Origin: Agreia pratensis
GTDB taxonomy: Bacteria; Actinomycetota; Actinomycetes; Actinomycetales; Microbacteriaceae
Length of the DNA: 64,000 nucleotides
Assembly: GCF_900177685.1 (NCBI RefSeq)
Contig: NZ_FXAY01000004.1
Coordinates: forward strand, 62,001 to 126,000
Direction of reading: 5' to 3'
The notes below the pieces were generated by a model. The model was not told where the DNA came from, made no database searches, and saw nothing but the letters and a program-made list of their open reading frames with translations. The position numbers and the translations under genes were made by a program. Position 1 is the stretch's first letter; each line of letters starts with the position of its first letter. Positions 1-64,000 of this stretch are shown in pieces.

Positions 1-54
1 CGCACGTTGTGGCCGCCGGACGAGGGCGCAGTACCCGGAACGCGACAAGACTGA
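1..54 (+). CDS. C-terminal tail of an upstream gene (partial, uncertain)
   Basis: Frame 1 is open from the window edge to a TGA at 52-54 and encodes 17 residues ending in PGTRQD. The stop lies 24 bases before the start of the SMR exporter, so a same-strand upstream partner gene is possible. Too little is visible to name a family, and the open stretch could be chance. Confidence 0.3.
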   Translation, partial: RTLWPPDEGAVPGTRQD

Positions 55-78
55 CCACCACTAAGGAGTGGAACAGTC

Positions 79-393
79 ATGTCTTGGATCGTCCTCGTCA
101 TCTCCGGAATCCTCGAAGCCGTGTGGGCCACAGCCCTCGGCAAGTCAGAGGGATTCACGCGGCTCTGGCCGAGCGTCATATTCGTCGGCGCGCTCGTCTT
201 GAGCATGGCCGGCCTGGCGTATTCGATGCGCGACATCCCCGTGGGCACGTCGTATGCCGTGTGGGTCGGAATCGGCGCCGCCCTGACTGTGGGGTATGCG
301 ATGTTTTTCGGGGGAGAGGGAGTCTCTGTGGTGAAGCTGCTTCTCGTGCTCGGCATCGTGTCCTGCGTCGTCGGACTGAAGGTGCTGCACTGA
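79..393 (+). CDS. gdx: SMR-family exporter, Gdx/SugE type (guanidinium exporter)
   Basis: This 104-residue, four-helix inner-membrane protein has the standard SMR length. It opens MSWIVLVISGILEAVWA, close to E. coli SugE. It keeps the residues associated with the guanidinium-exporting Gdx branch: Gly10, Glu13, Trp16, Ser42, Tyr59 and Trp62. The known family role is proton-coupled export of guanidinium and some quaternary ammonium compounds as an antiparallel dimer. An AAGGAG ribosome site at 63-68 supports the start. No guanidine riboswitch can be assessed because only 78 upstream bases are present. A two-component SMR pair with the truncated upstream gene is possible but unproven. Confidence 0.85.
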   Translation: MSWIVLVISGILEAVWATALGKSEGFTRLWPSVIFVGALVLSMAGLAYSMRDIPVGTSYAVWVGIGAALTVGYAMFFGGEGVSVVKLLLVLGIVSCVVGLKVLH

Positions 394-408
394 CGTCGAT
401 GGACCCGG

Positions 409-723
409 CTACGCCGGCTCCTTGCTCAGCAAATACCGAGCGCGTTCAACGGCGATCACACCGCCAACGAGTACCCCACCGAGCCACAGCCATGATGCGA
501 AGCTGGAGTCAGCGTTGACGACGTGGAGAATCGTCGCCGCGGCTGATGTCGGCCCCACGACGAGAAACGCTGCCCGATGACTCGATGTCCACGTCTGAGC
601 GGTTCTGCTGACCCACGGCAGGTTATATCCGACGCGGCGCCAGCGCCTACCGACGCCGAGGGCAGCCAGGCTGATCACCGCGAACGTGACCAGGTAGGCG
701 ACGAGGAAGGGTGTCCCGGTCAT
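409..723 (-). CDS. small membrane protein of unknown function
   Basis: This encodes about 104 residues with three to four hydrophobic segments: a first helix near the N terminus, a basic loop (GRRWRR), a central helix and a C-terminal helix followed by a charged tail. I do not recognise the family. The ATG at 723 is chosen over a GTG six bases upstream because a GGGGAG ribosome site sits five bases before it and would overlap the GTG. It is convergent with the SMR gene and divergent from the GNAT gene. Hydrophobicity and the ribosome site support a real gene, but no function can be offered. Confidence 0.6.
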   Translation of the reverse strand: MTGTPFLVAYLVTFAVISLAALGVGRRWRRVGYNLPWVSRTAQTWTSSHRAAFLVVGPTSAAATILHVVNADSSFASWLWLGGVLVGGVIAVERARYLLSKEPA

Positions 724-834
724 GATCACTCCCCGAAGTTGTTCGGCCGATATCTGAGCCTACGGCAGGGTCCAGGCGCCGGCGCGAGTCGCATGCCCGC
801 GTTCGACTGTTCGCACGTGCGGCAGTCTTGACTT

Positions 835-1350
835 ATGCGCGACCATACCTTGAGGGTGAGAGCCGGGACCACCGGTGACGTGGATGCGGCACAATCCTTG
901 ATGGGCAGCGCACGTCGGTGGCTGCATGAACAGTCGATCGATCAGTGGCAGGATCGCGTTCCCGATTCGACGTTCGAGAAGGATGCCGAACGGGGACACT
1001 TTTTCGTCGTTGAAAGACATGGTGCTGTTATCGCCATGGTTACTGTGGCCGATGAGGACGATGAAACGTGGCCAGCGGACGACGTTCCCGCCTCGTACGT
1101 ACATCGCCTCGCGGTCGATTCAACTCACCGCGGGGACAACCTCGGTGGCAGGTTGCTCAGCTGGGTGGAGGTGCGTGCGCAGGAAGCGGGCAAGCAGGTA
1201 GTGCGGCTTGACTGCGCAGCGGACAATCCGGGACTGCGACGATTCTACGAAGCACGCGGGTTCTCCCACGTCGGGGACTCCTCCGTTAGCGACCCGACTG
1301 GCGCACGCTCGCTGAAGATCAGCCTGTACGAGAAGCGGTTGGACGCTTAA
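835..1350 (+). CDS. GNAT-family N-acetyltransferase
   Basis: This 171-residue protein has a single GNAT fold. The acetyl-CoA pyrophosphate loop is in the segment HRLAVDSTHRGDNLGGRLL (about 90-108), where the usual third glycine is replaced by Asn102. The C-terminal motif DNPGLRRFYEARGF, with the conserved Tyr138, follows. The likely role is acetyl transfer from acetyl-CoA to an unknown amine. There is no clear ribosome site before the ATG, so leaderless translation is possible. The next gene is convergent and ends 18 bases away. The substrate cannot be predicted from sequence. Confidence 0.8.
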   Translation: MRDHTLRVRAGTTGDVDAAQSLMGSARRWLHEQSIDQWQDRVPDSTFEKDAERGHFFVVERHGAVIAMVTVADEDDETWPADDVPASYVHRLAVDSTHRGDNLGGRLLSWVEVRAQEAGKQVVRLDCAADNPGLRRFYEARGFSHVGDSSVSDPTGARSLKISLYEKRLDA

Positions 1351-1368
1351 GTTCCTTTGTCGCGACGC

Positions 1369-2400
1369 TCACCAGGGGCCGGTCGTCACCCACACGGCGA
1401 CAACCGACAGCGCGGCGATGAAGACCCACGAACCGAGGCCCACGATCAAGGCCTTCCAGCCAGTGCGCGCCAGCTCGGCGAACCGGATGCCCGTGCCGAG
1501 CGCGAACAGGGCGGTAGCGAGAAGGGCCGTCTGTAGAACGTCGGCCACCTCGAGCGCCCCGGTGGGCAACGGAACGAGCGTGCGCACCAGAACCGCGGCG
1601 AGGAACCCGAGCACGAACAGGGGCACGATCGGGGGGCGCTTCGCCGGGCCTTCGTCGACGGCCGAGCCGGAAGAGAGCGGGGCGCGGCGACGCTCGACGG
1701 CGCCTACGATCGCCACCATCGGCGCGAGAGTGAGAACCCGAGTGAGCTTGACGACCACGGCGGCTGCCAGGGCCACTGGCCCGGCGATCTGGGCGGTGGC
1801 CACGACCTGGCCCACGTCGTGCACGCTGAGCCCGACCCAGGTTCCGAACTCCGTGGCGTCGAAGCCGAGGGGAATGCGGGCGAGTGGCAGCAGCACGATC
1901 GCTAGGGTGCCGCACAGAGTGACCAAGGCGACGGGAGTAGCGCTCTCCGAGTCTTTCGCACGTGTGACCGCACTCATCGCGCCCACTGCGGATGCGCCGC
2001 AGATCGAGAATCCCGCGGCGATGAGCAGCGGCTGGTAGCCGGGCAGGCCGAGCATCCGGCCGAGAAGAAGAGTGACGCCGAACGTGAGGATGACCACGAG
2101 AACGATGGCGATGATGGTGACCAGGCCGAGCCCGGCGATGTCGACGAGGCTCAGCTTGAGCCCGAGAAGCACGATGCCGATGCGCAGCAGGCGCCGGGCC
2201 GACAGCGAGAGCCCCGCCTTCAGCGGCCCGTCGAGCAGGGGGCGCAGCGCCGGAATCTGGGCGACGACCATGCCGAGGGCCACCGAGATCGTGAGCAGGG
2301 GGAGCGCGGGAAATGCGAGGTGCACCAAGAACGCGATTCCGGCGGCACCGGCGGCGACGAGCATGCCCGGTAGCCAGGCACGAGACGTTGACCGCGTCAT
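1369..2400 (-). CDS. YeiH-family putative sulfate exporter (UPF0324)
   Basis: This roughly 343-residue polytopic membrane protein has about ten hydrophobic segments. Family signatures include the helix LLRIGIVLLGLKLSL, the motif AAGFSICGASAVGA and the segment LSVHDVGQVVATA, which are typical of the YeiH/YadS-type putative sulfate exporters. The start is the ATG at 2400, which overlaps the stop of the upstream mannosyltransferase gene as ATGA, so translation is probably coupled. It is the third gene of a gtrA-pmt-yeiH unit. Transport of sulfate or a related anion is a family annotation with little biochemical support, and its link to glycosylation is unclear. Confidence 0.8.
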   Translation of the reverse strand: MTRSTSRAWLPGMLVAAGAAGIAFLVHLAFPALPLLTISVALGMVVAQIPALRPLLDGPLKAGLSLSARRLLRIGIVLLGLKLSLVDIAGLGLVTIIAIVLVVILTFGVTLLLGRMLGLPGYQPLLIAAGFSICGASAVGAMSAVTRAKDSESATPVALVTLCGTLAIVLLPLARIPLGFDATEFGTWVGLSVHDVGQVVATAQIAGPVALAAAVVVKLTRVLTLAPMVAIVGAVERRRAPLSSGSAVDEGPAKRPPIVPLFVLGFLAAVLVRTLVPLPTGALEVADVLQTALLATALFALGTGIRFAELARTGWKALIVGLGSWVFIAALSVVAVWVTTGPW

Positions 2401-4085
2401 CGCCAGGTCGGCAGCCAGTAGTGCAGAGAGAGCAGCCAGCCTGGGATCGATTGGGCTGTCCACACGGGATAGAAGAACGCCGTGACCGCCGAGCAGATGA
2501 CCAGGAACGCGATGACCGCGCGCACGCCGCCCACCCGCATCCATCGGGGGTCTGTGCGTTTACCCAGCGCCAGGCCGATCACGAAGACCAGCCCGAGAAT
2601 CAGATACGGCTCGAAGGCGATTGTGTAGAACTGGTAGATCGTGCGGTTCACGTAGAGCAGCCACGGCAGGTAACCGGCGACCATGCCCATGAGAATGAAC
2701 CCGACGACCCACTCGCGTTTGCGGATCAAGCGGTAGACGAGATAGAGCAGCGCCGCGGTGCCCGCCCACCAGATGATGGGGTTGGCGATCGAGGTGATGT
2801 TCTCGTAGCAGGTGTCTGCCCCGCAGCTGCCCTGACCGTTGTCGAGGGTTTTGATGTACATCTGGGTGGGGCGAATGAGGAACAGCCACGAGAACGGGTT
2901 GGCCTGATAGGGGTGCGGTGTGTGCTCGTTGACGTGGTAGTTGTAGACCGCGGCTTCGAGGTGCCAGAAGTTCTGCGCCCAGTTCGGAACCCAGGCCAGA
3001 AGGCCCGTCCAGTGCTCGCCCGAGGTCTGCACCCACTGCCGGTACATTCCGCCCGAGGTGAGGAACCAGCCCGACCAGGTCGACAGGTAGACGACGATCG
3101 CGATCGGAACGGTGAGCAGGAAAGTGACCGGCCCCTGCTTGAGGATCGCCCCTGCCGCCCACATCCGCAGTCCTGCACGGCGACGAGCCAACGCATCCAC
3201 AACGACGAGGTAGACGGCGAACGCGGCGAGAAAGTAGAGCCCAGACCACTTGACGCTCGACGACAGACCGAACAGGATGCCTGCGGCCAGCACCCACGGA
3301 CGCCACCAGAGCGCGGGTCCCCACCGAGCAACCCGGCCGTGTTTCTCGGCCGACATGAGCTTCGCGTCGAGCCGCCTCGCATGCCATTCGCGATCCATCA
3401 GAACGGCGCCGACTCCGGCTAGGGCGATGAGCGCGAAGATGCCGTCGAGCAGCGCGACCCGGCTCATGACGATGGCGTGGCCGTCGATTGCGATGAGGAA
3501 ACCCGCGACCGTGGCGAGGAAGGTGGAGCGGAACAGCTTCTTGGCAACGAGCGTGGTGAGAAGAACGAGGAGGATTCCGCAGACGGCGACCGAGATGCGC
3601 CAACCGACGCTCGAATCGGCGCCGAAGACGGCCAGGCCGAGCGCGATCACCCACTTGCCGAGGGGCGGATGAACGGCGAATGAGCCCTGCTGCAGGAACC
3701 CGTCTGTGTCGCCCGCGTTGAACGCCTCGTCGGCGTCGGCCGGCCACGTCGACTCGTAGCCGTTGCGCAGAGTCGTGTAGGCGTCTTTGACATAGAACGT
3801 CTCGTCGAACACCAGCGAGTGCGGATGCCCGAGGTTGACCAGACGCAGGATGGCGGCGAGCAGGGTGACGGCGATCGGGCCGCCCCACGCCCAGAGGCGC
3901 TGTCGGCCTGGCGTGGACAGCATGCGACCCCACCACTCGTCGAGTCGAGATCCGATCGGCTCAGGCTGCGCAGCCGCCTGCACGTGGGTCTGCGCCGCGA
4001 GCGTCTCGTCGACGTCGATCGGGGTGCGGGGCTCGGTCACCTGCACAATCGTAGGTGCCGCCGCCGACGCGGCCCAATCACGCAT
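2397..4085 (-). CDS. pmt: protein O-mannosyltransferase (Pmt, GT39 family)
   Basis: This is an integral membrane GT-C glycosyltransferase of about 562 residues. It probably transfers mannose from polyprenyl-phosphate-mannose to Ser/Thr of Sec-exported proteins, as known for actinobacterial Pmt (Rv1002c type). The first periplasmic loop holds the essential Asp-Glu pair (D94, E95, in VFDETFY) and HPPLGKW at 139-145. The long loop with PHPYQANPFSW and the multi-helix C-terminal half are typical of the family. The chosen ATG lies eight bases inside the end of the upstream GtrA gene; GTG codons near 4046 and 4040 are alternatives. Both gene junctions overlap, indicating one transcript. Confidence 0.9.
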   Translation of the reverse strand: MRDWAASAAAPTIVQVTEPRTPIDVDETLAAQTHVQAAAQPEPIGSRLDEWWGRMLSTPGRQRLWAWGGPIAVTLLAAILRLVNLGHPHSLVFDETFYVKDAYTTLRNGYESTWPADADEAFNAGDTDGFLQQGSFAVHPPLGKWVIALGLAVFGADSSVGWRISVAVCGILLVLLTTLVAKKLFRSTFLATVAGFLIAIDGHAIVMSRVALLDGIFALIALAGVGAVLMDREWHARRLDAKLMSAEKHGRVARWGPALWWRPWVLAAGILFGLSSSVKWSGLYFLAAFAVYLVVVDALARRRAGLRMWAAGAILKQGPVTFLLTVPIAIVVYLSTWSGWFLTSGGMYRQWVQTSGEHWTGLLAWVPNWAQNFWHLEAAVYNYHVNEHTPHPYQANPFSWLFLIRPTQMYIKTLDNGQGSCGADTCYENITSIANPIIWWAGTAALLYLVYRLIRKREWVVGFILMGMVAGYLPWLLYVNRTIYQFYTIAFEPYLILGLVFVIGLALGKRTDPRWMRVGGVRAVIAFLVICSAVTAFFYPVWTAQSIPGWLLSLHYWLPTWR

Positions 4086-4503
4086 TGGGGACGCCGGGCT
4101 CGCGAAAGACCCAGAAGCGCATCCCGAGGTAGATTCCGGTCGCGACGACGACGATGGCGCCCAACTGCACGACGAGCGCATTCCACCCGATCAGCTCGAC
4201 GAAGACAGCCAGGATCGTGACGTTCAGGGCGTAACCGGCGAGGTTGACTGCGACGAACCGCAGCACCGAACGTCGGGCGCTGCCAGAGTGCCGAAAGGTG
4301 AAGGACCGATTGGCCAGATAACTGACGACCATGCCGGTCGCGTACGTGATCGTGGCCGCGCCGATAGATGGCATTCCCGCCACGGTCAGGGCCACGAAGA
4401 TGCCGTACGACAGCAGATTGTTCAGGCCTCCGATCGCGCCGAAGCGGAGTACGGGGCTGTGCCAGAGGGTATTCACGAGGGAGCGTACGTCTGTTTTCGT
4501 CAT
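4078..4503 (-). CDS. GtrA-like membrane protein
   Basis: This 141-residue protein has four predicted helices and GtrA/DPMS_TMD signatures: LRFGAIGGLNNLLSYGIF, then LANRSFTFRHS and MRFWVFRE at the end. GtrA proteins are linked to movement or presentation of polyprenyl-linked sugars at the membrane. Placed directly before pmt, it plausibly flips polyprenyl-phosphate-mannose or assists its use. A strong AGGAGGG ribosome site precedes the ATG. It is the first gene of the operon and is divergent from rsmI across 75 bases, which must hold both promoters. Confidence 0.85.
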   Translation of the reverse strand: MTKTDVRSLVNTLWHSPVLRFGAIGGLNNLLSYGIFVALTVAGMPSIGAATITYATGMVVSYLANRSFTFRHSGSARRSVLRFVAVNLAGYALNVTILAVFVELIGWNALVVQLGAIVVVATGIYLGMRFWVFREPGVPNA

Positions 4504-4578
4504 CCGCACCCTCCTCTCACCGCCGACCGATGCTACCCGACCGGGGTGCGAGGCCCCGCCGGTCGATACGCTGAGGCA

Positions 4579-5439
4579 ATGATCATCCTCGCGGGCACGC
4601 CCATCGGCAATCTGAAGGATGCGTCGGTGCGGCTCGTCGAGACGCTCGAGGCCTGCGAGCTCATCGCCGCCGAAGACACCCGCGTCGCTATCAAGCTGCT
4701 GCGCGCCCTCAACCTCGAGAACCGACCGCGCCTCGTAGCCCTGCACGACCACAACGAGAGGGAGAAGGCGGCGGAGCTGGTGGAGTTCGCCCGCACAGCC
4801 GACCTCGTCGTGATGAGCGACGCCGGCATGCCGACCGTCTCCGATCCTGGCTTCCACCTCGTGGCCGCCGCCGTCGCCGCGGGTGTGGAGGTCACCGCGA
4901 TCCCCGGGCCCTCGGCAGTGCTCATGGCGCTCGCGGTGTCGGGCCTGCCCACCGATCGCTTCACCTTCGAGGGCTTTCTGCCGCGCAAGCAGGGCGAGAG
5001 ACTGCAGGTTCTGGGTGCGCTGGCGCGCGAACCTCGCACCATGGTGTTCTTCGAATCGCCCAATCGCATCGCCGCGTCTCTCGCTGACATCGCCACAGCC
5101 CTCGGCGCGGACCGCCGCGTGGCCGTTGCGCGGGAGCTTACGAAAATGTACGAGCAGGTGAAACGCGGCACGGCATCCGAATTGCTCGAATGGGCCGAGG
5201 CCGGGGTGAAGGGCGAGATCGTGATCGTCGTGGCCGGCGCCGAGCCGCTGGAGGTCGACCTGGCCACCGGGGTGACGCAGGTGCTCGAGCTGGTCGCCGA
5301 CGGCACGAGGTTGAAAGACGCGTCGGCGGCGATCGCCGAGGCCACTGGGCTGTCGCGGCGAGACCTCTATGAAGCAGCGCTTGCGCAGCGCACGGGGCGT
5401 ACGCCCGCGAACGAGCAGGCGCAGCTGCCGCTGCTCTAG
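4579..5439 (+). CDS. rsmI: 16S rRNA (cytidine1402-2'-O)-methyltransferase
   Basis: This 286-residue tetrapyrrole-methylase-fold enzyme modifies C1402 in the 30S decoding centre using S-adenosylmethionine. Motifs visible in order are GTPIGNLKD (6-14), AEDTR (31-35), SDAGMPTVSDPG (80-91) and IPGPSA (108-113), followed by the FFESPNR segment. The length is normal for the family. In-frame sequence extends far upstream, but homology begins exactly at MIILAGTP. It starts a plus-strand run with metG, tatD, rsmA and ispE, a gene order common in Actinobacteria. Confidence 0.95.
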   Translation: MIILAGTPIGNLKDASVRLVETLEACELIAAEDTRVAIKLLRALNLENRPRLVALHDHNEREKAAELVEFARTADLVVMSDAGMPTVSDPGFHLVAAAVAAGVEVTAIPGPSAVLMALAVSGLPTDRFTFEGFLPRKQGERLQVLGALAREPRTMVFFESPNRIAASLADIATALGADRRVAVARELTKMYEQVKRGTASELLEWAEAGVKGEIVIVVAGAEPLEVDLATGVTQVLELVADGTRLKDASAAIAEATGLSRRDLYEAALAQRTGRTPANEQAQLPLL

Positions 5440-5487
5440 GCCGTAACAGGGGAAGCGTGGGTGAGCCGCGCCTTTATGATGGGGAGC

Positions 5488-7065
5488 ATGTCCGACGGCT
5501 CCTCGTTTTATATCACCACGCCTATTTTCTATGTGAACGACGTGCCCCACATCGGGCACGCCTACACAGAGGTGGCCGCCGACGTGCTCGCGCGCTGGCA
5601 CCGCCAGGCGGGTGACGACACATGGTTCCTCACCGGAACCGACGAGCACGGTCAGAAGATCCTGCGCACGGCTACCGCCAACGGTGTCACGCCCAAGCAG
5701 TGGGCCGACCGCCTCGTCGAGAGCGCCTGGCAGCCCCTGCTCAAGACGATCGACATCTCGAACGACGACTTCATCCGCACGACAGATGAGCGCCACGAGG
5801 TCAACGTGCAGCTGTTCCTGCAGCGCCTCTTCGACGCCGGGTACATCTACACCGGAGAGTACGAGGGCTACTACTGCGTGGGCTGCGAGGAGTACAAGGC
5901 CGACAGCGACCTCGTCGACGGCACGGGTGAGTACGAGGGCCAGAAGGTCTGCGCGATCCACTCGAAGCCTGTCGAACTGCTCAAGGAGCGCAACTACTTC
6001 TTCAAGATGAGCGAGTTCAGCCAGCGGCTGCTCGACCTCTATGAAGAGAACCCGAATTTCATCCAGCCCGAGAGCGTGCGCAACGAGATCGTCTCGTTCG
6101 TTCGTCGGGGACTGACCGACCTGTCGATCTCGCGGCAGACGTTCGACTGGGGTGTCAAAGTTCCGTGGGACGAGTCCCACGTCGTCTACGTGTGGTTCGA
6201 CGCGCTGCTCAACTACATCACCGCGGCCGGCTACGGCTATGACGACGAAGCCTTCGCGAGCCGCTGGCCCGCGACCCACATCGTCGGAAAAGACATCGCC
6301 CGCTTCCACGCCGTGATCTGGCCCGCGATGCTCATGGCCGCCGGGCTCGAGGTTCCGAAGCAGGTCTTCGGCCACGGCTGGCTGCTCGTCGGCGGCGAGA
6401 AGATGTCGAAGTCGAAGCTCACGGGCATCGCCCCGAATCAGATCACCGACACGTTCGGCTCCGACGCGTTCCGCTACTACTTCATGCGCGCCATCAACTT
6501 CGGTCAAGACGGCTCGTTCAGCTGGGAGGACCTGTCGGCCCGCTACCAGGCCGAGCTCGCCAACGGCTTCGGCAACCTCGCGTCTCGCGTGATCGCCATG
6601 GTCACCCGCTACTTCGACGGCGTCATTCCCGACGCGGGGGTTCTGGATGCGCCAGACCAGGCGATCCGCGACACCGAGGTGCGGGTGACGGCCGCCGCCG
6701 ACGCGGCCATCTCGCGACTCGCCATCCACGAGGCCATCGCACAGGTCTGGCAGCTCGTCGACGAGCTGAACGGCTACATCACCCTGCAGGAGCCGTGGGC
6801 ACTCTCGAAAGACCCGGCGAACCGCGAGCGGCTCGGCACCGTGCTGAACACGGCAGTGCGTGGAATCGGAACTCTCGCGGTTCTGCTCTCGCCCGTGCTT
6901 CCCGTGGCCACGAGCAAGCTCTGGACCGCCTTGAACGGAGCGGGCGCGGTCTCCGACCAGCCCATCCGGTCGGCGTTCGACTGGGCCGGAGGAACCACGG
7001 TCTCGGCACTCGAGCCGCTGTTCCCGCGCATCGAGACGAGCGAGACCGACGGGTCGGCTGCGTAG
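5488..7065 (+). CDS. metG: methionyl-tRNA synthetase
   Basis: This 525-residue class I synthetase charges tRNA-Met. It shows HIGH (21-24), the KMSKS loop (305-309) and a zinc-knuckle insertion with C130, C133, C155 and H158. The start is ATG 5488, preceded by GGGGAG; a GTG 27 bases upstream lacks such a site and adds residues before the conserved FYITTPI. It has no C-terminal tRNA-binding (EMAP-like) domain, so it is the shorter MetRS form. A long open frame on the opposite strand across this gene is an antisense by-product. Confidence 0.95.
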   Translation: MSDGSSFYITTPIFYVNDVPHIGHAYTEVAADVLARWHRQAGDDTWFLTGTDEHGQKILRTATANGVTPKQWADRLVESAWQPLLKTIDISNDDFIRTTDERHEVNVQLFLQRLFDAGYIYTGEYEGYYCVGCEEYKADSDLVDGTGEYEGQKVCAIHSKPVELLKERNYFFKMSEFSQRLLDLYEENPNFIQPESVRNEIVSFVRRGLTDLSISRQTFDWGVKVPWDESHVVYVWFDALLNYITAAGYGYDDEAFASRWPATHIVGKDIARFHAVIWPAMLMAAGLEVPKQVFGHGWLLVGGEKMSKSKLTGIAPNQITDTFGSDAFRYYFMRAINFGQDGSFSWEDLSARYQAELANGFGNLASRVIAMVTRYFDGVIPDAGVLDAPDQAIRDTEVRVTAAADAAISRLAIHEAIAQVWQLVDELNGYITLQEPWALSKDPANRERLGTVLNTAVRGIGTLAVLLSPVLPVATSKLWTALNGAGAVSDQPIRSAFDWAGGTTVSALEPLFPRIETSETDGSAA

Positions 7066-7067
7066 TC

Positions 7068-7961
7068 GTGCCTACTGACCACAGCTATCCGCCGCTGCCC
7101 GAGCCCCTCGTGGTGGGCGTCTACGACAATCACACGCACCTCGATCCGCCGCCGTCGAAGGGCTCAGGGGATGAAAACGAGGGGCCCGAGCGCGAGGTGC
7201 TCGACTATCTCGAGCAGCTCGACCGGGCGTCGAGTGTCGGCGTACGCGGGGTGGTGCAGGTCGGCGGCGATGTCGAGTCGAGCATCTGGGCGGCCGAGCA
7301 GGCCGCGCGCGAGCCGCGCATGCTGGCGGCCGTGGCCATCCACCCGAACGAGGCGCCGCGCTACGACGAGGCGGGTCAGCTCGATGAGGCCCTCGCCGTG
7401 ATCGCGGAGCTGGCCACTCGCCCGCGGGTGCGAGCCATCGGAGAGACTGGACTCGACTTCTTCCGCACGCCGCAAGAGGGACGTGCTGCCCAGTTCAGGT
7501 CGTTCGAGGCGCATATCGAGATCGCCAAGGCGAACGGGCTCGCCCTCCAGATCCACGACCGCGACGCGCACGACGACGTCATCGAGACCCTCCTGCGGGT
7601 GGGGGCGCCGGAGCGCACGGTCTTCCACTGCTACTCGGGTGATGGCGCGATGGCTCGCATCTGTGCCGACAACGGCTGGTACATGTCGTTCGCCGGAACC
7701 GTGACGTTCAAAAACGCCGAGAACCTGCGCGACGCCCTCGAGATCGCTCCACGCCAGCTGCTGCTCGTCGAGACGGATGCGCCGTTCTTGACACCGACGC
7801 CGTTGCGCGGGCGGCCGAACGCTCCGTATCTGCTGCCGCACACGCTGCGTTTTATGGCGTCGCACCTCGGCACCGATGTGTCGATGCTCGCGGCTCAGAT
7901 CACGTCGAACACCGAGCTCGTCTACGGCACCTGGGATTCAGAGCCGGTGACCGCCGAATGA
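7068..7961 (+). CDS. tatD: TatD-family metal-dependent hydrolase
   Basis: This 297-residue TIM-barrel amidohydrolase/deoxyribonuclease has metal ligands H22 and H24 (in DNHTHL), E126 (GETGLD), H163, H187 (HCYSGD) and D237 (ETDAPFL). Family members show DNase or D-aminoacyl-tRNA deacylase activity; the cellular substrate here is unknown. The GTG at 7068, two bases after the metG stop, is taken as the start because the upstream frame lies inside metG. Its stop overlaps the rsmA start as ATGA, giving the familiar metG-tatD-rsmA order. Confidence 0.92.
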   Translation: MPTDHSYPPLPEPLVVGVYDNHTHLDPPPSKGSGDENEGPEREVLDYLEQLDRASSVGVRGVVQVGGDVESSIWAAEQAAREPRMLAAVAIHPNEAPRYDEAGQLDEALAVIAELATRPRVRAIGETGLDFFRTPQEGRAAQFRSFEAHIEIAKANGLALQIHDRDAHDDVIETLLRVGAPERTVFHCYSGDGAMARICADNGWYMSFAGTVTFKNAENLRDALEIAPRQLLLVETDAPFLTPTPLRGRPNAPYLLPHTLRFMASHLGTDVSMLAAQITSNTELVYGTWDSEPVTAE

Positions 7962-8815
7962 GCGATCCTGGCGAGAGCAAGCTCCTCGGCCCCGCGGAGA
8001 TCCGCGACCTGGCGGAACTGCTCGATCTGACACCCACGAAGAAGCTCGGTCAGAACTTCGTGATCGACGGCAACACCGTGCGCAGAATCGTGCGCGTGGC
8101 CGGAGTGCAGCCGGGCGAGACGGTCGTCGAGGTCGGACCTGGCCTCGGCTCGCTGACCCTGGGCATCCTCGAGACCGGAGCCTCGGTTGTCGCCGTCGAG
8201 ATCGATAAGAGGCTCGCCGCCCAGCTGCCAGACACGGTTCGCGCGCTGCAGCCGAATGCCACACTGACGGTCGTGCGTGACGATGCCATGAGCATCCAGA
8301 GCCTGCCTGACGCGCCCGTGCGGCTCGTCGCGAATCTGCCCTACAACGTTTCCGTCCCCGTGCTGCTGCACTTTCTCGAGCATTTTCCATCGATCCAGTC
8401 GGGCGTCGTGATGGTTCAAGCCGAGGTCGGGCATCGGCTCGCCGCCGTTCCGGGATCGAAGATCTATGGCAGCCCGAGCGTGAAAGCGGCCTGGTACGGC
8501 GACTGGAAGACGAGCGGCAATGTGAGCCGCCAGGTGTTCTGGCCCGTGCCGAATGTCGACTCCGTACTCGTGTCGTTCCAGCGCCACGAGACCCTTCCCG
8601 ACACCGAAGAAGTGCGCGTGCGTACCTTCGAGGTCGTCGACGCGGCGTTTCAACAGCGCCGCAAAATGCTGCGGCAGTCGCTCATTCCGGTCTTCGGTGA
8701 CACGCAGCAGGCACAAGAGGTGCTCGAGCGCGCGGGTGTGGAGCCCACGATGCGCGGCGAAGCGCTGACGATGACCGACTTCCACCGGATCGGACGAGCC
8801 GCTCTCGGAGCCTGA
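7958..8815 (+). CDS. rsmA: 16S rRNA dimethyladenosine transferase (A1518/A1519)
   Basis: This 285-residue KsgA/RsmA enzyme dimethylates two adjacent adenines in helix 45 of 16S rRNA, using S-adenosylmethionine. It shows the N-terminal GQNF (31-34), the SAM-binding loop VGPGLGSLT (59-67) and the catalytic motif NLPYN (126-130). The C-terminal part with RRKMLRQSL is typical. Translation is probably coupled to tatD through the ATGA overlap. In most relatives ispE follows directly; here a nucleoside hydrolase gene intervenes. Confidence 0.96.
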   Translation: MSDPGESKLLGPAEIRDLAELLDLTPTKKLGQNFVIDGNTVRRIVRVAGVQPGETVVEVGPGLGSLTLGILETGASVVAVEIDKRLAAQLPDTVRALQPNATLTVVRDDAMSIQSLPDAPVRLVANLPYNVSVPVLLHFLEHFPSIQSGVVMVQAEVGHRLAAVPGSKIYGSPSVKAAWYGDWKTSGNVSRQVFWPVPNVDSVLVSFQRHETLPDTEEVRVRTFEVVDAAFQQRRKMLRQSLIPVFGDTQQAQEVLERAGVEPTMRGEALTMTDFHRIGRAALGA

Positions 8816-8843
8816 GTGCACTGATCCCGAAGGAGACCCACGC

Positions 8844-9833
8844 ATGGTTGCAGCATCCTCGAGCGATATTCGCCACATCATCGTCGACACCGACACCGGA
8901 ATCGACGATGCACTCGCGCTGCTCTACCTGGCCGGCCGCGATGATGCGGAGATCTCGGCGATCACGAGCGTCTACGGAAACACCCCGGTCGAAGACGCGG
9001 TAGCGAACATCGCCCGGGTGCTGAAAATCGCTGGCCTCGAAGACACCCTCGTTGCGAAGGGCGCCGCTGGGCCAATCAACGCTGAGCCGCGGATCGCCGG
9101 TCATGTGCACGGACATGACGGTCTGGGGGATATCTACAGCGAGAAGCTCGTGCCACGCAATCTGTCGCCCCTGTCGTCGGCCGAACTGCTCGTCGAGCTG
9201 GCGCGGTCACGCCCCGGCTACTACGACCTGCTGCCGATCGGACCGCTCACGAACGTGGGACTCGCCCTCGAGATCGAGCCCCAGCTGCTCACGATGTTCC
9301 GCTCGACGGTGATCATGGGCGGCTCGGGGCCGTTCCCGCCGCTCGGCACCGTACAGATGGTCGACGCGAACATTCAGAACGACGCGATCGCTGCGGCGCG
9401 CGTCTTCGCTGCACCACGCACCGGTCTCGTGATGGTGGGTGTGAACGTGACCGCTGGCACGATCGTCGATGAGGCGGCCGTGCAGTCGCTGCACCGTGCC
9501 GGTACGGAGTGGGGCACGTTCTCGGCCGCCATCCTCGAGGCGTACATGGACTTCTATCAGTTCTCGTGGGGGCGCAGGGTGTCGCCCGCGCACGATGGAC
9601 TAGCTGCCGCTCTGCTCGTTCAGCCCGAGTGGATCACCTCGTCGGTTAAGGGGCCCGTGAACATCACCACCGACGGCTTCGCCACCCGGGCACATCTCGT
9701 GCGCACCGACGAAGGCCTGCCTGTGAGCTGGCCGATCACGCCGGCACCTGACACGCAGGTCGTACTCGATGTCGACAGGCAGGCGTTCCTCGCAGACTTC
9801 GTCTCGGTGCTGGCAGGACTCGGCCGCGCATAG
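8844..9833 (+). CDS. inosine-uridine preferring nucleoside hydrolase
   Basis: This 329-residue cytosolic enzyme probably splits the N-glycosidic bond of ribonucleosides. The N-terminal DTDTGIDDA (15-23) supplies the calcium-binding aspartates that define the family, and NVGLALEIEP and GVNVT follow the usual pattern. A clear AAGGAGA ribosome site precedes the ATG. It lies between rsmA and ispE, where no nucleoside-salvage gene is normally expected, and may be co-transcribed with them. Base preference (purine or pyrimidine) cannot be judged from the sequence. Confidence 0.9.
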   Translation: MVAASSSDIRHIIVDTDTGIDDALALLYLAGRDDAEISAITSVYGNTPVEDAVANIARVLKIAGLEDTLVAKGAAGPINAEPRIAGHVHGHDGLGDIYSEKLVPRNLSPLSSAELLVELARSRPGYYDLLPIGPLTNVGLALEIEPQLLTMFRSTVIMGGSGPFPPLGTVQMVDANIQNDAIAAARVFAAPRTGLVMVGVNVTAGTIVDEAAVQSLHRAGTEWGTFSAAILEAYMDFYQFSWGRRVSPAHDGLAAALLVQPEWITSSVKGPVNITTDGFATRAHLVRTDEGLPVSWPITPAPDTQVVLDVDRQAFLADFVSVLAGLGRA

Positions 9834-9876
9834 CCTGCGGTCGGATCGCCCCTCCGGTTGCATATAGGTTGATTGC

Positions 9877-10812
9877 ATGGTCACTCAGAGGGCGCTGTCG
9901 ACAGTGCACGTTCGGGCGCCGGGAAAGATCAACGTCTTCCTGAAGGTCGGGGCGGTGATGGATGATGGGTACCACGACGTGGCCACGGCCTATCAGGCCG
10001 TCTCGCTCTATGAAAACGTGCGCGCCACGATCTCCGACGACTTCTCTGTCTCGTTCGGAGGCAGCATCGACTGCTCGGGTCTCGAGGTGGACGGCACCAA
10101 CCTCGCCATTCGTGCGGCACGTATGCTGGCGCGCAAGGCGGGTTACCGGGGTGGTGTGCACCTCGACATCGAGAAGAATGTGCCCATCGCCGGCGGTATG
10201 GGCGGCGGCTCCGCCGATGCGGCCGCGACTCTCGTGGCGTGCGACACGCTGTGGGGAACAGATCTGGGCCGCGACGAGCTCCTGGGCCTCGCCTCCCGCC
10301 TCGGAGCCGATGTTCCGTTCGCTCTCACCGGTGGAACAGCCATCGGCACAGGGCGCGGAGACCAGCTGAGCCCCGCTCTCGCCAAGGGGTCATTCCAGTG
10401 GGTTCTAGTGCTCGCCGACTTCGGATCGAGCACACCCGAGGTGTATCGCGAGCTCGATCGGCACCGCGATCGTCACGCCCAAGACATCTTTCCCGCGCAG
10501 ACTCAGCCCACGGTCGACACCACCGTCTTGCAGGCACTGCGCTCGGGAGATTCGCTTGTGCTCGCCGACGCTCTCTACAACGACCTGCAAGCCCCCGCAT
10601 TGCATCTGAACCCGGCGCTCACGGGCATCCTCGAACTCGGTGAAGCCAACGGTGCGCTCGCAGGAATAGTGTCGGGATCGGGCCCGACGGTCGCGTTTCT
10701 CGCAGAGAACCTCGACACGGCCCTCGAACTGCAGATCGCACTGAGTGCCGCCCGGCACCGAGTCGTGCGCGTCACCGGGCCTGTTCACGGCGCGCGCGTC
10801 GTATCGGACTAG
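9877..10812 (+). CDS. ispE: 4-diphosphocytidyl-2-C-methyl-D-erythritol kinase
   Basis: This 311-residue GHMP kinase phosphorylates CDP-methylerythritol in the non-mevalonate isoprenoid pathway. APGKINVFL (14-22) and the glycine-rich ATP loop [15 protein letters not shown] (103-117) are present, as is the C-terminal GSGPTVAFL segment. Length is normal. It follows the nucleoside hydrolase by 43 bases, and a small hydrolase gene begins five bases after its stop. No kinase motif is missing. Confidence 0.95.
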
Positions 10813-10817
10813 ACGTC

Positions 10818-11435
10818 GTGAGCACATCCACGGTTCTTTTTGCTCCAGGAGCGGGAGGAGACCCTGCTCGCTATTCCGTTCTCATCGATGCCATCCGCGA
10901 CGCAGGTTTTTATGTCGTCGCCCCGCAGAGCGAACGCTTCGACCCGCGAACTGTCAGCACAGCGCAGTTGCAGGCGCGGGTAGGCGAGCTGCATCACGCT
11001 CTCGCAACGGAAGGCGACATCGAGTCTGGGGTGAGCGTCGTCGGACACTCGGTCGGCGCTTGGGCTGCGCTCTGCCTGGCAGGCGCCCAGCCGTGGGGCA
11101 AGGACGGCCAGCCCATCACAGTAGAAGCGAACGCGCGTGTGACCAGACTCGTGCTGTTAGCACCTACCGTCGGATGGTTCGCGGCCCCCGGCGCGCTCGA
11201 TCACGTTCAGGCTCCGATGCATGTTCACGTCGGAGCGGCAGATACTGTCACACCGCCGGGCACAGCTTCGATACTTCGCTCAGCACCCGCCGAAATCACT
11301 ATCGACGATTACGCGAACGTGGGTCACTACGACTTCATGAGCACGTTGCCGCCTCACATTTCGCCTACGCCAGGTCTCGATCATGCGGGCTTCCTCCGCG
11401 ATCTGGCTCACACAATCACTGCGCAGCTGCGATGA
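10818..11435 (+). CDS. small alpha/beta-hydrolase-fold protein
   Basis: This 205-residue protein shows an N-terminal strand with an oxyanion-type loop (FAPGAGGDP), a nucleophile elbow GHSVGA near residue 75 (G-x-S-x-G) and a possible catalytic His in YANVGHYDF. It is shorter than typical lipases and could be an esterase or thioesterase-like enzyme. The start is a GTG five bases after the ispE stop, so it is probably read with ispE. It ends seven bases before the convergent apt gene. The substrate is unknown. Confidence 0.7.
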   Translation: MSTSTVLFAPGAGGDPARYSVLIDAIRDAGFYVVAPQSERFDPRTVSTAQLQARVGELHHALATEGDIESGVSVVGHSVGAWAALCLAGAQPWGKDGQPITVEANARVTRLVLLAPTVGWFAAPGALDHVQAPMHVHVGAADTVTPPGTASILRSAPAEITIDDYANVGHYDFMSTLPPHISPTPGLDHAGFLRDLAHTITAQLR

Positions 11436-11442
11436 CTGAGGT

Positions 11443-11982
11443 CTACGACGCGGGGTAGCTGCTCAGCTCGAGGATGTCATGCCCTGCGAGAGCGGCTCGG
11501 CCTCCGAGGTCGTCGAGTGCGATGACCACGCCGATACCCGCCACGATCCAGCCGGCGCGCTCGGCGAGTTTCACGACGGCCGCCAGCGTGCCCCCGGTTG
11601 CAAGCAGGTCGTCGAGAATCACGACACGCGATCCTCGCGGCAGAACGTTCGGCTGCACCTCGAGAGTGGCCGTGCCGTATTCGAGCGCGTAGTCCTCGCT
11701 CAGCAGTTCGCCGGGAAGCTTGCCCGCCTTGCGCACCGAGACCATCCCCACGTTGCGCGCGTACGCCATGGCCGCGGCGATGCCGAACCCGCGTGCCTCG
11801 ATGCCGAGCACCGCATCCACCGTGCCCCAATCGTGCGAGGCGAACGCGTCGACGACCGAGGCGAATGCCTCTCCGTTCGCGTACACGCTGGTCACGTCGC
11901 GGAACAGGATGCCCTCGCTCGGGAAATCCTGCACCGTGATCAGATGGGCATCGATGAGTTCGGCAGTCGTTTGAGCTGGCAT
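11443..11982 (-). CDS. apt: adenine phosphoribosyltransferase
   Basis: This 179-residue type I phosphoribosyltransferase converts adenine and PRPP to AMP. The PRPP-binding motif VVILDDLLATGGT lies at 120-132, and FPSEGILFRDVT (20-31) and GIEARGF (60-66) match Apt. It stands alone on the minus strand, away from the secDF-relA neighbourhood where actinobacterial apt is often found. Together with the nucleoside hydrolase 2 kb away it could supply nucleobase salvage, but joint regulation is only a guess. Confidence 0.93.
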   Translation of the reverse strand: MPAQTTAELIDAHLITVQDFPSEGILFRDVTSVYANGEAFASVVDAFASHDWGTVDAVLGIEARGFGIAAAMAYARNVGMVSVRKAGKLPGELLSEDYALEYGTATLEVQPNVLPRGSRVVILDDLLATGGTLAAVVKLAERAGWIVAGIGVVIALDDLGGRAALAGHDILELSSYPAS

Positions 11983-12053
11983 ACCTTCACGCTACCGGCG
12001 CTCAGACCCGCCGCATGACGAGGTGCACAGGCGAGGAGCGATAAGTTTGAGCG

Positions 12054-13406
12054 ATGATCGACTCCTCACCCCTCGGCGACGACGCGCTCGCGCTGCTGCG
12101 CGACCTCATCCGCAGCGCGTGCGTGAACGACGGAACCTACGCGTCCGGTCAGGAAATTCGGAACACCGACGTCTTGAGGCGATTCTTCGAGGGTGTCGAC
12201 GTGGATCCCGTCGTCGTCGAATCGGCGCCCGGTCGAGCGACGCTCGTCGTGCGCATCCCCGGCACCGACCCGCAGGCGCCGTCTCTCGCGCTGGTCGGGC
12301 ACATCGACGTCGTGCCCGTGATGCACGGAGGCTGGAGCCATGACCCGTTCGCCGCAGACATCGTGGGCGACGAACTCTACGGTCGCGGCACCCTCGACAT
12401 GCTCTATCTGACGGCCGCCTATGCGGTGGCCACGAGAGCTGCCGCATCCAAAGGTCGCGCTCTGCGTGGCGACCTCATATTCGTGGCGGTCGCCGACGAA
12501 GAGGGCGGCAGCCGTCTCGGCATCGAATGGCTCATGCAGCACCACCCCGAACTCATCGATGCCGACTACGTGCTTACCGAATCGGGCGGCGTCCCTGTCG
12601 GCGGCTCAGCGGGCGCGCCGCACTCCGTGACCGTGACCGTGGGGGAGAAGGGGCTGGCCCGACGACGACTGCTGATCCGCGGGATCCCCGGACACGGTTC
12701 TGCGCCGTGGGGCTCGTCGAATGCCGGTGTGATCGCGGCCGAGGCGGTGACCCGGCTCACGCGGTTCGCGCCCCGTGCCGTCATCGGCGACTACTGGCCG
12801 CGCTACGTCGAGGCTCTCGACCTCGACCCCGATGTGTCGAGGCGACTCACCTCCGTGGCAGAGATCCTGGGGGCGCTTCCGGCGCTCGGTGAACTCGCGG
12901 GCTACGCTCACGCGACGACACACACGACCATCTCGCCCAACGTGATCCGAGCGGGCGACGCGATCAACGTCATCCCGGGCGAGGCCAGTATCGACCTCGA
13001 CATCAGGCAGCTGCCCGGGGTATCTCCCGAGGCCGTCGACGCGTACGTCATGGCCGCGCTCGGCGACCTGATGCAACACATCGAGATCGTGGATGTCGTC
13101 GGTGCGTCGTTCAGCCCGGCCAACGTCTCGCCGATGGATACGCCGCTCTTCGACGTGCTCGCCGAGGTCATCGACGAGGCGTATCCGGGGGCCGTGCCGC
13201 TGCCGATCATCGCGGCGGGAGGATCGGACGCCCGGTTCTATCGTGCTAAGGGCCGACAGGCCTATGGCTTCTCGGTGCTGTCGCGGCGATGGGACTACGG
13301 GCGCTTCCGTCACCTCATCCACGGCAACGACGAGCACATCGACCTCGAATCGGTCACGCTCACCGCTCGTGCCTTGGATTCGGTCGTGAGGCGTTTTCTG
13401 GGCTGA
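12054..13406 (+). CDS. M20-family metallopeptidase
   Basis: This 450-residue co-catalytic zinc hydrolase has the M20 signatures: GHIDVVP with H83 and D85, GRGTLDM with the bridging D115, and the catalytic pair E149/E150 in ADEEGGS. A dimerisation domain sits in the middle, around ISPNVIRAGDAINVIP. It is probably a cytosolic peptidase, carboxypeptidase or N-acyl-amino-acid deacylase; the exact substrate cannot be set. It lies in the ArgE/DapE superfamily, and argG is 2 kb downstream, but the sequence is not clearly ArgE. Confidence 0.88.
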   Translation: MIDSSPLGDDALALLRDLIRSACVNDGTYASGQEIRNTDVLRRFFEGVDVDPVVVESAPGRATLVVRIPGTDPQAPSLALVGHIDVVPVMHGGWSHDPFAADIVGDELYGRGTLDMLYLTAAYAVATRAAASKGRALRGDLIFVAVADEEGGSRLGIEWLMQHHPELIDADYVLTESGGVPVGGSAGAPHSVTVTVGEKGLARRRLLIRGIPGHGSAPWGSSNAGVIAAEAVTRLTRFAPRAVIGDYWPRYVEALDLDPDVSRRLTSVAEILGALPALGELAGYAHATTHTTISPNVIRAGDAINVIPGEASIDLDIRQLPGVSPEAVDAYVMAALGDLMQHIEIVDVVGASFSPANVSPMDTPLFDVLAEVIDEAYPGAVPLPIIAAGGSDARFYRAKGRQAYGFSVLSRRWDYGRFRHLIHGNDEHIDLESVTLTARALDSVVRRFLG

Positions 13407-13445
13407 CCGGCAGGACGGCCCTCGGATCGCGGGTAACCTCGACAG

Positions 13446-17157
<3,712 letters not shown>

Positions 17158-17185
17158 AGTTCCAACTTATCCGTCTCGTGCTCTA

Positions 17186-17204
17186 TTGACAACCAGGTTG
17201 TCAA
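17186..17204. promoter_or_regulatory. MarR operator 1, overlapping the hydrolase -35 element
   Basis: TTGACAACCAGGTTGTCAA is a perfect palindrome of two 9-base arms around a single A. Its first six bases, TTGACA, make a consensus -35; TAACAT at 17210-17215 is a reasonable -10 at 18 bases. Repressor binding would therefore block the promoter of the downstream hydrolase gene. Confidence 0.7.
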
Positions 17205-17213
17205 CTCAATAAC

Positions 17214-17232
17214 ATGTCAACCATGTTGTCAA
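17214..17232. promoter_or_regulatory. MarR operator 2
   Basis: ATGTCAACCATGTTGTCAA matches operator 1 at 16 of 19 positions. It begins 28 bases downstream, close to three helical turns, so two dimers could bind the same DNA face. It covers the region just after the predicted -10 element of the hydrolase promoter. Confidence 0.65.
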
Positions 17233-17262
17233 TTCGACGCATTTTTCGAAAGAAGGATTCCG

Positions 17263-18150
17263 ATGAGCACATCTCCTACTCCTGCATCGATTGCGGGCAT
17301 CGATCATCACTACGTCGACGTCAACGGCACCACGTTGCATTACGTCTCTGCTGGCGATGAGGGCTCTCCGATCCTGCTCGTCCACGGCTTCCCGGAGTCG
17401 TGGTGGGCTTTCCACAAGGTCATCCCGCTCCTGGCGGCTACGCATCGGGTCTTCGCCGTCGATCTGCGCGGTTTCGGCGACTCGGCTGTGGCGGCCGACG
17501 GGTTCACCAGTGCGACTGCTGCTGACGACCTCCACCAGCTCATCGCAGCACTGGGAGTCGGTCCCGTGCATCTCGCCGCACAGGACATCTCTGGTGGAGC
17601 CGCGTTTCGACTGGCCGCCATGCACCCCGACGACATCGTGAGTTTCACGGCGACCGAAATGGGATTGGCCGGCTTCGGTCTCGAGGGTCTTGCCGACGTC
17701 ACACACGGCGGCTCATGGCACATCGGCGTTCTCGCGTCGCCGGGAATCGCAGAGATGCTTTTCGCCGGTCGCGAGGAACAGATCCTCGGTAGCTGGGCAT
17801 TCCCCGCAATGACAGCCGTCGTCGATTCGATCACGAGCTATGATGTTGCGGAATTCGTGCGTACGTACGCGCGCGGAGGGGGTTGGCGTGGAGCGATCGG
17901 CCTGTATCAGTCGATGCTCGGCGAGGGTGGCGCCGTAAAAGCACTCGCCGAGTCCAGCCCGATCACGGTGCCCGCGCTGGCGATCGGGGGCTTCGGGGGG
18001 CCGTTCACCGCTGGGACCCTCAGCCACGTCGTGTCCGGCGAGGTGCAATCAGTTCAGCTCGACGGGGTCGGCCACTACGTCGCCCTGGAAGCCCCATCCG
18101 CCTTCGCCGACGCCATCCTCGCATTCACAGGCCGGGTCGACGCCTCCTAG
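17263..18150 (+). CDS. alpha/beta hydrolase, epoxide-hydrolase-like
   Basis: This 295-residue protein has the HGFPESWWAFHKV oxyanion segment and a nucleophile elbow in AQDISGGAA, where an Asp replaces Ser as in epoxide hydrolases and haloalkane dehalogenases. The C-terminal GVGHYVALEAP offers the catalytic His. A ribosome site (GAAAGAAGGA) precedes the ATG. It is controlled in all likelihood by the divergent MarR. The Asp nucleophile argues for epoxide hydrolysis or dehalogenation rather than esterase chemistry; the substrate is unknown. Confidence 0.85.
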   Translation: MSTSPTPASIAGIDHHYVDVNGTTLHYVSAGDEGSPILLVHGFPESWWAFHKVIPLLAATHRVFAVDLRGFGDSAVAADGFTSATAADDLHQLIAALGVGPVHLAAQDISGGAAFRLAAMHPDDIVSFTATEMGLAGFGLEGLADVTHGGSWHIGVLASPGIAEMLFAGREEQILGSWAFPAMTAVVDSITSYDVAEFVRTYARGGGWRGAIGLYQSMLGEGGAVKALAESSPITVPALAIGGFGGPFTAGTLSHVVSGEVQSVQLDGVGHYVALEAPSAFADAILAFTGRVDAS

Positions 18151-18200
18151 CCACATTGCCTCAGGCCTTCCCTGTCCGGTTGTGCGAGAGCAGCCACGGC

Positions 18201-19391
18201 TCAGGGCGTGAGCGCGAACACCGTTTCGCAGCCCAGCGATTCGACGCTCGACGACGTGCCGTCGACGGGGAGTGCCGCCGCACACACCCGCACGAGGCCC
18301 TGCGCGGCGACCTCGGTTCCTCCGTTGAAACCGTGATCGAAGCCCGCTAGCGAATCGACCGTCAGGGCGCCGCGCGTCGTCGCGCCGGCCTGCAGTGTCG
18401 TCGCCTGGATGCGGCCCGCCGCATCCGTCACCGTGATTCGCACTGAGTTGGATGCCCGCAGCGAGCTCGGGTCGATCGCCCAGCCCTTGGCCACGATGCG
18501 GCCGCGCACGACCGAGACGTCGTCGAGTGCGCCCTGGGTGATCGAGCCGCGCGTCGGATCGCCGAACCACTCGGAATAGAACTTCCAGAAGTTCAGATTG
18601 CCGAAAGCGCCGCAGGGCGCGTCTGCATCGCCGGCGATGGCGGCCGCGTTGGGTTGGTAGGGCGTGTAGTAGTAGAGCGCCGCCGTCGCGATGTTCTTGA
18701 GCGTCACGTCGGCGCTGCCGCAGGATGCGTCGGGGTTGTAGGCGATCGGGCTCGGCTGGCCGATCGGTCGGCTCGTGAAGAACTCGGTCGTTCCGGGCGG
18801 GTTGGAATAGCGCTTGAGCTGCCAGGCAGCCCAGTACAGCTGGTTGTAGAAGCCCGAGTACTCCACGTCGCACGCTGCCGTGTCGGGGCACGCATAGCCC
18901 GTGGCGAATGAGAAGTCGCCGGCTGTCGGGGCGGGGTTGCGCACCAGGGACTGCTCCTTCTGTAACAGAACGAGCAGTGCCTTCTGGCTGATGCCGCAGG
19001 CGAGGCCGACTTTGGCGATGATCTCGGCACCCGTCTCCGACTCGCGACCGCCGTAGGCGCCGCACACATCGTCGCCCTCGCGCGTCACGGTCTTCTGGGT
19101 GTAGTCGGCCAGGCAGACCACACCTGGGGAGCACTCGGCAACCTGCTCGTCGAGAAACTCCTGCACCTCGTCGGCGTCGAGTGCGCCGCCGTCGTAGAAG
19201 AGTTCGTCGGAGATGATGAATCCGGGGTCGAAAACCGTGTCAGCCACGACCGTCACGGCGGTCGGGGCGATGGATGCGGCATCCGCCCGCGCGCTGGCCG
19301 GGTTCGTCGGGCCGGCCGCGGTCGTAACGAGGCCAAGACCGACGAGGGCCGCCGTGAGCACGACGAAACGACGAGAGATAAGACGAACCAC
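18201..19391 (-). CDS. secreted actinobacterial protein of unknown function
   Basis: This 396-residue protein has an N-terminal signal peptide (basic VRLISRR, hydrophobic core, likely cleavage after ASA-R/A near 35). The body carries conserved features of a family common in Actinobacteria: FIISDELFYD, the Cys-rich block with PGVVCLADY, LVLLQKEQSLV, ATGYACPDTAACD, FYNQLYWAAWQLKRY and ALYYYTPYQPN. Several Cys pairs suggest disulfides outside the cell. A C-terminal beta-rich extension of about 100 residues follows. The start is a GTG directly after the TAG of the upstream MarR gene, so it is in that operon. Function is unknown. Confidence 0.8.
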   Translation of the reverse strand: MVRLISRRFVVLTAALVGLGLVTTAAGPTNPASARADAASIAPTAVTVVADTVFDPGFIISDELFYDGGALDADEVQEFLDEQVAECSPGVVCLADYTQKTVTREGDDVCGAYGGRESETGAEIIAKVGLACGISQKALLVLLQKEQSLVRNPAPTAGDFSFATGYACPDTAACDVEYSGFYNQLYWAAWQLKRYSNPPGTTEFFTSRPIGQPSPIAYNPDASCGSADVTLKNIATAALYYYTPYQPNAAAIAGDADAPCGAFGNLNFWKFYSEWFGDPTRGSITQGALDDVSVVRGRIVAKGWAIDPSSLRASNSVRITVTDAAGRIQATTLQAGATTRGALTVDSLAGFDHGFNGGTEVAAQGLVRVCAAALPVDGTSSSVESLGCETVFALTP

Positions 19392-19892
19392 CTAATCGAA
19401 GTCGACGCTGAGTTTGCGGAGCAGAGCGGCGATGCGCTCCTGGTCTGATGTGCTGAGTCGGCTGAGCAGCTCGCCCTCTGCGGTGACCAGCGCGGTTATC
19501 GCTCCGTCGACGCGGTCGCGACCCTCGTCGGTCATCGAGACGAGAATGCCCCGGCCGTCGTGCGGATCGGTGCGGCGCTCTACCAGGCCGCGCCGCGACA
19601 TCCGATCGATGCGGTTGGTCATGGTGCCGGAGGAGACGAGTGTCTGTTCGAGCAGGGCTTTGGGGCTGAGCTGATGCGGCTCACCCGCTCGCCGGAGGGC
19701 GGAGAGTACGTCGAATTCCCACGACTCGAGCTCACTGGTGGCGAAGGCCGTGCGGCGCGTGCGTTCGAGGTGCCTCGACAATCGCCAGACTCGTGAGAGC
19801 ACCTTGAGTGGAGCGAAGTCGAGATCGGGTCGCTCGCGCTCCCACGCGTCGACGATTCCGTCGACGGAATCTCGAGGAGTCGCATCGGGCAC
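19392..19892 (-). CDS. MarR-family transcriptional regulator
   Basis: This 166-residue winged-helix protein has an N-terminal dimerisation helix region, a recognition region LLEQTLVSSGTMTNRIDRMSR (shown only in part as VSSGTMTNRID) and a wing with DPHDGRGILVSMTDEGR. The GTG at 19892 is chosen because the reading frame further upstream lacks homology and runs into the tRNA gene region. It is immediately upstream of the secreted-protein gene, with stop and next start adjoining, implying co-transcription. Its target and ligand are not evident. Confidence 0.85.
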   Translation of the reverse strand: MPDATPRDSVDGIVDAWERERPDLDFAPLKVLSRVWRLSRHLERTRRTAFATSELESWEFDVLSALRRAGEPHQLSPKALLEQTLVSSGTMTNRIDRMSRRGLVERRTDPHDGRGILVSMTDEGRDRVDGAITALVTAEGELLSRLSTSDQERIAALLRKLSVDFD

Positions 19893-19993
19893 GCATCCAT
19901 TATGTGGGGCGGGGGCCGTTATATGGGGCAGGGGCCGTCGGCAGGCTCCGTGTCTGGCAGAATTGGGGAATGCGTGTTTCACGGAGCGCGCGG

Positions 19994-20065
19994 TCCGCCT
20001 TGGTGTAATGGCAGCACGACAGCCTTTGGAGCTGTTAGGTCTAGGTTCGAGTCCTGGAGGCGGAG
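19994..20065 (+). tRNA. tRNA-Gln (anticodon UUG)
   Basis: A full cloverleaf can be folded by eye. The acceptor arm TCCGCCT pairs with AGGCGGA. The D-arm holds GGTGTAATGGCAGC. The anticodon stem ACAGC/GCTGT encloses the loop CTTTGGA with anticodon TTG. The T-arm CTAGG/CCTGG encloses TTCGAGT. The discriminator base is G and CCA is not encoded. It lies on the plus strand ahead of a DUF1266 gene. In many Actinobacteria tRNA-Gln sits beside glmU; here glmU is 25 kb away. Confidence 0.95.
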
Positions 20066-20118
20066 CCTTTGCTGTCCCGGTATATCTGCGATCAGAAGAG
20101 TACGAAGTGGAGATCGGT

Positions 20119-20967
20119 GTGGACGACGTCGTGCAGTGGTTGAGTGAGAACTGGGGATGGGTAGCGGCGATCGTCGTCGGCATCCTGGTCGTGGCGGCGG
20201 CGTTGAATCTCCTTCCCGACGCCCGCATCCCGACCAGCCCTGACTTTCCGACGAGCGGCGATGAAGCGCGCGATCTGGCGGTCGGAGCGATTCAGATCGT
20301 CACCTCGGAGGGCAAATGGAATGATCCGGAGTCCCACACCATCCGAGACTCCAAGGGTCTGCGCTCGAGGCTTGTATCGATGTGGGGGCTCACCGATCGC
20401 GAGAGCTGGCTCGAGACTCTCGAGGAGCTGCCGCAGCGTCGCACCGACTCGCTGCGCGATTCTCTGCTCGAGCTCAGAGCGGAGTTGGCGCGCACCAGCG
20501 GCCGGAGACCCTCTCAGCGCGAGTGGCTCGCTGCTGCCAAAGAGCGCGGAGCGTCGGGTCGCGACGTCAAGTCCGTGATCAATGCCGTGACCGAGATCGA
20601 GAAGAGCCTGAAGAAGAGCGCCTTGCGCACCGTTGTTCTTCCCGCGGGTGCGACCATCGAATCGGTGCGCGGATACGCGCAGGGGCAGCAGATCGCACTC
20701 GCGACCTGGGGCGTCGCGCTGGGCTTTGCGACGCGCGAAGACATTCGACCGGTCCTCCGTCAGGTCAGCGCTGAGGCTCGACGTGACTTCGGCTCCTGGG
20801 AGGAGTTCGGTCGCAGCTATCTGCTCGGTCGCGTTATGCGGCTGGTCGAGCAGGGCATGCCGGTCGAGAAGGCGATCGAGAAGAACGACGACGGAATCCG
20901 CGCCTACGGGCAGCTTTTCGACGCGAAGCGCGGCAACAGCGGGCCATGGAGCACCCTGCCCTGGTGA
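20119..20967 (+). CDS. DUF1266 protein with N-terminal membrane anchor
   Basis: This roughly 282-residue protein has one N-terminal helix (WGWVAAIVVGILVVAAAL) and a soluble part. The C-terminal half resembles DUF1266: LATWGVALGFATRED followed by GSWEEFGRSYLLGRVMR. The GTG at 20119 is preferred because GGAG lies five bases upstream; a GTG at 20107 is the alternative. The next gene overlaps its end by 22 bases and is also a membrane protein, so the two probably work together. DUF1266 has no established function; the family is often a partner in poorly characterised envelope or toxin-immunity settings, which I cannot confirm here. Confidence 0.7.
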   Translation: MDDVVQWLSENWGWVAAIVVGILVVAAALNLLPDARIPTSPDFPTSGDEARDLAVGAIQIVTSEGKWNDPESHTIRDSKGLRSRLVSMWGLTDRESWLETLEELPQRRTDSLRDSLLELRAELARTSGRRPSQREWLAAAKERGASGRDVKSVINAVTEIEKSLKKSALRTVVLPAGATIESVRGYAQGQQIALATWGVALGFATREDIRPVLRQVSAEARRDFGSWEEFGRSYLLGRVMRLVEQGMPVEKAIEKNDDGIRAYGQLFDAKRGNSGPWSTLPW

Positions 20968-21986
20968 TGCGCTCGTGGAGTCGCTTCATTCGGAGCCAGG
21001 GGCTCTCGGGAAGCGGCTTCCTGGCATTTGTCGGCGGGGCGGTCTTCGCGGCAGCTGTCGTGGCGGTGGCCTGGGTGGTCGTACCGCTTCTCCTTCCGTC
21101 GCAGGAGCTGCTGATTCGCGCCATCGGAGTGCCGCTTCTTCTCGCCGGACTTGTTCTGTCTCTCGCCCTGACGCTGAGGTCGATGCGCCGAGGCGTGCTT
21201 CTGCAATCGTGGGCGCGGCATCGCGGCCTGGGTTATGTGCATCAACATCGAGCGACGAGGAACAGCCCGTGGTCAGGCGCCCCGTTTCCGCGCACAGGAG
21301 GATACGTCGTTCGACACCATCTGATCGGCGACGGGTTCGAGAGCGCACGATTCCGCTCTGTTCCCGACGGGAGGGGGTACCACTCGGCCGGACTCGTCGA
21401 TTCGTTCACTTTCGTGCGCTTCGACCTGCCGACCTTCGTTCCGCATCTCGTCGTCACCGGCAATCGGCGGTCCGTCCTCCGAGCTGCCGGACTGGCGATA
21501 GGGAGCGGGCGGAAGCTGGGCGGCAGTATCGAGTTCGATTCGGTCTTCACGCTGCATTGCCCGGCCGACTATGAGCGCGATGCTCTCTACATCTTCACGC
21601 CCGACCTGCTGGCGCTGTTGATCGACCACGCTCCGGGATGCGACCTCGAACTCGTCGACAACAGCGCCTATCTGTACTTTTCGCGTGAGCCGAAGATCTG
21701 GAACGAGCGTGTGGCCGACGATCTCCTGGCAGTCGTCGATCGCCTGCGCCGCAAGCTGGAGAGGCAGACCCGGAGCTATGCAGACGGCACCCGAGAGAGG
21801 GAGGTGGGTGCGGGCGCATCCTCTTCTTCCGCCTCCGCCGCCGCCTCCGGCGTTTCTCTCGGGGGTCTTCGGCTCGCGAGCAAGACGAGCACACGCGGTC
21901 GGGCCGTCGCGCTCGCCGTATGGATGCCGGGGTTCGCGGTGATAGCGGTCGTCGTGGCCCAGGCTCTCGGGTGGATCTCGTTGTAG
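20946..21986 (+). CDS. membrane protein of unknown function
   Basis: This 346-residue protein has two N-terminal helices (about 25-80), a central soluble domain and one C-terminal helix. A Ser/Ala-rich low-complexity linker (GASSSSASAAASG, around 292-304) precedes the last helix. The central domain has a beta-rich look (SFTFVRFDLPTFVPHLVV, GGSIEFDSVFTLHC, DALYIFTPDLLALLID) resembling DUF3137-like actinobacterial proteins, but this is a weak visual match. It overlaps the DUF1266 gene. A second possible start is the ATG at 20967, which overlaps the upstream stop as TGATG. Confidence 0.65.
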   Translation: MEHPALVMRSWSRFIRSQGLSGSGFLAFVGGAVFAAAVVAVAWVVVPLLLPSQELLIRAIGVPLLLAGLVLSLALTLRSMRRGVLLQSWARHRGLGYVHQHRATRNSPWSGAPFPRTGGYVVRHHLIGDGFESARFRSVPDGRGYHSAGLVDSFTFVRFDLPTFVPHLVVTGNRRSVLRAAGLAIGSGRKLGGSIEFDSVFTLHCPADYERDALYIFTPDLLALLIDHAPGCDLELVDNSAYLYFSREPKIWNERVADDLLAVVDRLRRKLERQTRSYADGTREREVGAGASSSSASAAASGVSLGGLRLASKTSTRGRAVALAVWMPGFAVIAVVVAQALGWISL

Positions 21987-22056
21987 TGCGCCGGTGGGCC
22001 TGTCGTCATGGTGAGGCCCCCTTTCCTGTCTCCTCCCTGTGATTCCGGTGCGATAT

Positions 22057-22135
22057 CCCCCAGTCGGGGGTCATCTTGCGGCGCCCGATCTACCATCAGA
22101 CGATCGTCTAATACCCGACGTGCGTGTTAAACGCA
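22057..22135. promoter_or_regulatory. cluster of inverted repeats upstream of the exported DUF1906 gene
   Basis: Three separate palindromes occur in under 80 bases. CCCCC-AGTC-GGGGG lies at 22057-22070, AGACGATCGTCT (perfect, 12 bases) at 22098-22109 and TGCGT-GTTAA-ACGCA at 22121-22135. They sit just before the predicted start at 22163 and look like operator or processing sites. No regulator gene adjoins them. Confidence 0.45.
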
Positions 22136-22162
22136 TCGCACTCGTCACAGGAAGAAGATGCC

Positions 22163-23806
22163 TTGGAGATCTCTCGTCGGACCGCCCTGATCGGACTCGC
22201 CGCCGCCGCGCCGCTCGTCATGACGATGATGGAGCCGGAGATGGCGAGCGCAGCCACGACTCAACCGGATTCGCCCACGGGCGTGCTTGCCGTGCAGCAG
22301 TGGCTGAACGCGACATTCGGCGGCAAGGACGGGTGGGTCGCCGTCGCCGAGGACGGTGTCGCCGGTCAGGCCACTCTGGCGGGCCTGGTGCAGGGGCTGC
22401 AGGATCTGCTTGGGATCTCGCCGCTCGTGACAACGTTCGGACCCACGACGCTGCAGAAACTGGAGCAGCACGGCGACGTCGGCGGCGAGACCGGCGCCGA
22501 CGCTCAGACGTGGTGTCGGCTCGTGCAGGGCGCGCTCATCTGCAGGGGGTTCTCCAGCGTCGCGCTCTCGGGTGGCTGGGACGAAGCGACACAGCAGGCC
22601 GTCGATGGCCTGAGGCAGGCGCTCGGCTCGGCGACGAGCGGAGCGACCGTGTCGCCGAATCTGGCGAGGGCGCTGCTCACCGTCTCCGCGATCTCCGTCG
22701 ATGAGGATGGCCGAGACGACATCGTGGCTGTGCAGCGGTGGCTGAACGCTCAGTACGCGGAGCTCGCGGGAGCCACCTACTGCTCGACGAGCGGACTCTA
22801 TGACACGAGCACGCGGACCTCGATCGTTCGTGCTGTGCATCTGGGCACAGGGCAAGATCCGGCGGGCGCAGATGGCGTATACGGGCCGGCGACTGCCCGT
22901 GCGTTGAAGAACACGGCGTCGAGCGTTGTGGCCGTGGGCTCACAGGGGTCATGGGTGCGGCTGGTGAAAGGCCTGCTCATTCTCGGCGGCTCCCGAGTTC
23001 CGTTCGATGACACCTTCTCCGCGAGTGATGCCGCTGTTCTCGTATCGTTCCAGCAGTTCCAGGCGCTGTCACCCGAGGATCAAACGGGGGTGTGTTGTTT
23101 CCCGACATGGGCCGCTCTGCTCGTGAGCTACGGAGACGCGGACCGTGTGGTGCCCGGCGCCGATCTGGCGCACAGGCTCGACGCTGGTGGGGCTCAGGCG
23201 CTCGCGGCAGCGGGTTACTCGACCATCGGGCGCTACCTGACGAACTCTTCAGCAAGCGGTGCGCTCGACAAAAAGATCACCATCGACGAGGTGTCGGCGA
23301 TCTCCGGTGCTCAGCTTCGACTCTGGCCCATCTTCGAAGAGGGGGGAGACGACCTCTCGTGGTTCAGTCGAGCCCAGGGCGCCCTCGATGCGCACAGCGC
23401 GGTGGAGGCTGCCCGTGCACTGGGTGTGCCGAAGCAGACCACGATCTACTTCGCGGTCGATCTCGACGTGACGGCCGACGAGATCGCCTCGTCGGTCAGA
23501 CCGTATTTCGAGGGCGTGGCGCAGGGTCTGAGCGACAGCGGCGATACGTACAAGGCCGGCGTCTACGGATCTCGGCTGGTGTGTTCTCGCATCAGCGGGG
23601 CGGGGCTCGCCCATTTCTCGTTCGTCGCCGGCATGTCGTCGGGCTGGGTCGGCAATGAGACCGAGCCGCTGCCCGAGAACTGGGCGTTCAATCAGATCCA
23701 GGGTCGACAGGTCACCTCGGCGGGCCAGGCCTTCGACATCGACGCCAATGTGCTGTCGGGACGAGACGGCGGCATCGGTCCCGAGGAGTGGGACCGCGTC
23801 GGATGA
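22163..23806 (+). CDS. Tat-exported protein with peptidoglycan-binding-like repeats and DUF1906 domain
   Basis: This is a protein of about 547 residues. It begins with a twin-arginine signal (ISRRTALIGLAAAAP) and has an Ala-rich cleavage region near 30. Two or three segments resemble PG_binding_1 repeats (VLAVQQWLNA, VAVQRWLNAQYAE with GVYGPATARAL). The last 220 residues match DUF1906, a Rv2525c-like glycoside-hydrolase fold: TIGRYLTNS, IYFAVDLDVTADE, AGVYGSRLVC. It probably acts on or binds the cell wall. A TTG start at 22163 is favoured by an AGGAAG site eight bases upstream; a GTG at 22124 would add 13 residues before the Tat motif. Confidence 0.8.
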   Translation: MEISRRTALIGLAAAAPLVMTMMEPEMASAATTQPDSPTGVLAVQQWLNATFGGKDGWVAVAEDGVAGQATLAGLVQGLQDLLGISPLVTTFGPTTLQKLEQHGDVGGETGADAQTWCRLVQGALICRGFSSVALSGGWDEATQQAVDGLRQALGSATSGATVSPNLARALLTVSAISVDEDGRDDIVAVQRWLNAQYAELAGATYCSTSGLYDTSTRTSIVRAVHLGTGQDPAGADGVYGPATARALKNTASSVVAVGSQGSWVRLVKGLLILGGSRVPFDDTFSASDAAVLVSFQQFQALSPEDQTGVCCFPTWAALLVSYGDADRVVPGADLAHRLDAGGAQALAAAGYSTIGRYLTNSSASGALDKKITIDEVSAISGAQLRLWPIFEEGGDDLSWFSRAQGALDAHSAVEAARALGVPKQTTIYFAVDLDVTADEIASSVRPYFEGVAQGLSDSGDTYKAGVYGSRLVCSRISGAGLAHFSFVAGMSSGWVGNETEPLPENWAFNQIQGRQVTSAGQAFDIDANVLSGRDGGIGPEEWDRVG

Positions 23807-23830
23807 GCGCAGGAGGTGCGATGATCGAGC

Positions 23831-24769
23831 ATGGCCGACCGACTGATGCTGCTCGACACCGCCTCGCTCTACTTTCGCGCGTTCTACGGCGTGCCCGATT
23901 CGATCAAGAGAAGTGACGGCACGCCGGTCAACGCGATCCGCGGTTTGCTCGACATGATCGCCCGGCTCACAACAGAGTTCGAGGCCACGCACCTCATCGC
24001 GTGCTGGGACGACGACTGGCGCCCCGGGTGGCGGGTCGATCTGCTTCCGAGCTACAAGGCTCAGCGGGTCGCCGAGACCGCCCCGAACGGTTCCGACATC
24101 GAAGAGGTGCCGGATGGCCTGACGGCGCAGATCCCGCTCATTCGCGAGGTTCTCGACCTGGCCGGAATTGCCATCGTCGGTGCGCCGGACCACGAAGCCG
24201 ACGACGTGATCGGAACCTATGCCAGTCGAGCCGATCACGCTGTCGACGTCGTCACCGGAGACCGCGATCTGTTCCAGCTGGTCGATGACGCCCACGACGT
24301 GCGGGTGATCTATACGGCGCGCGGCATGAAGAACCTCGAACTCGTCACCGACGAGGTGATCGTGAGCAAGTACCGAGTGCTGCCCAGCCAGTACGTCGAC
24401 TACGCCACGCTGCGCGGCGACGCCTCCGATGGCCTGCCCGGGGTGGCAGGAGTCGGCGAGAAGACCGCGGCGACGCTGCTCGGCGAATACGGCTCGCTCG
24501 AGAACGTGCGCGATGCAGCGACGGATGCCGACAGCGCGTTGAGTGCGTCGGTGCGGTCGAAACTCACGGCGGCGAGCGACTACCTCGACGTGGCACCGAT
24601 GGTCGTGAGAGTCGCTCGCGACCTCGATCTGCCGACGCCCGCAGACGCGGGCGCGCGTCTGTCTCCCGTCACGGGTGACAAGCGCGCCCAGCTCGAGAGT
24701 CTCTCGAAAGAGTGGAATCTGGGCGGCTCGGTCACGCGACTCCTCGCTGCCCTCGACACCTACGCCTGA
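23831..24769 (+). CDS. stand-alone 5'-3' exonuclease/flap endonuclease
   Basis: This 312-residue enzyme corresponds to the N-terminal nuclease domain of DNA polymerase I without the polymerase, as in mycobacterial Rv2090. It shows the metal-site segments LMLLDTASLYFRAFYG, HEADDVIGT, VVTGDRDLFQLV and the helix-hairpin-helix motif GDASDGLPGVAGVGEKTAATLL. It likely removes flaps or RNA primers. An in-frame stop at 23822 forces the start to 23831, and AGGAGG lies 14 bases before it. It ends four bases before a convergent dehydrogenase gene. Confidence 0.9.
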   Translation: MADRLMLLDTASLYFRAFYGVPDSIKRSDGTPVNAIRGLLDMIARLTTEFEATHLIACWDDDWRPGWRVDLLPSYKAQRVAETAPNGSDIEEVPDGLTAQIPLIREVLDLAGIAIVGAPDHEADDVIGTYASRADHAVDVVTGDRDLFQLVDDAHDVRVIYTARGMKNLELVTDEVIVSKYRVLPSQYVDYATLRGDASDGLPGVAGVGEKTAATLLGEYGSLENVRDAATDADSALSASVRSKLTAASDYLDVAPMVVRVARDLDLPTPADAGARLSPVTGDKRAQLESLSKEWNLGGSVTRLLAALDTYA

Positions 24770-24773
24770 GGCG

Positions 24774-25895
24774 TCAGAGTGTGACGACGAACTTCGTCGC
24801 CGATGCTCCCCGCCGTAGTGCGTCGAGAGCGGGCTGGATGCTCTCGAGCCCTGATCCGACGACCTCGGCGCGAGGCGTGGCCGCAAAGCTGCCCTCGGCC
24901 AGCGCGCGCGGGAGGAACTCGCCCCACAGCATCGGGCCGACCTCGTTGTTCATCAGCGAGCTTCCCCAGACGAATCGGGCGCGAATGCCGTGGCGAAGGC
25001 AGCGCAGCTGGAGCAGTCCCATGCGAGAAGCCATCGCCGCGCCGAAGCGCGCGAGAGAGAACCAGGCTCGGGGGCGCCGTGGGAGAGTGCTCATCGAGAC
25101 TGACGGACTGGCGAGGGTCACGCGCGTGCATCCAGATGCCGCGGCGATGGCCACGGACGGTTCTGCGGATCCCGTTCCGATGGCGAACACTCCCGCGAGC
25201 CGCCGGCCCTTCAGCAATGACACGATCTCGCGCACGGCCGACGGGCTGCGGTAGTCGATGACCTGCTGAGCGCCGAGCGCACGCATCCGGTCGTGGTTCT
25301 GCGGCGAGGCAGTGGCCAGCACCGAGTAGCCGGCCGCGACGGCGAGTTGGATCGCGTTGCTGCCGACGCTCGTCGATCCGCCCCACACGACGACCCACTC
25401 GTCGTGGTCATGCGTCCCGGGGTGTGCCGTGGGATGCCGCAGGCCCAGCTGATCGGCCTGAAACAGGGCGGATGCGGCCGTCGAGACCGCGAGGGGCAGC
25501 ACGACGGCGTTCTCGAATGGCAGGTCGTCGGGAATCGGCGACGCCAGGTCGGCGCGCACGACCGAGAACAGCTGGAAGCCGCCCTCTGCGGCGTGGTTGC
25601 GGTTCTTCTCCATGCCCACGGCGTAGGCGATCACCCGATCGCCCACCGCGATGCCGGTGACACCCGGGCCGACCTCGACGACCTCTCCCGCCACGTCTTC
25701 GCCCAGGATCGCGGGGTGCGGAAGCCACGAGTACATGAGGCCGCCGGTCGACTGCTTGACCTCGTCGAGCGGGTTGACGGCCACGACACGATTGCGGATG
25801 ACCAGTTCTCCGGCAGAAGCCGGAGTGTAGGGCGCATCGCCGACGGTCAGATCGGCGTAGGGAGCGGAGAGCCAGGCGGCTGAATTGGTGGGCAT
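24774..25895 (-). CDS. zinc-independent MDR-family (quinone-oxidoreductase-like) dehydrogenase
   Basis: This protein of about 373 residues has the MDR fold: an N-terminal GroES-like part with HPAILGEDVAGEVVEVGPGV and a Rossmann part with VVVWGGSTSVGSNAIQLA. The Cys and His of the catalytic zinc site are not evident, which points to the quinone/enone reductase branch that uses NADPH. The ATG at 25895 has GAGG upstream. It is divergent from a TetR regulator, with three half-sites in the shared region, so it is probably repressed by that TetR and induced by an electrophile or similar stress. Confidence 0.85.
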   Translation of the reverse strand: MPTNSAAWLSAPYADLTVGDAPYTPASAGELVIRNRVVAVNPLDEVKQSTGGLMYSWLPHPAILGEDVAGEVVEVGPGVTGIAVGDRVIAYAVGMEKNRNHAAEGGFQLFSVVRADLASPIPDDLPFENAVVLPLAVSTAASALFQADQLGLRHPTAHPGTHDHDEWVVVWGGSTSVGSNAIQLAVAAGYSVLATASPQNHDRMRALGAQQVIDYRSPSAVREIVSLLKGRRLAGVFAIGTGSAEPSVAIAAASGCTRVTLASPSVSMSTLPRRPRAWFSLARFGAAMASRMGLLQLRCLRHGIRARFVWGSSLMNNEVGPMLWGEFLPRALAEGSFAATPRAEVVGSGLESIQPALDALRRGASATKFVVTL

Positions 25896-25920
25896 GGGGA
25901 CGACCTCGCGATTTCGATAA

Positions 25921-25973
25921 GTGATGACATTCAGTGACATCACCATACACGCGATGGCAGAGCGTGTCATCAC
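25921..25973. promoter_or_regulatory. TetR operator region between dehydrogenase and tetR
   Basis: An inverted repeat with arms GTGATGACA and TGACATCAC (eight of nine pairs, spacer TTCAG) occupies 25921-25943. A third exact half-site, TGTCATCAC, lies at 25965-25973, 14 bases before the tetR start. The layout suits control of both divergent genes. Confidence 0.65.
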
Positions 25974-25986
25974 CTACACTGGGTAC

Positions 25987-26553
25987 ATGGCTCGATGGCA
26001 ACCGGATGCGCGTGAGCGGCTCGAGCGCGCCGCGTTCGATTTGTTCGTCGAGCAGGGTTTCGCCTCGACGACCGTGCCCCAGATAGCGGCCCGGGCTGGC
26101 CTGTCGACCCGAACGTTCTTTCGCCACTTCGCAGACAAGCGCGACGCCCTCTTCGCCGACGAGCACGCGGTGCCCGATCAGGCGGGCCGGATCGTCGCCG
26201 AGGCGCCGGATGGAATCACGCCGCTGCAGATCGTCGCGAGTGGCTTCGACGCCGTGGCCGCTGCGCAGTTCTCTCGTGAGAAGAGCTACTACATCGCACG
26301 CCACCAGATCATCCAGTCCGACGACGGCTTGCGTGAAAGGCAGCTGCACACCCAGGCCGCGCTGGTCGAGGCTCTTCGGAGTGGATTCGTGCAGCGTGGG
26401 AGCGATCCGGTCGATGCGCTCCTGGCGGCGCATCTCACGGCCACCGTCTTCAGCGTCTCGATCGGTCGTTGGTTGAGTGCAGAGAGCACGGAGCCGCTCG
26501 CCACTCTGCTTCGCGACACATTCGATCGGATGCTGCGCACCGCAGCGTCGTGA
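25987..26553 (+). CDS. TetR-family transcriptional regulator
   Basis: This 188-residue regulator has a textbook TetR N terminus: RLERAAFDLFVEQGF, the helix-turn-helix VPQIAARAGLSTRTFFRHF and DKRDALF. The ATG at 25987 begins the homologous region; the frame extends further upstream but would cover the operator. The C-terminal ligand domain has no diagnostic residues. It is divergent from the MDR dehydrogenase and probably controls both genes through the sites between them. Confidence 0.9.
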   Translation: MARWQPDARERLERAAFDLFVEQGFASTTVPQIAARAGLSTRTFFRHFADKRDALFADEHAVPDQAGRIVAEAPDGITPLQIVASGFDAVAAAQFSREKSYYIARHQIIQSDDGLRERQLHTQAALVEALRSGFVQRGSDPVDALLAAHLTATVFSVSIGRWLSAESTEPLATLLRDTFDRMLRTAAS

Positions 26554-26559
26554 GCTCGT

Positions 26560-27342
26560 TCACTCCGACGCCGGATGTCCACCTATTCGTCGGGAGAGCT
26601 CCCGTGCGTACCGCCTCGTCTGCTCGGCCAACTCATTCCAGTCGGCGGGGTCTCGGGATGCTCGGTCGAACGTCACCGCTATCGCCGCGGCCGGCCATCC
26701 CGCATGGTCGATGACCGAGACAGCGATCGACGCGATGCCGGGAGTGATCGTCTCGTCTTCGATCGCGAAACCCCGGGCACGGGTCTCGGTCAGCACACGC
26801 CGCAACTGCGCGTAGCTGCGCGGGCCGCGCACATCGCCGCGCCTGGCGAAAGCCTTCTCGTCGGGAAAGAGTGCCCGCACCTGGGCCGCCGGCATAGAGG
26901 CGAGCATGGCGAGGCCGCTCGCCGTGAGATGCGCGGGCAGGCGCACGCCCACGTCGCTGACGAGGGCTGGGCGTCGGGGAGCGCGTTCCTCGATCAGGTA
27001 GAGCACGTCGCGCCCGTGCGGCACGGCAAGGTGCGCGCTCTCGGCGATCCGATCGACGAGCAGCGCCAGCACAGGGTGTCCCAGTCTGGCCAAGGGCTCC
27101 TGTCTGGCGAAGCCCGAGCCCAGCTCGAACGCCGCGATCCCGAGTCCGTAACGCCGGGTCTCGGCGACATGCAGAACGAATCCGGCATCCACCAGCACGC
27201 CCAGCAGCTTGTAGACCGACGAGCGGGGGAGTGACAGGTTCGACGCCAGAGTCGCTGCGGGAACGGGCCTGCTCTGCGCGGCCAGGTAGCTGAGAATGCG
27301 CAGCGTGGCGCTGGCGGCGGGAACTCCCGGCTCGATGGTCAT
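26560..27342 (-). CDS. IclR-family regulator, likely of hutH
   Basis: This 260-residue protein has an N-terminal winged helix (LASNLSLPRSSVYKLLGVL) and a C-terminal IclR effector domain with YLIEER, LPAHLTASGLAML and a conserved late motif around SIAVSVIDHAGWPAAAIAV. The ATG at 27342 is chosen over a TTG six bases upstream. It is divergent from hutH, and a palindrome sits between them. The likely ligand is histidine, urocanate or a relative, by context only. Confidence 0.88.
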   Translation of the reverse strand: MTIEPGVPAASATLRILSYLAAQSRPVPAATLASNLSLPRSSVYKLLGVLVDAGFVLHVAETRRYGLGIAAFELGSGFARQEPLARLGHPVLALLVDRIAESAHLAVPHGRDVLYLIEERAPRRPALVSDVGVRLPAHLTASGLAMLASMPAAQVRALFPDEKAFARRGDVRGPRSYAQLRRVLTETRARGFAIEDETITPGIASIAVSVIDHAGWPAAAIAVTFDRASRDPADWNELAEQTRRYARELSRRIGGHPASE

Positions 27343-27346
27343 ACTC

Positions 27347-27370
27347 AACTGTCTCGTATATGAGACAGTT
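27347..27370. promoter_or_regulatory. palindromic operator between iclR and hutH
   Basis: The two arms AACTGTCTC and GAGACAGTT are a perfect 9-base inverted repeat around GTATAT. It begins five bases before the iclR start, so binding would shut off the regulator gene, and it lies 50 bases before hutH. Confidence 0.65.
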
Positions 27371-27420
27371 TTGCTCGATTAGGTCCTCGCGCGAAGGGTC
27401 GCCTGCGGTCGACTTGCCTC

Positions 27421-28992
27421 ATGACCACACAGCTTCTGACAGAACAGCCGATCTCGACCGTCGTGCGAGTGGGCACCGGGGCAATCGGTATCGAAGACGT
27501 CGTGGCCGTGGCCCGCCGCGGCGCCCATGTTGAGATCGTCGACGATGCCCGAGCCGCCGTCGATGCGAGTCGCGCCATCATCGACGCCCTGGCCGTCGAC
27601 GTCGCACCGCACTACGGAATCTCGACAGGCTTCGGCGCACTCGCCTCGACGTTCATCGCCGGCGAGCAACGCGCGCAACTGCAGCGCAGCCTCGTTCGAT
27701 CCCACGCGGCTGGCTCCGGCCCGGAGGTGGAGCGCGAGGTGATTCGGAGTCTGATGCTGCTGCGCATCTCGACGCTGCTCACGGGGCGCACCGGAATCCG
27801 TCTCGCGACCGTCGAGAGCTACGTCGCGATGCTGAACGCCGGCATCACTCCGATCGTGCGCGAGTACGGCTCGCTCGGCTGCTCCGGCGATCTGGCGCCC
27901 CTCGCGCACTGTGCTCTCGCGTTGATGGGGGAGGGCGAGGTACGCGATGCCCGGGGTGTGGCGATGTCCGCCGCCGATGCCCTCGACGCGGCGGGGATCG
28001 AGCCCGTTGTGCTCGCCGAGAAGGAGGGACTCGCGCTGATCAACGGCACAGACGGAATGCTCGGTCAGTTGAGCCTCGCCATCGACGATCTGAGGATGCT
28101 GCTGACCAGCGCGGACATCGCCGCGGCGATGAGCGTCGAGGCGCTGCTCGGCACCGATGCGGTGTTCGCCGCCGATCTGCAGGCCTTGAGGCCGCAACAT
28201 GGTCAGGCGTTGTCGGCGTCGAATCTGCGCGCAATGCTCGCCGGCTCGCCCATCGTCGAGAGTCACCGGCCCTCGACGCACACGGTCGTGCAGGACGCCT
28301 ACTCGTTGCGATGCTCACCCCAGGTGCACGGCGCTGCCCGTGACACGGTCGACCATGCCGCCCTGGTGGCCGGTCGAGAGCTCGCCTCGGCCGTCGACAA
28401 CCCGGTCGTCACCGTCGACGGTCGTGTCGAGTCGAACGGCAACTTCCACGGGGCGCCCGTGGCCTACGTGCTCGACTTTCTCGCCATCGTCGTCGCCGAC
28501 GTGGCGAGCATGTCGGAGCGCCGTACCGACCGCATGCTCGATCCGGCTCGAAGCCACGGACTGCCCGCGTTCCTCGCCCACGACGCGGGAGTCGACAGCG
28601 GACTCATGATCGCGCAGTACACGGCGGCGGGCATCGTCTCCGAGCTGAAACGCCTCGCGGTGCCCTCATCGGTGGATTCGATACCCTCGTCGGCGATGCA
28701 GGAGGACCACGTCTCGATGGGCTGGGCGGGTGCACGTAAGCTGCGCACCGCGATCGACGGGCTGAGCCGCGTTGTCGCCATCGAGGTCATGACGGCGTCG
28801 CGAGCGCTCGATCTGCGCGCGCCGCTGGTGCCCGGCGCGGGCTCCGCTGCCGTGCTCGACCTTGTGCGCAGCGAGGTCGAGGGCCCGGGGCCGGATCGCT
28901 TTCTGTCGCCCGAGATCGAGGCCGTCGCATCCTTCGTTCGACGCGGCGCCGTGCGTGATGCGGCCGAGTCGCGGCTCGGCCCGTTGAACTGA
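27421..28992 (+). CDS. hutH: histidine ammonia-lyase
   Basis: This 523-residue enzyme of the aromatic amino acid lyase family probably deaminates histidine to trans-urocanate. Tyr65 (HYGISTGFG) is the catalytic base. The cofactor-forming tripeptide, normally Ala-Ser-Gly, reads Cys154-Ser155-Gly156 in GSLGCSGDLAPLAH. The MIO group should still form, since the Ser and Gly are intact. QALSASNLRAML and NPVV segments are typical. No clear ribosome site precedes the ATG. hutU, hutI and hutG are not in the window, so the rest of the pathway is elsewhere or absent. Confidence 0.9.
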   Translation: MTTQLLTEQPISTVVRVGTGAIGIEDVVAVARRGAHVEIVDDARAAVDASRAIIDALAVDVAPHYGISTGFGALASTFIAGEQRAQLQRSLVRSHAAGSGPEVEREVIRSLMLLRISTLLTGRTGIRLATVESYVAMLNAGITPIVREYGSLGCSGDLAPLAHCALALMGEGEVRDARGVAMSAADALDAAGIEPVVLAEKEGLALINGTDGMLGQLSLAIDDLRMLLTSADIAAAMSVEALLGTDAVFAADLQALRPQHGQALSASNLRAMLAGSPIVESHRPSTHTVVQDAYSLRCSPQVHGAARDTVDHAALVAGRELASAVDNPVVTVDGRVESNGNFHGAPVAYVLDFLAIVVADVASMSERRTDRMLDPARSHGLPAFLAHDAGVDSGLMIAQYTAAGIVSELKRLAVPSSVDSIPSSAMQEDHVSMGWAGARKLRTAIDGLSRVVAIEVMTASRALDLRAPLVPGAGSAAVLDLVRSEVEGPGPDRFLSPEIEAVASFVRRGAVRDAAESRLGPLN

Positions 28993-29001
28993 GCCGGCGC
29001 T

Positions 29002-30474
29002 CTACTGCACGGCCGCCGTGAGGCGGGCGACCGTATCGAGAGCCTGCGCCACGGCCGGGCGGGAGATCCACTGCTCGAGCGTGATCTCGCGAGACTTCTC
29101 GCGGTAGCCGTCTTCGATATCGCGCAGCTGCTCGACGAACGAGGCACTGCGCACCATCAGAGAGACCTCGAAGTTGAGACTGAACGAGCGCATGTCCATA
29201 TTGCTCGAGCCCACGACGGCAACGTCGTTGTCGACAGTGAAGTGCTTCGAGTGCAGCACGGTCGGCTCCTGATACAGGAAGATGCGCACGCCTGAGCGCA
29301 GAAGAGTCTCGTAGTAGGAACGCTGAGCGTGGTACACCACGTACTGATCCGCCACGGCGCAGGCGAAGAGCTGCACGTCGACGCCCCGTTCGGCGGCGGT
29401 GGTGATGGCGTAGAGCATCGAATCGTCGGGCACGAAATAGGGGCTCGCGATGATCAGGCGCTCCTGTGCGCCATAGACGAGGGCATTGAAGAGACGCAGG
29501 TTGTTCTCTCCGTCGAATCCCGGACCACTCGGGACCACCTGGCACTCGATGCTGTCGGGTGAGACCGATGGCAGTGCGCGTGAATCGTCGGTCTCGACGA
29601 TGTCGCCCGTCTCGCTGTACCAGTCGGTCACGAACAGCGCGTCCAGACCCAGTGCGGCCGGGCCTTCGAGTCGCACCATCAGGTCTTTCCACTTGAGGCC
29701 ACGCCGGATGTTGCCGCGCTTGTTGTAGCTGGCGTCGATCATGTTCTGCGATCCCGTGAACGCGATGTGGCCGTCGACGACCACGATCTTGCGGTGATTC
29801 CGCAGATCCGGTCGACGCCAGTTTCCCTGCCAGGGGCGGAACGGCAGCATCTCCTCGAACGGGATGCCGCTCTCGCGAAGCCACGCGCGCGTCGAGCGTC
29901 CGCGCGGATTGCGCATGGTGGCCCAGTGGTCGTAGAGCACTCGCACGGTGACACCGCGCTCGTGCGCCGATTTCAAGGCATCGAAGAAGGCGCTGGTCGT
30001 GTCGTCGCGCCCGAGAATATAGAACTCGACGTGCACGTACTGGGTGGCGGATGCGACGGCGTCGGTCATCGCCCGGATCGACGCCTCGTAGTCGGGCAGC
30101 AGGGTGGCCGTGTTGCCTGCGATGAGGGGCATCGCGCCCAGTGTGCGGTTGAGGTGCACCAGCGATCCGAACCAGGCGGGCTCGGTGATCGTTGTCTCGG
30201 CGCTATCGAACGGGCCGGCTGCGTCGAGGATGAACGCGTTGACCTCACGCTGTTTGTCTCGTCGATCTTTCGGTAGGCGTGAGCTGCCGAGCAGCACGTA
30301 GAGGAGGCTGCCGGGGATGGGGGAGATGAAGATCGCCAGGAGCCAGGCCATGGCCGAACTCGGTCGTCGATTGCGAGGAACCGTGACGACGGCGCCGATG
30401 CGGATCAGGATGTCGACCACCAGGATGATGGTCGGAAACACCTTGAGGATCGAGCGCCAGGTCGTTCTGGCCAT
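29002..30474 (-). CDS. cls: cardiolipin synthase (phospholipase D family)
   Basis: This 490-residue membrane enzyme has two N-terminal helices (about 10-65) and two HKD motifs: NHRKIVVVDG in the first half and LHSKHFTVDND in the second, each followed by GSQN or GSSNMD. These form the PLD active site that joins two phosphatidylglycerols, or CDP-DAG and PG. The length fits bacterial Cls. Its ATG overlaps the stop of the upstream GntR regulator by one base (TGATG), so the two are translationally coupled. It is convergent with hutH. Confidence 0.92.
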   Translation of the reverse strand: MARTTWRSILKVFPTIILVVDILIRIGAVVTVPRNRRPSSAMAWLLAIFISPIPGSLLYVLLGSSRLPKDRRDKQREVNAFILDAAGPFDSAETTITEPAWFGSLVHLNRTLGAMPLIAGNTATLLPDYEASIRAMTDAVASATQYVHVEFYILGRDDTTSAFFDALKSAHERGVTVRVLYDHWATMRNPRGRSTRAWLRESGIPFEEMLPFRPWQGNWRRPDLRNHRKIVVVDGHIAFTGSQNMIDASYNKRGNIRRGLKWKDLMVRLEGPAALGLDALFVTDWYSETGDIVETDDSRALPSVSPDSIECQVVPSGPGFDGENNLRLFNALVYGAQERLIIASPYFVPDDSMLYAITTAAERGVDVQLFACAVADQYVVYHAQRSYYETLLRSGVRIFLYQEPTVLHSKHFTVDNDVAVVGSSNMDMRSFSLNFEVSLMVRSASFVEQLRDIEDGYREKSREITLEQWISRPAVAQALDTVARLTAAVQ

Positions 30475-31217
30475 CAGGCGGCCGGCAGGGTACGGAGCAG
30501 ACGCTCGGTCGCGGTGACCATGTGTGTGCGCATCGCCGCGGCGGCGGCCTCGGGATCGCGCGAGAGCAGGGCCTTGTGCACGGCGGCGTGCTCGTCGTAG
30601 GCCTGCTCGGCGTCACCCGAATCGTGCAGCCCGCGCTCGACCCAGATGCGCAGCAGTGATCGTATGCTCTGCAGCAGAGTCACCAGCACCGAGTTGTCGA
30701 CACCTCGTGCGATCTCGAGGTGGAACTTGAGATCGGCCTCGATGAAGCGGGTGTTGTTGTCTCCCGCCTCTTTCATGGCGGCGAGGTGCTGGCCCAGGCG
30801 TTTCAATGCATCATCGGGCATGCGTTGCGCGGCGAGCTGCGTGGCGAAGACCTCGAGAGCTCCCCGCACCTCGATCAGCTCACGGGTGCGGGGCTCTCCG
30901 AGCATGAGTCCCCAGCTGAGCGTCTCGGGAAGCAGCTCCGAGGCCGAGCCACGAAGATAGGTGCCGCTGCCGGGGCGCACGTCGACGATGCCCAGGATTT
31001 CGAGGGCGGCCAATGCCTCGCGCACGGCAGATCTGCCAATTCCCAGTGCGGTTGCCAGCTGTCGCTCGGGCGGGAGCCGGGCACCGGGCGCGATGTCGCC
31101 GCCCATGAACAGATCGAGCAGGCGCTTGGCCACCGCCGAGACGGCTGTGCCGCTGGCGACAGAACTCAACGACGCGCTGATCTCATCTGTTGCGGGTCGA
31201 TCGGGAAATGCGGGCAC
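30474..31217 (-). CDS. GntR-family regulator, FadR/FCD subfamily
   Basis: This 247-residue protein has an N-terminal winged helix (GARLPPERQLATALGIGRSAVREALAALE in part; key residues PPERQLA and SAVREAL) and a C-terminal all-helical FCD domain with a metal-site pattern (D-x3-H in ADLKFHLEIA and later His in DEHAAVHKAL). FCD regulators usually sense small carboxylates or fatty-acid derivatives. The start is a GTG. The direct overlap with cls is unusual and suggests a link to lipid metabolism, but the six-gene sugar-acid operon 4 kb away, which lacks its own regulator, is also a possible target. Confidence 0.9.
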   Translation of the reverse strand: MPAFPDRPATDEISASLSSVASGTAVSAVAKRLLDLFMGGDIAPGARLPPERQLATALGIGRSAVREALAALEILGIVDVRPGSGTYLRGSASELLPETLSWGLMLGEPRTRELIEVRGALEVFATQLAAQRMPDDALKRLGQHLAAMKEAGDNNTRFIEADLKFHLEIARGVDNSVLVTLLQSIRSLLRIWVERGLHDSGDAEQAYDEHAAVHKALLSRDPEAAAAAMRTHMVTATERLLRTLPAA

Positions 31218-31271
31218 AGGCCCAGATTAGCAATGTGTCGGCGCGGGGTTTGGGTGGGGGAACCTCGCCGA

Positions 31272-31327
31272 CACGACAAAGCCCCGCCGCCCGACCCTGA
31301 TGGGCGAGGTGACGGGGCGCTGTCGTG
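31272..31327 (-). terminator. nested hairpin, likely terminator of the MMPL gene
   Basis: Read on the minus strand right after the MMPL stop, an outer stem CACGACA/TGTCGTG encloses GCCCCG/CGGGGC and a smaller GCCC/GGGC stem. A short T run follows the inner stem. It separates the MMPL unit from the GntR-cls unit. The weak U-tract makes efficiency uncertain. Confidence 0.6.
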
Positions 31328-31332
31328 CGTTA

Positions 31333-33867
31333 CTAGGCGGTGGGCGCCTCGGCATGCTTCGGGCCAGCGGCTCCATGGGCTTCGGCCGGCTGCTTGCGCT
31401 GCAGAGACGCGCCCTCGACGTCGACATCGGGCAGGATACGGTCGAGCCACTTCGGCAGCCACCAGGCCGACTTGCCGAGCAGATGCATCACAGCCGGGAT
31501 GATCAGGAGCCGCACGATGAAGGCGTCGACCAGCACACCGAGGGCGAGGCCGAGGCCGATCGACTGGATCATGACCGAGTTGGAGAAGACGAAGCCTCCG
31601 AACACGCTGATCATGATGAGCGCGGCGGCAATCACGACCGTGCGCCCGGCGTGAACGCCACGCTGAACCGCCAGTCTGGCCGGTGTGCCGTGCGCATACG
31701 ACTCGCGCATGCCGCTCACCAGGAACAGCTGATAGTCCATCGCGAGCCCGAACAACACCCCGACCACGAGGATCGGAAGGAAGCTGAGGATCGGCCCCGG
31801 ATCGTGCACCCCGAAGACGGGTCCCAGCCACCCCCACTGGAAGACGGCGGTGATGCCGCCGAACGCCGCGAACAGAGACAGCACGAATCCTGCCGTCGCC
31901 GTGATCGGCACGAGAATCGATCTGAACACGAGAATCAGGATGATAAGCGAGAGTCCCACAACGACCGTCAGGTAGAGCGGAAGGGCATCGGCGAGCTTCT
32001 CGCTCACGTCGATGTTGCCCGAGGCGTTGCCGGCGACGCCGAGCTCTGCCACGCCGTCGATGGTGAGACCGCGAAGGTCTCGCACCAGCTGCTCGGTGGA
32101 CTCGCTGGTGGGCCCCTCTTTCGGAATCACCTGGAACGCCAGCAGCAGGTCGTCGTCGCTGGCACCGATCGGCGCCACGGCGACGACGTCGTTCTCTGCC
32201 TTCAGCAGGGTGCCGATGCGCACCTGCTCGCTCACGAGGTCGTCGTCTGTGATCGCCTTGTCGAGATCGGCCACGACGATCAGCGGTCCGTTGACGCCGG
32301 CGCCGAACTTGTCGTCGATCAGTTTGTAGGCCTTGTACGCGCTGGAGTCGACCGGTTCGGAGGAGCCGGCGGGCAGGCCGAGACGCATCGAGAGCGCGGG
32401 CAGTGCCACAACGAGCAGCACGGCGATTCCGGCCACGACGGTGATCGCGGCACGCAGGGTGTTCATCGGCTTGTTCGGAACCCGAGCCTGGTGATCGCTG
32501 TGGCCGACCTTGGCGCGGGCCTTCTTGTTGAGGATGCGCATGCCGGCCAGCCGCAGGAAGGCGGGAGTCAGGGTGATCGCGATCAGGATGGCGACGAAGA
32601 CGCAGACCGCGCCGACGGTGCCCATGAGTCCCAGGAAGGGGATTCCTGTGAGATTGAGAGCGAGCAAAGCGATCAGCACGGTCGAGCCCGCGAAGACCAC
32701 GGCGTTGCCGGAGGTTCCATTGGCCAGGCCGATGGATTCCTGCACTTCGAGGCCCGAGCGCAATTGGGTTCGGTGCCGGTTGAGGATGAACAGCGAGTAG
32801 TCGATTCCGACCGCCAGACCCAGCATCACGCCCAGCACGGGCGTGATCGAGAGCATGGTGACGGTGCCCGACAGTGCGAGCGATACAAGCACGCCCACGC
32901 CCACGCCGATGATCGCGTTGATCAGCGGCAGGCTCGCGCCGATCAGCGTGCCCAGCATCACGAACAGCACGATGCCGGCGAAGATGACACCGGCGATCTC
33001 GCCCGGGCCGAGAACCTCGGGGATGGTGGCCGCGATGTCGTTGGACACCTCGACGGAGACGCCGTCGATCTTGGCGTCGTTCATCGTGTCGACTACGGCC
33101 TCTTTTGCCTCGGACGGAACGAGGTTGAGCGACTTGTCGAACTGCACGGTGCCGACCGCGGTGGTGCCGTCTGATGAGACCTGCCGAATATTGGCCGACA
33201 GATCGAGAAGCTGCGAGCCGTCTTCGAGCGTCTTGCTCTGCTTCTCGAGATCGGCCCGGTTCGAGTCGAGCGTCGCCTGCTGCGATGCGATCTGGGCGTT
33301 GCCGGCATCGATCTGAGCCTGCTGCGCGTCGAGCTGCGCCTTAGCGGCGTCGAGCTGGCCGGCCGCCTCGGCCTGAGCACGTGCGGCGTCGAGCTGCTGC
33401 TGCCCTGTCGCCGCCTGTGCCTTGGCGGCGTCGAGCTGCTGCTGGCCCGTGTCGAGCTGCGCCGTGCCGGCGGTGATCTTCTGACGCCCATCGACGACCT
33501 GCTGAGCGGAGCCGTCGATCTTCGCCTGTGTGTCGAAGGGGTTCGTCGTCGCCTTGACGTCTTTGAGCTTGGTCGCGTCGCTCAGAAGCGTGCCGATCGC
33601 CGTCTTCTGCGCATCGGTGAACGCCGAGTCGTCGGTCGTCGTGAAGACGACCGTTCCCCGCCCACCGCTGGCGGCGGGGAACTTCTCCGAGAGTTCGTCG
33701 CTCACCTTCTGTGTCGCGGTTCCCGGGATGCTCACGGCCGAGGTGAGCGTGCCCCCGAATATCGCGAAGGCAGCGCCGGCCAGGCCGAGGATCACCACCC
33801 ACGCAACGATGACGAGCCACGCTCGTCGTGCGGAGAACCGACCGAGTCGGTAGAGAAGGGATGCCAT
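31333..33867 (-). CDS. MMPL/RND-family membrane transporter with coiled-coil insert
   Basis: This 844-residue protein has about twelve membrane helices in two repeats. The conserved cores are VLGVMLGLAVGIDYSLFI in the first half and VVGVLFGLAMDYQLF in the second, with the Asp-Tyr pairs that carry proton flow in MMPL exporters. The first extracytoplasmic loop contains a repetitive Gln/Ala/Leu/Asp-rich segment at about residues 123-218 that should form a long coiled coil. It probably exports lipids or toxic compounds. The ATG at 33867 is chosen since homology begins at MASLLYRLGRF. A TetR gene lies 91 bases upstream on the same strand. Confidence 0.9.
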   Translation of the reverse strand: MASLLYRLGRFSARRAWLVIVAWVVILGLAGAAFAIFGGTLTSAVSIPGTATQKVSDELSEKFPAASGGRGTVVFTTTDDSAFTDAQKTAIGTLLSDATKLKDVKATTNPFDTQAKIDGSAQQVVDGRQKITAGTAQLDTGQQQLDAAKAQAATGQQQLDAARAQAEAAGQLDAAKAQLDAQQAQIDAGNAQIASQQATLDSNRADLEKQSKTLEDGSQLLDLSANIRQVSSDGTTAVGTVQFDKSLNLVPSEAKEAVVDTMNDAKIDGVSVEVSNDIAATIPEVLGPGEIAGVIFAGIVLFVMLGTLIGASLPLINAIIGVGVGVLVSLALSGTVTMLSITPVLGVMLGLAVGIDYSLFILNRHRTQLRSGLEVQESIGLANGTSGNAVVFAGSTVLIALLALNLTGIPFLGLMGTVGAVCVFVAILIAITLTPAFLRLAGMRILNKKARAKVGHSDHQARVPNKPMNTLRAAITVVAGIAVLLVVALPALSMRLGLPAGSSEPVDSSAYKAYKLIDDKFGAGVNGPLIVVADLDKAITDDDLVSEQVRIGTLLKAENDVVAVAPIGASDDDLLLAFQVIPKEGPTSESTEQLVRDLRGLTIDGVAELGVAGNASGNIDVSEKLADALPLYLTVVVGLSLIILILVFRSILVPITATAGFVLSLFAAFGGITAVFQWGWLGPVFGVHDPGPILSFLPILVVGVLFGLAMDYQLFLVSGMRESYAHGTPARLAVQRGVHAGRTVVIAAALIMISVFGGFVFSNSVMIQSIGLGLALGVLVDAFIVRLLIIPAVMHLLGKSAWWLPKWLDRILPDVDVEGASLQRKQPAEAHGAAGPKHAEAPTA

Positions 33868-33958
33868 GTTTCTCAGCTTCTTTCTGAAATGAGCGGGTGA
33901 CGGGGGCGGGGTCTCACGTCGCATCGTTGGGAAGAGAGAGGGGATCGGGTGACGGAAC

Positions 33959-34591
33959 TCAGCTCGGCGTGGAGAAGCCGTCGCCCACGATTCGAATCAA
34001 GCGGTCGAGCAGACTGTCCCAGAGGCGTCGGGAACTCTCATCGAGAGTTCCCCCTGACTGGACCATCCAGTGTCGAGCGACCACGGCGATGCCATTCATC
34101 AGTGTGCTCACCAGGATCGCGACCTCGAACTCGTCGACTCCACTGCGCCGAGTGAGTTCGTCTGTGAGATCTTCGGATGACCGCATGAACACGCTGTCTG
34201 CGTTCTGCTTGCGCGCGTCGTCGCCGTCGAGAAGTCCGAAGAAATACAAGACGAGGCTGGGCAGATCCATAGCCCGGATCGCCGCGGTGATTTCGTCGAA
34301 GAGATGCACGCGGCTGCCGTGGCTCGATGGCGTGACGCCGGCGACGGCCAGAAATTCATCGACTGCACGGTTGAGCGTGCGCGTGCAGGTGGTCATGATC
34401 ACGTCGTCGAGCGACGAGAAGTGGTTGAAGACGGTGCGCCGGGCTATGTCGGCGCGATCGGCGAGTTCGTCGACACTGAATCGAGCCCTGCCTCTGTCGA
34501 GGATCAGCGCGTCTGCCGCGTCGAGAATCGCCTCACGGTGTCGCGCCTTCAACTCGGCGCGGCGATCCATCGCGGTCGGTTCGGTACTCAC
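33959..34591 (-). CDS. TetR-family regulator, probable MMPL repressor
   Basis: This 210-residue regulator has REAILDAADALILDRG and the helix-turn-helix VDELADRADIARRTVFNHF. It lies directly upstream of the MMPL gene on the same strand, an arrangement typical of a repressor co-transcribed with its exporter. A GTG at 34591 is given; an ATG at 34570 is possible, and neither has a clear ribosome site. Palindromic sites lie five bases upstream of the GTG. The effector is unknown. Confidence 0.88.
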   Translation of the reverse strand: MSTEPTAMDRRAELKARHREAILDAADALILDRGRARFSVDELADRADIARRTVFNHFSSLDDVIMTTCTRTLNRAVDEFLAVAGVTPSSHGSRVHLFDEITAAIRAMDLPSLVLYFFGLLDGDDARKQNADSVFMRSSEDLTDELTRRSGVDEFEVAILVSTLMNGIAVVARHWMVQSGGTLDESSRRLWDSLLDRLIRIVGDGFSTPS

Positions 34592-34595
34592 GGTC

Positions 34596-34628
34596 GTTAC
34601 ACTACGTGCAACGACGCACTCAGTGCAA
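34596..34628. promoter_or_regulatory. TetR operator pair upstream of the tetR-MMPL unit
   Basis: GTTACACTACGTGCAAC (34596-34612) is an imperfect palindrome with arms GTTACAC and GTGCAAC. A related one ending in the same GTGCAAC half-site follows at 34613-34628 (GCACTCAGTGC core). The two sites are about 16 bases apart and abut the tetR start, fitting autoregulation. Confidence 0.55.
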
Positions 34629-34709
34629 CGGGATGCGTATGGTTGCGTCGAACTCTCAGCAAGCTCCCGTGACGGGGCGCGCTTGCATGGAGCATTGATC
34701 AGGCGATAT

Positions 34710-34734
34710 GGTTGCCAAATTGGTCAACCGGTTG
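34710..34734. promoter_or_regulatory. candidate operator upstream of the six-gene operon
   Basis: An imperfect inverted repeat with arms GGTTGCC and GGTCAACC (34710-34729; 16 of 20 positions symmetric) overlaps a perfect palindrome CAACCGGTTG (34725-34734). It lies 64 bases before the MFS start. No regulator gene is in the operon, so the binding protein is encoded elsewhere. Confidence 0.5.
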
Positions 34735-34797
34735 TTAGCAGGAGTGTTCTGCTGAGAAAGCGGCCTAGCCGAAATTGACATGACAAAGGAGTTATCA

Positions 34798-36198
34798 ATG
34801 ACAACGGCCAGCGCCGAGACGCCCGTCTCCGCAATCGAGAAGTCGACGATCAAGAAGGTCGCATGGCGACTCGTTCCCTTCGTCGCTTTTATGTTCTTCA
34901 TCAATTACCTCGACCGATCCGCCATCGGATTCGCTGCGCCGAACGGCATGAACGACGACCTCGCACTCACGGTGACCCAGGTCGGCTTCGCCTCGGGAGT
35001 CTTCTTCATCGGCTACATCCTGCTCGAGGTGCCCTCCAACCTCGCGCTCGCCCGCTTCGGAGCGCGCCGCTGGCTGTCTCGCATCATGGTCACCTGGGGA
35101 ATCGTCGCGGTTCTCTTCACCTGGGTCGGCAACTTCGAGCAACTGGCCATCCTGCGCTTCGTTCTGGGTGTGGCCGAGGCCGGATTCTTCCCCGGAGCCA
35201 TCCTGTTCCTCAGCCTGTGGGTGCCCGCACGGCACCGCGGCAAGATCCTCGCACTCTTCTATTTAGCTCAGCCCCTCACCACGGTGATCGGTGCACCCCT
35301 GGCCGGCCTGCTCATCGGCGCGCACGGGCTCTTCGGGCTCGAGGGGTGGCGAGTGATGTTCCTCGGTGTCGGATTCCCCGCGATCATCGTCGGTGTCATC
35401 GCCTGGTTCTACCTGAAAGACAAGCCCAGCGACGCGAAGTGGCTCACAAAAGAAGAGCAGGTCTGGCTCACCGAAGAGCTCGCCGCTGAGAAGACCAAGA
35501 CCGAGTCTCTCAATGCGATCACCGGTGGCAAGCAGCGCGGCGGCTTCATGCAGGCCTTCACGAGCGGACGCGTCTGGGTGCTCGCCTTCATCTACTTCGG
35601 ATTCATCTACGGCCTCTACACGCTGGCCTTCTTCCTGCCGACGATCATCAACGGATTCCAGGAGCTCTACGGCACCGAGTACAACGTCTTCGAGAAGGGC
35701 CTCATCACGGCGGTTCCCTACATTCCCGCGGCGATCGCCCTGTGGCTGTGGACAAGAGACGTCTCGAAGCGCGGACTCAAGACGTGGCACATCGCGGGCC
35801 CGGCAGTCGTGGGCGCCCTCACCATTCCTCTGGCCCTGTTCGCCGGATCTCCTGTTGCGACGATCGCGGTGATCGCGATCACGGCCATGGCCATCTTCGC
35901 TGTGCTCCCCAACTTCTGGACGCTGCCCACCCAGTTCCTCACCGGCGTCGCGGCGGCGGCGGGTGTCGCGCTGATAAACACCGTCGGTAACCTCGCCGGA
36001 TTCGGCGCGCCGTACATCACGGGTGCCGTGGCCGACATGACAAAGGACTCCGCGGGAGAACCGCAGTACTTCCTTCCGATGGCGATCGTGGGCTTCTTCC
36101 TGCTGCTCTCCGCGGTGCTGATGGTCGTGCTCTCGCATCGGGGCAAGAAGGACGGTTCCTTCAACCCCGATGCGAAAGCGCCGGCGATCGTCCACTGA
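34798..36198 (+). CDS. MFS permease, anion:cation symporter (ACS) type; likely sugar-acid importer
   Basis: This 466-residue protein has twelve helices. It shows the ACS-family pattern: RLVPFVAFMFFINYLDRSAIGFA in helix 1, EVPSNLALARFGARRWLSRIM after helix 2 and LRFVLGVAEAGFFPGAI in helix 4. ACS members carry organic anions such as glucarate, tartrate and other sugar acids with protons. AAGGAG six bases before the ATG sets the start. As first gene of a six-gene operon it most likely imports the starting substrate, here proposed to be D-apionate or a related branched sugar acid. Confidence 0.9.
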   Translation: MTTASAETPVSAIEKSTIKKVAWRLVPFVAFMFFINYLDRSAIGFAAPNGMNDDLALTVTQVGFASGVFFIGYILLEVPSNLALARFGARRWLSRIMVTWGIVAVLFTWVGNFEQLAILRFVLGVAEAGFFPGAILFLSLWVPARHRGKILALFYLAQPLTTVIGAPLAGLLIGAHGLFGLEGWRVMFLGVGFPAIIVGVIAWFYLKDKPSDAKWLTKEEQVWLTEELAAEKTKTESLNAITGGKQRGGFMQAFTSGRVWVLAFIYFGFIYGLYTLAFFLPTIINGFQELYGTEYNVFEKGLITAVPYIPAAIALWLWTRDVSKRGLKTWHIAGPAVVGALTIPLALFAGSPVATIAVIAITAMAIFAVLPNFWTLPTQFLTGVAAAAGVALINTVGNLAGFGAPYITGAVADMTKDSAGEPQYFLPMAIVGFFLLLSAVLMVVLSHRGKKDGSFNPDAKAPAIVH

Positions 36199-36235
36199 CC
36201 GTCGTGTCGATCCCGAAAACCTCAGGAGTTCTCAG

Positions 36236-37966
36236 ATGACCCGCCTCTTCAACGATCCGACAGAATTCGCCGACGAGATGATCGACGGTTTCGTTTCCGC
36301 CAATGCCCAGCAGGTTCGTCGTGTCGCCGGCGGTGTGGTGCGCAGCACTCGCACCCCTGACGGCACCGTCGCACTCGTCATCGGCGGCGGGTCTGGTCAC
36401 TACCCGGCTTTCGGCGGCATCGTCGGGCAGGGCCTCGCTCACGGCGCGGCCATGGGCAATCTGTTCGCGTCGCCGTCGGCTCAGCAGGTCGAGTCGGTGG
36501 CGACCGCCGCGAATCGCGGGGGAGGCGTGCTGCTCAGCTATGGCAACTATGCCGGTGATGTGCTGCACTTCACCCAGGCCGAGCAGAAACTGAACGCGGC
36601 GGGCATCCCGACGCGCACTGTTGTCGTCACCGACGACATCTCGTCTGCTCCTGTTGCAGAGAAGCACAAGAGACGCGGCATCGCCGGCGACTTCACCGTC
36701 TTCAAGGCGGCGGCTGCCGCCGCGGAAGAGGGCTACACGCTCGACGAGGTCGTGCGAGTCGCTGAGCTCGCGAACGAACGCACGCGCTCTGTCGGAGTCG
36801 CCTTCTCCGGGTGCACACTGCCCGGCGCCGACGAGCCCCTCTTCTCTGTTCCCGAGGGTCGTATGGCCGTCGGCATGGGAATCCATGGCGAACCGGGAAT
36901 CGACGAGACCGATGTGCCGACGGCCGACGAACTCGCGAGCCTTCTCGTCGACTCGCTCCTCGCCGAGCTGCCAGACGGCATCCACTCGCCCGAAGGGCAT
37001 CGCGTCGGCGTGATCCTCAACGGCTTGGGATCGGTGAAGTACGAGGAGCTGTTCGTGGTCTATCGCCACGTCGCCGCCCTGCTTCAGAACGCGGGCCTCG
37101 AGGTCGTCGACCCCGAGGTCGGCGAACTGGTCACGAGCTTCGACATGGCCGGAGTCTCGCTCACGCTCTTCTGGCTCGACGACGAACTCGAACGCTTCTG
37201 GCGGGCCCCGGCCGACACTCCGGCCTACCGCAAGGGATCCGTGGGCGCGGTGCAGCAGCTCGACCCGAGCGAGGTGCAGGAGGCCGAGGCGGTCGTGATT
37301 CCCGAGGCCGATGAGGCGTCGCAGCACGCCGCTGCTGTCGTTCTTCGAGCGATCGATGCGATCGCGACGGTCGTGGATGACAACGCCGACGAACTCGGCC
37401 GCATCGACGCGGTCGCCGGCGACGGTGATCACGGCATCGGGATGCAGCGGGGTGCGCGAGCGGCGCGCGTCGCTGCGTCAGAGGCGCTTGCGCTGGGCGC
37501 GGGCGCGAAGACTCTTCTCGAGATGTCTGCGAGCGCGTGGGCGAACAAGGCCGGCGGCACATCGGGCGCTCTCTGGGGTGTCGCGCTGTCGGCGGTGGGC
37601 GAGGCGCTCGGAGACGAGGATGCGCCTTCCGCAGCCGCGGTATCGGCGGGAATCACGGGAGCCGTCGACGGCATCATGTCGTTCGGCAAGGCCGAGGTCG
37701 GTGACAAGACGATGGTCGACGCACTCGTGCCCTTCCGCGACACTCTCGCCCGAGAGGTCGACGGGGGAGCCGCCCTGGCGGATGCTTGGAAGAGGGCGGC
37801 CGACGCAGCGACGCAGGCTGCGGCGGCGACGGCCGATCTGCTACCGCGCATGGGCCGAGCTCGCCCACACGCGGAGAAGAGTCTCGGCACGGTAGACGCA
37901 GGCGCCTACTCGTTCGGCCTCATCGTGCAAGCCATCGCCGCCACACTCGTCGGCAAGACCGTCTAG
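36236..37966 (+). CDS. DhaK-DhaL fused ATP-dependent kinase, likely L-erythrulose kinase
   Basis: This 576-residue kinase has an N-terminal DhaK domain with GGGSGH (50-55) and the substrate-binding His217 in MGIHGEPG. The DhaL domain carries the ATP/Mg motif GDGDHG (395-400) and AGGTSGALWG. Such two-domain enzymes phosphorylate dihydroxyacetone, or in tetritol pathways L-erythrulose (LerK type). Followed by RpiB-type and TPI-type isomerases, the tetrulose role is favoured. AGGAG lies eight bases before the ATG. There are 37 bases between it and the permease gene. Confidence 0.88.
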   Translation: MTRLFNDPTEFADEMIDGFVSANAQQVRRVAGGVVRSTRTPDGTVALVIGGGSGHYPAFGGIVGQGLAHGAAMGNLFASPSAQQVESVATAANRGGGVLLSYGNYAGDVLHFTQAEQKLNAAGIPTRTVVVTDDISSAPVAEKHKRRGIAGDFTVFKAAAAAAEEGYTLDEVVRVAELANERTRSVGVAFSGCTLPGADEPLFSVPEGRMAVGMGIHGEPGIDETDVPTADELASLLVDSLLAELPDGIHSPEGHRVGVILNGLGSVKYEELFVVYRHVAALLQNAGLEVVDPEVGELVTSFDMAGVSLTLFWLDDELERFWRAPADTPAYRKGSVGAVQQLDPSEVQEAEAVVIPEADEASQHAAAVVLRAIDAIATVVDDNADELGRIDAVAGDGDHGIGMQRGARAARVAASEALALGAGAKTLLEMSASAWANKAGGTSGALWGVALSAVGEALGDEDAPSAAAVSAGITGAVDGIMSFGKAEVGDKTMVDALVPFRDTLAREVDGGAALADAWKRAADAATQAAAATADLLPRMGRARPHAEKSLGTVDAGAYSFGLIVQAIAATLVGKTV

Positions 37967-37988
37967 CTGAACTCACTGAAGGAGAGAA

Positions 37989-38459
37989 ATGACTGACAAG
38001 CTCCGCATCGTCATCGGGTGCGATGACGCAGGATTCGATTACAAGGAGATCCTGAAGAAGGATCTCGAGGCGAGCGATCTCGTCGAGAGCGTCACCGACA
38101 TCGGTGTCGATTCGGCCGGACACACCGCCTACCCCAAGATCGGCGTCGCTGCGGGTGAGCTGGTCGCTGCCGGCGAGGCAGACCGCGCACTCCTCTTCTG
38201 CGGAACGGGGATCGGCGTCGCTATGGCGGCCGGCAAGGTGGCGGGAATCCGCGCATCCGTCGCCCACGACAGTTTCTCGGTCGAGCGACTGATTCTGAGC
38301 AACAACGCCCAGGTGCTCACCATGGGCCAGCGCGTCATCGGAATCGAGCTCGCCCGCCGCCTCGTGCGCGAGTGGCTGACGTACCGCTTCGATGAATCGA
38401 GCGCCAGCGCCGAGAAGGTCGCGGTTCTCTCGGAGTACGAGGCAACGGGCTCCTGCTGA
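37989..38459 (+). CDS. RpiB/LacAB-family isomerase, likely D-erythrulose 4-phosphate isomerase
   Basis: This 156-residue protein has [10 protein letters not shown] at its start and Cys71 in [10 protein letters not shown], the base used by RpiB enzymes. RpiB proper interconverts ribose and ribulose 5-phosphates, but in erythritol and apionate pathways homologues (DerI, EryI) turn D-erythrulose 4-phosphate into D-erythrose 4-phosphate. Gene context favours that. A GAAGGAGAG site precedes the ATG, and its stop overlaps the next start by one base. Confidence 0.85.
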
Positions 38460-39205
38460 TGACCACCCCCACCCTCGTCGGCGTCAGCCTGAAGATGTAC
38501 TTCGGGCACGCGCAGACGCTCGACTGGATCGCGAAGGTCGGTGATCTCGCGCGCCGACACCCCGCCGTGCAGAACGGCTCTGTCGAGGTCTTCGTCATTC
38601 CCGGATTCGTGTCGCTCGCCGCCAGCGTCGACGTACTCGACGACACACCCGTGGTCGTCGGCGCACAAGACCTGGCGGCGGCCGATGCGGGCGCTTTCAC
38701 CGGCGAGGTCAGCGGGGTCGAGCTGTTCGAGGTCGGCGCACGGATGGTCGAAGTGGGCCATGCAGAGCGCCGCGCGCTCTTCGGCGAGACAGACGAGGTG
38801 GTGGCGGCAAAGACGTCGGCAGCGCTGCGCAATGGCCTCGCTCCGGTGCTGTGCGTCGGCGAGAAGACGCGTACCTCTCCCGAGGACGCCGCCGCGGAGT
38901 GCCTGCGCCAGCTCGACTCGGCGCTCGACGGTGCTCCCGCGGGCCGCGTGATCGTCGCCTACGAGCCGGTCTGGGCGATAGGCGCTGCCGAGCCGGCCGA
39001 ACCGGCATACGTCCGTGCCGTCTGCGCCCGCCTGCGCACCGCCGTGGCCGACCGCCCCGACAGCGCCGTCATCTACGGCGGCAGCGCTGGCCCAGGCCTG
39101 CTCGTGGAGCTCGGTGACGACGTCGACGGCATCTTCCTCGGCAGGTTCGCCCACGACACGGATGCGTTGGGGCGCGTTCTCGACGAAGCGGCGGCCCGGC
39201 GATGA
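38459..39205 (+). CDS. triosephosphate-isomerase-family enzyme, likely L-erythrulose 1-phosphate isomerase
   Basis: This 248-residue TIM barrel has Lys12 (VSLKMYF), His101 (GHAERR) and Glu169 (YEPVWAIG), the complete catalytic set of TPI. The N-terminal SLKMYF and GHAERR differ from glycolytic TPI (typically GNWKMN and GHSERR). This fits the paralogues (LerI, EryH/TpiA2) that epimerise or isomerise L-erythrulose 1-phosphate to D-erythrulose 4-phosphate. Both ends overlap neighbours (TGATG, ATGA), so it is firmly in the operon. Confidence 0.85.
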   Translation: MTTPTLVGVSLKMYFGHAQTLDWIAKVGDLARRHPAVQNGSVEVFVIPGFVSLAASVDVLDDTPVVVGAQDLAAADAGAFTGEVSGVELFEVGARMVEVGHAERRALFGETDEVVAAKTSAALRNGLAPVLCVGEKTRTSPEDAAAECLRQLDSALDGAPAGRVIVAYEPVWAIGAAEPAEPAYVRAVCARLRTAVADRPDSAVIYGGSAGPGLLVELGDDVDGIFLGRFAHDTDALGRVLDEAAARR

Positions 39206-40002
39206 TCGGCCTCGGTTCGTACGCCTTCTTCTGGCAGCATTCGGAGCTGGCGGCTCAGCGCCTCGACGCATTCGACATGATTCGCCGCACGGCCGAGCTG
39301 AACGTCGAACTCTTTCAGTTCTGCGACTACGCGCCGATCGAAGACCTGGGCGACGACGACCTCGCGCGGCTCGCCGACCTCGCACGTGAGAACGGCATCA
39401 CGCTCGAACTCGGCACGAAAGGTGTCCAAGCCGAGCATCTCGAGAAGTATCTCGATCTTGCGGCCGTGCTCGGAGCATCCGTCGTGCGCAGCATGCTGTA
39501 CTCACCGACCTCGCGGCCCACACTGACCGAGGCCGATGCGCAGCTGCGCCAGGCCCTTGTCGCATACGGGGACGCGGGCGTCGACCTTGCCCTCGAGACC
39601 TACGAGCAGGTCTCGTCGACCGAACTCGTGTCTCTGGTCGAAAGCATCGGTCATTCCCGACTCGGAATATGCCTCGACCCGGCCAACAGCGTGGCGTCGC
39701 TCGAGAACCCGCGCGACGTGATCGACCGCACGGCGCCCTACGTCAAGAACATCCACGTCAAGGACTTCGCCTTCACCCGCCGCGGCGGCTGGGTGGGGTT
39801 CACCCTCGAGGGCGCGCCCCTGGGCACGGGCCTCCTCGACTACGACTACCTGCTCGAGACCGTTCGTCCGAACGAGCGCGGCATCAACCAGGTGATCGAA
39901 CACTGGCTTCCCCTGGCCGACACCATCGACGAGACGGTTCGGCTCGAGAACGACTGGAACGACCACAACCTCGCATATCTAAGGAGCAAGAATGTCTACT
40001 GA
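39202..40002 (+). CDS. sugar-isomerase-like TIM barrel, candidate 3-oxo-isoapionate decarboxylase
   Basis: This 266-residue AP-endonuclease-2 (xylose-isomerase-like) barrel has the expected metal ligands E132 (LETYEQ), D159 (LDPANS), H185 (HVKDF) and E233 (VIEHW). The family holds isomerases and epimerases, and also OiaC, the decarboxylase that gives L-erythrulose and CO2 from 3-oxo-isoapionate. Its position between tetrulose-phosphate isomerases and a 6PGDH-like oxidoreductase fits OiaC, but sequence alone cannot separate this from an epimerase. It overlaps both neighbours (4 and 11 bases). Confidence 0.75.
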   Translation: MIGLGSYAFFWQHSELAAQRLDAFDMIRRTAELNVELFQFCDYAPIEDLGDDDLARLADLARENGITLELGTKGVQAEHLEKYLDLAAVLGASVVRSMLYSPTSRPTLTEADAQLRQALVAYGDAGVDLALETYEQVSSTELVSLVESIGHSRLGICLDPANSVASLENPRDVIDRTAPYVKNIHVKDFAFTRRGGWVGFTLEGAPLGTGLLDYDYLLETVRPNERGINQVIEHWLPLADTIDETVRLENDWNDHNLAYLRSKNVY

Positions 40003-40849
40003 CAACCTCACCATCGCCGTCATCGGCGCCGGCGGCAAGATGGGCATGCGTGTGTCCAACAACCTCGTCAAGACCGACTACACCGTCTACTACAGCGAAG
40101 TCTCGCCCGCGGGCCAAGAGCGCGTCACCGCGACCGGCCGGGTTCTCACCGACACTCCCGCGGCTGTGAAGGATGCCGATGTCGTCGTGCTCGCCGTGCC
40201 CGATCTCGCCCTCAAGGCGGTCTCGGCCGATGTCGTTCCGCAGATGAAGAGCGGAGCGGTCGTTCTGACACTCGACCCGGCCGCTGCGTACGCCGGACTG
40301 CTGACGCGTCGCGACGACGTCATCGAAGCCGTCACCCACCCGTGCCACCCGTCGATCTTCGTCGAGCGTCACACGCCAGAGGAGTACGCCGACACTTTCG
40401 GCGGAATCGCTGCACTGCAGGATGCGATCGCCGCGATCGAGAGTGACGACGAGACGAAGAAGGCCCAGGTCGAGCAGGTCGTGCGTGCAATCTTCGCCCC
40501 GGTCGGCGACGTGCACTGGACGACGGTCAAGCAGCTCGCCCAGCTGGAGCCCACACTGGTCGAGACCATCGCGTGCATGATCGGCGCGCTGCTCAAGGAG
40601 TCGCTCGACGAGGCCGTCAACACGATGGGTGTTCCCGAGCCTGCCGCGCGCGCGATCCTTCTCGGCCACACGCAGGTCGCCCTGGCGAACACGCTCAAGG
40701 GTGACAACCCCTTCAGCGACGCCTGCCTCATCGCGATGGACTACGGCCGCGGCGCCATCATCAAGGAGGACTGGAAGAAGGTCTTCTCCGACGAGGAACT
40801 CGACAAGAACCTCGCCAAGATGCTGCACCTCGACAAGATCGAGCGCTAG
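39992..40849 (+). CDS. 6PGDH-superfamily oxidoreductase, candidate D-apionate oxidoisomerase
   Basis: This 285-residue protein has an N-terminal Rossmann fold with GAGGKMG (12-18) and an all-helical C-terminal half like the phosphogluconate dehydrogenase C-terminal domain family, which contains ApnO. ApnO oxidises D-apionate with NAD+ and shifts the carbon skeleton to give 3-oxo-isoapionate. HPCHPSIF and the final AMDYGRGAIIKEDW are notable. AAGGAG six bases before the ATG lies inside the preceding gene. It is the last gene before a strong terminator. Assignment rests on family plus context. Confidence 0.75.
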   Translation: MSTDNLTIAVIGAGGKMGMRVSNNLVKTDYTVYYSEVSPAGQERVTATGRVLTDTPAAVKDADVVVLAVPDLALKAVSADVVPQMKSGAVVLTLDPAAAYAGLLTRRDDVIEAVTHPCHPSIFVERHTPEEYADTFGGIAALQDAIAAIESDDETKKAQVEQVVRAIFAPVGDVHWTTVKQLAQLEPTLVETIACMIGALLKESLDEAVNTMGVPEPAARAILLGHTQVALANTLKGDNPFSDACLIAMDYGRGAIIKEDWKKVFSDEELDKNLAKMLHLDKIER

Positions 40850-40860
40850 CCAGCAGTGAA

Positions 40861-40896
40861 CGGGCGACGACTCCTTTCGGGGTCGTCGCCCGTTTC
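40861..40896 (+). terminator. rho-independent terminator of the six-gene operon
   Basis: A perfect 11-base-pair stem, CGGGCGACGAC with GTCGTCGCCCG, encloses a ten-base loop and is followed by TTTCTCTTTG. It begins 12 bases after the last operon gene and precedes the iron box, so it insulates the next gene. Confidence 0.9.
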
Positions 40897-40901
40897 TCTT
40901 T

Positions 40902-40917
40902 GTTAGGCTTGCCTAAC
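40902..40917. promoter_or_regulatory. DtxR/IdeR-type iron box
   Basis: GTTAGGCTTGCCTAAC is a perfect palindrome (7-base arms, TT centre) that matches the TTAGG...CCTAA core of DtxR/IdeR operators. It is 25 bases before the start of the siderophore-interacting protein gene and should shut it off when iron is plentiful. Confidence 0.85.
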
Positions 40918-40941
40918 TTGCTGTCGAAGTTAGGTCGTTTC

Positions 40942-41745
40942 GTGTCTGTATCCGCTCCCGCTCCCTCGCCCACCCCCGGCGCCCGCAGGCCTCGTGCGCA
41001 GATCGCGCTCACCGTTTTGCGCTCCGAGGAGCTGACGCCGCACCTCGTTCGCGTCGTTCTCGGCGGCCCGGGTTTCGACGAGTTCGAGAGCAATGACAAG
41101 ACCGACAAGTACGTCAAGATCTTGTTCACCGACTCCGACGGGCACGACGTGACCCGCACTTATACGGTGCGCGAGGTGAATGCCGCCGAGAAATCGATCT
41201 CGATCGATTTCGTCGTGCACGGCGACGAGGGTCTCGCCGGCCCATGGGCGGCTGCCGCCAAGTCGGGCGACACGGCGATCATCTCCGGCCCGGGCGGAGG
41301 CTACGCGCCAGACGCGTCGGCCGACTGGCATCTGCTCGTCGGCGACGAGTCGGCCCTTCCCGCTATCGCGTCGGCGTTGGATACTCTTCCTGCGACCGCG
41401 CGGGGAGTCGCCTTCATCGAGACCTACTCCGACGCCGATGTTCTCGACCTGCACGCGCCCGCGGGCGTCGACGTTCGCTGGCTGCTGCGCGGCCAGCGCC
41501 GCGCGGGGGAGGCGACGCTCCTCGCCGAAGCCGTGTCGCAGCATCCCTGGGACGAAGGACGCGTTCACGTCTTCGCCCACGGGGAGCGCGGCGCCATGAA
41601 GCAGCTGCGTGACGTGTTCAAGCAACGCGGAGTCACGCGCGCGCAACTCTCGCTGTCGGGCTACTGGGCTTTCGGCCGCACAGAAGACAGGTTCCAGGCA
41701 GAGAAGCGCGAGCCTGTGGGGGTGATCGAGCCCGTCTCTGATTGA
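40942..41745 (+). CDS. siderophore-interacting protein (SIP family, flavin ferric reductase)
   Basis: This protein of about 267 residues has an N-terminal FAD-binding barrel with the RTYTVRE flavin motif and a C-terminal SIP domain (LLVGDESALPAI, VHVFAHGERGAMK, LSGYWAFGRTED). It probably uses NAD(P)H to reduce ferric siderophores in the cytosol. A GTG at 40942 is chosen: the frame continues upstream but would pass through the iron box. Control by iron through that box is expected. No siderophore biosynthesis or uptake gene is nearby. Confidence 0.92.
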   Translation: MSVSAPAPSPTPGARRPRAQIALTVLRSEELTPHLVRVVLGGPGFDEFESNDKTDKYVKILFTDSDGHDVTRTYTVREVNAAEKSISIDFVVHGDEGLAGPWAAAAKSGDTAIISGPGGGYAPDASADWHLLVGDESALPAIASALDTLPATARGVAFIETYSDADVLDLHAPAGVDVRWLLRGQRRAGEATLLAEAVSQHPWDEGRVHVFAHGERGAMKQLRDVFKQRGVTRAQLSLSGYWAFGRTEDRFQAEKREPVGVIEPVSD

Positions 41746-41786
41746 CAGTGCGTGACGATCGGCACACGGGCGTGCAGAATGAACTC

Positions 41787-42311
41787 ATGACCCACGCCTC
41801 GCGCCGACCGCGATTCGCCCTTCTTGCGCTGACGGTGGTGCTGGGCCTCACAGCCTGTGTTGCCGCACCGGCTCCCGCGCCGACCGTCACGGTCACGCAG
41901 AGCGCTCCCGCCGTCACGGTGACGCCGACACCCACGCCGACTCCCACACCCACGCCGACTCCTGCCGCCGAGCCTGAGCCGGCGCCCGTGCCGTCGCCGC
42001 CTGCGCCGCCTGTGCCGCCGAACGCCATGGGTGGGCAGACCGACGGAGGAAACACCGCGACGACGCCGCTGGTCAGCGATTCGGGATCGCAACCGTTCGC
42101 CACAGGCTCCGTCATTGCTCTCAGCGACTACGAGTTCAGCTACACGGTGGCCAACCAAGACCAGGTGCTTGCCATCGCGTCGCGGTTCAATCTTCAGGTC
42201 GACGACGTGGTCAGGGTGAACTTCCGTTGTTCGGATTACCTCGAGGTGCAGCCCGGTGACGTGCTCGATATTCGCTGGCCTCTCGACTCGGAGCAGGTCG
42301 GCGGCTGCTGA
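41787..42311 (+). CDS. LysM-like lipoprotein with Thr-Pro linker
   Basis: This 174-residue protein has a lipoprotein signal ending in LGLTAC, then a low-complexity Thr-Pro stretch (about residues 45-62) and a Pro-rich segment. The C-terminal domain has a LysM pattern (YTVANQDQVLAIASRFNLQVDDVVRVN in part; core VLAIASRFN). It should be anchored outside the membrane and reach the peptidoglycan. The ATG at 41787 begins the signal; the frame extends 15 codons upstream. A second LysM lipoprotein lies 1.8 kb away in opposite orientation. Confidence 0.8.
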   Translation: MTHASRRPRFALLALTVVLGLTACVAAPAPAPTVTVTQSAPAVTVTPTPTPTPTPTPTPAAEPEPAPVPSPPAPPVPPNAMGGQTDGGNTATTPLVSDSGSQPFATGSVIALSDYEFSYTVANQDQVLAIASRFNLQVDDVVRVNFRCSDYLEVQPGDVLDIRWPLDSEQVGGC

Positions 42312-42359
42312 CGCGAGCGGTGCGATGGCGTCTCGCTGATCCGCCGTCGAGTCGACCGC

Positions 42360-42528
42360 CTCATCGGGTTGGTCGAGTAGGCCGCCCGCCCTCATCGCGT
42401 TGGTCGAGTAGGCCGCCCGCCCTCATCGCGCTGGTCGAGTAGGCCGCCCGCCCTCATCGCGTTGGTCGAGTAGGCCGCCCGCCTCATCGCGCTGGTCGAG
42501 TAGGCCGCCCGCGGCCGTATCGAGACCA
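42360..42528. repeat. five tandem 30-31-base units ending in a Microbacteriaceae-type palindrome
   Basis: Units begin at 42360, 42391, 42422, 42453 and 42483 (31, 31, 31, 30 and 30 bases). Each reads CTCATCG followed by a G/C-variable pair, then TGGTCGAGTAGG and CCGCCCGC. The last unit runs into GGCCGTATCGAGACC, which pairs with its own GGTCGAGTAGGCC to make a hairpin. The left half of the palindrome appears to have been amplified. This 346-base gap (42312-42657) holds no gene; the rest shows nothing else clear. Confidence 0.85.
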
Positions 42529-42657
42529 CCCGCCAACCGCTGCTGTCTACTCCTCCACAGGACCCTTGTTTCACCATCTATCCACAGGCGAATCACCTGA
42601 TGAGCAATAGAATGCGTGATTTGGGTCGGTGTCGGTGGCTGCTGTTTGACTTCTCGT

Positions 42658-43959
42658 ATGACAGTCCCCATCCCTTCCCTTGAGCCCGACCCGTATGTGG
42701 TCGCACTCGAGGAGGTCGCCGCCCTCGATCAGCAGATAGCAGTGCTGTCTGCGGCCAGGGCCGAACGCGTCACCGACGCGAGAAACCACCTGCACCGGCA
42801 AGCACCGTCCGACAGGTCCACCGGTGGTCCCGTGTGGTCGAGAGCCCGGGTCGAACGGGTCGAGCTCGTCACCGAACTCGCCAGGCTCACCCGCCGCACC
42901 GAATACAAGACGGCGACCCTCGTCGACACGAGTACTGCCCTGGTCACCTCGCTTCCAGCCACCCTGGCAGCCGTCGCCGCCGGGGTCGTGTCATGGGAGC
43001 ATGCCGAGGTCATCGCCAAACACGCCGACGGTCTCGACGGTCAGGCGCTGGTCGCCTACGACACCCGGCTCGCCGCGCTGGCCGGGGAGGTGAATCCGAA
43101 GCAACTCGACCGCACAGCACGAGCACAGGTCGAACTATCTCAACCCTCCACGGCAGTCGAACGAGCAGAGAAAGCAGCGGCGACCCGGCGTATCTATGTT
43201 GATCCGGCAGCGGATGGCATGGCGTACCTGACCCTGTTCGCGCCGGCACCCGAGATCCACGCCATCACCGACCGTGCCACCCGCCTGGCCGCAGGGCTTC
43301 GGGCTTCGGGTGATCCGCGGAGTATGGGTCATCTGAAGCTCGATGTCCTCACCGATCTGCTGCTCAACGGCGAAACGTCGATTCCTGGTGCGAACCGCGG
43401 GATCCGGGGACGGGTTCATGTGATGGTCCCCGCGATGACACTGCTCGGGGTTGGGCAGGAAGCGGCGATCCTTCGCGGGTATGGGCCGATCGACCCGGCC
43501 ACCGCCGCACAGTTGACCGCGGAGGCGACGTCGTGGAGGCGAATTCTCACCGACCCGATCACGGGCCGCATCCTGACCACCGAGCCCCGCGACTACCGGC
43601 CCACCGCACAGATGATCGACCACGCCCGGTTGGTGCACCCGACATGCGTGTTCCCGGGCTGCACCGTCCCATCGGAACAGGCCGACATCGACCACACCGA
43701 AGACCACGCCTACGGCGGCAACACGATTCCCGAGAACCTCGCACCCCTCAGCCAGCGCCACCACAAGGTGAAACACCACACGAGGTGGCAGATCACCCAA
43801 AACGGAGACGACACCCTGACGGCCACGTCACCCGCCGGCTACCAATACACCATCCGGCCGGAAGGCAGGATGCAACCCGCACCACAAGCGCTTATCAACG
43901 CGACTGCAACTGTGGCGACGACAGAGACGGAGAACGATCTCGCCGACTGCCCCTTCTAG
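42658..43959 (+). CDS. DUF222 / HNH endonuclease family protein (13E12-like)
   Basis: This 433-residue protein has an N-terminal helical DUF222 region and a C-terminal HNH nuclease motif: two Cys in CVFPGC, then DIDHTEDH, GGNTIPENLAPLS and HHKVKHH. The pattern C-x4-C...DH...N...H is intact, so nuclease activity is plausible. Such genes are present in many copies in actinobacterial genomes and behave like mobile or repeat-associated elements. The ATG at 42658 has no clear ribosome site. It lies next to the tandem repeats, between two LysM lipoprotein genes. Confidence 0.85.
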   Translation: MTVPIPSLEPDPYVVALEEVAALDQQIAVLSAARAERVTDARNHLHRQAPSDRSTGGPVWSRARVERVELVTELARLTRRTEYKTATLVDTSTALVTSLPATLAAVAAGVVSWEHAEVIAKHADGLDGQALVAYDTRLAALAGEVNPKQLDRTARAQVELSQPSTAVERAEKAAATRRIYVDPAADGMAYLTLFAPAPEIHAITDRATRLAAGLRASGDPRSMGHLKLDVLTDLLLNGETSIPGANRGIRGRVHVMVPAMTLLGVGQEAAILRGYGPIDPATAAQLTAEATSWRRILTDPITGRILTTEPRDYRPTAQMIDHARLVHPTCVFPGCTVPSEQADIDHTEDHAYGGNTIPENLAPLSQRHHKVKHHTRWQITQNGDDTLTATSPAGYQYTIRPEGRMQPAPQALINATATVATTETENDLADCPF

Positions 43960-44080
43960 CTCTCATGGCTGTCGCTGAGACAAGGTGAAGCGGGCCGATT
44001 AGTGCTGCAGCGGAGCGATATTGCGGGAGTGGTCTCGCGCGCAATCACGCGATCTTGCGACAACACAGCGACGCGACGCG

Positions 44081-44881
44081 TCACCGATTCTCGCGAGAGA
44101 GGTTGAGCATCTCGCCCGTGAAGGCTTGCGCGTCTTCCGGGTTGGGAGAGCGCCTCGGGTTGAGGTAGAACAGATCGTCGAGGGCGATGCCGAAGCGCTC
44201 GGCCACTGCAGCGAGAGTGTCACCCTGCGCGACCGTGTAGGCGATCGGCTTGTTATCGCTGTCGAGGCTCACGGTGCCCATGGCTCCCGTCGTCGCGCCC
44301 GAGTCCGCGACGGAGAGGCCAGGGCGCAGGTCAGGAGTGTCCCACGTCAGTGTCGCGTGCGAGACGATCGGAATGGGGCAGGACTTGTCTACTGCGCCGC
44401 CCGACGCTGCGCGGGTTACGACTACTTCTCGAATGAAAGAGAGGTCGCCCTGCCCAATGCCGTCGCTGCCGCCGATCGGAAAGACCAGTTGGGCCGCGGG
44501 GTCGTGGCCCGCATCCGCCTGCCCGAGCCCGAAGCGCCAGTCGGAGTCGAGACAACGTTCCTCAGGCGACAGCGCATCGGCGGTGAGCGTGAATTGCACG
44601 GCGGCGGAGTCTGACACGACGAGGTCGTCGACCACGAGTTCGAAGATGCCCGCGTCGTTCACCCGGACGACAACCGAGCCCATCACATCTCCCGAGCCGA
44701 CGAAGCTGCCGGATGCCGCAGTCGTCCCGGGTGCGAGCACGGGGCGTGCGTCGTCCGCAGCGGAGCCGTTCTGGGAGCCACTCGCCGACGGGCCCGGCGT
44801 GGGCGCGCCCGCGTCTGCCGAGCATCCGGCCAGAAGCAGAATGCCGAGCGCCATGGCCAGAGGCCCCAATCCTCGCGTCAT
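44081..44881 (-). CDS. LysM-containing lipoprotein
   Basis: This 266-residue protein has a lipoprotein signal (MTRGLGPLAMALGILLLAGC), a Ser/Gly/Ala-rich linker, a beta-rich central domain of about 150 residues and a clear C-terminal LysM domain (YTVAQGDTLAAVAERFG, then LFYLNPR). It is likely tethered to the membrane and bound to peptidoglycan. The central domain is not recognised. It is divergent from glmU, which makes the peptidoglycan precursor UDP-GlcNAc; this may be coincidence. A 121-base gap on its 3' side shows nothing clear. Confidence 0.82.
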   Translation of the reverse strand: MTRGLGPLAMALGILLLAGCSADAGAPTPGPSASGSQNGSAADDARPVLAPGTTAASGSFVGSGDVMGSVVVRVNDAGIFELVVDDLVVSDSAAVQFTLTADALSPEERCLDSDWRFGLGQADAGHDPAAQLVFPIGGSDGIGQGDLSFIREVVVTRAASGGAVDKSCPIPIVSHATLTWDTPDLRPGLSVADSGATTGAMGTVSLDSDNKPIAYTVAQGDTLAAVAERFGIALDDLFYLNPRRSPNPEDAQAFTGEMLNLSRENR

Positions 44882-44995
44882 AGCGCAAGTATGCCGTGCG
44901 CAGCAGTTCCCCGCTGCCGGTATCGTTGAGGCGACGCAAACCGCACCGCGGCCGACGACGGACGCCGTGCCGCAGCCAGAAACCGGAGCAGAGCA

Positions 44996-46450
44996 TTGAC
45001 CGATTCCCACCTGGCCATCGTGATCCTGGCGGCAGGCCAGGGCACGCGCATGAAGTCCACCACTCCCAAACTGCTGCACACCCTCGCGGGTATCCCCATC
45101 GTGAGCCACGTGCTCGCGACGGCGCGTGAGATGGATGCCGCGTACACGGTCGCCGTCGTGCGTCACGAACGCGACCAGCTCGCCGAGGTCATCGACGAGC
45201 AGCTACCCGGAGGCATGATCGTCGATCAAGACGAGATCCCGGGAACGGGGCGCGCGGTCGAACAGGCCGTCGCGGCACTTCCGGCCGACTTCACCGGCGA
45301 GGTTCTCGTCGTCAACGGCGACGTGCCCCTGCTCGATGCGGCCACGCTCACCGCGCTCATCGAATCGCACCGCGCCGGCGCATCGTCCGCCACGCTCCTC
45401 TCGGCGTTCCTCGACGACGCCACGGGCTACGGGCGTATCGTGCGCGATGCCGACGGCCGGCTCGAGCGTATCGTCGAGCACCGCGACGCGTCCGAATCCG
45501 AACTCGCGATCGCCGAGATCAACGCGGGCGTCTACCTGTTCGGCCTCTCTGAACTGCGTGACACGCTCGCCTCGCTCAACACGCAGAACTCGCAGGGAGA
45601 GAAGTACCTGACCGATGTGGTCGGCCTGCTGCGCGAGGCGGGTTCCGAGGTCGCTGCCGTTCCCGTCTCCGAGCCCTGGCTCGTCGAGGGCATCAACGAC
45701 CGAGCTCAGCTCAGCGTCGCGGCCGCCAAGCTCAACGCGTTGATCGTGCGCGGATGGCAGCTCGCGGGCGTCACCGTGCACGACCCCGCTACAACCTGGA
45801 TCGATCTCAAGGCAACTATCGCCAATGATGTCGAGATTCTCCCCGGAACGCAGATCCGCGGCGCGACGGTTATCGCGACCGGCGCCACGATCGGTCCCGA
45901 CACGACGCTCGTCGACTGCGAGATCGGCGAGGGCGCCGAAGTCAAAAGAACGGATGCGACCCTGTCGGTCATCGGTTCCGGTGCCAGCGTCGGCCCCTTC
46001 GCGTATCTGCGCCCCAACACGATCCTCGAGGCCGGAGGCAAGATCGGCACGTTCGTCGAGACGAAGAACTCCACGATCGGAGCGGGCAGCAAGGTGCCGC
46101 ACCTCTCGTACATCGGCGACACCACGGTCGGGGTCGCATCCAACGTCGGAGCCGGCACCATCACGGCCAACTACGACGGCGTCAACAAGAACAAGACGAT
46201 CGTGGGTTCGCACGTGCGCACCGGATCGCACAACGTGTTCGTCGCCCCCGTTAGAATTGGCGACGGAGCTTATACGGGCGCCGGAACGGTCGTCCGCAAG
46301 GACGTGCCCGCCGGAGCCCTGGCTATCAACGTCGCTCCGCAGCGAAACCTCGAAGGCTGGGTCGCAACCAACCGACCGGGAACCGCCGCGGCGACCGCCG
46401 CTGAAGACCATGCATCTGAACAACGCGCGCCTGAACAGAGTGGAGACTAA
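44996..46450 (+). CDS. glmU: bifunctional GlcNAc-1-phosphate uridyltransferase / GlcN-1-phosphate acetyltransferase
   Basis: This 484-residue enzyme makes UDP-GlcNAc. The N-terminal pyrophosphorylase has LAAGQGTRMKS (11-21) and NGDVPLL; the C-terminal half is a left-handed beta-helix with hexapeptide repeats (YLRPNTILEAGGKIG, VGAGTITANYDG). A tail of Glu/Ala-rich residues ends the protein. The TTG start at 44996 has GGAG about eight bases upstream. prs follows within two bases, the usual glmU-prs order. Confidence 0.95.
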   Translation: MTDSHLAIVILAAGQGTRMKSTTPKLLHTLAGIPIVSHVLATAREMDAAYTVAVVRHERDQLAEVIDEQLPGGMIVDQDEIPGTGRAVEQAVAALPADFTGEVLVVNGDVPLLDAATLTALIESHRAGASSATLLSAFLDDATGYGRIVRDADGRLERIVEHRDASESELAIAEINAGVYLFGLSELRDTLASLNTQNSQGEKYLTDVVGLLREAGSEVAAVPVSEPWLVEGINDRAQLSVAAAKLNALIVRGWQLAGVTVHDPATTWIDLKATIANDVEILPGTQIRGATVIATGATIGPDTTLVDCEIGEGAEVKRTDATLSVIGSGASVGPFAYLRPNTILEAGGKIGTFVETKNSTIGAGSKVPHLSYIGDTTVGVASNVGAGTITANYDGVNKNKTIVGSHVRTGSHNVFVAPVRIGDGAYTGAGTVVRKDVPAGALAINVAPQRNLEGWVATNRPGTAAATAAEDHASEQRAPEQSGD

Positions 46451-46451
46451 T

Positions 46452-47429
46452 TTGTCGGACATCACCTCCACCGGGGAGAAGCGCCTTCTGGTCGCATCCG
46501 GTCGCGCACACCCGCAGCTGGCCATCGATGTCGCGGCGGCGCTCGGTACCGATCTGCTCCCCACCGATGCCCGCACGTTCGCCAACGGCGAGCTCTACGT
46601 GCGTTACGACGACAGCGTCCGGGGCGCCGACGTCTTCGTCATCCAGTCTCACAGCGCACCGATCAACGAGTGGCTCATGGAGCAGCTCATCATGGTCGAC
46701 GCCCTGAAGCGTGCGTCGGCCAAACGCATCACCGTGGTCGCGCCGTTTTATCCGTATGCACGCCAAGACAAGAAGGGCCGTGGACGCGAACCGATCTCGG
46801 CCCGCCTGGTCGCAGACCTCTTCAAGGCCGCCGGCGCAGACCGGATCATGTCGGTCGACCTGCACGCCGCACAGATCCAGGGCTTCTTCGACGGCCCCGT
46901 AGACCACCTGTTCGCGATGCCGGTGCTTCTCGCGCACATGCGCACCGCTCTCGACCCGTCGATGCTCACCGTCGTGTCTCCTGACATGGGCCGCGTGCGT
47001 GTGGCCGACATCTGGAGCGACAAGCTCGGTGTGCCGCTCGCCATCATCCACAAGCGTCGCGACCCCCTCGTTCCCAACCAGGTTTCGGTGCACGAGATCG
47101 TGGGAGATGTCAGCGGTCGGGTCTGCCTGCTGGTCGACGACCTGATCGATACCGGTCGGACGATCGTCGCGGCATCCGAAGCGCTGAAGAAGGCGGGTGC
47201 CCTGAGCGTCGTCGTCGCGGCCACCCACGCTGTGTTCTCCGACCCGGCCTCCGAGATTCTTCAGTCCGACTTCATCGATTCGGTGGTGGTCACCGACACG
47301 TTGCCGCTGCCGGTCGAGAAGCGATTCGACAAGCTCACGATCCTGCCGATCGCACCGCTCATCGCGCGGGCCATCCACGAGGTCTTCGAAGACGGCTCCG
47401 TGACGAGCATGTTCGACGGGGATGCCTGA
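46452..47429 (+). CDS. prs: ribose-phosphate pyrophosphokinase
   Basis: This 325-residue enzyme makes PRPP from ribose 5-phosphate and ATP, feeding nucleotide, histidine and tryptophan synthesis and the apt reaction. It shows FANGELYVRY, the flexible-loop segment YPYARQDKKGRGREPISA (ends shown) and the PRPP site CLLVDDLIDTGRT. The TTG at 46452 is preferred since GGAG lies six bases upstream and gives the standard length; a GTG at 46440 would sit inside glmU. Confidence 0.94.
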   Translation: MSDITSTGEKRLLVASGRAHPQLAIDVAAALGTDLLPTDARTFANGELYVRYDDSVRGADVFVIQSHSAPINEWLMEQLIMVDALKRASAKRITVVAPFYPYARQDKKGRGREPISARLVADLFKAAGADRIMSVDLHAAQIQGFFDGPVDHLFAMPVLLAHMRTALDPSMLTVVSPDMGRVRVADIWSDKLGVPLAIIHKRRDPLVPNQVSVHEIVGDVSGRVCLLVDDLIDTGRTIVAASEALKKAGALSVVVAATHAVFSDPASEILQSDFIDSVVVTDTLPLPVEKRFDKLTILPIAPLIARAIHEVFEDGSVTSMFDGDA

Positions 47430-47456
47430 TCACTTTTCGAGCGTAGGCTCGTAGGC

Positions 47457-47711
47457 ATGGACTACATTCCCGCCGCCGGCACCATCACCATGTTCTCCAC
47501 CACCTGGTGCGGCTACTGCTCACGGCTCAAGACTCAGCTCGACAAGCAGGGCATCGGCTACACCGAGGTCAACATCGAAGAGGTCGACGGAACCGCCGAG
47601 CTGGTCGCGTCGCTGAACGGCGGAAACCAGACTGTTCCGACCGTGATCTTCCCCGACGGCACGAGCGCCACCAATCCCTCAGCCCGCGAGGTCGTCACGC
47701 GCCTGGGCTAG
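47457..47711 (+). CDS. mycoredoxin-like glutaredoxin
   Basis: This 84-residue thioredoxin-fold protein has the active site CGYC (Cys18, Cys21) and the cis-proline motif TVP (59-61). Actinobacterial mycoredoxins with this motif and length reduce mixed disulfides with mycothiol. It follows prs by 27 bases and may be read with it. The assignment to mycoredoxin rather than classical glutaredoxin rests on lineage and sequence pattern. Confidence 0.88.
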   Translation: MDYIPAAGTITMFSTTWCGYCSRLKTQLDKQGIGYTEVNIEEVDGTAELVASLNGGNQTVPTVIFPDGTSATNPSAREVVTRLG

Positions 47712-47721
47712 CGAGTCTGGG

Positions 47722-48090
47722 CTAGCTAGGCTCGCCGGGCTCAGGTCTGGTGGGAATCGAGGGGAAGAGTCCGAGCGGTGCGACATTGCGGTCGCCGCCG
47801 TAGGCACCCACGGTGTAGCACTGCCATCCGAGACCTCCGTCTCCGAAGAGTTCGAAGTGCGCTGACGAGCCTTGCGTCGACGGATCTTGGTAGGGGGCGA
47901 TGATCGCGCAGGCGCGCTCTGCCGTGGCGTGGCTGAAGCTCGCCGTGGTGAGGATTCCTGGCAGCACGAGACAGATGAGTCCGACGACCACGACGATGCG
48001 CATCGCGCGGCGCATGCGCACACTTCGAAGGGAACGCTCGCCGTGTGGAACGTAGCCCGAGAGCTCTGGTTCGTCTGAGTATGAGGACAT
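47722..48090 (-). CDS. small single-pass membrane protein, unknown function
   Basis: This 122-residue protein has a basic N-terminal region (RSVRMRRAMR), one helix (IVVVVGLICLVLPGILTTA) and an extracytoplasmic part with two Cys (ACAIIAP and WQCYTVG) that could pair. Topology is probably N-in. I do not recognise the family. It is convergent with the mycoredoxin gene and divergent from the amidohydrolase gene. Confidence 0.6.
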   Translation of the reverse strand: MSSYSDEPELSGYVPHGERSLRSVRMRRAMRIVVVVGLICLVLPGILTTASFSHATAERACAIIAPYQDPSTQGSSAHFELFGDGGLGWQCYTVGAYGGDRNVAPLGLFPSIPTRPEPGEPS

Positions 48091-48210
48091 CTGCGCTCTA
48101 GTCTCTCATCCGGTGCATTGAGCTGCGGATCCGGGTTGTAAACACTTCATTACCGCACTGATTCCGTCGCCATCGGTGAGTTATGCTCTGGATATCGGAG
48201 GACACCAGAA

Positions 48211-49860
48211 GTGACAATTCATGCAGACATCGTCTTCGAGAACGGCTCTGTCTTCGATGGCAGTCGACTGCTCCCCACATCGACGCGGGTAGCGATCTCG
48301 GGCACGAGCATCATCGCAGTGGGTTCGGATGTAGACGGTGTGGTCGGCGTCGGCACCCGCAGGGTCGACCTCGAGGGCGGCCTCCTTCTACCCGGCTTCA
48401 CCGACGCCCATATCCACCCCATCGAGGGTGGTCTCGAGCGCATGCGCTGTGACCTGTCCCCGGCGTCGACGCGAGACGAATACCTCTCCATCATCCGTGC
48501 ATACGCCGAGGCCAATCCCGACCTGCCTTGGATTCTGGGCGGGGGATGGCAGCTCGCGGCGTTCCCCGGGGGCGTGCCGCAGGCATCCGATCTCGATGCC
48601 GTCGTCGGCGCACGGCCTGTATTCCTCGCGAACCGTGACCACCACGGCGCCTGGGTGTCGACTCGGGCTCTCGAGCTCGCAGGGATCGACAGGAACACCC
48701 CAGACCCGGTGGACGGCCGTATCGAGAGGAACGCCGACGGTTCACCGAGTGGAGTGCTGCAGGAGGGCGCCCGGCTGCTGGTCTCGCGGCTCGTCCCCGA
48801 TGACACCGACGACGACAATTATTCGGCGCTCCTCGCGGCACAGGGCTATCTGCATTCGGTCGGAGTCACCGGCTGGCAAGACGCCATCGTCGGCGACTAC
48901 GGAAACCACAGTGACACGGGAGACGTCTATCTGCGTGCGGCGAAGAACGGCGATCTCACAGCCCGTGTCGTGGCCGCCCTGTGGTGGGACCGCAACCGAG
49001 GCTCGGAGCAGATTCCCGAACTCGTTGCGCGACGCGAGCAGCTCGCGCACGAACGCTTCGCCGCGTCGAGCATCAAGATCATGCAGGACGGCATTCCCGA
49101 GAACCAGACGGCGGCGATGATCGATCCCTATGTCGTGCCCACCGGGTGTCGATGCGGCGCAGGCGGACTCGGGTCGGGGTTGTCCTTCGTCGACCCCGCT
49201 GTGCTCGGCGACTACGTTGCTTCTCTCGACGCGCTCGCCTTCCAGATTCACTTTCACGCGATCGGCGATCGCGCGGTGCGCGAGGCTTTGGATGCTTTTG
49301 CCGAGGCGCAGAGGCGCAATGGGCCGAGTGCGAACAGGCATCACATCGCCCACGTGCAGGTGGTGCATCCACACGACATCTCCCGTTTCGCCGAGCTCGA
49401 CGTGACCGCGAATCTGCAGACGCTGTGGGCGAGTTTCGAGCCGCAGATGGTCGAGTTGAACCTGCCGGTGCTGGGAGAAGAGCGGTCGGCGTGGCAATAT
49501 CCCTTCGCCGATCTGGCGAACGCGGGGTCACGCCTCGCCTCCGGCAGCGACTGGCCTGTGACGACGCCCGACCCCTGGGCGGCGATACATGTCGCGGTCA
49601 ACCGCACGCTTCCGCCGGGAGATGCCGACTATACCTCGAAGGCTTTCTACCCTGCCCAGTCGCTCACCCTCGAGCAGGCACTCGCGTCGTACACCTCAGG
49701 TTCCGCCCGCATCAACGGCCACGACTCGGCCGGCCGCATTGCGGAAGGATTCGATGCCGACCTGGTCGTCGTCGATCGCGACCCCTTCGTCTCGCCGACC
49801 GAACTCATCTCAGAGACCCGCACCCGCGAGACCTGGGTGCGGGGCCGTCAGGTCTTCTGA
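48211..49860 (+). CDS. YtcJ-like metal-dependent amidohydrolase
   Basis: This 549-residue amidohydrolase has the first metal pair H67/H69 in DAHIHP, the middle motif IHFHAIGDRAV and the late GSDWPV with the catalytic Asp. An intact N-terminal beta-sandwich and a C-terminal piece (GRIAEGFDADLVVVDRDPF) complete the fold. The family (amidohydrolase_3) is used on imides, N-acyl amino acids or formamides; the substrate is not clear. GGAGG precedes the GTG start. A polar amino acid ABC transporter follows 74 bases later and may bring in the substrate or carry the product. Confidence 0.85.
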   Translation: MTIHADIVFENGSVFDGSRLLPTSTRVAISGTSIIAVGSDVDGVVGVGTRRVDLEGGLLLPGFTDAHIHPIEGGLERMRCDLSPASTRDEYLSIIRAYAEANPDLPWILGGGWQLAAFPGGVPQASDLDAVVGARPVFLANRDHHGAWVSTRALELAGIDRNTPDPVDGRIERNADGSPSGVLQEGARLLVSRLVPDDTDDDNYSALLAAQGYLHSVGVTGWQDAIVGDYGNHSDTGDVYLRAAKNGDLTARVVAALWWDRNRGSEQIPELVARREQLAHERFAASSIKIMQDGIPENQTAAMIDPYVVPTGCRCGAGGLGSGLSFVDPAVLGDYVASLDALAFQIHFHAIGDRAVREALDAFAEAQRRNGPSANRHHIAHVQVVHPHDISRFAELDVTANLQTLWASFEPQMVELNLPVLGEERSAWQYPFADLANAGSRLASGSDWPVTTPDPWAAIHVAVNRTLPPGDADYTSKAFYPAQSLTLEQALASYTSGSARINGHDSAGRIAEGFDADLVVVDRDPFVSPTELISETRTRETWVRGRQVF

Positions 49861-49934
49861 TGACACGAATTCGCTCTTACGCTTCTTGACCCCGCATCAC
49901 CATCATTGACATCACCACACCGAATGAGGCTCCA

Positions 49935-50825
49935 ATGAAATCGATCAGACTCGTCCCCGTCGCTCTGCTGGCCAGCGCGGCCCTCCTGCTCACGGGGTGC
50001 GTCAACAACGAACCCACCGCGCCCGCGTCGAGCGGCACAGCCCCGGCCGTCGCGAAGGACGATGCCGCGGCGAAACTCCTTCCCAAAGACATCGCGTCGG
50101 CCGGCAAGCTCGTGATCGGCACCGACGCGACCTACGCCCCGAACGAGTTCAAGGATGCCGATGGCAATCCGACGGGCTGGGAGATCGAACTCGCCGACGC
50201 GATGGCGGCCAAGCTCGGACTGACGACCGACTATCAGATCGCCAAGTTCGACAACATCATTCCGTCAATCACAGGTGGAAAGTACAACCTCGGGCTGTCG
50301 TCGTTCTTCGATACGAAAGAACGCCAGCAGCAGGTCGACATGATCGACTACTACACCGCGGGAATCCAGTGGGCTTCGCTGGCCGACAAGAAGATCGACC
50401 CCGAGAACGCCTGCGGCATCAAGCTCGCCGTGCAGAACGGCACGACGGAGGCGCTCGACGATGGTCCCGCCAAGTCGGCGGCGTGTGTTGCGGCGGGCAA
50501 GGATCCGATCGACCTGCTCGGCTACGACACGCAGGATGACGCGACCGCAGCCGTCAGCCTCGGACGAGCCGACGCGATGTCCGCAGACTCTCCTGTGACG
50601 CAGTACGCGGTCGCACAGTCCGACGGCAAGCTCGTGACCTCGGGCGAGGTCTACTCGGTGTTCCTCTACGGCATGCCGATCGCCAAGGACTCGGGGCTTG
50701 GCGAGGCTCTTCAGGCCGCACTGCAGTCGTTGATGGATGACGGAACGTACACGGACATCCTCACCAAGTGGGGCGTCGAGCAGGGCGCGATCGACAAGAT
50801 CGATATCAACGGCGCCACGGAGTAA
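49935..50825 (+). CDS. ABC transporter substrate-binding lipoprotein (family 3, polar amino acids)
   Basis: This 296-residue lipoprotein has a signal ending in LLLTGC. The mature part starts [19 protein letters not shown], the opening typical of SBP_bac_3 proteins, with [15 protein letters not shown] and a LAVQNGTT segment later. It probably captures an amino acid or an opine-like compound. GAGG lies before the ATG. The permease and ATPase genes follow directly. Confidence 0.9.
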
Positions 50826-50830
50826 CTCGA

Positions 50831-51799
50831 ATGGAGACCACAGGATCCTCGGGCCAGCCGGAGCGGATCGTCGCGATCCCGCTCCGGCATCCGGTTCGCA
50901 ACGTCGTCGCCGTCGTCATCATCCTCATCGTCGTGCTGTTCGTCGTCGATGCGGCGTTCTTCCGCCCGGCGTACGACTGGCCGGCGGTGGGCAAGTACAT
51001 CTTCGACGTGCGCGTCTCGCAGGCGGCGCTCGTCACCATCGAGCTGACCGTGTTGGCGATGGTGGGAGCGATCGTGCTCGGCACTCTCCTCGCCGTGATG
51101 AGGCTCTCGCCCAACCCGGTGTTGAAGTCGGTGGCCTGGGCCTACCTGTGGATCTTCCGCGGCACCCCCGTCTACGTGCAGCTGGTCTTCTGGGGCCTGC
51201 TCGCCACGATCTACAAGACCATCTCGGTCGGGGTGCCCTTCAGCTCGGACGTGCTGTTCAGCTGGACCACGCAGGATGCGATCAGCGTGTTCTGGCTCGC
51301 AGTCATCGGTCTTGCACTCAACGAGGCCGCTTATATGGCCGAGATCGTGCGAGCGGGAATGCTCTCGGTCGACCCCGGGCAGAGCGAGGCATCGACTGCT
51401 CTCGGCATGTCATGGTCGCAGACGATGCGTCGCATCATCATTCCGCAGTCGATGCGGGTGATCATTCCGCCCACCGGCAACGAGGTGATCTCGATGCTGA
51501 AGACGACCTCCCTCGTCACGGCGGTGCCCTTGTCGACCGACCTCTATACGCGCACGCGGGATATCTCGGCCGAAACGTTCAATCCCATTCCGCTGCTCAT
51601 CGTGGCGTCGATCTGGTATCTGTTCTTCACGTCGCTGCTCATGATCGGCCAGTACTTTCTCGAGCGCCGCTTCGCCCGCGGGTCGAGGTTCGTCGATGTG
51701 GGGCCGGGAGCGGACAATCCGACGGTGCTCGTCGGCGCGACGCCGACGGCTCCGATCGCCGCGCAACCGGGCACCTCGACGGAAGGCCGATCCTCATGA
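50831..51799 (+). CDS. ABC transporter permease (HisM/GlnP type)
   Basis: This 322-residue permease has five to six helices and the EAA-like loop [27 protein letters not shown] (core [12 protein letters not shown]), followed by [17 protein letters not shown]. The N terminus is longer than usual and a 35-residue Pro/Thr/Ala tail extends the C terminus. A GGAG site precedes the ATG. It is the only permease gene, so a homodimer is likely. Its stop overlaps the ATPase start as ATGA. Confidence 0.9.
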
Positions 51800-52575
51800 C
51801 CGAACCCCTCGCATCCATCCCCATGGTGATCGCCGACCGCGTCGTGAAGTCGTTCGGCTCGCACACCGTCTTGAAAGACATCTCGTTGACCGTGAACCGC
51901 GGCGAGGTGGTGTGCGTCATCGGGCCGTCCGGCTCGGGCAAGTCCACGTTCTTACGCTGCATCAACCACCTCGAGAAGCTCGACGGAGGCCGGCTCACGG
52001 TCGACGGCGAACTGATCGGGTATCGCCAGCGCGGTGACAAGATCTACGAACTCAAGCCCAAGGAAGCGGCGGCACAGCGCAAGGACATCGGCATGGTGTT
52101 CCAGCGCTTCAACCTGTTTCCGCATCTCACCGTTCTCGAGAACATCATGGAGGCACCGCTGCAGGTGAAGCGTCAGAGCCGTGCCGCGGCGTCTGCGCGT
52201 GCCCTCGAGCTGCTCGCCCGGGTCGGGCTTGCCGAGAAGGCGAAGGCCTACCCGGCGTCGCTGTCGGGCGGACAGCAGCAGCGCGTCGCGATCGCCCGGG
52301 CCCTGGCCATGGACCCGAAGCTGATGCTCTTCGATGAGCCCACGTCTGCGCTCGACCCCGAACTCGTGGGTGAGGTTCTCGACGTGATGAAGCAGCTCGC
52401 CAGAGACGGCATGACGATGATCGTGGTGACGCACGAGATGGGCTTCGCCAGAGAGGTCGCCGACTCGCTTGTCTTTATGGACGGCGGGGTCGTAGTCGAG
52501 CGAGGCGAGCCTCGCGAGGTGCTCACGAACCCTCAACAGGATCGCACGAAGGCATTCCTCTCGAAGGTGCTGTAG
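51796..52575 (+). CDS. ABC transporter ATP-binding protein (GlnQ type)
   Basis: This 259-residue ATPase has Walker [10 protein letters not shown] (about 43-51), the Q-loop [11 protein letters not shown], signature LSGGQQQR and Walker [13 protein letters not shown], with a downstream VVTHEMGFA. It powers the amino acid importer of the two preceding genes. The frame is open far upstream, but homology begins at the ATG at 51796. It ends just before a bidirectional terminator. Confidence 0.93.
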
Positions 52576-52578
52576 ACG

Positions 52579-52620
52579 AAAAAAGCCCCGTGCCCGCTGA
52601 ACAGCAGGCACGGGGCTTTT
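52579..52620. terminator. bidirectional terminator between the ABC operon and gnd
   Basis: A 10-base-pair perfect stem GCCCCGTGCC / GGCACGGGGC with a 12-base loop is flanked by six A on one side and four T on the other. It can end transcription from both the ABC transporter operon and the convergent gnd gene. Confidence 0.9.
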
Positions 52621-52628
52621 CGCGTCGT

Positions 52629-54095
52629 CTAGTGCGAGGAGCCCTCGGATTCGATCTCGGTGCGGTCGCCAGACCAGAGGGTGTGGAACGTGCCCTCTTT
52701 GTCGATGCGCTTGTAGGTGTGCGCTCCGAAGAAGTCGCGCTGTCCCTGCACGATGGATGCCGGCAGACGGTCTGCGCGCAGGCCGTCGTAGTAGGCGAGC
52801 GACGACGAGAACGCCGGCGTCGGGATTCCTGCCTGCACGGCGCTCACGACGACACGACGCCAGGCGTCCTGCGTTCCGGCGATGGCCTCGGTGAAGTACG
52901 GCGCGGTGACCAGGGCGACGAGGCCGGGGTTCTCGGCGTACGCCTCGGTGATGCGGTTGAGGAAGCGGGCGCGGATGATGCAGCCGCCGCGCCAGATCTT
53001 GGCGATCTCGCCCTTCTTGATGTCCCAGCCGTAGTGCTCTGCGCCGGCGACGATGGCGTCGAAGCCCTGCGAGTACGCGATGATCTTCGACGCGTAGAGC
53101 GCTTTGCGCACGTCTTCGATGAACGCGGCGGGGTCGTCGACGGCCACGGTCTCGCTCGGGCCGGGCAGGCTGCTGGATGCGGCGCGCTGGGCGGGCTTGG
53201 ACGACAGCGCCCGGGCGAAGACGGCCTCGGCGATGCCCGAGACGGGAATGCCGAGGTCGAGCGCGGTCTGCACGGTCCAGACGCCTGTGCCCTTCGATCC
53301 GGCCTGGTCGAGGATCACATCGACGAGGGGGCGGCCGGTCTCGGCATCGACCTGACGCAGAACCTCGGCCGTGATCTCGATGAGGTAGCTCTCGAGCTCG
53401 CCGGTGTTCCACTCGGCGAAGACATCGGCGATCTGAGCGGGGGAGTAGCCGGTGCCGCGACGGATCAGATCGTATGCCTCGGCGATGAGCTGCATGTCGG
53501 CGTATTCGATGCCGTTGTGGATCATCTTGACGAAGTGGCCGGCGCCGTCGGTGCCCACGTGGGTGACGCAGGGCTCGCCCTCGGCGACCGCGGCGATCGA
53601 GGCGAGGATGGGGCCGAGCGTCTCGTACGCCTCGGCCGAACCGCCGGGCATGATGCTGGGGCCGTTGAGAGCGCCCTCCTCGCCGCCCGAGATTCCGGCG
53701 CCGACGAAGTTGAGGCCGCGCTCGCGCGCCGCCTTCTCGCGTCGGATGGTGTCGGTGAACAGCGCGTTGCCGCCGTCGACGATGATGTCGCCCTCTTCGA
53801 AGAGGTCGGACAGCTGACTGATCACCGCATCGGTGCCCTTGCCGGCCTGCACCATGATGATCGCGGTACGGGGCTTCTGCAGTGAAGCCACGAACTCCTC
53901 GATCGTCTTCGAAGCGACGAACTCGGCCTCGGGGTGCTCGCTGGTGAGAAGGTCGGTGCGCTCGGGCGAGCGGTTGTACACGGCTACCGTGTTTCCCTCG
54001 CGGCTGGCGAGGTTGCGGGCGAGATTCGAGCCCATCACGGCGAGGCCGACCACGCCGATGTTGGCGGTGGCCGTCGAACTTGAAGTGTCTGACAC
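52629..54095 (-). CDS. gnd: 6-phosphogluconate dehydrogenase, decarboxylating
   Basis: This 488-residue enzyme oxidises 6-phosphogluconate to ribulose 5-phosphate and CO2 with NADP+. It shows VVGLAVMGSNLARNLA at the start, AGISGGEEGALNGPSIMPGG, the Lys/His active site in FVKMIHNGIEY and KGTGVWTVQ. The size matches the long E. coli-type enzyme. The GTG start has GGAG eight bases before it. It lies next to a sugar-acid island whose predicted product is gluconate, which may be meaningful, though no gluconate kinase gene is in the window. Confidence 0.95.
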   Translation of the reverse strand: MSDTSSSTATANIGVVGLAVMGSNLARNLASREGNTVAVYNRSPERTDLLTSEHPEAEFVASKTIEEFVASLQKPRTAIIMVQAGKGTDAVISQLSDLFEEGDIIVDGGNALFTDTIRREKAARERGLNFVGAGISGGEEGALNGPSIMPGGSAEAYETLGPILASIAAVAEGEPCVTHVGTDGAGHFVKMIHNGIEYADMQLIAEAYDLIRRGTGYSPAQIADVFAEWNTGELESYLIEITAEVLRQVDAETGRPLVDVILDQAGSKGTGVWTVQTALDLGIPVSGIAEAVFARALSSKPAQRAASSSLPGPSETVAVDDPAAFIEDVRKALYASKIIAYSQGFDAIVAGAEHYGWDIKKGEIAKIWRGGCIIRARFLNRITEAYAENPGLVALVTAPYFTEAIAGTQDAWRRVVVSAVQAGIPTPAFSSSLAYYDGLRADRLPASIVQGQRDFFGAHTYKRIDKEGTFHTLWSGDRTEIESEGSSH

Positions 54096-54136
54096 TGTCT
54101 GGTCTCCTAGGTGTTGTTCCGTCGTCTACAGCGTAG

Positions 54137-55054
54137 CTAACGGGGTTGTTCGGGGTCTCGTATATAGCGGTGAATGACGGCGAGGTCGTCGTCGCCGAGA
54201 CCCGCCGCGACCAGGCCGTCGAACTGTCCGCGCAGCGCATCCAAAATCGGGGCGGCGGTGGCCGTCTCGACGGCCGCGGCGTGGGCGAAAGACAGGTCTT
54301 TGACCATGTAACGGGCGGCGCCCGTGGGGGAGTAGTCGCGCTCTACGAGCCTGTCCTTCTTGGTCTCGAGGACACGACTGCCGGCGTATCCGCCCTGCAA
54401 GAGCGTCAGCAGGGCGTCGAGGTCGAGACCGGAGCGCTCGGCGATGACGCTGGCCTCGCTGATCGCTGCCATCGTGGCGGCGACGATGAGCTGGTTGCAG
54501 GCCTTGGCGATATCGCCGGAGCCCAGAGGGCCGAGATGCACCGGCGTGCCGCAAGCCGACAGAAGGGGCAGGGCGATGTTGACGTCGGCCTCTGTGCCAC
54601 CCACCATGATCGACAAGGTGCCCGCAGCGGCACCCTCCGTCCCTCCCGACACGGGCGCGTCGACGATGCGCATTCGGCCCTCCGTCTGCTGCCGTAACCG
54701 GTCGTCCGTCGCGCGGATGCCTGTGGGCGAGACCGACGAGCAGACGACGACCACACAGGTGGCCGGAGTCTCGGCCATGCCGCGATCTCCGAAAAGGAGT
54801 TCGTCGACCTGAGGAAGGTCGGGGACCATAAGAACGACGACGTCGCTTGCCTCGGCCACGTCGGCCGGGGTGTCGACCCAGGATGCGCCTGCCGACAGAA
54901 CGGCGGCGGCTCGGTCGCGAGAGCGAGCCGTGACCGAGAGAGAGTGTGGGAACGCGGCGAGGAGATTCAGCGCCATGGGGGTTCCCATATTGCCGAGACC
55001 GATCATGCCGATCGAAAGTCGTTCGTCGGAGGATGCTGTATGCGCCATTGACAT
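54137..55054 (-). CDS. 3-hydroxyisobutyrate-dehydrogenase-family oxidoreductase
   Basis: This 305-residue protein has a Rossmann fold with GLGNMG (19-24) and the motifs DAPVSGG and KACNQL with the catalytic Lys. The family includes tartronate semialdehyde reductase (GlxR/GarR) and L-threonate dehydrogenase; which applies is not visible. The ATG at 55054 or 55048 could be used; neither has a strong ribosome site. It is divergent from the D-2-hydroxyacid dehydrogenase, with a 27-base inverted repeat in between. It lies 41 bases upstream of gnd on the same strand and may be read into it. Confidence 0.85.
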   Translation of the reverse strand: MSMAHTASSDERLSIGMIGLGNMGTPMALNLLAAFPHSLSVTARSRDRAAAVLSAGASWVDTPADVAEASDVVVLMVPDLPQVDELLFGDRGMAETPATCVVVVCSSVSPTGIRATDDRLRQQTEGRMRIVDAPVSGGTEGAAAGTLSIMVGGTEADVNIALPLLSACGTPVHLGPLGSGDIAKACNQLIVAATMAAISEASVIAERSGLDLDALLTLLQGGYAGSRVLETKKDRLVERDYSPTGAARYMVKDLSFAHAAAVETATAAPILDALRGQFDGLVAAGLGDDDLAVIHRYIRDPEQPR

Positions 55055-55081
55055 GTGAACAGCATATAGAACACTGTTCAC
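55055..55081. promoter_or_regulatory. candidate IclR operator between the two dehydrogenase genes
   Basis: Perfect 8-base arms GTGAACAG and CTGTTCAC are separated by 11 bases. Inside them is a second palindrome GAACACTGTTC (55069-55079). The half-site TGTTCA/TGAACA recurs in the promoter region at 57060-57084, pointing to one regulator for both. Confidence 0.65.
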
Positions 55082-55144
55082 AGTAGTGAATAGCTGGATA
55101 GACTGAAGCTCAGACAAGTTTACGGATTTCTAAGGACCTTTGAC

Positions 55145-56203
55145 GTGACCCGAGAAGACCATCGACTCCGCGTTGTGGCGGCGACCCCGATCAGTGAAGA
55201 GCTCATCGAGATGGTCGTCGCGCGCGAGCCCCGTATCGATTTCATCCGCGACCAGGAGCTTCTGCCTCCCATGCGCTTCCCCGGCGACCACTCAGGAGAT
55301 CCCTCTTTCGAACGCGCTCCGGAACAGCAGGAGCGCTTCGAAGCTCTGATCGACAGTGCCGAGGTGTTGTACGGCCTGCCAGACGAATCGGCGACCGCAC
55401 TCAAGCGAGCTGCCGACGCGAACCCGGATCTTCGTTGGGTTCAGGGCATGCCCGCGGGTGTGGGAGGTCAAGTGAAGAAGGCCGGCCTGACCGCCGATCA
55501 GCTCGAACGTGTGGCCGTGACCTCGTCGGCCGGCGTGCATGTCGGGCCGCTCGCCGAGTTCGCCGTCTTCGGTCTTCTCGCGGGTGCCAAGACTCTCCCG
55601 CGGTTGCAAGAACAGCAGCGCGAGCACCGCTGGACCGACCGGTGGAACATGAAGCACCTGGGTCAGCAGACGATTCTCGTCGTGGGGCTCGGCAGTATTG
55701 GTCGCGAGACCGCTCGAAAACTGAAGGCGATGGGGGCGAAGGTCATCGGAACCAGTCGGCACGCGACGCCCGTGGAGCACGTCGACGAGGTCGTGCATCC
55801 CGACAGTCTCGCCGAGGTTGTGGCACGCGTCGACGGGATCGTCGTCACGCTCCCAGGAACGTCTGCGACCGAGAAGATGATCGATGCCCGTGTGCTCGCG
55901 AACGTCGTTCCCGGTACCACTCTCGTGAACGTGGGCCGCGGCACCGTCATCGACGAAGAGGCCCTCGTCGCCGCTCTCGCCGATGGGCGAGTCGGCTTCG
56001 CGGCGCTGGATGTGTTCGCGTCCGAGCCGCTGTCAGAAGACAGCCCGCTCTGGGATTCGCCTCACGTGCTGGTGAGCCCGCACACCGCTGCGGTCAACTC
56101 TGAAGAGGACCGACTTATTGCCGAACTCTTCGCAGAGAACGCGCGGCGTTATCTCGACGGCGAAGATCTGATCAATCGGGTTGATACGGTCGAGTTCTAC
56201 TAG
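55145..56203 (+). CDS. D-isomer-specific 2-hydroxyacid dehydrogenase
   Basis: This 352-residue NAD(P)-dependent enzyme has GLGSIG (181-186) and the catalytic triad R265 (VNVGRG), E294 (FASEP) and H313 (SPHTA). It is of the same broad family as GhrA/GhrB, which reduce glyoxylate, hydroxypyruvate and keto-gluconates. It starts with GTG, and AAGGA is eight bases upstream. The IclR gene follows by 35 bases, then a permease and sugar-acid enzymes, so reduction of a keto sugar acid is likely. Confidence 0.88.
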   Translation: MTREDHRLRVVAATPISEELIEMVVAREPRIDFIRDQELLPPMRFPGDHSGDPSFERAPEQQERFEALIDSAEVLYGLPDESATALKRAADANPDLRWVQGMPAGVGGQVKKAGLTADQLERVAVTSSAGVHVGPLAEFAVFGLLAGAKTLPRLQEQQREHRWTDRWNMKHLGQQTILVVGLGSIGRETARKLKAMGAKVIGTSRHATPVEHVDEVVHPDSLAEVVARVDGIVVTLPGTSATEKMIDARVLANVVPGTTLVNVGRGTVIDEEALVAALADGRVGFAALDVFASEPLSEDSPLWDSPHVLVSPHTAAVNSEEDRLIAELFAENARRYLDGEDLINRVDTVEFY

Positions 56204-56238
56204 CCGACGGGCCGCGAGTCCGAGTCGAAGGGGAGACG

Positions 56239-57027
56239 ATGGCCGTTCCAGACACCGAGGCCGACAAGGCTGCGCTCGCTCCGGCGGTCGTGAAGGCCGT
56301 CAAGATCCTCGATCTTCTCGCGGAGACGCCGGGGCGCGCCCGTGCCTTGAGTGACATTGCACGTGAGCTGGGCATCGCGAAGTCCTCCACGTCCAATCTG
56401 TGCGCCTCCCTCGAGGAGGGCGGACTGGTGCGTCGCACGGAGAGTGGCTTTCTTCTGGGTAGGCGCGCTGTCGAGCTCGGCAGCGCGTATCTCGCCGGGT
56501 TCGATCAGATCCGCGAGTTCTATCGCATCTGCGAGGAGTCTGAGGTGCTGCGCTCTCAGCTCGTGCAGATCGCGATGCTCGACGGGGCGCGGGTCCTGTA
56601 TCTGGCCGTGTACGAGGGGCGCGAGAGGTTTCCCCTCTCGGCCAGCGTGGGCGATCGCTATCCGGCATCCGCGACCGCCGTGGGCACCGCTCTGCTCGCC
56701 GAGCTCGATCCGCAGCGCATCGAGGCACTCTTCAGGGAGCCCAGCCACCTCGTGACCCTCACGAATCGATCGACCGCCGACCTCGAGTCGTTGCAGGCGA
56801 AGCTCGAAGAGACGCGAACGCGCGGATACGCGATAGACGACGGTGAAGTGCACCTCAGTGTGCTCGGACTCGCCGTTCTCATCCCGTCGAGCCGGGTGGG
56901 CGAACCCTCGTTCAGCATCGGGGCGTCTCTCGTGCATCCGGGAGACACCCAGGAGCAGCGCGATGACGTTCTCGATGCTCTGCGTGTGGCCGCCGATGAA
57001 TTGACGCGTCCTCTGCTTGTCGCGTGA
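56239..57027 (+). CDS. IclR-family regulator of the sugar-acid island
   Basis: This 262-residue protein has an N-terminal winged helix (LSDIARELGIAKSSTSNLCASL in part; key IAKSSTSN) and a C-terminal IclR ligand domain (VLYLAVYEG, PASATAVGTALLAE, RGYAIDDGE). GGGGAG precedes the ATG. The candidate operators at 55055 and 57060 flank this region. The ligand is probably a substrate or intermediate such as a ketogluconate or an aldonate. Confidence 0.9.
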   Translation: MAVPDTEADKAALAPAVVKAVKILDLLAETPGRARALSDIARELGIAKSSTSNLCASLEEGGLVRRTESGFLLGRRAVELGSAYLAGFDQIREFYRICEESEVLRSQLVQIAMLDGARVLYLAVYEGRERFPLSASVGDRYPASATAVGTALLAELDPQRIEALFREPSHLVTLTNRSTADLESLQAKLEETRTRGYAIDDGEVHLSVLGLAVLIPSSRVGEPSFSIGASLVHPGDTQEQRDDVLDALRVAADELTRPLLVA

Positions 57028-57059
57028 TGGTCGCGGATAAAGTGAGCGCAAAGTAATTC

Positions 57060-57098
57060 GTTCACAATGTTGAACTCTGTTCAGCGGAGTGTTAGCGT
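57060..57098. promoter_or_regulatory. promoter with TGAAC/GTTCA half-sites before the MFS operon
   Basis: GTTCA-CAATGT-TGAAC (57060-57075) and TGAAC-TCT-GTTCA (57071-57083) share a half-site. A -35-like TTGAAC (57070-57075) and a -10-like TAGCGT (57093-57098) at 17 bases overlap them. The half-sites match those at 55055-55081. The following 100 bases to the start hold nothing else clear. Confidence 0.6.
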
Positions 57099-57201
57099 CG
57101 GTCTCGGCGGGCAAAGCAGCCCGCTGAGGTCGACGCCTCGAAATCAACGGTGACTTCTCGTAGAGCACCGCGTGAGGTGTCTCCGAGCGAGGGGAACAAC
57201 C

Positions 57202-58635
57202 GTGACTACACACGATCAAGCGACACCGGCCAGGGCATCCGACGATCCCGACTACGCTGCGAATCTTCGTCGAGCAACGCTCGCCTCCAGCGTGGGAAGC
57301 GCGCTCGAGTACTACGACTTCGCTCTCTATGGGCTGGCCTCGGCGCTCATCTTCTCCAAGGTCTTCTTCAGCGGTCTCGATCCCGCGGTGGGTGTCGTGG
57401 CGAGCATGGCCACGTTCGGAGTCGCCTTTATCGCGCGCCCGCTCGGCGGTATCTTCTTCGGAACCATCGGAGACCGTCTCGGTCGCAAGTGGGTTCTTCT
57501 CGTCACGATCGCTCTGATGGGCGGAGCGTCGACGCTCGTCGGCGTTCTGCCGAGCTACGAGCAGGTCGGCATCTGGGCTCCCATCCTCCTCGTCTTCATG
57601 CGTTTGCTGCAGGGATTCGGGGCCGGTGCCGAGCAGGCCGGTGCGACCGTGCTCATGGCCGAGTACGCGCCCGTTCGTCGTCGAGGCTTTTTCGCTGCTC
57701 TGCCCTTCATCGGCATCCAGGCCGGAACTCTTCTCGCGGCCGGCGTCTTCGTCTATCTCGGTACGCTGCCGACCGAAGTGCTTCTGTCGGGCGTCTGGCG
57801 CATCCCATTCCTGGCCTCGATCGTTCTCATCGGGGTCGCCCTGTTCATCAGGCTCCGGCTGCGCGAGAGCCCGACGTTCGTGCAACTCGAGAAGCAGGAA
57901 CAGGTCGCCGACAGCCCGCTGAAAGAGATCTTCACGAGTTCCTTCCCCTCTGTTCTGCGCGGCATCGGTCTCCGGATGGCGGAGAACGGTGGCTCGTACC
58001 TCTTCAACACGCTCGCCGTGAGCTATGTGGTCGGCACCATCGGAATCGGCGCGTGGATCGGGCCGCTGGCCGTCGCGGTCGGCTCTCTGGTGGGCATGAT
58101 CTCGGTGCCCTTCGCCGGGCACCTGTCCGACCGGTTCGGACGGCTCCCGGTCTACCGATTCGGGGCAGCGTTCCTGCTCGTGCTCGCTTTCCCGGGCTGG
58201 TGGCTGCTGTCGCTCGGCAACCCCGTCATCGTGATCATCGTGATCGCCGTCGCCATCGGCTTCGGTGTCAACACGATGCTCGGCGCGCAGTGCGCGATGT
58301 TGCCGGAGCTCTTCGGCAACCGTCACCGCTACATCGGTGTAGCCACCTCACGTGAGTTGAGTGCCGTGCTGGCCGGAGGCCTTGCCCCCGTTCTCGGCGC
58401 ATGGTTCATCGCCATCACAGGTGGAGCATGGTTGCCGCTCGCGATCTACGTCTTCGTACTTGCGGCCATCACCCTCGGCACCACGTTCATCACTCCTGAG
58501 ACGCGTGGACGAGACCTGACGCGGCTGCAGGACGCCGTGCTCGACAGCGATGAAGACGTGCGCACCCGTCCCACCGCCATGGTCTCGAAGAAGGAACACC
58601 TTGCTCGGTCCTCTTTCGTAGGGGGATCCCGATGA
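57202..58635 (+). CDS. MFS permease, metabolite:H+ symporter (MHS) type
   Basis: This 477-residue permease has twelve helices and MHS features: SALEYYDFALYG in helix 1, FIARPLGGIFFGTIGDRLGRK after helix 2 (core GDRLGRK) and MRLLQGFGAGAEQAGA in helix 4. MHS members import organic acids such as citrate, shikimate and ketoglutarate. A GTG at 57202 with GAGGGG upstream sets the start; an earlier GTG is less likely. It overlaps the SDR gene by four bases (ATGA), so it leads an operon with SDR, FAH and MDR genes. Confidence 0.9.
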   Translation: MTTHDQATPARASDDPDYAANLRRATLASSVGSALEYYDFALYGLASALIFSKVFFSGLDPAVGVVASMATFGVAFIARPLGGIFFGTIGDRLGRKWVLLVTIALMGGASTLVGVLPSYEQVGIWAPILLVFMRLLQGFGAGAEQAGATVLMAEYAPVRRRGFFAALPFIGIQAGTLLAAGVFVYLGTLPTEVLLSGVWRIPFLASIVLIGVALFIRLRLRESPTFVQLEKQEQVADSPLKEIFTSSFPSVLRGIGLRMAENGGSYLFNTLAVSYVVGTIGIGAWIGPLAVAVGSLVGMISVPFAGHLSDRFGRLPVYRFGAAFLLVLAFPGWWLLSLGNPVIVIIVIAVAIGFGVNTMLGAQCAMLPELFGNRHRYIGVATSRELSAVLAGGLAPVLGAWFIAITGGAWLPLAIYVFVLAAITLGTTFITPETRGRDLTRLQDAVLDSDEDVRTRPTAMVSKKEHLARSSFVGGSR

Positions 58636-59399
58636 CCGATCTATTCGATCTCACCGGCCGTACTGCCCTCGTCACTGGCTCGAGCCGAGGAATCGGCCTC
58701 ACCCTCGCCCGAGGTCTGGCGACCGCTGGCGCGCGCGTCGTGCTGCACGGTCGCGATCAGGCCACGCTCGACGCGGCCCGCGAAGACGTTCTGGCCTCGT
58801 CGGATGTCGAGGTCTTCACCGCCACGTTCGACGTCACGGATCGCGACGCGGTCGACTCCGGCGTGACTCGTATCGAGTCGGAATTCGGCGACATCGACAT
58901 CCTCGTCAACAACGCGGGAATCCAACGCCGGGCGCCGTTCACCGAATTCGCCGTCGACGACTGGAACGATCTGATCGCGACCAATCTGTCGAGCGCGTTT
59001 TTCGTCGGACAGCGGGTCGCACGCGGCATGGTGCGTCGAGGCTCGGGCAAGATCGTGAACATCGGCTCGGTGCAGTCTCAGCTCGGGCGGCCAGGTATCG
59101 CTGCCTACGCGGCGACCAAGGGTGGCATCGCCATGCTGACCAAGGGGATGTGCGCCGATCTCGGACCGAGCGGAGTGCAGGTCAACGCGCTCGCGCCCGG
59201 GTACTTCGCGACCGAGCTCACCAAGGCGCTCGTCGACGATGCGGTCTTCAGCGAGTGGGTCAGAACACGCACCCCGGCCGGTCGCTGGGGCGACACACAG
59301 GATCTGGTGGGCACGCTCGTGTTCCTCTCATCGCGTGCATCGGACTTCGTCAACGGGCAGATCGTCTACGTCGACGGTGGAATGACCGCGGTCGTCTGA
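58632..59399 (+). CDS. SDR-family dehydrogenase, gluconate 5-dehydrogenase-like (IdnO)
   Basis: This 255-residue SDR has TGSSRGIG (15-22), NNAG and the active-site Ser146, Tyr159 and Lys163 in NIGSVQSQLGR...AYAATKGG. The SVQSQLGR stretch resembles E. coli IdnO (SMQSELGR), which reduces 5-ketogluconate to D-gluconate. Other sugar-acid SDRs, such as keto-deoxy-rhamnonate dehydrogenases, have a similar look. It is coupled to the permease gene upstream; an IdnD-like gene two positions downstream strengthens the idonate assignment. Confidence 0.85.
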   Translation: MTDLFDLTGRTALVTGSSRGIGLTLARGLATAGARVVLHGRDQATLDAAREDVLASSDVEVFTATFDVTDRDAVDSGVTRIESEFGDIDILVNNAGIQRRAPFTEFAVDDWNDLIATNLSSAFFVGQRVARGMVRRGSGKIVNIGSVQSQLGRPGIAAYAATKGGIAMLTKGMCADLGPSGVQVNALAPGYFATELTKALVDDAVFSEWVRTRTPAGRWGDTQDLVGTLVFLSSRASDFVNGQIVYVDGGMTAVV

Positions 59400-59449
59400 C
59401 CCATGGGCTGGTTTTCACCTCTTACTCGCACTCTCTGAAAGGCACCGCT

Positions 59450-60187
59450 ATGCGCATCGCTCGACTTGAGACATCCCATGGCCCGAGCCACGCCGTGGCC
59501 GACGCTACCGGCTGGCGGCACATTGCCGACCCCTTCGCCGATGAGCTCGTGTTCACGGGCGGATCGACGGCGTTTGACGACGCCGTTCTGCTCGCACCCG
59601 TCGATCCTCGCGTGCTACTCGGGATCGCGCAGAACAAGGGCAACAACGACCACGTGCTGCCCATTCAGGCCTGGTACAAATCACCCCACACGGTGACCGG
59701 CCAGAACGCGACCATCGAGATCGTGCGCGGAGTAGGCCAGGTCAATATCGAGGGCGAGCTGGCCGTGGTGATCGGTCGGCACGCGTCAAAGCTCACTCCA
59801 GAGAATGCTCTCGACGCGGTGCTCGGCTACACGATCGCGAACGACGTGACCAACGTCGATCAGGTTCCGATCGATGAGAAGAACTTTCAGAGCAAGAGCG
59901 GCCCGAGCTATACACCGCTCGGCCCGTGGATCGAGACCGAGATCGCCGATCCCGAATCCGTGCCCACCGAGGTCGCCATCAACGATGTCGTGCTCGCCGA
60001 ATCGGGCTCATTCAATCTCGGCTCGACGGTGGTCGAGACTCTCGTCTACGTCACGTCGTGGCTTGACCTCGAGGCCGGCGACGTCGTGATGACGGGAGCC
60101 CCTCGGACCTTTCTTCCCGTCGAGCCCGGTGATCGGGTCGACATCCGCCTCGAGGGAATCGGAACCCTCAGCAGCACGATCGTCTAG
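59450..60187 (+). CDS. fumarylacetoacetate hydrolase (FAH) family protein
   Basis: This 245-residue enzyme carries the FAH metal ligands E101 and E103 (EGELAVVIG) and D132 (NDVTNVD), with the usual GPWIET and GDVVMTGAP motifs. The family cleaves or decarboxylates beta-diketo and oxo acids, including 2,4-diketo-3-deoxy-sugar acids. AAAGG lies before the ATG. In an idonate pathway it has no clear step, so it may mark a side route, or a different pathway in which a 2,4-diketo-3-deoxy acid is split. Confidence 0.85.
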   Translation: MRIARLETSHGPSHAVADATGWRHIADPFADELVFTGGSTAFDDAVLLAPVDPRVLLGIAQNKGNNDHVLPIQAWYKSPHTVTGQNATIEIVRGVGQVNIEGELAVVIGRHASKLTPENALDAVLGYTIANDVTNVDQVPIDEKNFQSKSGPSYTPLGPWIETEIADPESVPTEVAINDVVLAESGSFNLGSTVVETLVYVTSWLDLEAGDVVMTGAPRTFLPVEPGDRVDIRLEGIGTLSSTIV

Positions 60188-60199
60188 GAGACGCGCCCG

Positions 60200-61258
60200 A
60201 TGAATTCCAGCAGTGAAGCACCCTCGGTCGATGTCTCCGTCGGCGTCGTGGCCCACGCGAAAGACGATCTGCGCGTCGAGAACATCGCCGTGCCTGTGGC
60301 CCGTTCCGACCAGGCGATCATCGACGTGGCCTACGGGGGAATCTGCGGTTCCGACCTTCACTACTGGTTGCACGGAGCTGCTGGCGAGTCGATCCTGAAG
60401 CGGCCCATGCTCCTGGGGCACGAGGTGGTGGGCACGGTGCGGGTCGCGGCCGCCGACGGCTCGGGACCCGCGGCCGGCACCCGCGTGGCGGTGCATCCGG
60501 CCACGCCCGGAGCGGGCGACGGCTCTCGCTATCCCGAGGATCGGCCCAATCTGTCACCCGGATGCACCTACCTCGGCAGCGCCGCCAGGGACCCGCACAC
60601 CGATGGAGCTTTCGCGTCTCGTGTCGCGCTTGACGCACGGATGCTTCGCGCACTTCCCGAGGGACTGTCGTTGCGCGACGCGGCGCTCGTCGAGCCGGCC
60701 AGTGTGGCCTGGCACGCGGTCTCCCGAGCGGGCGACGTGCGGGGCAAGCGAGTTCTCGTGATCGGAAGCGGTCCGATCGGAACGCTGATTGTCTCCGTGC
60801 TGAAGCGCGCCGGAGCCGCCGAGATCATCGCGACCGACATGTTCGAAGGACCGCTCGCCATCGCGTCGGCAGTCGGAGCCGATAGGACGATCCTGGCGAC
60901 TGATGCTGCAGCCATCGCCGCGGTCGATGCGGACATCGCGCTCGAATCGTCGGGCAGCCACCGCGGCCTCGCCTCGGCCATGCGTGGAGTGACGCGCGGC
61001 GGCCGAGTCGTGATGGTCGGGCTCCTGCCATCGGGCGAACAGCCCGCCCTCATCTCTCTCGCCATCACTCGTGAACTCGAGCTCGTCGGGTCGTTCCGAT
61101 TCAACGACGAGATCGATGACGTGATCGCCGCGCTCGCGGACGGTTCGCTGCGGGTGGGCCCCGTCGTCACCCATGAGTTCGGCGTCGACGAGGCGTTGCA
61201 GGCGTTCGCGGTGGCGAAAGATTCCGCGGCGTCAGGAAAGGTGCTGCTGCGGTTCTGA
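60200..61258 (+). CDS. L-idonate 5-dehydrogenase-like MDR (IdnD), structural zinc site missing
   Basis: This 352-residue alcohol dehydrogenase has GGICGSDLHYWLHGAAGE (46-63) as in IdnD, with catalytic-zinc ligands C49, H74 and E75, a Glu near 167 in VEPASVAWH, and a cofactor loop IGSGPIGTL. The structural-zinc lobe normally has four Cys; here the stretch at 100-122 has only C122, so the second zinc cannot bind. AGGAG precedes the ATG. Its 3' end overlaps the convergent TIM-barrel gene by 27 bases. Confidence 0.85.
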   Translation: MNSSSEAPSVDVSVGVVAHAKDDLRVENIAVPVARSDQAIIDVAYGGICGSDLHYWLHGAAGESILKRPMLLGHEVVGTVRVAAADGSGPAAGTRVAVHPATPGAGDGSRYPEDRPNLSPGCTYLGSAARDPHTDGAFASRVALDARMLRALPEGLSLRDAALVEPASVAWHAVSRAGDVRGKRVLVIGSGPIGTLIVSVLKRAGAAEIIATDMFEGPLAIASAVGADRTILATDAAAIAAVDADIALESSGSHRGLASAMRGVTRGGRVVMVGLLPSGEQPALISLAITRELELVGSFRFNDEIDDVIAALADGSLRVGPVVTHEFGVDEALQAFAVAKDSAASGKVLLRF

Positions 61259-62248
61259 GCGCACGAGGTCGGCCCGGTCGGGCGCGCGCTGCAGACGTCT
61301 GCTCTGCGGAACGACATAGTCGTTGGTCTCCGGCAGCACAGAGCGCAGATAGCGCTGATTCGTGCCGCTGACGCTCAGGCCGTCGCCTCCGTATTGCTCG
61401 CAGCAGATGACGCCCTGAAATCCACACGAGAGTGCGATGTCGAGAGCCTCTCGGTAGCTGATCACACCGCCCTCGAGTGTCGAGGGCACGGCGGTGTATC
61501 TGCCCGAGCTCCTGTCCTCGTCACGCTGGTAGTTCTTCACATGCCAGTAGTTCGCGTAGGGGAGAGTGCGCTCGAGAACGTCGCGCCAGTCGTCGATCGC
61601 ACGGTGCAGCCTCAACAGGTTGCCCGTATCCGGATTCAGCCCGACAGAGTCGAGCCCGATGTCTTCGACGAGGTGCACCGCAGAATCTGCCGTGCCCAGG
61701 TAGGTGTCCTCGTACATCTCGAGGCTCAGGAGGACTCCGACCTCCTGTGCGTGACGCCCCAGCTCTCGCAGACGGGTCACCGCGCGCGCCCACATGTCAG
61801 GATCGCCCACCGGGTCTTGGTGGCCCGTGACAGTCCAGAACCAGAGCTGTTCCTTCTGTTCGGCGGTGAGTTCCTGATGCAGACCGACCGACACGACGCC
61901 CGCGCCGATCGACGCTGCCGCATCGATGGCCCGGTGGCTGTAGTCGAGGTTCTCGTCGCCGCGGCTCGCATGAAGCACGCTTCGGCGGATGAGCGAGATG
62001 GCCGGAGTCGAGAGGCCCTCCGACCTCGCCGCCTCCGCGAACGCGCTGAGCCGGGCCGGCAGCAAATCGGCAGCACGCACCCATACGTCGGTGAGATCGA
62101 CACTGCGGAACCCCGCCCGAGCGACCTGGTGGAAGGCCGCAGCCCACCTGTCGGGCGTGGCATCCTGCGCCTTCGTGCCGTCTCTCGCGACGGAGGAGAA
62201 CTGGAGTAGGGCGACGGCGATCGGCCAGGTATCGGCGCTATAGGGCAT
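61232..62248 (-). CDS. sugar-phosphate isomerase/epimerase-like TIM barrel
   Basis: This 338-residue AP-endonuclease-2-type barrel has candidate metal ligands in LSLEMYEDT (Glu), LNPDTGN (Asp), YWHVKNYQ (His) and CCEQYGGD (Glu). It is likely an isomerase or epimerase acting on a sugar or sugar acid. AAAGGGG lies before the ATG. It is the last of a minus-strand group after an ABC permease and binding protein, so it may act on the imported sugar. A Gln/Arg-rich tail of about 40 residues, coded in the overlap with idnD, is unusual. Confidence 0.8.
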   Translation of the reverse strand: MPYSADTWPIAVALLQFSSVARDGTKAQDATPDRWAAAFHQVARAGFRSVDLTDVWVRAADLLPARLSAFAEAARSEGLSTPAISLIRRSVLHASRGDENLDYSHRAIDAAASIGAGVVSVGLHQELTAEQKEQLWFWTVTGHQDPVGDPDMWARAVTRLRELGRHAQEVGVLLSLEMYEDTYLGTADSAVHLVEDIGLDSVGLNPDTGNLLRLHRAIDDWRDVLERTLPYANYWHVKNYQRDEDRSSGRYTAVPSTLEGGVISYREALDIALSCGFQGVICCEQYGGDGLSVSGTNQRYLRSVLPETNDYVVPQSRRLQRAPDRADLVRSEPQQHLS

Positions 62249-62302
62249 GACGGGCCCCTTTCATTCGAGGTGCGTAGGGCGGTGACGCTGGAAGCGGTGG
62301 TG

Positions 62303-62335
62303 CGGGGCGGATGCGCTGATGGCGCATCCACCCCG
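62303..62335 (-). other. intergenic hairpin between binding-protein and isomerase genes
   Basis: A nearly perfect stem pairs CGGGGcGGATGCGC with GCGCATCCaCCCCG around a five-base loop. No T run follows on the minus strand, so it looks like an mRNA-stabilising or attenuating structure that would raise binding-protein output relative to the isomerase gene. Confidence 0.65.
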
Positions 62336-62346
62336 GCTCGGTGCGG

Positions 62347-63525
62347 CTACTTGCCCCACATCTTCGTGAACACGTCGCGGTAGCCGCTATCGGGATCGAA
62401 GACGTCGCCGCTCGGCACGTTCTTCACCGTGATGAGGCCGGGCGCCGGAACGAAGGTCGACGGATCGGTGCCGGCGAATGCGCGGTTGGTCTCGTCGATC
62501 AGCTGCCAGGCCTCGAGAACGAGCGGCTCGGCGACGGTCGCCGACTGGTAGTCGACGTTCCGGATGCGCTGGAACTCGGCGGGGTCGCCGTCTCCCGCGG
62601 CGACGGACTGCGGTGAGCCGGCAGGGTCCTTGCCGGCTGCCCTCAGCGCCTGCTGGGCTCCGCCGAAGTAGTTGCCGTTGATCGCGAGCAGATACGTCAG
62701 CTTGTCACCCTGCTCTTGGAGGAGATTCGAGATCAGCCCTGGCATGCGCTGGCTCGCCTCGGCGATGGGCGAATCGTTGTAGCTCAGCACGGAGCATCCC
62801 GAACAGGCCTCGATGTACGCCTTCATCGCGTCGGCCTTCTTGACGGCGATGCCGTACTGTCCATCGGTGAAGATGGCGACCCCGGCCTTGCCGTCGGAGT
62901 CTGCCACCGCGTAGGCGGCCGCGAGTTGAGACACCTGCAGTGGGTCGGTGCTCACGTTTGTGAACAGCCCGTTGCCCGGACCCGTGTCCGCGCCGGCATG
63001 CCAACCGAGGACCGGGATCCCTGCTTCCGTCGCCTGCTTGATCGAGCTGGCAGACTCCGTCGGGTCTGAGCCGCCCAAGATGATCGCGTCGGACTTCGCC
63101 GCGATCGCCTGATTCATCGCCGTGGTGCGGCCCTGGGCGGATGCCTTGCCATCGTAGACGTCGACGGTCCAGCCCATGACGGCCGCGGCTTCCTGCAGGC
63201 CGGTGGCCACGGCGTTCACGCCGCCGTTCGTCAGGTCGCTTCCCACATATGCGATCTTGGCGCCGGGCTTCTGGGCTGTGGGTCCGTCGGTCGACGGCGT
63301 GAAGCCCGTGGCTGCACTGAGACTGTCAGCGACGAGTTTCTTGGAGGCTTCGACGATGTCGCCCTCGGGGATGATCGAGGAGAAGTCCTCGGCAGCGGCG
63401 GACGCGGCACCTGTTCCGCCCGTCTTTTCCGCCACACTGCCGCTGGAGCACGCGGAGACGCCGATGAGGACTGCGACGGTGAGGCTCGCCAGGGCGGCCC
63501 GGCCGACCGTTCTAGGGATGGTCAT
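62347..63525 (-). CDS. sugar ABC transporter substrate-binding lipoprotein (RbsB type)
   Basis: This 392-residue protein has a lipoprotein signal ending in GVSAC and a periplasmic-binding fold of the Peripla_BP_4 type (KIAYVGSDLTNGG, NQAIAAKSDAIILGGSDP, AGVAIFTDGQYG). A spacer of about 60 residues after the lipid anchor is longer than usual. It likely binds a pentose, a polyol or another sugar. The permease gene ends four bases upstream. Confidence 0.9.
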   Translation of the reverse strand: MTIPRTVGRAALASLTVAVLIGVSACSSGSVAEKTGGTGAASAAAEDFSSIIPEGDIVEASKKLVADSLSAATGFTPSTDGPTAQKPGAKIAYVGSDLTNGGVNAVATGLQEAAAVMGWTVDVYDGKASAQGRTTAMNQAIAAKSDAIILGGSDPTESASSIKQATEAGIPVLGWHAGADTGPGNGLFTNVSTDPLQVSQLAAAYAVADSDGKAGVAIFTDGQYGIAVKKADAMKAYIEACSGCSVLSYNDSPIAEASQRMPGLISNLLQEQGDKLTYLLAINGNYFGGAQQALRAAGKDPAGSPQSVAAGDGDPAEFQRIRNVDYQSATVAEPLVLEAWQLIDETNRAFAGTDPSTFVPAPGLITVKNVPSGDVFDPDSGYRDVFTKMWGK

Positions 63526-63528
63526 GGC

Positions 63529-64000
63529 TCATTTCTCTTCTCTGTTGGTGAAGGACACGGCGTCGTCGCCGTGCGGTTCTTCGGGGGTTTCGGCGGGTGG
63601 AGCGACGATCGGAGCGTCGGCGCGGGAGGCGCGGCGCCGGCTTGCGAGCGAGGCGATGGTGATGGCGGCGACCAGGGTGAGTCCGTTGAAGAGGGGCTCG
63701 AGGAAGAACTGGCCGGGGATGAGCTGCTGCAGGCCCGAGATGCCGATCGTGGCGATGACGACACCGAGAATCGTTCCGAGCGCGTTGACGCGGCCCGGCT
63801 TGATAGTCGTCGAACCGAGGAAGGCGGCAGTCAGGGCGGGCAGAAGGTATTCCGGGCCGATATTGGCCTGAGCGACACCCGCCTGCTTCGATGCGAGCAG
63901 CACGCCGGCCACGGCGGTCAGCACACCGGAGGCAACCATGGCGGAGACGACATAGCGACGGCGGTTGACGCCGGTGAGTTCCGCCGCCCGGGGGTTCGCT
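63529..64000 (-). CDS. ABC transporter permease, RbsC type (partial; 5' end beyond window)
   Basis: The C-terminal 157 residues are visible. The frame continues to the window edge with ANPRAAELTGVNRRR, a cytoplasmic loop typical of RbsC-like permeases that contact the ATPase. GVAQANIGPEYLLPALTAAFLG and GTILGVVIATIGISGLQQL are standard. A hydrophilic C-terminal tail of about 35 residues follows the last helix. An internal Met at 63939 is not the start. The ATPase gene is presumably further along. Confidence 0.88.
   Translation of the reverse strand, partial: ANPRAAELTGVNRRRYVVSAMVASGVLTAVAGVLLASKQAGVAQANIGPEYLLPALTAAFLGSTTIKPGRVNALGTILGVVIATIGISGLQQLIPGQFFLEPLFNGLTLVAAITIASLASRRRASRADAPIVAPPAETPEEPHGDDAVSFTNREEK

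Follow-up and report, generated by a model that had tools for sequence, protein, structure and literature searches.

Organization of the operon

The window, a 64,000-nucleotide stretch of the genome of Agreia pratensis (Microbacteriaceae), contains six ORFs that span positions 34798-40849, all on the + strand (Table 1). A preliminary description had recognized a six-gene operon in this region, and an ORF check of the window found all six ORFs where they had been placed. The overlaps described for the four enzyme genes from rpiB onward were found as well, and amount to 1, 4 and 11 nt in the order rpiB, TPI, barrel and ApnO candidate. Each of the six proteins exceeded the gathering score of its family in a Pfam scan.

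Table 1. Genes and other features of the operon region, with positions in the window
Feature	Position	Strand	Remarks
TetR-family regulator, divergent	33959-34591	-	PF00440
MFS (ACS-type) permease, candidate D-apionate importer	34798-36198	+	466 aa, PF07690
Single-chain DhaK-DhaL kinase, candidate L-erythrulose kinase LerK	36236-37966	+	576 aa, PF02733 + PF02734
RpiB-type isomerase, candidate DerI	37989-38459	+	PF02502
TPI-type isomerase, candidate LerI	38459-39205	+	PF00121
AP_endonuc_2 TIM barrel, candidate 3-oxo-isoapionate decarboxylase OiaC	39202-40002	+	PF01261
NAD-binding protein, candidate D-apionate oxidoisomerase ApnO	39992-40849	+	PF16896
Terminator-like hairpin	40858-40895	+	17 pairs with 11 G-C, then T-rich tail

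The ATG of the permease gene at 34798 is preceded by the motif AAAGGAG. A promoter scan of positions 33900-41000 revealed no sigma-70-type sites, and the same interval contains eight terminator-like sites, compared to 2.9 expected in shuffled sequences. The hairpin that follows the ApnO candidate gene has the longest stem among the sites listed and probably represents the 3' end of the operon.

Regulation of the operon by the divergently encoded TetR-family protein is possible, but unproven. The TetR gene and the MMPL gene (31333-33924) adjoin the operon in three of four other Agreia loci and in none of 12 further loci (L104-L115, some of them incomplete upstream), and they were therefore not regarded as core members. 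An ORF at 33897-34778 (+ strand), which sits opposite the TetR gene, was dropped.

Protein families and catalytic residues

All of the catalytic residues that had been named for the kinase, the two isomerases and the barrel were confirmed by script. The kinase, which carries the DhaK His217 and the GDGDHG motif, matched NF011049 with 756 bits (cut-off 492), and by family and residues it is a candidate DhaK-type L-erythrulose kinase of the D-apionate pathway. The RpiB-type protein (Cys71) passed TIGR02133 (RPI_actino; 184.1, cut-off 168.2), and did not pass NF051858 (DerI; 138.1, cut-off 240). It is 46% identical to the rpiB product of a Pantoea operon described below, and two further RpiB-family genes are located elsewhere in the genome. 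The label ribose-5-phosphate isomerase may be wrong for this member of the operon and calls for caution.

The TPI-type protein (K12, H101, E169) shares 39% identity with the product of the only other TPI-family gene of the genome, which lies on contig C6 and presumably encodes the housekeeping enzyme. Its identity to the TPI of a Rhizobium OiaX/ApnL locus is 39%, and to that of the Pantoea operon 51%. The candidate LerI thus appears to be distinct from the housekeeping TPI.

The four residues of the barrel (E132, D159, H185 and E233) are invariant in 16/16 aligned sequences, that of the window included. Art22 and D-tagatose 3-epimerase are the solved folds closest to its predicted fold (pLDDT 93.8), and fold and metal residues agree with xylose-isomerase-like barrels. 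A profile of the protein retrieved four generic barrels from the solved structures, while none of the models in an NCBIfam scan matched it. The last protein of the operon belongs to PF16896 (190.5 bits, cut-off 25; 2.3e-56), matches 5t57_A (E 4.9e-59) and is the product of the only PF16896 gene detected in the genome. With the PF16896 protein encoded at the Rhizobium OiaX/ApnL locus it shares 43% identity, and its family membership points to an oxidoisomerase of the ApnO type.

Conservation of the gene set

Two sets of loci were compared, comprising 80 barrel loci and, separately, 36 loci. Within the first set, an ApnO-like gene is located no more than 1.5 kb from the barrel gene in 76 cases, three loci (L117, L120 and L161) have no ApnO match, and the five-enzyme set is present in 56. 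No other pair of the locus is as constant as the barrel and ApnO genes, which occur together even where the 20 kb examined contain no kinase or isomerase match (e.g. L064 and L081). The genomic surroundings of the barrel are in line with a candidate OiaC.

Plasmids of Pantoea sp. At-9b and Erwinia sp. E602 carry the genes in the order MFS-DhaKL-TPI-barrel-ApnO, with rpiB divergent; their products are 57-58% (ApnO) and 48-49% (barrel) identical to those of the window. In Rhizobium anhuiense, a PF16896 protein is encoded beside OiaX (776.7 bits, cut-off 700) and ApnL (1048.9, cut-off 750), and in Burkholderiaceae MFS and ApnO genes adjoin OiaK, which reached 822 and 855 bits (cut-off 700) in the two cases scanned.

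Proposed pathway

Many plant glycosides contain apiose, a sugar that also cross-links pectin (rhamnogalacturonan II). The catabolism of D-apiose and D-apionate reportedly proceeds via ApnO, OiaC, LerK, LerI and DerI, a reaction scheme ascribed to Carter et al. in 2018. From the gene order, protein families and catalytic residues, and from the conserved co-location and co-occurrence of the genes, we infer each substrate and each reaction of such a route in Agreia.

It is highly probable that the operon forms a catabolic unit turning D-apionate into erythrose 4-phosphate. The proposed steps are as follows: (i) D-apionate would be imported by the MFS permease, (ii) the PF16896 enzyme (ApnO) would oxidize it with NAD and move a hydroxymethyl group, yielding 3-oxo-isoapionate, (iii) the metal-binding TIM barrel (OiaC) would decarboxylate this beta-keto acid to L-erythrulose, (iv) the DhaK-DhaL kinase (LerK) would convert L-erythrulose to L-erythrulose 1-phosphate, (v) the TPI-like enzyme (LerI) would convert the latter to D-erythrulose 4-phosphate, and (vi) the RpiB-like enzyme (DerI) would form D-erythrose 4-phosphate. 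A separately encoded SDR and an ApnL-like protein would probably feed the operon from D-apiose, taking the sugar through the lactone to the acid.

This ApnO-OiaC-LerK-LerI-DerI reading with an MFS importer, already put forward in the preliminary description, is supported by family membership, the recurrence of the five-enzyme set, the gene order on the Erwiniaceae plasmids and the genomic context shared with named families of the D-apiose pathway. According to a passage of PMC10733421, an E. coli test strain obtains erythrose 4-phosphate from LerI and DerI acting jointly.

A candidate D-apiose module on another contig

The operon had been said to lack genes for a D-apiose dehydrogenase and a lactonase. 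This is correct for the operon, but not for the genome: on contig C10, away from the operon, an SDR gene adjoins a gene encoding an ApnL-like protein of 610 aa, which matches NF049900 (ApnL) at 1.7e-52 with 178.8 bits, below the 750-bit cut-off. The solved structures that match the SDR, headed by 4ni5, 4nbu and 4wec, are generic SDRs (60 of 132 matches listed) and therefore uninformative on its substrate. In a fold search with the predicted structure of the ApnL-like protein, the alignments, to GH36/GH97 among others, were for the most part long and poor; as they are weak (TM to query 0.2-0.4 in the 50 rows listed), we make no functional claim from the fold.

The cell might use the acid only, with the SDR/ApnL-like pair being unrelated to apiose (e.g. 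a hydrolase of the glycoside type and a dehydrogenase belonging to it). The resemblance to GH36/GH97, weak as it is, would suit such a pair, and the host genome has no relative of the Rhizobium-type ABC sugar-binding protein at E <= 1e-20 (two of the eight genus genomes encode one, at 52-60% identity). Furthermore, 13 of the 43 PF16896 genomes of the order are without an ApnL-like match, and of the 13 loci in the 36-locus set that hold both an SDR and an ApnL-like gene, only nine have the two no more than 1.5 kb apart. We nevertheless consider this explanation unlikely. The two genes are equally close in 34/34 loci holding both in the 80-locus set, and in 29 loci of this set the SDR gene is no farther than 1.5 kb from ApnO. 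Within the genus, a close SDR occurs in exactly the five of eight Agreia genomes that have PF16896. ApnL-like proteins are encoded in 31 of the 396 genomes of the order, and 30 of these belong to the 43 with PF16896 (3.4 expected).

The SDR is a candidate to stand in for the Gfo/Idh-type D-apiose dehydrogenase. The Rhizobium Gfo/Idh query gave six generic matches in the host genome, all at 29% identity or less, none of which was accepted as an ApsD orthologue, and nothing above 32% identity in the eight genus genomes. A search of the open PMC literature returned no paper that, by title and start of abstract, dealt with an apiose dehydrogenase/reductase or apionolactone enzyme of this sort, and none joining apiose and Microbacterium; among the papers listed for apionate, ApnO and OiaC, in most of which these abbreviations mean something else, PMC11747546 was the one of relevance. 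PMC11277061 was discarded, the passage in question being a reference on UDP-apiose biosynthesis.

Substrate of the operon

The further claim that the cell must use the acid directly, without upstream steps, is not supported at the genome level, because the ApnL-like and SDR genes of the other contig accompany ApnO in many relatives. Import of the acid itself is still likely, since the permease family is common to ApnO operons with different downstream routes. Relatives of the permease at 62-67% identity head proteobacterial ApnO operons of both the OiaC and the OiaK type (64-67% in the OiaK branch), while the next plasmid matches reach at most 43% among those listed. Three Rhizobium plasmids carry the permease family with no ApnO match inside the 13 kb examined. 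Judged from these associations, D-apionate is the likely ligand of the permease.

The ApnO proteins of the OiaC context form a clade apart from those of the OiaX/OiaK context (SH-aLRT 97; 37-43% identity between the two), and their substrate may therefore be shifted. With the same enzyme types, some other sugar acid, branched or tetronic, might be converted, its oxidized product also being decarboxylated to an erythrulose, and the distance of the ApnL-like proteins from NF049900 would be in line with this. However, both clades are paired with the one permease family, with ApnL-family proteins and, in few loci, with homologous ABC importers, which makes another acid distinctly improbable. Homologues (at least 42%) of the Rhizobium sugar-binding protein were found in 2 of the 80 and 3 of the 36 loci, and ABC importers of this type are accordingly rare beside ApnO/barrel genes (5/116 loci). 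A tetritol or L-erythrulose pathway with the last two genes unrelated is very unlikely: kinase and isomerases alike belong to the erythritol/threitol kind treated in a passage of PMC10733421, but there is no tetritol dehydrogenase among the six operon proteins, the barrel/ApnO pair is the most constant one and occurs also where the 20 kb examined contain no kinase or isomerase match, and another kinase/RpiB cluster, located elsewhere in the genome, suits tetritol or tetronate use better.

Catabolism of D-apionate by the operon would place a candidate route for this acid in actinobacteria, examples being Agreia, Plantibacter, Microbacterium, Arthrobacter and Streptomyces. Some of them (Agreia, Plantibacter and many Microbacterium) would also have a candidate D-apiose route. 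Two hitherto unassigned protein groups receive candidate roles, the SDR as D-apiose dehydrogenase and the MFS group as D-apionate importer. On balance, we favor the view that in actinobacteria an SDR paired with a divergent ApnL replaced Gfo/Idh for D-apiose oxidation, and that a single MFS family is dedicated to D-apionate import and was plugged into two downstream routes (OiaC and OiaK/RuBisCO-like). If this is true, D-apionate is a nutrient in its own right and apiose oxidation an optional upstream module.

Comparison with known pathways

The proposed pathway is a variant of a known one. As in the scheme ascribed to Carter et al. in 2018, every step between D-apionate and erythrose 4-phosphate is represented by one member of the respective family, namely a PF16896 ApnO, a metal-type TIM barrel, a DhaK-type kinase, and TPI and RpiB isomerases. 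The Agreia system differs in its actinobacterial host, in the MFS importer at the head of the operon, in the absence of a dehydrogenase or lactonase from the operon, and in the candidate dehydrogenase, which is an SDR encoded elsewhere in the genome rather than a Gfo/Idh protein.

The ApnO family, joined in Burkholderiaceae by the MFS family, is common to the Agreia operon and the OiaX/OiaK branch (e.g. Rhizobium anhuiense), but the latter uses the kinase OiaK and a RuBisCO-like decarboxylase in place of OiaC; no match to OiaK or to the RuBisCO-like OiaX/OiaT was obtained with any of the six operon proteins. Strain LCG007, an example of this branch, was grown on D-apiose according to a passage of PMC11747546. 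Tetritol catabolism by LerK, LerI and DerI, reportedly that of M. smegmatis and covered in part in PMC10733421, has the lower three steps in common with the Agreia route, and differs in its entry via a tetritol dehydrogenase instead of ApnO and OiaC. The plasmid operons of Pantoea sp. At-9b and Erwinia sp. E602 differ in the divergent rpiB and in a 'sugar-binding transcriptional regulator' gene after ApnO; they have the same gene set as the Agreia operon and, except for rpiB, the same order from MFS to ApnO.

Organization of the six-gene operon

The six genes claimed in the preliminary description were all recovered as open reading frames with matching Pfam families, and their products carry every catalytic residue that it named. 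Gene starts were chosen by best fit to the ribosome-binding site and the family profiles.

Features of the operon and its 3' flank
Feature	Position	Strand	Remark
MFS permease	34798-36198	+	
DhaK-DhaL kinase	36236-37966	+	
RpiB-type isomerase	37989-38459	+	
TPI-type isomerase	38459-39205	+	
AP_endonuc_2 barrel	39202-40002	+	
PF16896 protein	39992-40849	+	
17-pair hairpin, T-rich tail	40858-40895		directly 3' of operon

All four metal-site residues of the candidate OiaC barrel were invariant in 16/16 aligned sequences. The nearest named loci belong to four other Agreia genomes, whose barrels are 88-92% identical to the window's, which places the window in Agreia (Microbacteriaceae). Compared with the Agreia loci L100-L103, the window's ApnO (99%), RpiB (98-99%) and MFS (96-97%) proteins are highly conserved, while the barrel, TPI and kinase reach just 87-92%. 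Shortly after the terminator-like hairpin comes a second one (40911-40935), where the gene for a siderophore-interacting FAD protein (40900-41745) begins; it is possibly a regulatory leader of this gene, or the true start codon lies further on.

OiaC-like barrels (57-62%) were also found in Propionivibrio, Accumulibacter and kin (L111, L112, L116, L119, L178). In the tree, these barrels of Rhodocyclales and kin group inside a branch of Microbacteriaceae sequences (SH-aLRT 94), whereas the ApnO proteins of the same loci are just about 40% identical and form their own clade. In three of the five loci, a TRAP transporter and threonate-dehydrogenase-like and four-carbon-kinase-like proteins are located nearby, and barrel transfer or another substrate is possible.

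The PF16896 protein as candidate ApnO

A genome search found a single PF16896 gene in the Agreia source genome, and the family is present in 5 of the 8 genus genomes, 43 of 396 order genomes and 8 of 396 phylum genomes. A Rhizobium anhuiense member, 43% identical to that of the window, is encoded among OiaX and ApnL proteins that both score above their NCBIfam cut-offs; the OiaK-like kinase of this locus reaches 475 bits where its cut-off is 700, and the locus further encodes an ABC importer and a Gfo/Idh protein. In Burkholderiaceae the PF16896 member adjoins OiaK, and both OiaK proteins scanned pass the cut-off. A tree of 29 proteins, limited by a quick method, a small number of rows and some long branches, placed the ApnO proteins from OiaC contexts on one side (SH-aLRT 97) and the seven from OiaX/OiaK contexts opposite. 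The solved relatives 5t57 and 3c24 are annotated merely as semialdehyde dehydrogenase and putative oxidoreductase. A plasmid of the haloarchaeon Haloarcula sp. JP-L23 (L224) encodes a PF16896-like protein (43%) near a four-carbon acid sugar kinase and a protein annotated as ribulose 1,5-bisphosphate carboxylase; this may be an apionate locus of the OiaX type in an archaeon.

An SDR/ApnL-like pair elsewhere in the genome

D-apiose dehydrogenase and lactonase genes, described as missing, are indeed absent from the operon, but the genome carries an SDR and ApnL-like pair on contig C10. The NCBIfam ApnL model has one match in the genome, a protein of 610 aa whose 178.8 bits fall short of the 750-bit cut-off, and a 267-aa SDR gene is located immediately 5' of its gene. 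Among the genus genomes (G000, the source genome, to G007), close SDR copies (91-94%) occur in G001-G004, whereas G005-G007 have no match above 37% identity; PF16896 has the same distribution in the genus as the close SDR. ApnL-like matches occur in G000-G004, plus a piece in G007, where PF16896 has no match. This piece lies on a 3.7-kb contig (C229; L187) that also encodes an ABC ATPase sharing 47% identity with its Rhizobium counterpart, and is an exception to the co-occurrence of PF16896 and ApnL-like genes. Behind the pair, G002 encodes an ABC importer that shares 48-59% identity with that of Rhizobium. An aromatic-acid-exporter-like (ArAE/FUSC) gene follows the source-genome pair (L180:8372-9505), with relatives (82-87%) near the pair in G001-G004, the ABC importer lying in between in G002.

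Outside the genus the pair is often found behind ApnO. With analyst-set thresholds (SDR at ≥55% identity, proximity ≤1.5 kb), the SDR was found in 35 loci of the 80-locus set, 29 of them with ApnO in proximity, and ApnL-like genes in 39; both occurred in 34, always in mutual proximity (34/34). The corresponding values for the 36-locus set were 13, 11 and 17, with both in 13 and mutually close in 9. Across the order, 31 genomes carry an ApnL-like gene, and PF16896 is present in 30 of these (3.4 expected; 9/9 by genus), a test inflated by kinship.

The Rhizobium Gfo/Idh protein gave no match above 32% in the eight genus genomes. The economical interpretation makes the SDR the candidate D-apiose dehydrogenase in these genomes. 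Against this, none of its solved relatives or family models, among the matches listed, indicates apiose, and 13 of the 43 PF16896 genomes lack an ApnL-like match, so that many carriers must either enter the pathway at the acid or employ a different lactonase.

The permease

A search of 72,556 plasmid records gave 442 permease matches, 12 of them at ≥60% identity, followed by a drop to 43%. Nine of these 12 were examined for operon context, the other three being further Rhizobium records: two are Erwiniaceae operons with OiaC, three are MFS-ApnO-RuBisCO-like-OiaK operons (two from Caballeronia, one from Cupriavidus) and one is MFS-ApnO-OiaK (Paraburkholderia), while in three Rhizobium records the roughly 6 kb to each side of the permease gave no ApnO match. 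In the two operons scanned, the RuBisCO-like protein scores below the OiaX cut-off. Reference queries for Gfo/Idh, ApnL and the Rhizobium-type ABC importer matched nothing in the three RuBisCO-like stretches except one generic ABC ATPase at 28%. The permease and ApnO are common to OiaC-type and OiaK-type operons, and no other shared enzyme gene was seen; the permease ligand is therefore most simply the substrate of ApnO, D-apionate, as we infer independently of the preliminary description.

The lower steps

The kinase, TPI-like and RpiB-like proteins are consistent with LerK, LerI and DerI. A second TPI (contig C6; 39% identical) means that the operon TPI is not necessarily a glycolytic enzyme. 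The RpiB-like protein scores above the cut-off of the actinobacterial ribose-5-phosphate isomerase model and below that of the rhizobial DerI model; that model is probably not designed to separate the two enzymes. Contig C9 of the source genome (12342-17013; L181:8342-13013) encodes a second single-chain DhaK-DhaL (63% to that of the operon), an RpiB-type isomerase (71%) and L-threonate-dehydrogenase-like and four-carbon-acid-kinase-like proteins, probably a tetronate or tetritol pathway.

Comparison with known systems

The reaction scheme behind the D-apionate reading reportedly goes back to Carter et al. 2018. That work is cited with a summary sentence in PMC6302742. According to PMC10733421, erythrose 4-phosphate is supplied in E. 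coli by LerI and DerI with a tetritol dehydrogenase and LerK, and PMC11747546 describes a Rhodobacteraceae strain growing on D-apiose with an OiaK/decarboxylase set. Among the papers of the open PMC library, none combines 'apiose' with 'Microbacterium'. The operon is well supported as an actinobacterial form of the known pathway. Two parts, the SDR and the MFS permease, look new; the novelty is that of a variant of this pathway rather than a new kind of pathway.
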